Below, piece by piece: positions 1-22,813 of a stretch of 22,813 bases of DNA. Positions within the stretch are counted from its first letter, which is position 1. Each line of letters begins with the position of its first letter. The translations under genes were made by a program, and so were the position numbers. The notes beneath the pieces were generated by a model that was given only the letters and a program-made list of their open reading frames with translations, was not told where the DNA came from and did not search any database. This stretch comes from an uncultured Rubrobacteraceae bacterium (GTDB lineage: Bacteria > Actinomycetota > Rubrobacteria > Rubrobacterales > Rubrobacteraceae), in the NCBI GenBank assembly GCA_902806015.1, contig CADCUZ010000143.1, positions 1-22,813 of the forward strand. The letters are read 5' to 3'.

Positions 1-931
1 CCTGCTCGGCGGCGCGCTCGGCCGCTTCCCTGGCGGCGGCGCGCTCGGCGGCCCGCTTTTCGGCGAGGCGCTCGGCCTCTGCTGCGGCGGCCTCTGCTGC
101 GGCGGCCCGGTCGGCGGCGGCCTGCTCGTCCTGCAGGTCGGGCTGCTCCACGGGAACCTGCTTGACCTGCGTAACCCGGATCTCGGGTATGGGTGCCGGC
201 TTGACCTTCTGGGGGACCGGGGCCGGCTTGTCCGGGGCGGGGGCGGGCGCCGGCTTGACCTTCTGGGTCTTGAACTCTTCGGCGGCGGCCAGGGCGGCCG
301 CCGCCTGGCGGTCCTGCTTGGCCTGGAGGGCGTCCCGCAGCTCGGCGTTCAGCGAACCGAGGTAAACCTCGGCGTCCCTCTCCGCCTTCTCCGCCCGCTC
401 TTTGTGGGCGATGGCCTTGTCGACCGCGTCCACCCGCTGCGTGCGCCGCTCTTCGAGGTCCCTCTTGCGGGCGGCCAGGTCGTCCTTGGCCTTCTCGACG
501 GCCTCTACCTTGGCCCGCTCCTCGCCGAGAAGCCTCACCCAGAGATCAACACGCGTCGCGAATTCCGAGAAGTCGTCCACCCCCACGAGGACCTCCACGA
601 AGGCCACGTTGCCGCTCTTGTACACCTGCGATGCGCGCTCTTCGAGGTCGTCCTGGGCCCGGGCGAGCCGCTTCTTGGCCGCGTCGAGGTCCTCGGTGGC
701 CTGCGAGACCTTCCCGTTGAGCTGGTTCATCTCGTACAGGGTGTTGTTGTACGCCGCCTGCGCCGCGCTCGTCTGCGTGCGTATTTCCATCAGACGGTCC
801 TGCGCGGAGGCGACCTCCGCCTCCTTGGCCTTTAGGCCGCCCTCCTGCGCCGCACCAGTCGAGATGCCCGTTACAAAGACGAGCGCAGCAGCGAAACTCA
901 CAAACACGGTCAAGCTCGCCCGTCGCGGCAT
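1..931 (-). CDS. Secreted coiled-coil peptidoglycan-hydrolase-type protein (PcsB/NlpC-P60 style), 3' part missing
   Basis: The frame is open from an ATG at 931 to the window edge (310 codons seen), so the gene is partial at its C-terminus. An AAGGAG Shine-Dalgarno lies about 9 bases before the ATG. Residues 1-28 form a signal peptide (basic start, hydrophobic core, AAQ near the cleavage site). Residues about 30-205 are heptad-rich and match the PcsB coiled-coil domain; LEERASQVYKSGN followed by a VEVLVGVDDFSEFATR-like stretch is typical. A Pro/Ala/Lys linker with two KVKPAP repeats follows, then a second Ala/Glu/Arg-rich helix containing a 15-bp tandem DNA repeat near positions 78-108. In this family the missing C-terminus is usually an NlpC/P60 or M23 hydrolase domain that cleaves peptidoglycan outside the cell. 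The catalytic domain is not in the window, so that part is inference. Confidence 0.75.
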   Translation of the reverse strand, partial: MPRRASLTVFVSFAAALVFVTGISTGAAQEGGLKAKEAEVASAQDRLMEIRTQTSAAQAAYNNTLYEMNQLNGKVSQATEDLDAAKKRLARAQDDLEERASQVYKSGNVAFVEVLVGVDDFSEFATRVDLWVRLLGEERAKVEAVEKAKDDLAARKRDLEERRTQRVDAVDKAIAHKERAEKAERDAEVYLGSLNAELRDALQAKQDRQAAAALAAAEEFKTQKVKPAPAPAPDKPAPVPQKVKPAPIPEIRVTQVKQVPVEQPDLQDEQAAADRAAAAEAAAAEAERLAEKRAAERAAAREAAERAAEQ

Positions 932-1187
932 ACGCCAAGGCTCCTTCCAGTAGCTCGTATTCGCTCTGTAAGGGGACCTTCGGCAAGCACCCCCCCTCCT
1001 AAGCGGGGCACTTTAGGGACGGACAAACGCCCCCGCAATACCCCGGTCGTTACGAGGTACCCCACTTTTTTCAGGGAGTGGCTTAGGTAAAGGAGAAACG
1101 CTGTTGTGCCCACGCAACCAAATTTTAACGAATCTTAATGTTTGTAACGCTGGCGAGAACTTCCGGTTGTACGGGGGCGTTATTGGG

Positions 1188-1715
1188 TTACGGGGCGAGG
1201 TTTTTGAGGGCGAGAAAGCAACGCCAGAAGCGGCGTTTGCTCTCGTTGTGGTCGAGGGCCGGGGCGAGGGGCGGGAGGCGGAGGCCGACGGCGCCCCTCG
1301 TCCAGGCAAAGGGGACGCCTTCATCGGCCTCGGCGAAGGGGCGTCGGGCGAACGGGTGGTCGAGCTCGTCCAGTTCGCGGGCCGCGCCGGGTCCGACGGC
1401 GACGAGGAGTTGGGGGTCGGTGGCGAGCAACTCCTCTTTTAGGAGGCCGGTGGAAGCGTAGGTGACGTAGGCCTCCGGGAGGCCTACGGCTAGGAGGCTC
1501 GCGCTGAGGGCGTCGAGGACGCGGGGGCCGACCGGCTGTTCCACGACCAGCACGACGCCGTTCGTGGGTTCGCCGAGCGGGGCGGGGTACCCAGCCTCCT
1601 TCAGGCGCCGGGAGAGGGAGGAGACCTCGTGCTCCGTCTTGCGCCGGTAGTCCTCCGCGGCGGCGTCGCGGGCCTTTCCCGTCCGCCCGGTTGGCGGCCT
1701 AGCTTCGGGTGGCAC
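1188..1715 (-). CDS. Small protein resembling a degenerate uracil-DNA-glycosylase fold
   Basis: This 175-residue protein starts with GTG and overlaps the 3' end of the phosphatidyltransferase gene by 17 bases, so the two are probably translationally coupled. I do not recognise it as a named family. The order of elements resembles family-4 uracil-DNA glycosylases: a strand near residue 53 (GVVLVVEQPVGPRVLDAL), then YVTYAS near residue 83, then DPQLLVAVGPGAARELDEL near residue 100, which mirrors the 'PRVIVALG..AA' segment. A C-terminal SKRRFWRCFLALK mirrors the helix after the HPS motif. The GEAPG catalytic motif and the HPS motif are absent (VEQPVG and ALDHNES instead), and no Fe-S cysteines are visible. 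It is therefore either an inactive relative or a chance resemblance. The role is unknown. Confidence 0.7.
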   Translation of the reverse strand: MPPEARPPTGRTGKARDAAAEDYRRKTEHEVSSLSRRLKEAGYPAPLGEPTNGVVLVVEQPVGPRVLDALSASLLAVGLPEAYVTYASTGLLKEELLATDPQLLVAVGPGAARELDELDHPFARRPFAEADEGVPFAWTRGAVGLRLPPLAPALDHNESKRRFWRCFLALKNLAP

Positions 1716-2226
1716 GACGGACGTGGAGTACGCGCTGGGCCGTGGTGACGACGGCGCCGGCGGCGACCAGGGCGACGCCCGGCGTCAGGAGGCCGACAAT
1801 CGAGAAGGCAGAGACGATCACGACCCGCCCGGCCCGCTCCAGCAGGCCGACCTCGCACGAGATGTTCAGCCCCTCGGCCCTGGCCCGGGCGTAAGAAGTA
1901 AGGAGCGAGAAGGTCATGGCGAGGCCCGCGAGCAGGGCTTCGGCGGGCCGGGCGGCGTTGGCGTAAAAGAAGATCAGGCCTACAAAGATCGCCGACTCGG
2001 AGAGCCGGTCCAGGGTGGAGTCCAGGAACGCCCCGAAAGAGCTCATCCGGTTCGACTCGCGGGCCACCGCGCCGTCGAGCGCGTCGAAGAGCCCGCCGAG
2101 CAGCATCACGGCGCCGGCGATGCGCGGGTGGCCGAGCCCGAAGAGGGCGGCCGCGCCGAGCGCCAGCGCCCAGCCGACGACCGTGAGCGTGTCCGGCCGC
2201 ACCCGCATCGTGGAGAGGAGCCGCAC
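1699..2226 (-). CDS. CDP-alcohol phosphatidyltransferase family protein
   Basis: This membrane enzyme of phospholipid synthesis transfers a phosphatidyl group from CDP-diacylglycerol to an alcohol acceptor. The family signature is complete: D48-x2-D51-G52-x2-A55-R56-x8-G65-x3-D69-x3-D73, numbered from the GTG at 2226, with four to five hydrophobic helices around it. The acceptor (glycerol phosphate, inositol phosphate or another) cannot be told from the sequence. The start is uncertain. The GTG at 2226 has no Shine-Dalgarno, while the same frame stays open and protein-like for 30 more codons up to the TAG of the permease gene. In that stretch a CTG at 2313 has a G-rich AAAGGGGGGG element about 7 bases upstream. 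It sits in an operon between the AI-2E permease and the glycosylase-like protein. Confidence 0.85.
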   Translation of the reverse strand: MRLLSTMRVRPDTLTVVGWALALGAAALFGLGHPRIAGAVMLLGGLFDALDGAVARESNRMSSFGAFLDSTLDRLSESAIFVGLIFFYANAARPAEALLAGLAMTFSLLTSYARARAEGLNISCEVGLLERAGRVVIVSAFSIVGLLTPGVALVAAGAVVTTAQRVLHVRRATRS

Positions 2227-2316
2227 GAGGGGGCGCAGGGCGAAGAGCAGGGCGTCTTTGAGCGCGGTTCTCGGGGTGTAGAGCTCGCCGGGTTTGCGGT
2301 TCGGGAAGCCCAGGGC

Positions 2317-3519
2317 CTAGCCCCCCCTTTCGTCCTCGGCGCGGCGGGCGTGGCCCAGCCCCGCGGCCTCGGGGAGCGACTCGGCCTCAGGCCCGGGCGG
2401 CTCTTCCGTCGTTGGCCCCAGCGGCGGCTTCGACCAGCGCTCGAATACCAGGGTGCCGCGCAGGTAGCGGATCGTGGCGGCGACGATGGCGACTATCGGG
2501 ACGGCGAAAATCGCGCCGACCACCCCGTAGAGGGCCGTGCCGGCCAGGGTCCCGAAGAGCACCCACAGGGGGTGGACGCCGGTGGAGCCGCCCTGGATTT
2601 TCGGCACTAGTACGTTCCCCTCGACCTGCTGGGCGACCAGGAAGAGGCCCGCGACTATCAGGGCCATCGTAAAGCCGCCGTCTTTGACGAGGAGCGCGAT
2701 CAGAACGGCCGGCACCGCCCCCAAGAAGGCCCCGAGGACGGGGATGATCTCCGTGACCGCCACCCAGGCCCCGACGAGGAGCGCGTAGTCGCCTACTGTG
2801 AAGAACATGATCGCCCACCCGATGACGCCCATGATGGCGCAAAGGAGGACCTGCCCCCTGAGGTACCGGATCAGGGTCTGCTCCACGGCGTGGAAGAGTT
2901 CGAGGCTCTGGTCCCGGACCGTCTCGGGTATCGTGCGGAGCAGGGCGCGCGTGATCCTCTCCCGCTCCAGCAGCAGGTAGATGGATACAAGGACCAGCAG
3001 CAGCAGGTTGAAGATCGCCCCGAAGACCCCGAAGACCCCGCCGATGACACCCGTCGCCACGTTGAGTACCTGCCCGGCCGACGGCGCATTCGACCTTAGC
3101 AACTGAAGCGCCCGATCCTGGTCCAGTTCCGTGACGTACTGGCCGACGAACGGCAGGTTCTGGGCCTGCTCCGTCAGGGCGTTCGCCTGCTGCGCGATGG
3201 CCTTGGGGTTCCCCACTATCGCCCTGACCTGCTCGATGGCGGGGACGACGACCGTCAGCAGCGCCGCCGCCGACGCCAGGATCAGCACGAGGAACACCCC
3301 GACGACCGCCGCCGCCCTCGGCACCCGCCATCTCTCGAGGCGTCGCACGATAGGGTTCAGGACGTACGCGAGGACGCCGGCCGCCAGGAAAGTCAGGAGG
3401 ACGCCGCTGATCTGACGCAAAAAGGAGGCCAAGAACAACACGCCCACGGCGAGCGCGATGTACTGAAGGTATGTCGAGACTACCAGCTTCCTGGCGGGCA
3501 CCCCGGCCTCCGTTCGCAT
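2317..3519 (-). CDS. AI-2E family transporter (PerM-like permease)
   Basis: A polytopic inner-membrane protein of about 400 residues with the layout of the AI-2E/PerM family. Two N-terminal helices come first (YLQYIALAVGVLFLASFLRQ, then VLLTFLAAGVLAYVLNPIV), followed by a third, a soluble loop of about 100 residues, and a C-terminal block of five or six helices holding the family-typical EIIPVLGAFLGAVPAVLIAL and VEGNVLVPKI segments. A charged Pro/Glu tail of about 45 residues ends the protein. Family members are proposed exporters or ion-coupled transporters; the substrate is not predictable here. I chose the ATG at 3519. A TTG at 3558 is also in frame, but a TATATT -10-like box at 3558-3563 would place the transcript start inside that longer version. 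It is the first gene of a three-gene minus-strand operon and diverges from the gene at 3671. Confidence 0.88.
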   Translation of the reverse strand: MRTEAGVPARKLVVSTYLQYIALAVGVLFLASFLRQISGVLLTFLAAGVLAYVLNPIVRRLERWRVPRAAAVVGVFLVLILASAAALLTVVVPAIEQVRAIVGNPKAIAQQANALTEQAQNLPFVGQYVTELDQDRALQLLRSNAPSAGQVLNVATGVIGGVFGVFGAIFNLLLLVLVSIYLLLERERITRALLRTIPETVRDQSLELFHAVEQTLIRYLRGQVLLCAIMGVIGWAIMFFTVGDYALLVGAWVAVTEIIPVLGAFLGAVPAVLIALLVKDGGFTMALIVAGLFLVAQQVEGNVLVPKIQGGSTGVHPLWVLFGTLAGTALYGVVGAIFAVPIVAIVAATIRYLRGTLVFERWSKPPLGPTTEEPPGPEAESLPEAAGLGHARRAEDERGG

Positions 3520-3557
3520 CTGGTGTTCGCGTCTTGCGTTCGCGCTTGGTGGCACCA

Positions 3558-3563
3558 AATATA
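3558..3563 (-). promoter_or_regulatory. Candidate -10 box for the AI-2E operon
   Basis: TATATT on the minus strand lies about 40 bases before the chosen ATG at 3519. A TTGCGG 15 bases upstream could act as a poor -35. The evidence is the motif and its place in the divergent intergenic region only. Confidence 0.25.
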
Positions 3564-3630
3564 CCCGACCCGGCCCAGCCGCAACGGCGGGCGGGGTTAC
3601 GGTGGCGTTGCGGCGAGGTCACGAACGGGT

Positions 3631-3659
3631 TTTACAGTCACCGCGCCCCTCTGTATAAT
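3631..3659 (+). promoter_or_regulatory. Near-consensus sigma-70-type promoter
   Basis: TTTACA at 3631-3636, a 17-base spacer and a perfect TATAAT at 3654-3659. The expected transcript start is about 3666-3668, only three to five bases before the ATG at 3671. No Shine-Dalgarno fits in between, so the mRNA would be leaderless or nearly so. Confidence 0.75.
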
Positions 3660-3670
3660 CCCCGCCCAGT

Positions 3671-4522
3671 ATGAGAGGGGGAAACGCTCAACAAGCCCAA
3701 GATGTTGGGGAACGGCGCCCGCCCGCCCCGCGCGGCGGGAGGCGGTCGGCGGAGGGGCGTTCCCGGCCGGGCCACGACGCCGTCGGGCGTCTCACCGAGT
3801 TGCGCGAGGCGAAAAAGACCGAGCGCGGCGCGGGCGTCTACCGGCGGCGGCGCCTCATGGCGATCTCGCTTTTGGTGCTCGGCGCCCTGGCGCTGGTCTT
3901 CGTCGTGCTCGCGCGGACGCAGGCCCCCGGTGCCGCGGAGCGGGCGGCCCCCATAGACCCCAACAACGCGGGCCCGGACACGGTCCTTGCCGAGGTCGCC
4001 GGCGTCGGCATCTCGACACCCGTCCGCCCGGCGAACCTGACCGGCCTCGGCTACCACCCGGGGGGCGAGAGCCTGGTCGAGATGGCCCCGCGCGGCGAGA
4101 ACCTCTCGCAGGGCGCGCTCCTTGGCCTGATCTCGAGCGGTGAGACGCCGGAGGGCATCCACTACCACGTCATGGACGAGGCGGGCAGGGAAGGGCCCAG
4201 GACGGGCGCCCTGGACGTCGGCGCCGCGCCTGGTACGGCCACCTACGCCCCGGTGACGGGCTCCGTCACCTCCATCCGCCCCGACCCGACCGTGCAGGGC
4301 GCGAACGTCGTGGGGATAAAGCCCGACGCCAACCCCGACGTCCGGGTCAACGTGGCCCTCGTGCGGAGCGACGGAGGCGCCGGCGTCAACGACCACGTCG
4401 TCGCCGGCATGACCCGCCTCGGCGCCGTAGCCGACTCGGCGAAGGTCCTCGACCCCCAACTGTCCGCCTACACCGCGGACGCCGGCAACCACGTCACCGT
4501 CACCGCCTCCAGGGTGGGTTAG
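3671..4522 (+). CDS. Membrane-anchored protein with degenerate M23/LytM-like domain
   Basis: A 283-residue protein with a basic, disordered cytoplasmic N-terminus (1-60), one transmembrane helix (about 63-82) and an extracytoplasmic C-terminus. Residues about 160-230 follow the M23 metallopeptidase fold pattern: GIHYHV, then RTGALDVGAAPGTATYAP, then VTGSVTSI. This corresponds to the usual HxGxD...APxxGxV segment. The first zinc histidine of HxGxD is replaced (TGALD), the Asp (D181) is kept, and the usual HxH near the C-terminus is absent (VNDHVVAG only). I infer a non-catalytic LytM-like domain, such domains being known activators of cell-wall hydrolases or binding modules. Translation starts just downstream of a strong promoter without a ribosome binding site. 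It is followed closely by the M50 protease gene. Confidence 0.75.
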   Translation: MRGGNAQQAQDVGERRPPAPRGGRRSAEGRSRPGHDAVGRLTELREAKKTERGAGVYRRRRLMAISLLVLGALALVFVVLARTQAPGAAERAAPIDPNNAGPDTVLAEVAGVGISTPVRPANLTGLGYHPGGESLVEMAPRGENLSQGALLGLISSGETPEGIHYHVMDEAGREGPRTGALDVGAAPGTATYAPVTGSVTSIRPDPTVQGANVVGIKPDANPDVRVNVALVRSDGGAGVNDHVVAGMTRLGAVADSAKVLDPQLSAYTADAGNHVTVTASRVG

Positions 4523-4564
4523 CCGAACCCCGGCCCCCGCCGGGCGTGTATCATAAGAAGACTC

Positions 4565-5203
4565 ATGTTCCTGTACCTCTTCCAGAACAACCCGTCCGCC
4601 GCCGTCGCGTTCCTTCTCGGGCTCGTGATCGGGATTACCGTGCACGAGGCCGCCCATGCCACCTCCGCGTACCTGCTGGGGGACGACACCGCCTACCGCG
4701 AGGGCAGGGTGACCCTCAACCCCGCCTCCCACCTGGACGTGCTAGGCAGCCTGATGCTGCTGATGGCCGGCTTCGGGTGGGGCAAGCCCACGCCCGTCAT
4801 GCCCTCCAAGCTGCGCGGCGGCGTCTTCGGCCCGGTGGCCGTGGCGCTCGCCGGCCCCGTCACCAACCTCCTGATCGTGGCGGTCTGCGGCGCGCTCTTC
4901 CTGATACCCGCCTTTCAGGGTGGCTACCTGGCCCTCGTCGTGGTGATGACGGCCTTCACCAACGCCCTCCTCTTCGTCTTCAACCTCATCCCCATCCCCC
5001 CGCTCGACGGCTCCAAGATCCTCTTCCCGTTCCTCCCGCGCGCCTTGAACGGTTTCGTGGACTTCATGAACCAGTACGGGCCGATGATCCTGTTCGGCCT
5101 GATTCTGGTCTCCTTCGTCACCGACCTGCCCATCTTCAACTACCTTCTCGCCCCCGTGGTACCGATACTCTCCGCGTTCGGGCTGCCGCCGATAAGGCTC
5201 TGA
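4565..5203 (+). CDS. Site-2 protease family membrane metalloprotease (M50)
   Basis: A compact intramembrane zinc protease of 212 residues with five or so hydrophobic segments. The zinc-binding motif H27-E28-A-A-H31 sits in the first helix, and the third ligand motif N140-LIPIPPLD148-G in a later helix, both intact, so it should be active. There are no PDZ or CBS domains, which marks the short bacterial M50B-like subgroup. Substrates are unknown; relatives cut membrane-bound anti-sigma factors or clear membrane peptides. The ATG at 4565 has only a weak AGAAG upstream. A TATCAT hexamer at 4549-4554 suggests a possible own promoter with a very short leader, but no good -35 accompanies it. It may also be co-transcribed with the upstream LytM-like gene, 42 bases away. 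Confidence 0.88.
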   Translation: MFLYLFQNNPSAAVAFLLGLVIGITVHEAAHATSAYLLGDDTAYREGRVTLNPASHLDVLGSLMLLMAGFGWGKPTPVMPSKLRGGVFGPVAVALAGPVTNLLIVAVCGALFLIPAFQGGYLALVVVMTAFTNALLFVFNLIPIPPLDGSKILFPFLPRALNGFVDFMNQYGPMILFGLILVSFVTDLPIFNYLLAPVVPILSAFGLPPIRL

Positions 5204-5237
5204 AGAAGGCTTCAGGCTACGAAAGAGGGGCGGCGCG

Positions 5238-5267
5238 GTCCGTAGGGAGGGGGGAGAATCTACGGAC
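5238..5267. terminator. Hairpin between convergent genes, possible bidirectional terminator
   Basis: An 8-bp perfect inverted repeat, GTCCGTAG (5238-5245) and CTACGGAC (5260-5267), flanks a purine-rich 14-base loop. It lies between the convergent protease and histidine kinase genes. No T-run follows on either strand, so a Rho-independent terminator is not proven. Confidence 0.25.
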
Positions 5268-5336
5268 TTGGCGCCACCCGTGCTTAATTCTACCCTCCCC
5301 CGCCGGCCGGAGCGTAAGCTCTACCTAAGGTTCAAG

Positions 5337-7190
5337 CTAAGATACGTCGAGGGTGTGGGGTTCGCCCGGGCTTCGGGAGGTCTCCGCTAGCGGCAGGAGG
5401 ACGGAGAAGCTGCTGCCCGCGCCGGGCCGGCTCTCGACCCTGATCCTACCTCCGAGGTGGTCCATGATCTCGCGGGCAAGGGCGAGGCCGAGGCCGGTGC
5501 CGTCGGCCCGGGAGGAGCCTTCGGCCCGGTAGAAGCGGTCGAAGATGTGCGGGATCTCGCCCTCCGGGATGCCGCAGCCGCGGTCGGTGACGCCGACGAC
5601 GGCGTGCCCGTCTTCCCGCGAGAGCTTCAGGTCTACCGGGGAACCGTCCTCGGAGTACTTGATGGCGTTGTCCACCAGTATCGTGAGCGTCCGGTGGAGC
5701 TGGTTCGGATCCGCCTCGACGGGCGGTACGTTCTCCTCGACCCTGATGTTGAGCGTGCGCCCCGTGAAGCCGAACTCGCGGCGCAGGTCGTGGAGCAGGT
5801 CCTCCAGGTAAACCTCCTCGGCCCTGAAGGTGACGGCGTTCGCGTCCAGACGCGAGAGGTCGAGCAGGGTCTGGGCGAGGCCCTTCAGGCGCTCGGTTTG
5901 GGCTCGCATGTCGTTCAGGAAGTCGGCCCGGAGCCGCTCGTCCTCCTCGTCCTCAAGCATCTCCAGGTAGCCAGAGAGGGCGGCGATGGGGGTCTTGAGC
6001 TCGTGCGAGGCGTTGGCGATAAAGTCCGTCTTGGCGCGCTGGACCCGGCGTTCTTCGGTCACATCCCGCAGGATGGCGAGGGCGCCGTCCTCCAAAGGGG
6101 CGGCCCGCACCTCGATGATGCGGTCCCCGGCCTCGACCTCGGGTTCGGTGACGGGTCCTGAGTAGCGGGTCTTGGCGAGCACCTCCTGCAGCCGGGTGTG
6201 GAACTCGTGCGGGGTGGACTCCAGGAATTGCTTGGCCCGAGGGTTCAAGAAGACGGGTTCGAGGTCCCGGTCCACGCCGACGACCGCGTCCGTCATGCCG
6301 TCGAGGATGGCGTTGCCGCGCTCCTTCTCCTGCTCGATCTGGCCGAAGGCGTCCTTCATGGAGGCGGCCATCGCGTTGAACGACGCGGCCAGGGACCCGA
6401 GCTCGTCCCCGACGTGGGTGTTTATGCGCTCGTCGAAATTGCCGGCGGCCAGCCGCCCGGCGGCGACGTTCAGCCGATCCACCCGGCGCGAGATCATGAC
6501 GGCCGCGAAATACCCCGCAAAACCCGCGATCAGGAGCGCCAGGCCACCGGCGAGCAGGGCCAGCCCCTCTACCCTGTTCAGCGCCTGCTCGGCGTTCTCG
6601 ATGTCGCTCTCCGTGTAGAACCGGTTGAAGACGATCGCGGCGTTCTCTACCTCGCGGCCCTCGGCATCCTTCACGCCTCTTATAGGGACGGCGTAGGTGG
6701 CCTGCCGCTGGCCCTTGTGCAGGCCGCTCCGGACCGGCACGACATTCCACCTCGGCCTCCCGGCTTCTCCAGCCCCCACGGCGTTCCTCACAACCGCATC
6801 GATCCAGTCGACGAGGTCCTCGTCCCCTCGCACCCTCGCGCTGCGCTCGCCATCGACACGAACGATCCCCCACTGCAGGTTCCTCGTCTCCGCAAAGTCC
6901 TGCATGTCCCGCGTTGAAGGCCGGTAGTTGCTGCCGCGCATCTGCGCCTCCCACTGCTCGGCGACCTGCCGGAAGGTGGCGTCGCTCGCCCGGCTCAGGG
7001 AGGTCTCCAGGATGGGGCGCACGATGCCGTAGGCGGCGACCGCGGAGACGGAGGTGACGAGCACGAAAAGGGCGGTGAGCCAGACGCGGATGCTCAGGCG
7101 GAGCCTTAGCCCCTCTATCGCCCCCGGCGGGGGCAGCCTTCCGCCCGTGAGGCGGGGGGTTCGGCCGGGCTTCCCCTTACCGGAAAACAT
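5337..7190 (-). CDS. Two-component sensor histidine kinase (HAMP-PAS-HisKA-HATPase)
   Basis: A membrane sensor kinase of 617 residues from the ATG at 7190. A first helix at about 35-57 and a second at about 209-233 enclose an extracytoplasmic sensor domain of about 150 residues. Then come a HAMP linker (to about 285), a PAS domain (about 295-380), the dimerisation and phosphoacceptor domain with H396 in ASHELKTP, and a complete ATPase domain: N508 in LVDNAIKYS, DRGCGIP, FDRFYRA and GTGLGLAL. The layout is that of PhoR/WalK-type kinases. The signal is unknown. The gene overlaps the end of the response regulator. A GTG at 7199 is an alternative start, but the ATG has GGGGTG spaced correctly before it. 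Confidence 0.93.
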   Translation of the reverse strand: MFSGKGKPGRTPRLTGGRLPPPGAIEGLRLRLSIRVWLTALFVLVTSVSAVAAYGIVRPILETSLSRASDATFRQVAEQWEAQMRGSNYRPSTRDMQDFAETRNLQWGIVRVDGERSARVRGDEDLVDWIDAVVRNAVGAGEAGRPRWNVVPVRSGLHKGQRQATYAVPIRGVKDAEGREVENAAIVFNRFYTESDIENAEQALNRVEGLALLAGGLALLIAGFAGYFAAVMISRRVDRLNVAAGRLAAGNFDERINTHVGDELGSLAASFNAMAASMKDAFGQIEQEKERGNAILDGMTDAVVGVDRDLEPVFLNPRAKQFLESTPHEFHTRLQEVLAKTRYSGPVTEPEVEAGDRIIEVRAAPLEDGALAILRDVTEERRVQRAKTDFIANASHELKTPIAALSGYLEMLEDEEDERLRADFLNDMRAQTERLKGLAQTLLDLSRLDANAVTFRAEEVYLEDLLHDLRREFGFTGRTLNIRVEENVPPVEADPNQLHRTLTILVDNAIKYSEDGSPVDLKLSREDGHAVVGVTDRGCGIPEGEIPHIFDRFYRAEGSSRADGTGLGLALAREIMDHLGGRIRVESRPGAGSSFSVLLPLAETSRSPGEPHTLDVS

Positions 7191-7875
7191 ATCCGACACC
7201 CCGCGCGGTGTGGATAAACTCGGGGTTACGGGGGTCGCGTTCGATCTTCTCGCGGAGGTGGCGGATGTGGACGTCCACGGTCCGCTCGTCGCGGAACTCG
7301 TCGCCCCAGACCCTCCGCAGGAGCGCGCTGCGCGCGAACACGCGGCCGGGGCTGGAGGCCAGGGTCACCAAAAGCTCGAACTCCGTGTAGGTCAGGTCCA
7401 CATCGGCGCCGTCCACGGAGACCCGCCGGCTCGGCAGGTTGATGCGCAGCCTGTCGTAGGCAAGCTCGTCGGGGCGCTGGCCCGCGGGGACGGCCGCGCG
7501 GCGCATGATCGCACGCACCCGCGCCACCAGTTCCCTGACGGCGAACGGCTTGGTTACGTAGTCGTCGGCGCCGAGCTCCAGCCCGACGACCCGGTCTATC
7601 TCGTCGTCCTTGGCCGTCAGCATGATGACGGGCACCTCGCTCTGCGCGCGGATGCGGCGAATGACCTCCGTGCCGTCGAGCTTGGGGAGCATGATGTCCA
7701 GCACTATGAGGTGCGGCTCGTAGTTCTTGAAGGCCTCCAGGGCGGCCTCGCCGTCGCCGGCCACCCGAATCTGGAATCCCTCCCGCTCCAGGGCGTGCGT
7801 GAGCATCTTCTGGAGCGACGGCTCGTCGTCTACCAGGAGTATCCTGCGCGTAACGCCCTGTGAGTCCTGCACCAT
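7177..7875 (-). CDS. OmpR/PhoB-family response regulator
   Basis: A 232-residue transcription regulator. The receiver domain (about 10-125) has the acidic pair D16/D17, phosphoacceptor D60 in VLDIMLPKLDG, T87 and K109 in YVTKPF. The C-terminal winged-helix DNA-binding domain (about 135-230) has the typical LTYTEFELL and RTVDVHIRHLREKIE segments. It is the partner of the kinase that overlaps its 3' end. The ATG at 7875 has GAGG about 12 bases upstream, which is rather far. An extended -10 box upstream suggests that the pair has its own promoter separate from the nuclease gene. Confidence 0.95.
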   Translation of the reverse strand: MVQDSQGVTRRILLVDDEPSLQKMLTHALEREGFQIRVAGDGEAALEAFKNYEPHLIVLDIMLPKLDGTEVIRRIRAQSEVPVIMLTAKDDEIDRVVGLELGADDYVTKPFAVRELVARVRAIMRRAAVPAGQRPDELAYDRLRINLPSRRVSVDGADVDLTYTEFELLVTLASSPGRVFARSALLRRVWGDEFRDERTVDVHIRHLREKIERDPRNPEFIHTARGVGYVFR

Positions 7876-7928
7876 CGCCAGCTAGTACCTCGCCCGCGGG
7901 AACCCAAAACCGCCGTGCGGCTGCCCGA

Positions 7929-7937
7929 ATTTTAGCA
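7929..7937 (-). promoter_or_regulatory. Extended -10 promoter for the two-component system
   Basis: TGCTAAAAT read on the minus strand (TG at 7937-7936, hexamer 7934-7929) lies about 55 bases before the response regulator ATG. No good -35 is seen, as is usual for extended -10 promoters. Confidence 0.4.
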
Positions 7938-7969
7938 TGATGCGGGCTGAGACTTCCCTTCCGGCGCCC

Positions 7970-9670
7970 TCAAGCCAGCGGGACCTCCGGCTCCCCGAGG
8001 GCCCCCACCACCCTCTCCGCCGCCCTCACGAGGTCCGCGGCCTCGCCCAGCCGCACGGCCTCGACCACCCCGGAGCGTCGCCTGAGGTAGGCCGCCACGA
8101 TCCGTGCCTCGTCGGACCCGTTCTTGGCCCCGGGAGGCAGGAGAGCCTGCCTCTCCAGCGCCTCCTCCGCGAAGGCCGCAAGGCCCGCCGCGTCCCCGGC
8201 CTCGAAGCCGCGGTGGCTCACCAAACGCCCCTCGCAGAGGACGAAGACCTCGATAACGCCCGGCTCAGTCGAGGGGGCGACGACGGCCTGGGCGCCCTCC
8301 CCGCTCACCACCGACCGCGCGAGACGCACCCGCTCTATGCCCGCTATGAGGTCCCTCAGCCGGGCCGCCGCCTCGAACTCCAGCGCGCCGGCCAACCGTT
8401 TGCGCTCCAGGACCAGGGCGCGCAGGTGCTCCTCGCCGCCCTCGCCCCGCAGGAGCGCCACGACCTCGTCCACAACCTCGCGGCGGTACTCCTCCTCGTC
8501 CATCCCGGCGCACGGGGCGCAACGGCCCATCTGGCCGTAGAAGCACGCCTCCCCGTCCCCGGCGCAGCGCTTGAGGGGAAAGATCCTGCCCAGGGCCTCT
8601 ACGCACGTGTCGAGTACCCCCGCGCTCCTGTACGGCCCGAGGTGGACGACGCCGTCCTCCGGCACGTTCTCCGAAACCCGGACCGGCGCGGGGTACGGCT
8701 CGTTCGTGTCGAGCTTTATAAACCAGCTCGCCTTGTCGTCGCGGCCGACGGAGTTGTAGCGGGGCAGGAGCCGTTTGATCTCCCTCGCCTCCAGGATGAG
8801 CGCGTGCAACTCGCTCTCGGTCTCCTTGGCCCGGACCTCCGCGACCTCCTCGACGAGGCGACCGACCTTGCGGCGGCCGTCCCCCCCGTTGAAATAGGTA
8901 CGAACCCGAGCCCTCAAGTCCTTGGCCTTGCCGACGTAGAGCACCCCCCCGTTCTTGTCCACGAAGTAGTAGACGCCGGGCGTGTTCGGGACGTGCTCGG
9001 CGAGGTGTCCCTTCTGCGGCTTGATCCTGTTTTTCCCGCCCCGGATCGCCGCCGCCTCCCCCACGCTCCTCACCCCGGCCGAACGCAGAAGCTTAAGAAG
9101 CTTCCGGAAGACCTCGGTCGTCGCCGAGGCGTCGGCGAGCGCCCGGTGGTTCGGCGCCTGCCGCACGCCGAAGTGGTTCACGAGCGCGCTCAGGCGGTAG
9201 CGCCTCAGGCCCGGCACCAGGCAACGGGCGAGCTTCAGGGTGTCGAGAACCGGGTTGGGCAAGGGGACTCCGTCCCTGGCCGCGGCGACGAACGAGCAGT
9301 CGAACTGGACGTTGTGGCCGACGACGACGGAGCCCTCGACGAACCCCTCGAAGCGGGGCATCACCTCGGAGATGGGTGGGGCGTCGGCGACCATGCGGTC
9401 CGTTATGCCGGTCAGGCGGACGACAAACGGGTCGATCGGCCGGCCCGGGTTCACGAGCGTCGAGAACTCGTCCACCACCTGGCCGCGCACCAGCTTCACG
9501 GCGCCGACCTCGGTGATCTCGCCGCCCTTTCCGGCGGAGGCCCCCGTGGTCTCCACGTCGAAGATCACGTAAGGCGCCTCCTCGAGCGCGAGCGCCGCCA
9601 CGTCCACGGTCTTTAATAAAGTACGCTCGTCCCAGGCGAACCGGGGGTCGCCCTTTACGAGGTTGTCCAC
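7970..9670 (-). CDS. DEDDh exonuclease fused to UvrC-like GIY-YIG nuclease
   Basis: A two-nuclease fusion. Numbered from the GTG at 9670, residues 33-190 are a DnaQ-type 3'-5' exonuclease with D38 and E40 in FDVETTG, D124 in GHNVQFD, and H175 and D180 in NHRALAD. Residues about 228-310 are a GIY-YIG endonuclease domain like the UvrC N-terminus (GVYYF, VLYVGKAKDLRARV, E294 in LILEAREI). A UVR motif follows near 410-450 (LERKRLAGALEFEAAARLRD). The RNase H-like second nuclease and the HhH tail of true UvrC are absent. The same fusion is known in actinobacteria and annotated as a DEDD exonuclease/Cho-like protein; I infer a role in DNA repair. The start is uncertain: the frame continues upstream with protein-like sequence to an ATT at 9775 that has a strong GGAGGT ribosome binding site. 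Confidence 0.9.
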   Translation of the reverse strand: MDNLVKGDPRFAWDERTLLKTVDVAALALEEAPYVIFDVETTGASAGKGGEITEVGAVKLVRGQVVDEFSTLVNPGRPIDPFVVRLTGITDRMVADAPPISEVMPRFEGFVEGSVVVGHNVQFDCSFVAAARDGVPLPNPVLDTLKLARCLVPGLRRYRLSALVNHFGVRQAPNHRALADASATTEVFRKLLKLLRSAGVRSVGEAAAIRGGKNRIKPQKGHLAEHVPNTPGVYYFVDKNGGVLYVGKAKDLRARVRTYFNGGDGRRKVGRLVEEVAEVRAKETESELHALILEAREIKRLLPRYNSVGRDDKASWFIKLDTNEPYPAPVRVSENVPEDGVVHLGPYRSAGVLDTCVEALGRIFPLKRCAGDGEACFYGQMGRCAPCAGMDEEEYRREVVDEVVALLRGEGGEEHLRALVLERKRLAGALEFEAAARLRDLIAGIERVRLARSVVSGEGAQAVVAPSTEPGVIEVFVLCEGRLVSHRGFEAGDAAGLAAFAEEALERQALLPPGAKNGSDEARIVAAYLRRRSGVVEAVRLGEAADLVRAAERVVGALGEPEVPLA

Positions 9671-9770
9671 GAGGGGGCGGGCGTCGCCGTTGGCCTCCGG
9701 CAGGGAGAGGAAGCCGGCGCAGACCTCCTCCGGGTCGACCGGCTCGCGGTCTTTTACGAAGCCGTAGAGG

Positions 9771-10811
9771 CTAATGGACGCGGACCTCCGCGCGGGCGCC
9801 CTCCGCCGCCCCGGCCTTCGCCGCCCCGGCTATGGTGCGGGCCTGGGCCTCGGTGATACCGGGTATGCAGACGAGGCTCTCGTAGGCGTACTCGTCGTCG
9901 AGCAGGCCGCTGGCGAGGACCCGGGCGCGGGTCTTCGTCCCCACGCCCGGCATCTTGGTGGTGTGGAAGAGCTTTCCGCGCTGGATGCGCAGGGCGTCCA
10001 CCCCGGCGAGCGTCTCGCCGTCTATCAGGACGCGTTTTAGCGTGTCGGCGAAGAGCTCTATCTGCTCGGGGTGGAAGACGCTCCGGCCCATGAGGGACGG
10101 CGTCATCGGGAGCGGGTGCAGAAGGTTCGCGCTCCGGACCGTCGTGTGCCCAGGCGGCTCGCCCGCGCCCAGCGGGTCCGGATCCCCGAGCCTGCGCGCC
10201 CGCTCGGCGTGCTCCCAGACCTGCTCTTCGAGGTCCCTCCCGAGGTCGAGCTCCGTTTGGACCGGGGCGCCGCGGAAGCGGTCGTTGCGGTTGGCGGCGT
10301 GGAGGAAGCGGCGCCCGCTCCTCTCGTTGCCGTGGAACTCGATCACGGCCCGGGCGCGCTTCTCGCCCATGCCGGGCACCCGCGCCAGGCTCTTGAAGTC
10401 CCTCTCCTCCAGCAGACCCCGAAGTCCGTCCGGGTCGATGGCCTCGGCCGCCTTAGCGGCGGCCCGCCTGTCCACGCCGCGCACGAGCTCGAGCATCCCC
10501 TGAACGGACGTGGGGCAGACGCCGCGCCTGAGGTGGTTGATCTTGCGCACCGCCGTGAACGCGTTGTGGTGCTCCCAATACCACACGTACTCCCGAACCC
10601 GCTCGACCGCCGCCGCGTCCTCCGGCACGAACTCGATGGTGACCGCGTTCCCGACGTAACGCCCGTTGGCCCCCGGCATGTGCTCGGCCGGGTACATCAC
10701 CTGCACCTTGACCGAAGGCGAGTAGAAAGAGAAGTGCACGGGGACGCCCGGCGCGACCTCCTTCAGCAGCCGCCTGCGGAACACGTTGTCTTCGAAATCC
10801 GACTCAAACAT
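9771..10811 (-). CDS. Unrecognised protein with three helix-hairpin-helix motifs
   Basis: A soluble protein of 346 residues that I cannot assign to a named family. Three helix-hairpin-helix-like motifs are visible: LARVPGMGEKRARAVIEF near residue 142, KMPGVGTKTRARVLA near 283, and LVCIPGITEAQARTIAG near 310. Such motifs bind the DNA backbone non-specifically. The N-terminal 100 residues look like a separate alpha/beta domain without a known motif. The stop codon lies at the possible ATT start of the DEDD-GIY-YIG nuclease gene, so the two form an operon. Since that nuclease lacks the HhH tail of UvrC, this protein could supply DNA binding in trans (inference). The ATG has no Shine-Dalgarno and sits just after an extended -10 box. 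Confidence 0.8.
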   Translation of the reverse strand: MFESDFEDNVFRRRLLKEVAPGVPVHFSFYSPSVKVQVMYPAEHMPGANGRYVGNAVTIEFVPEDAAAVERVREYVWYWEHHNAFTAVRKINHLRRGVCPTSVQGMLELVRGVDRRAAAKAAEAIDPDGLRGLLEERDFKSLARVPGMGEKRARAVIEFHGNERSGRRFLHAANRNDRFRGAPVQTELDLGRDLEEQVWEHAERARRLGDPDPLGAGEPPGHTTVRSANLLHPLPMTPSLMGRSVFHPEQIELFADTLKRVLIDGETLAGVDALRIQRGKLFHTTKMPGVGTKTRARVLASGLLDDEYAYESLVCIPGITEAQARTIAGAAKAGAAEGARAEVRVH

Positions 10812-10820
10812 TGGGCACGT

Positions 10821-10829
10821 ATTCTACCA
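10821..10829 (-). promoter_or_regulatory. Extended -10 promoter, leaderless start of the HhH gene
   Basis: TGGTAGAAT on the minus strand ends at 10821. The predicted transcript start is about 10814, a few bases before the ATG at 10811. No -35 and no Shine-Dalgarno are visible. Confidence 0.4.
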
Positions 10830-10928
10830 TCGGTCCCCGATTTTCCGGGCTTGGGTTGCGCTTCGAGTTGGGCTTCGGGATACGGGCATCAGCAAGTCCC
10901 CGCGTTTTGATGCTCGAGGCCGGAAGCC

Positions 10929-12158
10929 TCAAAGCAGCTTCTCCCTGCGAAGGACTACGGCCTCGACGGGCTCGCCGGCCCGGACGCCCTCCGACTCGGG
11001 GCCTATGAGGGCCAGGGCGTCGGCTTTTGTTAGGGAGCTTACGAGGCCCGAACCCTGGGCGCCGACGGACCGGGCGAGCCAGCCCCTCTCCGTCTTCTCC
11101 AGGCCCACCCTCATGGCGTGCATCCTGCCGAACGTGTTGACGACGTCCTCCTCGAAGTACACGGGGATGCGCGGCCTCTTGCGGTCCTCGCGGCCCATCA
11201 TGCCCACCAGGGCGGGCCGGACGAAGAGGTCGAAGCAGACCATCGCGGAGACGGGGTTTCCGGGGAGGCCGAAGAAGCGCGTCTCGGCCCGCTTGCCGTA
11301 GAAGAGGGGCTTGCCCGGCTTGAACTTCACGCCCCAGAAGACCTGCTCCACCCCGAGGTCGAGCAGCGTGCTCTTGACGAGGTCCTTCTCCCCCACCGAG
11401 ACGCCCCCGCTCGTCACCACGACGTCGGCCGTTTGCAGGGCCTCCTCGATCGCGGCGCGCAGCGTCTCGGCCTCGTCGGAGGCCGCGTAGAGGCGGCGGG
11501 CCTCGGCGCCGGCCTCACGGGACTGGGCGACGATGGCGTAGGAATTTGAGTCGAAGACCTCACCCGGGGCGAGCTCGCGTGCCCCCGGCTCTACAAGCTC
11601 CGTCCCCGTCGAGAGGACGACGACCTTCGGCCTGCGGTAGACCGGCAGCGCCCCGTAGCCCTGGGTCGCCGCAACCGCGATCTCGGGCGCCCCGACCTCC
11701 GTACCCGCCCGCAGGATGACGTTCCCCGTGCGGGTATCCTGGCCGGCTTCGCGGATGTTCTGTCCCGGAGAGGCGCCCTTCCTCAGTTCGAAGCGTTCGC
11801 CCCAGCCGGAGGTGTTCTCGACCATCACGACCGCGTCGGCGCCGTCGGGTATGACGCCGCCGGTGAAGATCTTGACGGCCTCGCCCCCCCCGACGCTCTT
11901 TCCGGACGGGCGCCCCGCCGGCGCCTCGTCCACTACCCGAAACGTCCGTCCGGCCTCCGCGTCCGCGCTCCTCACGGCGTAACCGTCCACGGCGGAGTTA
12001 TCGAACGGCGGCGAATCGACCGTAGCCCGCAGGTCCTCCGCCAACGCGAGGCCGAGCGCCTCCCCTAGCGGCGTCTCCTCCACGGGCAGCCTATGGATGT
12101 TTTCGAGTACCAGCCTCTCGGCGTCAGGGTACTCTATGAGCTTGTCGAAAAGTTGCAC
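10929..12158 (-). CDS. moeA: Molybdopterin molybdotransferase MoeA
   Basis: A cytoplasmic enzyme of molybdenum cofactor synthesis that inserts molybdate into adenylylated molybdopterin. The 409 residues from the GTG at 12158 cover the whole family length. Seen motifs are PPFDNSAVDGYAV in domain I, the IFTGGVIPDGADAVV stretch, VVVLSTGTELVEPG, DSNSYAI, TSGGVSVGEKDLVK and GLPGNPVSAMVCFDLFV, then the C-terminal beta domain. The start is chosen because GAAGAGG lies six bases before this GTG and the family normally begins shortly before the LPVEETPLGEALG segment. The frame is open further upstream to 12269, but that part is not family-like. No other cofactor gene is adjacent, and the neighbouring cyclase gene ends 231 bases upstream. 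Confidence 0.94.
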   Translation of the reverse strand: MQLFDKLIEYPDAERLVLENIHRLPVEETPLGEALGLALAEDLRATVDSPPFDNSAVDGYAVRSADAEAGRTFRVVDEAPAGRPSGKSVGGGEAVKIFTGGVIPDGADAVVMVENTSGWGERFELRKGASPGQNIREAGQDTRTGNVILRAGTEVGAPEIAVAATQGYGALPVYRRPKVVVLSTGTELVEPGARELAPGEVFDSNSYAIVAQSREAGAEARRLYAASDEAETLRAAIEEALQTADVVVTSGGVSVGEKDLVKSTLLDLGVEQVFWGVKFKPGKPLFYGKRAETRFFGLPGNPVSAMVCFDLFVRPALVGMMGREDRKRPRIPVYFEEDVVNTFGRMHAMRVGLEKTERGWLARSVGAQGSGLVSSLTKADALALIGPESEGVRAGEPVEAVVLRREKLL

Positions 12159-12389
12159 GCTATACCTCTTCTTTGCGGCCTCAAGTGCCCCCCGCGGATA
12201 CGCTACCACACCCGGAGAAGTTGCCGGTTCCGTTCGGGGTGTATCCGGTGAGGGTTGACGGGTCGGCAACGACCGTTGGTCGGGGGCTTTGGCGGGGTGG
12301 ACGCCCCTCCGTTCCCGGCGTACGGGCCAAACTGCCCCGTTTGCGGCGGAGCCGGGGGTCCCGGCCGGGGGCGTCGAACCGTTGGGTCA
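12159..12389. other. Intergenic region upstream of moeA
   Basis: 231 bases between the cyclase gene and moeA. I see no gene. I looked for a molybdenum-cofactor riboswitch on the minus strand and could not recognise the conserved core. It probably contains the moeA promoter and the end of the acid-sugar operon transcript. Confidence 0.3.
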
Positions 12390-13199
12390 CTACCCTTGCG
12401 GCAGCAGCGCCATCGCCCGACCCGGTCCCCCGGAGGAGTCGGCTATTTTGACGGGCAGAAAGACGAAGTACGCCCCGCGCACCGGCACCTCCGAGAGGTT
12501 GGTCAACAACTCGACGTACCTCATGCCCCTGCCCAAACCCTCCTGGTGGACGGGCACTCCGTCGTGGGCGCTGCCGATGCTCGGGGCGTCGATGCCGATG
12601 GTCTTTACGCCCTTCTCGTGCAGGTAGCCTGCGGTCTCCGGCGAGGGGGCCGGCCAGCCGGGGTGCTTCTCCGTGACGAGCGAGCCGCTCAGGTACTTCT
12701 CGCCCTCCGCGCCCTCGACGTAGTATCGGTCCCAGTCGGTCCTGAACAGGACGACCTCGCCCTCCGCGAGCTCGCCGTGCTCTTCCTCGAAGGCGCCCAC
12801 GTGATCCGGCTCGATAAACGGGCTGACGCCGGGCCCGCCCTGCTCGGACAGATGGCTCACGTCCACGACCACGGCCGGTCCCATCAAATCTTCGAGTGGG
12901 ACCTTGTCGCCGGTCTGGGCGCCGAGGTCGCTTGCGAGCGGCAGGCCGGAGTCTGGGGGCGGTATGAAGTGGGTCGGGGCGTCGAAGTGGGTGCCGCAAT
13001 GCTCGTCTATGACGAGGAAGTTGGTCTGGTAGGGGGCGGCGCTCTTTGTCTTTCCGGTCGGCCCGTTAACCTCGGCGAACCAGTTCCAGTTGTGGTGGGC
13101 GAAGGTCATGTGCCCGGGCCAGGTGCCGGGCAGCCGCTCGGAGACGGTCACCGAGAGGTCAACGACCCTCGATGCGGAGAGCAGCGGGCCGAGATCCAA
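12390..13199 (-). CDS. Cyclase-family metallohydrolase (kynurenine formamidase-like)
   Basis: A 269-residue member of the cyclase family (PF04199), metal-dependent hydrolases including bacterial kynurenine formamidase KynB and other amidases. The metal-binding signature H67-C-G-T-H71-F-D73-A-P-T-H77-F is complete, and the C-terminal half carries GIDAPSIGSAHDG, normal for the fold. It starts with TTG at 13199 behind an AGGAGGAG ribosome binding site that overlaps the stop region of the LarA-like gene, so it is the last gene of the acid-sugar operon. The substrate is unknown. In this context opening of an acid-sugar lactone or hydrolysis of an amide is possible (inference). Nothing points to tryptophan catabolism. 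Confidence 0.88.
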   Translation of the reverse strand: MDLGPLLSASRVVDLSVTVSERLPGTWPGHMTFAHHNWNWFAEVNGPTGKTKSAAPYQTNFLVIDEHCGTHFDAPTHFIPPPDSGLPLASDLGAQTGDKVPLEDLMGPAVVVDVSHLSEQGGPGVSPFIEPDHVGAFEEEHGELAEGEVVLFRTDWDRYYVEGAEGEKYLSGSLVTEKHPGWPAPSPETAGYLHEKGVKTIGIDAPSIGSAHDGVPVHQEGLGRGMRYVELLTNLSEVPVRGAYFVFLPVKIADSSGGPGRAMALLPQG

Positions 13200-13210
13200 G
13201 GCTCCTCCTT

Positions 13211-14461
13211 CTAGAACCCTTCGAGGGACCCGTCGGCGGCGAAGCGGAGATCCTCGGGGCCGGAGACGACCTCGGCCTCGGAGTTCGCGAGCGCCTCCTT
13301 GACGAGGTTCTCCGAGACGTAGAGGTGCTCCAGGTGGAGGGTGTTCGGGATGCGCACGAAGCGGGTCTCCTCGGGCGGGACGCCCCAGTTGCAGCGGACG
13401 GCCGTTTGCAGGGCCTCCCTGTCTGTGGGGAGGACCATCGGGACCTTGGCGCGCTCGACGAAGGTGCTGGTGACGACGTTGGCGTTCATGGCGTTGCGAT
13501 CGATCTGCCCGACGAGCCGCTCAGTGGTGAGGTCGGCGAGGCCGACGCCCAGGGCGTTGCCGTGCGACTCCTCGCTCACGTCGCCGACTATCAGGTACTT
13601 GACGTTGGGCCTCTCGGGCTCCTCGACGCCAAGGATGCGGAAGCGCCCGATCACGTTCGTGTCCATCCCCGTCCCCGAGTAGTTCTTGCCCAGGGCATCC
13701 ACGTAAAGTATGTCTATGTCGGAGATGGGAAGGACTGGCATCATCCCCATGTACCCGCGCAAAAGCTCCCGCTCGCGGCGCGGGATCTCGCCGGTCGGGA
13801 TCGCCTCGATGGCCGCCGGTTCGTCGTAGGCGTTCTCCACGATGCCCAGGCCGAAGAGGACGTGCCCGGAGTCAAGCACCTCCTCGCCGACCTCGGCCAT
13901 AAAGTCCCGGATGCCCTCGACGCCGTAGCCGTGAAGGGCGAGGGCCTGGGCGTGCTTACCGAGGCCGATGGAGGCCATCTTCAACAGGCCGCTCTCGACC
14001 TCGGCGCGGAAGTCCGTGTGGGCCTTGATCCTGTTGACCACCACGACGCCGTCGGCCTCGGAGGCGATCTTGTCCATAAAGACCGGGATGCCGCGCCCGG
14101 TCTCCCCGACCTCGACGGTCTCCATAGACGAGCGGATAGGCGCCCCGCAAAACTCCTCCGTGACGCCCAGGGAGGCCAGGATCTCGACCTGCCCCTCGGC
14201 CGTCGCCCCGCCGTGGCTCCCCATCGCTGGCACTATGAAGGGCTCCGCCCCCATCTCCTTGAGCCCGTCGATCACGGCGCGCAGGACTTCGTCGATCCGG
14301 GCGATGCCGCGGCTACCCGCAGTGACCGCCACGCTCATCCCGGGCCTGACGGCGGAGGCTATCTCCTCCCTCCGAAGCTGCTCGCGCACCGTGCCCTCCA
14401 CGTCCCCCACGCGGGGGCGGGGGAAGGTCTGGCGGACCTTTACCACCTTCGGGAAGTCCAA
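13211..14461 (-). CDS. LarA-like nickel-pincer cofactor-dependent isomerase (DUF2088)
   Basis: A 416-residue homologue of lactate racemase LarA, the family that uses a nickel-pincer nucleotide to racemise or epimerise 2-hydroxy acids. Seen are the PAMGSHGGATAEGQ motif with H83, NRIKAHTDF with H148, ESGLLKM with K161, and LALHGYG with H177. By spacing these correspond to LarA residues H108 and H174 (acid/base), K184 (cofactor attachment) and H200 (nickel ligand); this mapping is mine, from pattern alone. It begins with TTG at 14461 behind GAGAGGAG, which overlaps the end of the pdxA2-like gene. Lying between the acid-sugar dehydrogenase and cyclase genes, it is a good candidate for a C2 epimerase of a four-carbon acid sugar (inference). 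The cofactor genes larB, larC and larE are not in the window. Confidence 0.85.
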   Translation of the reverse strand: MDFPKVVKVRQTFPRPRVGDVEGTVREQLRREEIASAVRPGMSVAVTAGSRGIARIDEVLRAVIDGLKEMGAEPFIVPAMGSHGGATAEGQVEILASLGVTEEFCGAPIRSSMETVEVGETGRGIPVFMDKIASEADGVVVVNRIKAHTDFRAEVESGLLKMASIGLGKHAQALALHGYGVEGIRDFMAEVGEEVLDSGHVLFGLGIVENAYDEPAAIEAIPTGEIPRRERELLRGYMGMMPVLPISDIDILYVDALGKNYSGTGMDTNVIGRFRILGVEEPERPNVKYLIVGDVSEESHGNALGVGLADLTTERLVGQIDRNAMNANVVTSTFVERAKVPMVLPTDREALQTAVRCNWGVPPEETRFVRIPNTLHLEHLYVSENLVKEALANSEAEVVSGPEDLRFAADGSLEGF

Positions 14462-14462
14462 G

Positions 14463-15461
14463 TTAGCTCCTCTCTTCGGCGCCGGCTAGGGTGCGGGCGA
14501 GGTCCAGGGCGGCCTCCAGGCTCGCGTGGTCGGCCTTGCCGGTGCCGGCGATGTCGAAGGCCGTGCCGTGGTCCACGCTGGTGCGGAAGAACGGCAGCCC
14601 GACGGTTACGTTGACGCCCGTGTCGAAGCCCATGAGCTTTATGGGGATGTGGCCCTGGTCGTGGTACTGGACGACTACCACGTCGAAGTGCCCCTGGCGG
14701 GCGCGCATCATCACCGTGTCCGGCGCCCACGGGCCGCTGACGTCCATGCCTTCGTCCAGGGCCGCCTTGACGGCGGGCCTGATCTTCTCCAGGTCCTCCT
14801 TCCCGAAGAGGCCGTTCTCCCCGGCGTGCGGGTTGAGGCCGGCCACGGCCACGCGGGGGCTCCCGACGCCGAGCTTCTTTAGGGACTCGTGGGCCAGGCG
14901 TATGACGGCGAGCTCGCGCTCGGGCTGCGCCCTGTCTATGGCCTCTTTGAGGGAGACGTGGGTCGAGACGTGGATGACCTTCAGCTCGTCGGTGACGAGC
15001 ATCATGGCGTAGTTCCTGGTGCCGGTGAGGTCGGCCAGGATCTCGGTGTGCCCCGGGTACCCGTGCCCCGCGAGGTGCATCGCCTCCTTGTTGAGCGGCG
15101 CGGTCGCTATCGCCGCGACGCGGCCCGAGCTCGCGAGCCCCGTCGCCCGCTCGACGTAGCGGAAGGCCGCGTCGCCCGCCCTCGCGTCGAGCTCCCCGAA
15201 CGGCAGGTCCTCCGGTAGCGCTCCGACCTGCAGCACGTCCGCCGCTCCGGGCCCGAAGGCGGCGTCTTCTGGCTCCTCGATCTCGTTTATCTTCAGCGGC
15301 AAGGATAGCAGCCGCGCGGCGCGGCGCAGCATCCCGGCGTCTCCGACTATCAGGGCGCGGTTCCTCTGGTGGAAGCGCGTGTCGGCGAAGGTGCGGGCTA
15401 CGATCTCGGGTCCGATCCCGGACGGGTCCCCCATCGTCACGGCTACGAGCGGCGGCGTCAC
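14463..15461 (-). CDS. pdxA2: PdxA-family 4-phosphate dehydrogenase, probably PdxA2 (acid-sugar catabolism)
   Basis: A 332-residue NAD-dependent dehydrogenase. The family marks are complete: TMGDPSGIGPEI at residues 9-20, ATAPLNKEAMHLAGHGYPGH with the first metal histidine, NPHAGENGLFGKED with the second, and YHDQGHIPIK with the third. PdxA makes the pyridoxal phosphate precursor, but PdxA2 homologues beside DUF1537 kinases oxidise and decarboxylate D-threonate 4-phosphate or D-erythronate 4-phosphate to dihydroxyacetone phosphate. The location right after such a kinase favours the second role. Its GTG start overlaps the kinase TGA in a GTGA arrangement, so the two are translationally coupled. 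Longer open frame upstream is only the antisense-like shadow of the kinase gene. Confidence 0.92.
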   Translation of the reverse strand: MTPPLVAVTMGDPSGIGPEIVARTFADTRFHQRNRALIVGDAGMLRRAARLLSLPLKINEIEEPEDAAFGPGAADVLQVGALPEDLPFGELDARAGDAAFRYVERATGLASSGRVAAIATAPLNKEAMHLAGHGYPGHTEILADLTGTRNYAMMLVTDELKVIHVSTHVSLKEAIDRAQPERELAVIRLAHESLKKLGVGSPRVAVAGLNPHAGENGLFGKEDLEKIRPAVKAALDEGMDVSGPWAPDTVMMRARQGHFDVVVVQYHDQGHIPIKLMGFDTGVNVTVGLPFFRTSVDHGTAFDIAGTGKADHASLEAALDLARTLAGAEERS

Positions 15462-16654
15462 GTCGTTGGGTCTCCCTTCAAGAGCGATTGCACGGCCTCC
15501 ACGAGCGTTTTCGGCCCCCCGAAGCCGCCGGCCTTCGTGACGACGGTGTAGGGCTTCGGGCCGATAAGGGTCCCGGCCGGCACGCCCGCCTCGACCTCCC
15601 CCGCGAGCCGGATGCCCGAGGCCCCGAGCCGCCTGGAGACCGCGACGGCCGTCGACCCCCCGGTCAGCACCAACCCGTCGAACAACCCCTCTTCGGCGAG
15701 CGCGGCGGCGGCCCCGGCGAGGGACCTCATGACCTGCCCCCTCGCCCCCGAAGAGGCCCGGCCCGAGGAATGCACGACAGCGCAAACCCCGCCGGAGAGC
15801 GCCTCCCGCGCCGCGGCCACGACCTCCCTCACGGTGCCGGCCGATCCCGGCCCGACCGGGATCGCCACCTCCCCGTGCTCCTCGACGAGCCTGCCGAGCT
15901 GGCCCCGCGACACGCCGTTTAGGGAGCCCACGACGACGAGCACGGAGCGGGCCTTGGGCAAGGCCACCCGCGCCTCCGCGGGGCGGGGCCCCGGGTGGAC
16001 GGCGCCGAGCGCCAGCGCGAGCCCCGCCGAGCCGGCCCATAGAACCCGCCCGGGGTCCGGCACGGCCCGTACCAGGGCCTCCAGGTCCGCCTCGCGCTCC
16101 GCGTCCGCGACGGTCCACTCGTTTGCCTGCAGGGCGCGGCGCACGTTTTCGGGGTCTTCGAGGTCCCCCGCGCTCAACGTGCCGACGGAGGACGACCACC
16201 CGCCGAGCAGCGTGGGGAGGTGACCCTCCCGGACGGGGGTCCGCGGGTCGTTCTTCAACTCGGTCTCGTGGACGGGGGTGCCGTGGACGAGTTGGGTGCC
16301 GCCGGCGGTGGTCCGTCCGGCAGCCGGGAAGGCGGGGGCGACGACGGCGCTCCGGCGGCGGGTGGACTCCAGGGCGGCGGAGAGCTCCTCGGCGACGGAG
16401 CCGCGCAGGGTGGAGTCGAACTTCTTGTACACGAGGCGGGCGGCGCGGGCGCTCCGTCCGGCCTCCGAGACGTACCGGGCGGCGAGGCCGGGGCGCAGCG
16501 TGCGGGAATCCGTGTCGAAGACGGCGGCGTCGAGGTCTTCGGGGGGCACCGGCTCCCCGCGAAAAACGACGGCGGTCCGGTAGCCGGCGCGGGCGAACTG
16601 GACGCCGGTGTCGGCGGCCCCCGTAAGGTCGTCGGCGATCACGGCGGTCAGCAC
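15458..16654 (-). CDS. Four-carbon acid sugar kinase (DUF1537, OtnK/DtnK type)
   Basis: A 398-residue kinase that phosphorylates the 4-hydroxyl of threonate or erythronate using ATP. N-terminal sugar-binding motifs are IADDLTGAADTGVQFA, YKKFDSTLRGS and VVAPAFPAAGRTT. The C-terminal nucleotide-binding domain has WAGSAGLA, VVVGSLNGVSRGQ, LTGGSTAVAV and YTVVTKAGGFG. All are present and the length is normal, so it should be active. Its PdxA2 partner overlaps it by four bases; this pairing is the one described for D-threonate and D-erythronate catabolism (Zhang et al. 2016). It begins with GTG at 16654, with only a weak ribosome binding site, 97 bases after the SDR gene. Whether the substrate is D-threonate or D-erythronate cannot be read from the sequence. 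Confidence 0.93.
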   Translation of the reverse strand: MLTAVIADDLTGAADTGVQFARAGYRTAVVFRGEPVPPEDLDAAVFDTDSRTLRPGLAARYVSEAGRSARAARLVYKKFDSTLRGSVAEELSAALESTRRRSAVVAPAFPAAGRTTAGGTQLVHGTPVHETELKNDPRTPVREGHLPTLLGGWSSSVGTLSAGDLEDPENVRRALQANEWTVADAEREADLEALVRAVPDPGRVLWAGSAGLALALGAVHPGPRPAEARVALPKARSVLVVVGSLNGVSRGQLGRLVEEHGEVAIPVGPGSAGTVREVVAAAREALSGGVCAVVHSSGRASSGARGQVMRSLAGAAAALAEEGLFDGLVLTGGSTAVAVSRRLGASGIRLAGEVEAGVPAGTLIGPKPYTVVTKAGGFGGPKTLVEAVQSLLKGDPTT

Positions 16655-16750
16655 CTCGGCCCGCCGTCTTCGGCGGCTTTCGGCATTTCACGACGCTCTA
16701 AACGAACTGGACCCAGAAGGGCGGGATGTTGAGCAATCGGACGTGACATC

Positions 16751-17518
16751 TTATTGGGCAAGGTAGCCCCCGTCCACCGGCAGGATCGCGCCGGTCACGA
16801 ACGAGGCCTCGTCGGAGGCGAGAAACAGGATCGCGCTCGCCACCTCGGAGGGCTCCCCGAGCCTCCCGATGGGGTGCGCCTCCTTCATGGGCGCCTTGTA
16901 CTCCTCCGGCAGCTGCGCGACGGCCTCGGTCGTTATGGTGCCGGGCGCCACGGCGTTCACGCGGATGCCGCGGGCGGCCCACTCGACGGCGAGGTGCTTG
17001 GTGATCCCGGACGCCACGAACTTCGCCGGCCCGTAGGTGGACTGCTCGGCCTGCCCGGCGAGCCCGCTTATGGACGAGAGGCACACTATGGAGCCGCCCG
17101 GGTTCTCCTGCTTGAGCATGGCCTCGACGGCGAACTTGCAGGTAAGGAACATCCCCCGCCCGTCCACGGCCATGACGTGGTCCCAGTCCTCTGGCGTGGC
17201 GTCAACGATGTTGTTCAGGGGGATGACCCCGGCGTTCGCCACGAGCACGTCCAACCGCCCGAAAGACTCGACCGCCGCGCCGACCATCCGCCTCGCGTCC
17301 TCCACGGCCGCCACGTCCCCGACGACCGCGACGACCTCGGCCCCCTCCCCTCCCAGCCGACCTTCTAGGCCTTTCAGATCGGCCTCCTCCACGTCGTTGA
17401 TGACGAGCCTCGCCCCTTCCCGGGCGAAGAGCTCGGCGGTCGCCCGGCCGATGCCCTTCGCGGCCCCCGTCACGACCGCGGACTTGCCGCCCAGCCTGTT
17501 TAACCCCGTCTGTGCCAC
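16751..17518 (-). CDS. SDR-family NAD(P)-dependent oxidoreductase
   Basis: A classical short-chain dehydrogenase of 255 residues. The cofactor site T17-GAAKGIG24 and the NAG motif (95-97) are present, and the catalytic S148/S149, Y162 and K166 (YGPAK) are intact. The Asn of the catalytic tetrad is replaced by Asp (AVDGRG, about 119), a substitution seen in some SDRs. The N-terminal Rossmann fold has an acidic residue after the second strand (INDVE), which favours NAD over NADP. It starts with GTG at 17518 behind AGGAGGAG. As the first enzyme gene after the DeoR regulator, it probably oxidises a polyol, aldehyde or acid-sugar intermediate feeding the kinase (inference). Its exact substrate is unknown. 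Confidence 0.92.
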   Translation of the reverse strand: MAQTGLNRLGGKSAVVTGAAKGIGRATAELFAREGARLVINDVEEADLKGLEGRLGGEGAEVVAVVGDVAAVEDARRMVGAAVESFGRLDVLVANAGVIPLNNIVDATPEDWDHVMAVDGRGMFLTCKFAVEAMLKQENPGGSIVCLSSISGLAGQAEQSTYGPAKFVASGITKHLAVEWAARGIRVNAVAPGTITTEAVAQLPEEYKAPMKEAHPIGRLGEPSEVASAILFLASDEASFVTGAILPVDGGYLAQ

Positions 17519-17553
17519 GCTCTCCTCCTGTCCCTACGCATTTTGGGACTTTT

Positions 17554-18332
17554 TCACGCCAGATGCACCCTCACCCCGCAGGAGCAGGCGGCCTCCAGGG
17601 CCTCGGGCGGCGCCGCATCGTCCGTGATCAGGTCGTCGAGCCGGTCCATGCGGGCGACCTCGAAAAAGGACGGCGGGCGGAACTTGCTGTGGTCGGCGAG
17701 CAGAACAACGCGGTGGGCGGCCCGCATCATGGCCCGCTTGGCCTCGACGACCTCCAGGCTCGACGCGCTCAGGACGTCGCCGGTCACGGCGTGGATGCCC
17801 ACGAAGGCGACATCGACGTGCAGGCCGTTCAGGAAGGCTTGCGTGTAGGAGCCGAGCAGGGTGAAAGAACCGTCCCGTATCTCGCCGCCGGGCACCACCA
17901 CAGACGCGCCGGCGCCTCGGCCAGCACGGAGGCCACCCCGACGTCGTTGGTGACCGCCACCCCCAGGTTCCGCCGGTCCAGCGCCTCGGCCGCGGCGAGC
18001 ACCGTCGAGGAGGAGTCGAAGACGACGCTCTGCCCCGCGCCAAGCAACGTCGCGGCGTAGTCCCCGATCCTCTTTTTCTCTTCGGGGTTGTGCCGGCGCC
18101 GGTCCTCGAACCGGTGCTCGAAGGCCGTGCCCTCGGCCGTCACGGCGCCGCCGTGGGACCGCCGCACCGCCCCCTCCCGGTCCAGCTCGTCCAGGTCCCT
18201 GCGCACCGTCGAGCCCGAGACGCCCAGGGCGTCCGCGATCTCCGCGATCGACGCCCCACCCCGCCGCCCCAACAAAGCCCGGATCTCCGTGCGCCGCTGC
18301 GCGGGTATCTTGCGCTCCGGGCCCCTTCCCAT
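17554..18332 (-). pseudogene. DeoR-family transcription regulator interrupted by one frameshift
   Basis: The product would be about 259 residues, normal for a DeoR repressor of sugar catabolism. The first frame, from the ATG at 18332, gives the N-terminal helix-turn-helix (IAEIADALGVSGSTVRRDL) and half of the sensor domain (DSSSTVLAAAEAL). It then runs off-frame near 17909-17912 and stops at 17829. The rest of the sensor domain, from SVVVPGGEIRDGSFTLLG to ADHSKFRPPSF and the stop at 17554, lies in another frame. Restoring a single G (CCGGCGCG to CCGGGCGCG) yields a continuous family-like protein. It may be a sequencing error, a recent mutation that would derepress the operon, or, less likely, programmed frameshifting. 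It precedes the SDR gene by 35 bases and is divergent from the transporter gene. Confidence 0.85.
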
Positions 18333-18370
18333 CCACCCTTCTTGCTACGTCCCCTACTTTAGGATGCGGC

Positions 18371-18400
18371 AGCTTACCATGGGGTTCCGGATACGGTCAA
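18371..18400 (-). promoter_or_regulatory. Candidate promoter of the acid-sugar operon
   Basis: On the minus strand, TTGACC (18400-18395) and TAAGCT (18376-18371) are separated by 18 bases, with a TGG extension before the -10. A small inverted repeat CCTA-CTT-TAGG at 18353-18363 lies just downstream, between promoter and ATG, and could be an operator for the DeoR protein. Confidence 0.4.
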
Positions 18401-18565
18401 AAATCCCACGGTGCGCCCGTTGCCCTTTCGCGGCGGAGCAATGTTCGGTAGGATGTAGGCGGCTTTATAGGAGGAGCCAAAGGAGAGTGGGCAGGGAAAA
18501 ATCGTCTCGTCGGCACGGCGGGCGTTGGCGTACGTGGCCACCAGGGAAAGGGAGGGCACAGGGAC

Positions 18566-20293
18566 ATGGGTAGAGGGAGAGATTCGGACCCGAACAGGCC
18601 CGTAGAACCCGATGAGGCACGGGCGCACGGCAACGACCCGGACGCCGTCGAGATGCACGACGGCGGAGAGCGGGGGTCCGCTGAGGGCGGACCGCGCAGG
18701 GTCGGCGAGGTACGCAATGAGCGGGAAGGAACGGGCGCCCACGGAAGGACCGAGGGCGACGAGCACCTAACGGACCGCGACGCCGAGGCAAACCGGGCGA
18801 CGTCTGACGCCGGCCGGGACGCAGGAGCGGCGGGCGGGGCGGACGCCCAGGAAGGCTGGAACGTCCCGTCCGGGGTCCTGCCACCCATAGGATCCCGGGA
18901 TCTGCCGGAGCCGTTGCCGCTGGGCAAGCTTGTGGGGGCGAGCGTGGTCATCCTCGCCACGGCGCTCGGGTCGGGCGAGTTCATAATCTGGCCGTACATC
19001 ACCACGCAGATAGGGATAGCGTTCCTGTGGCTCGCTGCGGTCGGGTTCGGGATGCAGTTCATCCTGAACATGGAGATCGAGCGCTACACCCTGGCCACCG
19101 GCGAGACGGCGGTCACGGGCTTCACCCGCTTTTGGAAGCCTTGGGGGATAATCTTTGTGTTGGGCGCCGTCTTACCGAACGCCTTCCCCGGGTGGGCCAC
19201 CGGCGGGGCCACGATGATCAATTACATGGGCCTCGTCGGCGAGGGGGCCATCCCCGTAATCGCCTCCATAGTCCTCGTCGCCACGGCGCTGGCGCTGACC
19301 CTGTCGCCGGTGGTCTACCAGGCCCTGGAGAAGATCCAGATGGTGCTGGTCGGCATCATCATGCTCTTCCTGATAGTCGGCGTATTCGTCGCCACCGAGC
19401 TAGGGGCCTGGGCGAGCATCGTCACGCGGGCCCCAGGGAGCATCCCTGGACTCCCCGGGGCCATCGCTGCGCTCGGGGCCGCGACGTTCCTGGGCGCCAT
19501 AGCCTTCGCAGGGGCGGGCGGGGCCAACAACCTCACCCAGAGCAACTACATCCGCGACAAGGGCCTTGGGATGGGCGGGCTTATGCCCAAGGTCGTCTCC
19601 CCGATAACCGGCGAGGAGCAGGCGGCCCCGTCCCTCGGGTACACCTTCCCCGTGAACGAGGAGAACATGCGCCGCTGGAGGGGCTGGTGGAGGGTGGCCA
19701 ACCAGGAGCACCTCATCACCTTCCTGGGCCTCGGCCTTTTCACGCTAATCATGCTCTCGGTTCTCGTCTGGTCGACCGTAGGCGGCGGAATTGGCGGCGT
19801 TGAGGCGGACCTCACGTTTATCGACAGAGAGGCCGAGGTTCTCGGCAACCAGATAGGGGGCTGGTTCAGGCTCTTCTTCCTCTTTGCCGGCATGGTGGTC
19901 CTCTTCTCGACCAGCATAGGCATCATGGACTACGTCAGCAGGCTCAGCGCCTCGGAGCTAAAGGTTAGCTTCTTCTCCAACAGCCAAACGATAACCGAGA
20001 GCCGCGTCTACTTCGCGTTCGTGTGGATCATCGCCGTCGCGGGCTCGCTGATCCTCCTGGCCGGCCTCGATGCCCCGCTCGTGCTGCTGATCATCTCCGC
20101 CTCGGGCGGCGGGGTCGTGATGTTCTTCTACTCGGGGATGCTCATCCTGCTGAACACCCGGGTCCTCCCCGATCCCATCAAGCTCAAGGGCTGGCGGCTG
20201 GTGCTGATGTGGATAACCTTCGCCATCTTCGCCGTCCTCTCGCTTTACCTGGTCTACTACCAGATCGCGTCCAACTTCTTTGGAGTAGAGTAG
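18566..20293 (+). CDS. Nramp-fold transporter lacking the canonical metal-binding motifs
   Basis: A membrane transporter of 575 residues. Residues 1-100 are a hydrophilic, probably disordered cytoplasmic tail. About 11-12 helices follow from residue 120, in the order typical of Nramp (LeuT fold). The TM1 unwound region that reads DPGN in metal-transporting Nramps is here G135-S-G-E-F, and the TM6 MPH motif is replaced by AGAGGANNLTQSNY (about 315-328). Mn/Fe transport is therefore unlikely, although automatic annotation would call it a divalent metal transporter. It is divergent from the DeoR/acid-sugar operon, which suggests organic-acid uptake (inference). A GGAGGG lies about nine bases before the ATG at 18566. 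A weak TAGGAT -10 at 18449-18454 is the only promoter hint. Confidence 0.82.
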   Translation: MGRGRDSDPNRPVEPDEARAHGNDPDAVEMHDGGERGSAEGGPRRVGEVRNEREGTGAHGRTEGDEHLTDRDAEANRATSDAGRDAGAAGGADAQEGWNVPSGVLPPIGSRDLPEPLPLGKLVGASVVILATALGSGEFIIWPYITTQIGIAFLWLAAVGFGMQFILNMEIERYTLATGETAVTGFTRFWKPWGIIFVLGAVLPNAFPGWATGGATMINYMGLVGEGAIPVIASIVLVATALALTLSPVVYQALEKIQMVLVGIIMLFLIVGVFVATELGAWASIVTRAPGSIPGLPGAIAALGAATFLGAIAFAGAGGANNLTQSNYIRDKGLGMGGLMPKVVSPITGEEQAAPSLGYTFPVNEENMRRWRGWWRVANQEHLITFLGLGLFTLIMLSVLVWSTVGGGIGGVEADLTFIDREAEVLGNQIGGWFRLFFLFAGMVVLFSTSIGIMDYVSRLSASELKVSFFSNSQTITESRVYFAFVWIIAVAGSLILLAGLDAPLVLLIISASGGGVVMFFYSGMLILLNTRVLPDPIKLKGWRLVLMWITFAIFAVLSLYLVYYQIASNFFGVE

Positions 20294-20361
20294 TAGAGAG
20301 TAGGGGGATAGGTTTATAGCGGCGGGACGGTGAGAGCCGCTAACGAGGGCGCGCGGCCAGG

Positions 20362-20451
20362 GTGAAACGGCTCTGGCTGCGCTTCCTCGCGTTCACCGTG
20401 ATCTTTATGGTCCTGATGACGATGGCCTACCTGATAGGCTTGCTGGATTAA
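20362..20451 (+). CDS. Putative 29-residue single-helix membrane peptide
   Basis: A short frame starting with GTG encodes a basic start (MKRLWLRF), one hydrophobic helix of about 18 residues with several Met (FTVIFMVLMTMAYLIGLL) and a final Asp. It lies 68 bases after the transporter and 69 bases before the stress-protein gene, on the same strand. Ribosome binding is weak (GAGGG 13 bases upstream). Small membrane subunits are known for other LeuT-fold transporters, such as MetS of the MetPS methionine system, and for KdpF, so an accessory peptide of the transporter is plausible. Length alone makes a chance frame possible. Confidence 0.45.
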   Translation: MKRLWLRFLAFTVIFMVLMTMAYLIGLLD

Positions 20452-20492
20452 CGCACCGACCGGTCGGTGCGTCCGGGATGACCCGGACGCAC
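20451..20492. repeat. Two overlapping perfect inverted repeats before the stress-protein gene
   Basis: The first is a 22-bp perfect palindrome at 20451-20472 (arms ACGCACCGACC and GGTCGGTGCGT). The second has an 11-bp stem, GTGCGTCCGGG (20467-20477) with CCCGGACGCAC (20482-20492), around the loop ATGA. They share bases 20467-20472, so as RNA hairpins they are mutually exclusive. No T-run follows. As DNA, the first resembles TetR-type operators (ACCGACCGGTCGGT core). Confidence 0.7.
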
Positions 20493-20520
20493 GAGGGCAA
20501 GAACGAATAGGAGGTTCTCG

Positions 20521-20970
20521 ATGAGCGTCTTTCCGACGAAGATCCTGCTGGCCACCGACGGCTCGGACGAGGCGGCCATGGCCGCCGAGGCGGCCGTCGA
20601 GCTCTCGAAGCAGAGCGGCTCGGAAGTGCACGTGGCCTACGTGTTGCCGGCGCCAGCGCAACTTATAGGCCACCACCTCTACTCGAGCGAGATGCGGGAG
20701 TCCCTCATCGGGGGGGCCGAGAGGGAGGCCGAGAGGTTCCTAAAGGAAAGGGCGGAGCAGCTCGGGGCGGACGGCGGGAAGGTGGCGGAGACCCACCTGA
20801 GAAGCGGGGAGCCGGACAAGGAGATCCTCCGCCTGGCCGAGGATCTCGACGCGGGGCTGATAGTAATCGGCAGCCGGGGGCTGGGCGCGGTAAGCAGGGC
20901 GCTGATGGGCAGCGTCTCCGAATCCGTCGTTCGGCACGCCCACTGCCCCGTCTTCGTGGTGCGAAATTAG
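20521..20970 (+). CDS. Universal stress protein (UspA family, ATP-binding type)
   Basis: A single-domain UspA protein of 149 residues. The N-terminal KILLATDGSDEA strand with its conserved Asp and the C-terminal ATP-binding signature (VIGSRGLGAVSRALMGSVS, the G-x2-G-x9-G-S pattern) are both intact, so it should bind ATP. Such proteins are cytoplasmic, usually dimeric, and are often encoded beside transporters, where they may tune activity. It has a strong AGGAGG ribosome binding site about seven bases before the ATG. The overlapping inverted repeats directly upstream suggest regulation separate from the transporter. Confidence 0.93.
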   Translation: MSVFPTKILLATDGSDEAAMAAEAAVELSKQSGSEVHVAYVLPAPAQLIGHHLYSSEMRESLIGGAEREAERFLKERAEQLGADGGKVAETHLRSGEPDKEILRLAEDLDAGLIVIGSRGLGAVSRALMGSVSESVVRHAHCPVFVVRN

Positions 20971-21007
20971 GAGCACTGCTTCCACAGGCCCGACCCGGGT
21001 GAGGGCC

Positions 21008-21275
21008 CTACAGGACCCTACCAGTAGCCCCGGCCTTGGTGTGCCTTTTGGCCCACTCTGCCGAAGGGGCGTGCTCACTGGCGGCTATGCCGTTTCTGGC
21101 GCAGGCTTCCCTCACACTGTCGACGGCCTCAGCCAGTCCGTCCTCCGCCGGCACACCGAGGGCGAGAGGTAGATCCAAGGAGAGCGCCGGGTCGGACGGG
21201 CCGACATAGACGCTATCGGGGTCCGGCCTCGCGGCGATCTCGTCCGCCCTTTCGAGCGTGCCGTTTCCGCATTAC
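21008..21275 (-). pseudogene. HpcH/HpaI-type aldolase, C-terminal fragment
   Basis: From 21259 to a TAG at 21008 the minus strand encodes 83 residues matching the last third of HpcH/HpaI aldolases (GarL, HpcH). TLERADEIAARPD is followed by SVYVGPSDPALSL with the metal-binding Asp of the GPSD motif, then EAVDSVREACARNG, then APSAEWAKRHTKAGA. There is no start codon and the N-terminal two thirds are missing. A few more codons (NAETA) fit in another frame just upstream, suggesting one further frameshift near 21259. The C-terminal end also departs from the family after KAGA. The remnant directly abuts the 3' end of the recombinase remnant. These aldolases cleave 2-oxo acid sugars, which fits the nearby acid-sugar genes. 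Confidence 0.72.
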
Positions 21276-21290
21276 TAAGGCCGATGGGAC

Positions 21291-22320
21291 CTGCGAGTGC
21301 TCCGCTGACCTCTAAGGCACCGTCCATGTGTGCGATCGTCTTGACCTTGAGCATTTTGTAAACTTGGTAACGTCCCTCGCGCGTGAGGCTATCTAGGGCC
21401 CTAGGAGCCATGCCGGTGTAGGATTCAGCGGAGGGCGTCCTTGTCGCGTTCCGGCGCTTCTACGCGTTCCTGATGGCCCCGTAGCGCAGTACGCTCCCGC
21501 TCGACGGTTTCGCGGGTCTCGAGCAACTCTGCAAGTGCTTCGTACGACTCTTCGTCGCTCATAAGCCCCTCGGCGGCGAGTCTATGGTAACCGCGGCGCT
21601 CTTGGTCCACCTCAATTAGCTTTTCCAACCACACCTTCGTTTCATGGTGGGGGGCTCCGTGCAGCCTGTCGCGTTCGAGCTCTACCATCCGCTCTAGGTC
21701 GGCGCGCAGCTGCTCCGGGTTCGTCAGGAGGCCGCAGACTAGCTCCCACACCCCCGGATCCGTCCTGTCGGCCCGCCAGTTCTTCGGCTGGGGGCATGCC
21801 TCTCTATCGCGCAGGCGCTTGGGGCAGCGGTAGTAGTGGTTGAATCGCTTGCTGCCGTGGGACGAGATGCTGTTGGTCATCATGGCGTAACCGCAGCCGC
21901 CGCAGCGAAGGATGCCGCCGGAGAGTTCCCAAAACCGGTGGCCGGCAGAAGAGGGGCGGTTCTCCTTGCTCGCCTCCCGTGCTGCGTCCACCCACTCGCG
22001 CGGCACGCCGGGGTCCGGCACAGGAACGGCTACCCACTCCTCGCGGGGCTTGGGTGTGGACTCGAACCGCCTCACGTATTCCTTACCGTTCCGCCCAATG
22101 GCGGACACTTGCTTTATTCTCGACCGGCCGCGGTTGCACCGCCACACGCCGTAGAGCTTTAACCGCGATCCAGACGGGCGGCGACTTCTGACGCGACCAG
22201 CGCCGTAATCTCCTCGTAGGTGTGTGGTCTGTAGGCGTGGCCCTTTATTATGCTGTCGCGGATGGTCGAGGTACCCCATCGCCCCGATTTGCTCCACGAC
22301 CCGCCCGACTCTGTTACAGG
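21291..22320 (-). pseudogene. Large serine recombinase, N-terminally truncated and frameshifted remnant
   Basis: The sequence covers the recombinase and zinc-ribbon domains of a large serine integrase but not the catalytic resolvase domain. Segment 1 (about 22320-22165) reads GGSWSKSGRWGTSTIRDSII and AYRPHTYEEITALVASEVAAR. Near 22160-22172 the frame shifts and continues with LYGVWRCNRGRSRIKQVS, EEWVAVPVPDPGVPREWVD, GHRFWELSGGILRCGGCGYAM and YYRCPKR (zinc ribbon, C-x2-C repeated), then a long coiled coil. A second frameshift near 21427-21432 leads to ESYTGMAPRALDSLTREGRYQV, YKMLKVK and EVSGAL, the usual C-terminus. The protein is non-functional as it stands. It marks a decayed integrated element. 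Confidence 0.85.
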
Positions 22321-22352
22321 ACAAGAGCGACGACCGCGCAAGGAGGCGCACG

Positions 22353-22616
22353 GTGCTCGAGCAAGGCAAGAAGCCACACGGGCGCATACCCACGCACATA
22401 GTACTCGTCGCTTTAGAAGTGCTTCTCGATCTAGGGGCGATGGGAGGTGGCTGGGCATTGCTGACCGGTGTCATTAAGTTCCCACTGGAATGGCTGCGCG
22501 ACCCTCCGTCCAGCACTTACGCTATCCTCGGCCTCGCGCTGCTTGTACTGGTAGGAGGCGGTAGCCTGGTGGCCACGATGCTTATGGTGGTCAGCGCGGG
22601 CGGGACGCACCTCTGA
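22353..22616 (+). CDS. Small two-helix membrane protein, unknown function
   Basis: An 87-residue protein starting with GTG behind a strong AAGGAGG ribosome binding site. Two hydrophobic helices (about 15-36 and 58-82) flank a short loop with PLEWLRDPPSSTYAI. The loop pattern (GGG...PLEWL...YxIxGL) resembles small hypothetical membrane proteins found in many actinobacteria; no function is known. Its last 26 bases overlap the 3' end of nhaA on the opposite strand. It begins directly after the 5' edge of the recombinase remnant, which may have truncated its original promoter region. A TATTAT near 22244 is a possible but weak -10. Confidence 0.65.
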   Translation: MLEQGKKPHGRIPTHIVLVALEVLLDLGAMGGGWALLTGVIKFPLEWLRDPPSSTYAILGLALLVLVGGGSLVATMLMVVSAGGTHL

Positions 22617-22813
22617 GTATCGTCCAACCCACCACCCCCGCGATCACCGAGGCGGCCAGGATGCCCAGCTTGGCCGTCTCCACCAGCGAGCCGTCCGAGA
22701 AGGCCAGGTCGGAGATAAAAAGCGACATCGTGAAGCCTATACCTGCCAGCCAGCTCGCCCCGTAGACCTGGCGCCAGCCGATCCCGGCCGGCAGTTCGGA
22801 GGCGCCGCTCTTT
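22591..22813 (-). CDS. nhaA: Na+/H+ antiporter NhaA, C-terminal part
   Basis: Partial gene: the last 74 codons are in the window and the 5' end lies beyond it. The sequence WRQVYGASWLAGIGFTMSLF, then ISDLAF, then ETAKLGILAASVIAGVVGW is the conserved last two helices of NhaA. This inner-membrane antiporter exchanges two protons for one sodium ion in pH and salt homeostasis. The TGA at 22593-22591 lies inside the 3' end of the convergent two-helix protein gene. Confidence 0.9.
   Translation of the reverse strand, partial: KSGASELPAGIGWRQVYGASWLAGIGFTMSLFISDLAFSDGSLVETAKLGILAASVIAGVVGWTILRGASRPR

Follow-up and report, generated by a model that had tools for sequence, protein, structure and literature searches.

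A Rubrobacteraceae operon joining a group 22 LarA homologue to a DUF1537 kinase and a PdxA2-like dehydrogenase: a candidate route for four-carbon sugar acids

Organisation of the operon

The window analysed here, 22,813 nucleotides of a Rubrobacteraceae-like contig from a soil actinobacterium, carries a run of six genes, all on the minus strand, which is a real operon (Table 1). The kinase and PdxA reading frames share a GTGA overlap at 15458-15461, and the gene for the LarA homologue starts with a TTG codon one base past the PdxA stop, its Shine-Dalgarno site, GAGAGGAG, lying within pdxA. These are the features from which the initial annotation had proposed a single operon, and the coordinates, the overlap and the site in pdxA were all verified.

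Table 1. Features of the operon, with the matches that identify them
Feature	Position	Strand	Evidence
PF04199 cyclase-family hydrolase	12390..13199	-	PF04199 113 bits; accessory
LarA-like nickel-pincer (NPN) isomerase, group 22, 416 aa, predicted C2 epimerase	13211..14461	-	PF09861; NF052515 542 bits
PdxA family dehydrogenase, PdxA2-like	14463..15461	-	PF04166 359 bits
DUF1537 four-carbon acid sugar kinase	15458..16654	-	PF07005 + PF17042
Sugar ABC permease scrap, 48 bases	16688..16735	-	blastn 85-90% identity to permease genes of L001, L004, L056
SDR family oxidoreductase (accessory)	16751..17518	-	PF13561, PF00106
DeoR family regulator, frameshifted	17554..18332	-	HTH_DeoR + DeoRC matches split over two frames

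The DeoR regulator belongs to the operon as first described, although not as a single frame: in the contig the N part (17829-18332) is read in another frame than the C part (17554-17877), while in four relatives (L002, L003, L006, L008) the two are spaced by a multiple of three. Between the SDR and kinase genes, three other relatives (L001, L004, L056) keep RbsB/A/C-type genes, and because the permease scrap sits at this very place, the contig seems to have lost a sugar-ABC transporter. The SDR and the cyclase were likewise placed correctly in the operon, but not as core members. In some of the relatives the SDR is found near the kinase, PdxA and LarA genes (hereafter the trio), and neither it nor the cyclase has a match near the trio within the DNA stretches compared for L006, L043 and L050. 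Both look like accessories outside the core, and a lactonase role for the PF04199 cyclase is a guess.

Family placement of the core proteins

The kinase exceeds the gathering cut-offs of both PF07005 (187 bits) and PF17042 (72 bits) and has solved relatives in PDB entries 4xfr and 4xfm. Judged by profile scores, it appears nearest to the D-threonate kinase family NF047819 (243 bits), yet it stays under the equivalog cut-off of 450 bits; against OxoTetrKin it scores 114 bits. The NF047819 scores of other trio kinases are 254 in R. taiwanensis and 261 and 213 in two haloarchaea. Against NF002891, the D-threonate 4-phosphate dehydrogenase model, the PdxA protein scores 388 bits, under the equivalog cut-off of 583, and its best solved relative, 6e85, is a D-threonate 4-phosphate dehydrogenase. 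It is predicted to be a PdxA2-like 4-phospho-acid 3-dehydrogenase/decarboxylase. Two PdxA proteins of haloarchaeal trios were scanned as well, and both gave higher scores on general PdxA models.

The third core protein scores 542 bits on NF052515, above the NCBIfam cut-off of 400; this model is NCBI's "nickel pincer cofactor-dependent isomerase, group 22", to which NCBIfam assigns no substrate. Of 396 sampled Actinomycetota genomes, 45 carry group 22, 40 of them over the curated cut-off; the group is also represented on plasmids from Roseobacters, Bacillota and haloarchaea. Searches with phmmer or a 12-row profile of the homologue found no LarA in the PDB by sequence, the proteins being too distant, and the predicted model matched solved LarA structures in a fold search. 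The catalytic histidines H83 and H148, the cofactor lysine K161, the nickel-ligand histidine H177 and the phosphate arginine R51 are invariant in alignment A2, and were matched to H108, H174, K184, H200 and R75 by motif and spacing rather than by residue-level superposition. With fold and catalytic residues apparently kept, the LarA homologue is a predicted NPN-dependent isomerase. Listing the residues common to both trio lineages (see below) and rare elsewhere revealed D150, two positions after the catalytic H148, which is D in the trio rows (22/22 and 4/4) and in 7 of the 49 others. Lineage may explain D150, because the seven haloarchaeal non-trio rows also have D (four rows) or N (three rows) at this position.

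Linkage of the trio in Rubrobacterales and haloarchaea

The contig's LarA homologue falls within a single group-22 clade that forms one side of a branch with an SH-aLRT of 100. Counting only members uncut by a contig end (n=22), all 22 have both the kinase and PdxA, with LarA-kinase gaps of at most 4.3 kb and LarA-PdxA gaps of at most 5.5 kb, whereas none of the 46 other group-22 loci has both genes nearby. The nearest PdxA to a non-clade locus is 8.6 kb away, inside a neighbouring trio operon. Searching with the window proteins by tblastn at E 1e-10 revealed no kinase near the other 46; at two of them (L075, L097), a laxer search brought up a distant DUF1537 gene no more than 6 kb away and no PdxA. 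Two further trio loci were found, one on the other contig of L007 (L119) and one in G372 (L118). Gene order varies, being DeoR-LarA-GntP-KdgT-kinase-PdxA in L006 and kinase-PdxA-LarA at other loci, and the trio is kept throughout. The bacterial trio loci all belong to a single order, some of them being near-copies of one another. Kinase/PdxA pairs also occur without LarA in the stretches opened from Gemmobacter and Alicyclobacillus.

The trio is also found on five haloarchaeal plasmids, where its LarA genes belong to a different lineage. The hosts are Haladaptatus halobius, H. salinisoli, Halarchaeum and Natronococcus CG52, together with Natronococcus AD-5, whose trio is placed by match coordinates. 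A single clade of both trio LarA sets was rejected in a quick tree (p-AU 1.02e-10). The presence of the trio in relatives and, with a separately recruited LarA, in haloarchaea points to a putative shared function. Two LarA lineages keeping the same partners in two domains give strong contextual support in an enzyme class where substrates are difficult to predict. The conserved neighbourhood that the initial annotation named as a check is kept across Rubrobacteraceae relatives, and in haloarchaea too.

Among Rubrobacterales genomes, larC was found in 9 of the 9 tested, larB over its cut-off in 35 of 39 and larE in 36 of 39; over cut-off, larB is missing from the trio genome G001 and larE from G004, both fragmented assemblies. 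The cofactor genes that a nickel enzyme would need, another check named by the initial annotation, are thus present in relatives, the genomes in which larB, larC and larE were checked.

Proposed route, alternatives and known systems

On balance we favour, with moderate confidence, a role of the operon in four-carbon acid catabolism, in which LarA would interconvert C2 epimers, most likely D-erythronate and D-threonate, and feed DtnK/PdxA2-type steps. LarB, LarE and LarC would make the nickel-pincer nucleotide that loads the LarA homologue, which would remove the C2 hydride of 2,3,4-trihydroxybutanoate and return it on the other face. One of the epimers would then be phosphorylated on O4 by the DUF1537 kinase and, with loss of CO2, oxidised at C3 by the PdxA2-like enzyme to give dihydroxyacetone phosphate; the DeoR regulator and exchangeable transporters (sugar ABC, GntP, KdgT-like, MFS) would round off the route. 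Such an epimerisation would allow one kinase/dehydrogenase pair to consume both epimers with no need of the OtnI/OtnC route. None of 39 Rubrobacterales genomes gave an OtnC or OtnI match over its cut-off, and 1 of 14 control genomes did so for each; OtnI-like proteins scoring 254-282 bits (cut-off 325) occur in 32 of the 39, and weaker OtnC-like proteins in 28. The linkage, predicted fold and conserved residues partly support the nickel-dependent C2 epimerase first proposed for this acid-sugar operon. Its D-erythronate/D-threonate substrate is one that we infer, because the kinase and PdxA stay under NCBI's D-threonate cut-offs, and every other substrate and the order of steps are to be read in the same way. 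Evenly poised, in our estimate, is the broader proposal that group-22 LarA includes nickel-dependent 2-epimerases of D-erythronate and D-threonate that entered a kinase/PdxA2 operon on at least two occasions, in Rubrobacterales and in haloarchaea, and there form a nickel-dependent branch of four-carbon acid-sugar breakdown instead of the OtnI/OtnC route. The operon offers a concrete and cheap test of group 22, a curated branch without a named substrate. If the proposal is true, acid-sugar catabolism includes a nickel-dependent step and both C2 epimers are usable with one kinase.

The same gene content might serve another acid (a C5/C6 aldonate, 2,4-dihydroxybutyrate, glycerate or a branched tetronate), with LarA as its C2 epimerase and the kinase and PdxA shifted likewise. 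Outside the trio, group-22 genes are found alongside altronate or arabinonate dehydratases, IlvD and DHDPS. In the Rubrobacter indicoceani trio, about 8 kb separate the LarA gene from one of the UxaA family, and the shortfall of both partners against the D-threonate cut-offs would fit; lut/LUD genes near two trio loci are a hint of other 2-hydroxy acids. Because the D-threonate families are nevertheless the closest named ones for both window partners, and the clade loci are free of UxaA and IlvD matches out to 6 kb, we regard this reading as unlikely, though well worth keeping in mind. The trio context would fit equally if LarA acted after the kinase, on 4-phospho-D-erythronate and 4-phospho-D-threonate, but the LarA-family substrates named in the available text of PMC7583248 and PMC11770544 are free acids, which makes this order of events improbable.

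A role of the kinase/PdxA pair in vitamin B6 synthesis or 4-hydroxythreonine salvage, with LarA unrelated, would agree with a PdxA score above the general pdxA cut-off (366 vs 290 bits) and with the DUF1537 kinase that recycles 4-hydroxythreonine, as cited in the accessible part of PMC10971088. It is disfavoured by PdxJ, the partner of PdxA, which was found in 0 of 39 Rubrobacterales genomes and 4 of 14 control genomes, and by PdxS of the other vitamin B6 pathway, found in 29 of the 39, and we consider it the least credible reading. Hardly more credible is that the genes are neighbours through descent alone, with no common pathway: an origin of the bacterial trio loci in a single order, with several near-copies, is what descent would give, but gene order has been reshuffled with the trio retained, and in archaea the trio recurs with a second lineage of LarA.

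The favoured four-carbon acid route invites comparison with a D-threonate/D-erythronate route through the DUF1537 kinase DtnK/DenK and PdxA2, reportedly described by Zhang et al. 2016. The contig kinase and PdxA genes are likewise adjacent and overlapping, with D-threonate families as their best named matches, whereas the contig adds an NPN isomerase and its proteins miss the curated D-threonate cut-offs. The known route is covered in the available portions of PMC10971088 and PMC13185595, and since a table in the latter files the kinases of D-threonate and D-erythronate under a single KEGG entry and the two phospho-acid dehydrogenases under another, an epimerase would not be strictly needed. 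No description of a LarA joined to a DUF1537/PdxA2 pathway was found in the open-access literature, as far as its available text extends; Table S1 of PMC7583248 may list such a link.

Within the LarA superfamily (LarA, GntE; PMC7583248, PMC11770544), group 22 is set apart by having no assigned substrate in NCBIfam. Its number is absent from the table listing the 13 homologues assayed in 2020, as that table appears in the accessible text (PMC7583248), the nine homologues of 2024 belong, in the text at hand, to lactate, hydrophobic-acid, malate, gluconate and 2-hydroxyglutarate groups (PMC11770544), and the available LarA-family literature yielded no assay of a group-22 enzyme. Some other LarA homologues epimerise 4-deoxy-threonate/4-deoxy-erythronate at C2 (PMC11770544). 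GntE, the D-gluconate 2-epimerase (LarAH19/20), was itself first proposed from gene context (PMC7583248). Like the enzyme proposed here, GntE is an NPN enzyme that epimerises C2 of a sugar acid, but it belongs to another LarA group, and after the second catalytic histidine it usually has E and V where the contig protein has T149 and D150.

Conservation of the LarA-kinase-PdxA neighborhood

The operon is real and conserved, and the functional prediction that it provides for group 22 (NF052515, LarA homologs without a named substrate) is well supported. Group 22 was present in 45 of the 396 Actinomycetota genomes searched, in 40 of them above the curated cut-off. Apart from a few fragments, among them G140:C2, G323:C305 and G303:C441, all neighborhoods were retrieved and screened by tblastn with 31 query proteins. 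Among 69 distinct proteins (the genomes gave 61, the first plasmid loci 7 and the window 1), 23 form a clade with at least 63% identity to the window protein, on one side of a branch with an SH-aLRT of 100. The conserved DUF1537-PdxA-LarA neighborhood that the initial annotation proposed to look for in relatives was present in 22 of 22 uncut clade members, a count that is not of independent loci because several are near-copies (L008, L060, L063); gaps to LarA were at most 4.3 kb for the kinase and 5.5 kb for PdxA. The 23rd member, L007, was left out since a contig end cuts its locus. Two further clade members with the trio were confirmed on short contigs, L119 (from the genome of L007) and L118.

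Outside the clade, none of 46 group-22 loci had both genes nearby, although some neighbors may be unseen because only 27 of these have at least 5 kb of DNA on both sides. The nearest PdxA gene lay 8.6 kb away, and where found (L050, L056, L069, L095) it belonged to a neighboring trio operon. Kinase and PdxA were both missing from two additional fragments, L125 and L126 (contigs of ~4 kb).

The window operon and its variable parts

The gene order, coordinates and coupling of the six-gene run were as first annotated: the kinase and PdxA genes overlap at GTGA, and LarA starts 1 base past the PdxA stop. At the protein level LarA shares 93-94% identity with named Rubrobacteraceae and Rubrobacter sequences, and the contig is placed by these relatives. 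The deoR parts are in frame in the four relatives checked (L002, L003, L006, L008), and in the window the frameshift may reflect either a pseudogene or a fault of assembly. L001, L004 and L056 carry RbsB/A/C-type substrate-binding, ATPase and permease genes at the position of the permease remnant, which may mark loss of such a transporter, whether biological or an assembly fault of this one contig.

Features of the window and of related loci
Feature	Location	Strand	Remark
DeoR-SDR-DUF1537 kinase-PdxA-LarA-like-cyclase run	window	minus	
DeoR	window 17554-18332	minus	frameshifted, split over two frames
Sugar ABC permease remnant	window 16688-16735		48 bases, between SDR and kinase
Nramp_1 (NF037982)	window 18566-20293		divergent, with GSGEF
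Alpha/beta hydrolase	L009:6611-7498		best NCBIfam match haloalkane dehalogenase, below cut-off
Small cupin (Haladaptatus)	L104:9564-9914; L106:8303-8653		between kinase and PdxA
Second LarA paralog	L056:17342; L095:13081; L050:4087; others		~45% identical, beside lutABC
Longer second DUF1537 type	L075 near 6288-7556; L097 near 2081-2802		in several Rubrobacterales genomes

What stays constant is the set of LarA, kinase and PdxA, accompanied by a regulator and a transporter. The order is DeoR-LarA-GntP-KdgT-like-kinase-PdxA in R. taiwanensis (L006) and DeoR-MFS-kinase-PdxA-LarA in L008; other trio loci have the ABC genes or none. The SDR and cyclase, initially annotated as operon members, hold that place in the window, but tblastn of the fetched DNA found neither near the trio in L006, L043 or L050; in L060 and L063 the cyclase is ~3 kb from the trio and the SDR is absent. 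In L002, L004, L009, L057, L058 and L119 an alpha/beta hydrolase gene, whose product may hydrolyze a lactone or ester, sits between PdxA and LarA.

Substrates and proposed pathway

The assignment of kinase and PdxA to D-threonate/D-erythronate catabolism stands as to nearest families. The kinase scores 243 bits for D-threonate kinase, against 114 for 3-oxo-tetronate kinase, and thus falls under the curated cut-off of 450; PdxA, whose best PDB match is 6e85, reaches 388 of the 583 bits required for D-threonate 4-phosphate dehydrogenase. The two acids, D-threonate and D-erythronate, are epimers at C2, the center that LarA enzymes invert. Alongside the observed linkage and residues, and a predicted LarA fold, we infer substrates and step order as follows: LarA would convert D-erythronate to D-threonate, the DUF1537 kinase would phosphorylate D-threonate, and PdxA would oxidize and decarboxylate the phospho-acid to dihydroxyacetone phosphate, the last steps being those described in the DUF1537 literature. 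LarA homologs epimerize the 4-deoxy analogs at C2 (PMC11770544). For each of the two enzymes, the KEGG names given in PMC13185595 include both acids; the epimerase would therefore broaden or balance this route without being its sole entry.

The lar cofactor genes, whose presence the initial annotation made a check, occur in relatives of the window: of 39 Rubrobacterales genomes, 35 have LarB and 36 have LarE above cut-off, and LarC is above cut-off in all 9 genomes tested for it. The trio genomes short of one above cut-off, G001 (larB) and G004 (larE), are both fragmented assemblies. OtnC and OtnI were each above cut-off in 0 of 39 genomes; 32 of them do encode OtnI-like proteins, which score 254-282 bits against a cut-off of 325. 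A search for PdxJ found it in none of the 39, so PdxA is not accounted for by the PdxJ route to vitamin B6.

Paralogs and other contexts

In L050, L056, L069 and L095 a second group-22 paralog is separated by 11 to 15 kb from the LarA that belongs to the trio; the same genomes thus hold two group-22 proteins in different company, only one with kinase and PdxA. Either lutA or lutB is within 6 kb of 14 of the 46 non-clade genes, and the lutABC-side paralog may racemize a hydroxy acid, lactate or another, that feeds LutABC. A distant DUF1537 gene, without PdxA, occurs in 2 of the 46 (L075 and L097, at 3.6 and 5.6 kb), where its neighbor is the Lut-associated paralog. In L056 and L095 the Nramp_1 gene has the trio operon on one side and lutABC on the other. 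Its product has GSGEF in place of the DPGN motif of canonical Nramp proteins, and its cargo may therefore be other than metal.

Other phyla were sampled through plasmids only; group 22 matched in 114 plasmid records, and 17 of these were opened. Plasmids of Haladaptatus halobius and H. salinisoli carry LarA-kinase-cupin-PdxA followed by sugar ABC genes, that of Halarchaeum LarA-kinase-PdxA-LUD genes and that of Natronococcus CG52 kinase-PdxA-LarA; the Natronococcus AD-5 trio is known from match coordinates only. Nine haloarchaeal records matched the Haladaptatus kinase at E 1e-30, all nine with PdxA and group-22 matches. The trio is contiguous in five; in YSMS36 the group-22 gene is 4 kb from kinase-PdxA, in Halomarina BND7 the three genes are far apart on one plasmid, and QDMS2 and DYSN1 were unopened. 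A tree of 75 rows places the LarA proteins of the haloarchaeal trios within haloarchaeal group-22 proteins, most without the trio, and a single group of bacterial and haloarchaeal trio sets was rejected (p-AU 1.02e-10, quick tree). Two separate LarA recruitments are the simplest reading, and transfer of kinase/PdxA between the groups is possible. On Roseobacter plasmids (L044, L047, L049) group-22 LarA, probably a different aldonate epimerase, lies beside altronate dehydratase, an arabinonate-type dehydratase, DHDPS and LarC.

The enzyme families are already known. Their combination, LarA with DUF1537/PdxA, was not found in the literature searched; the gene-context table of a 2020 LarA paper may already note the link.
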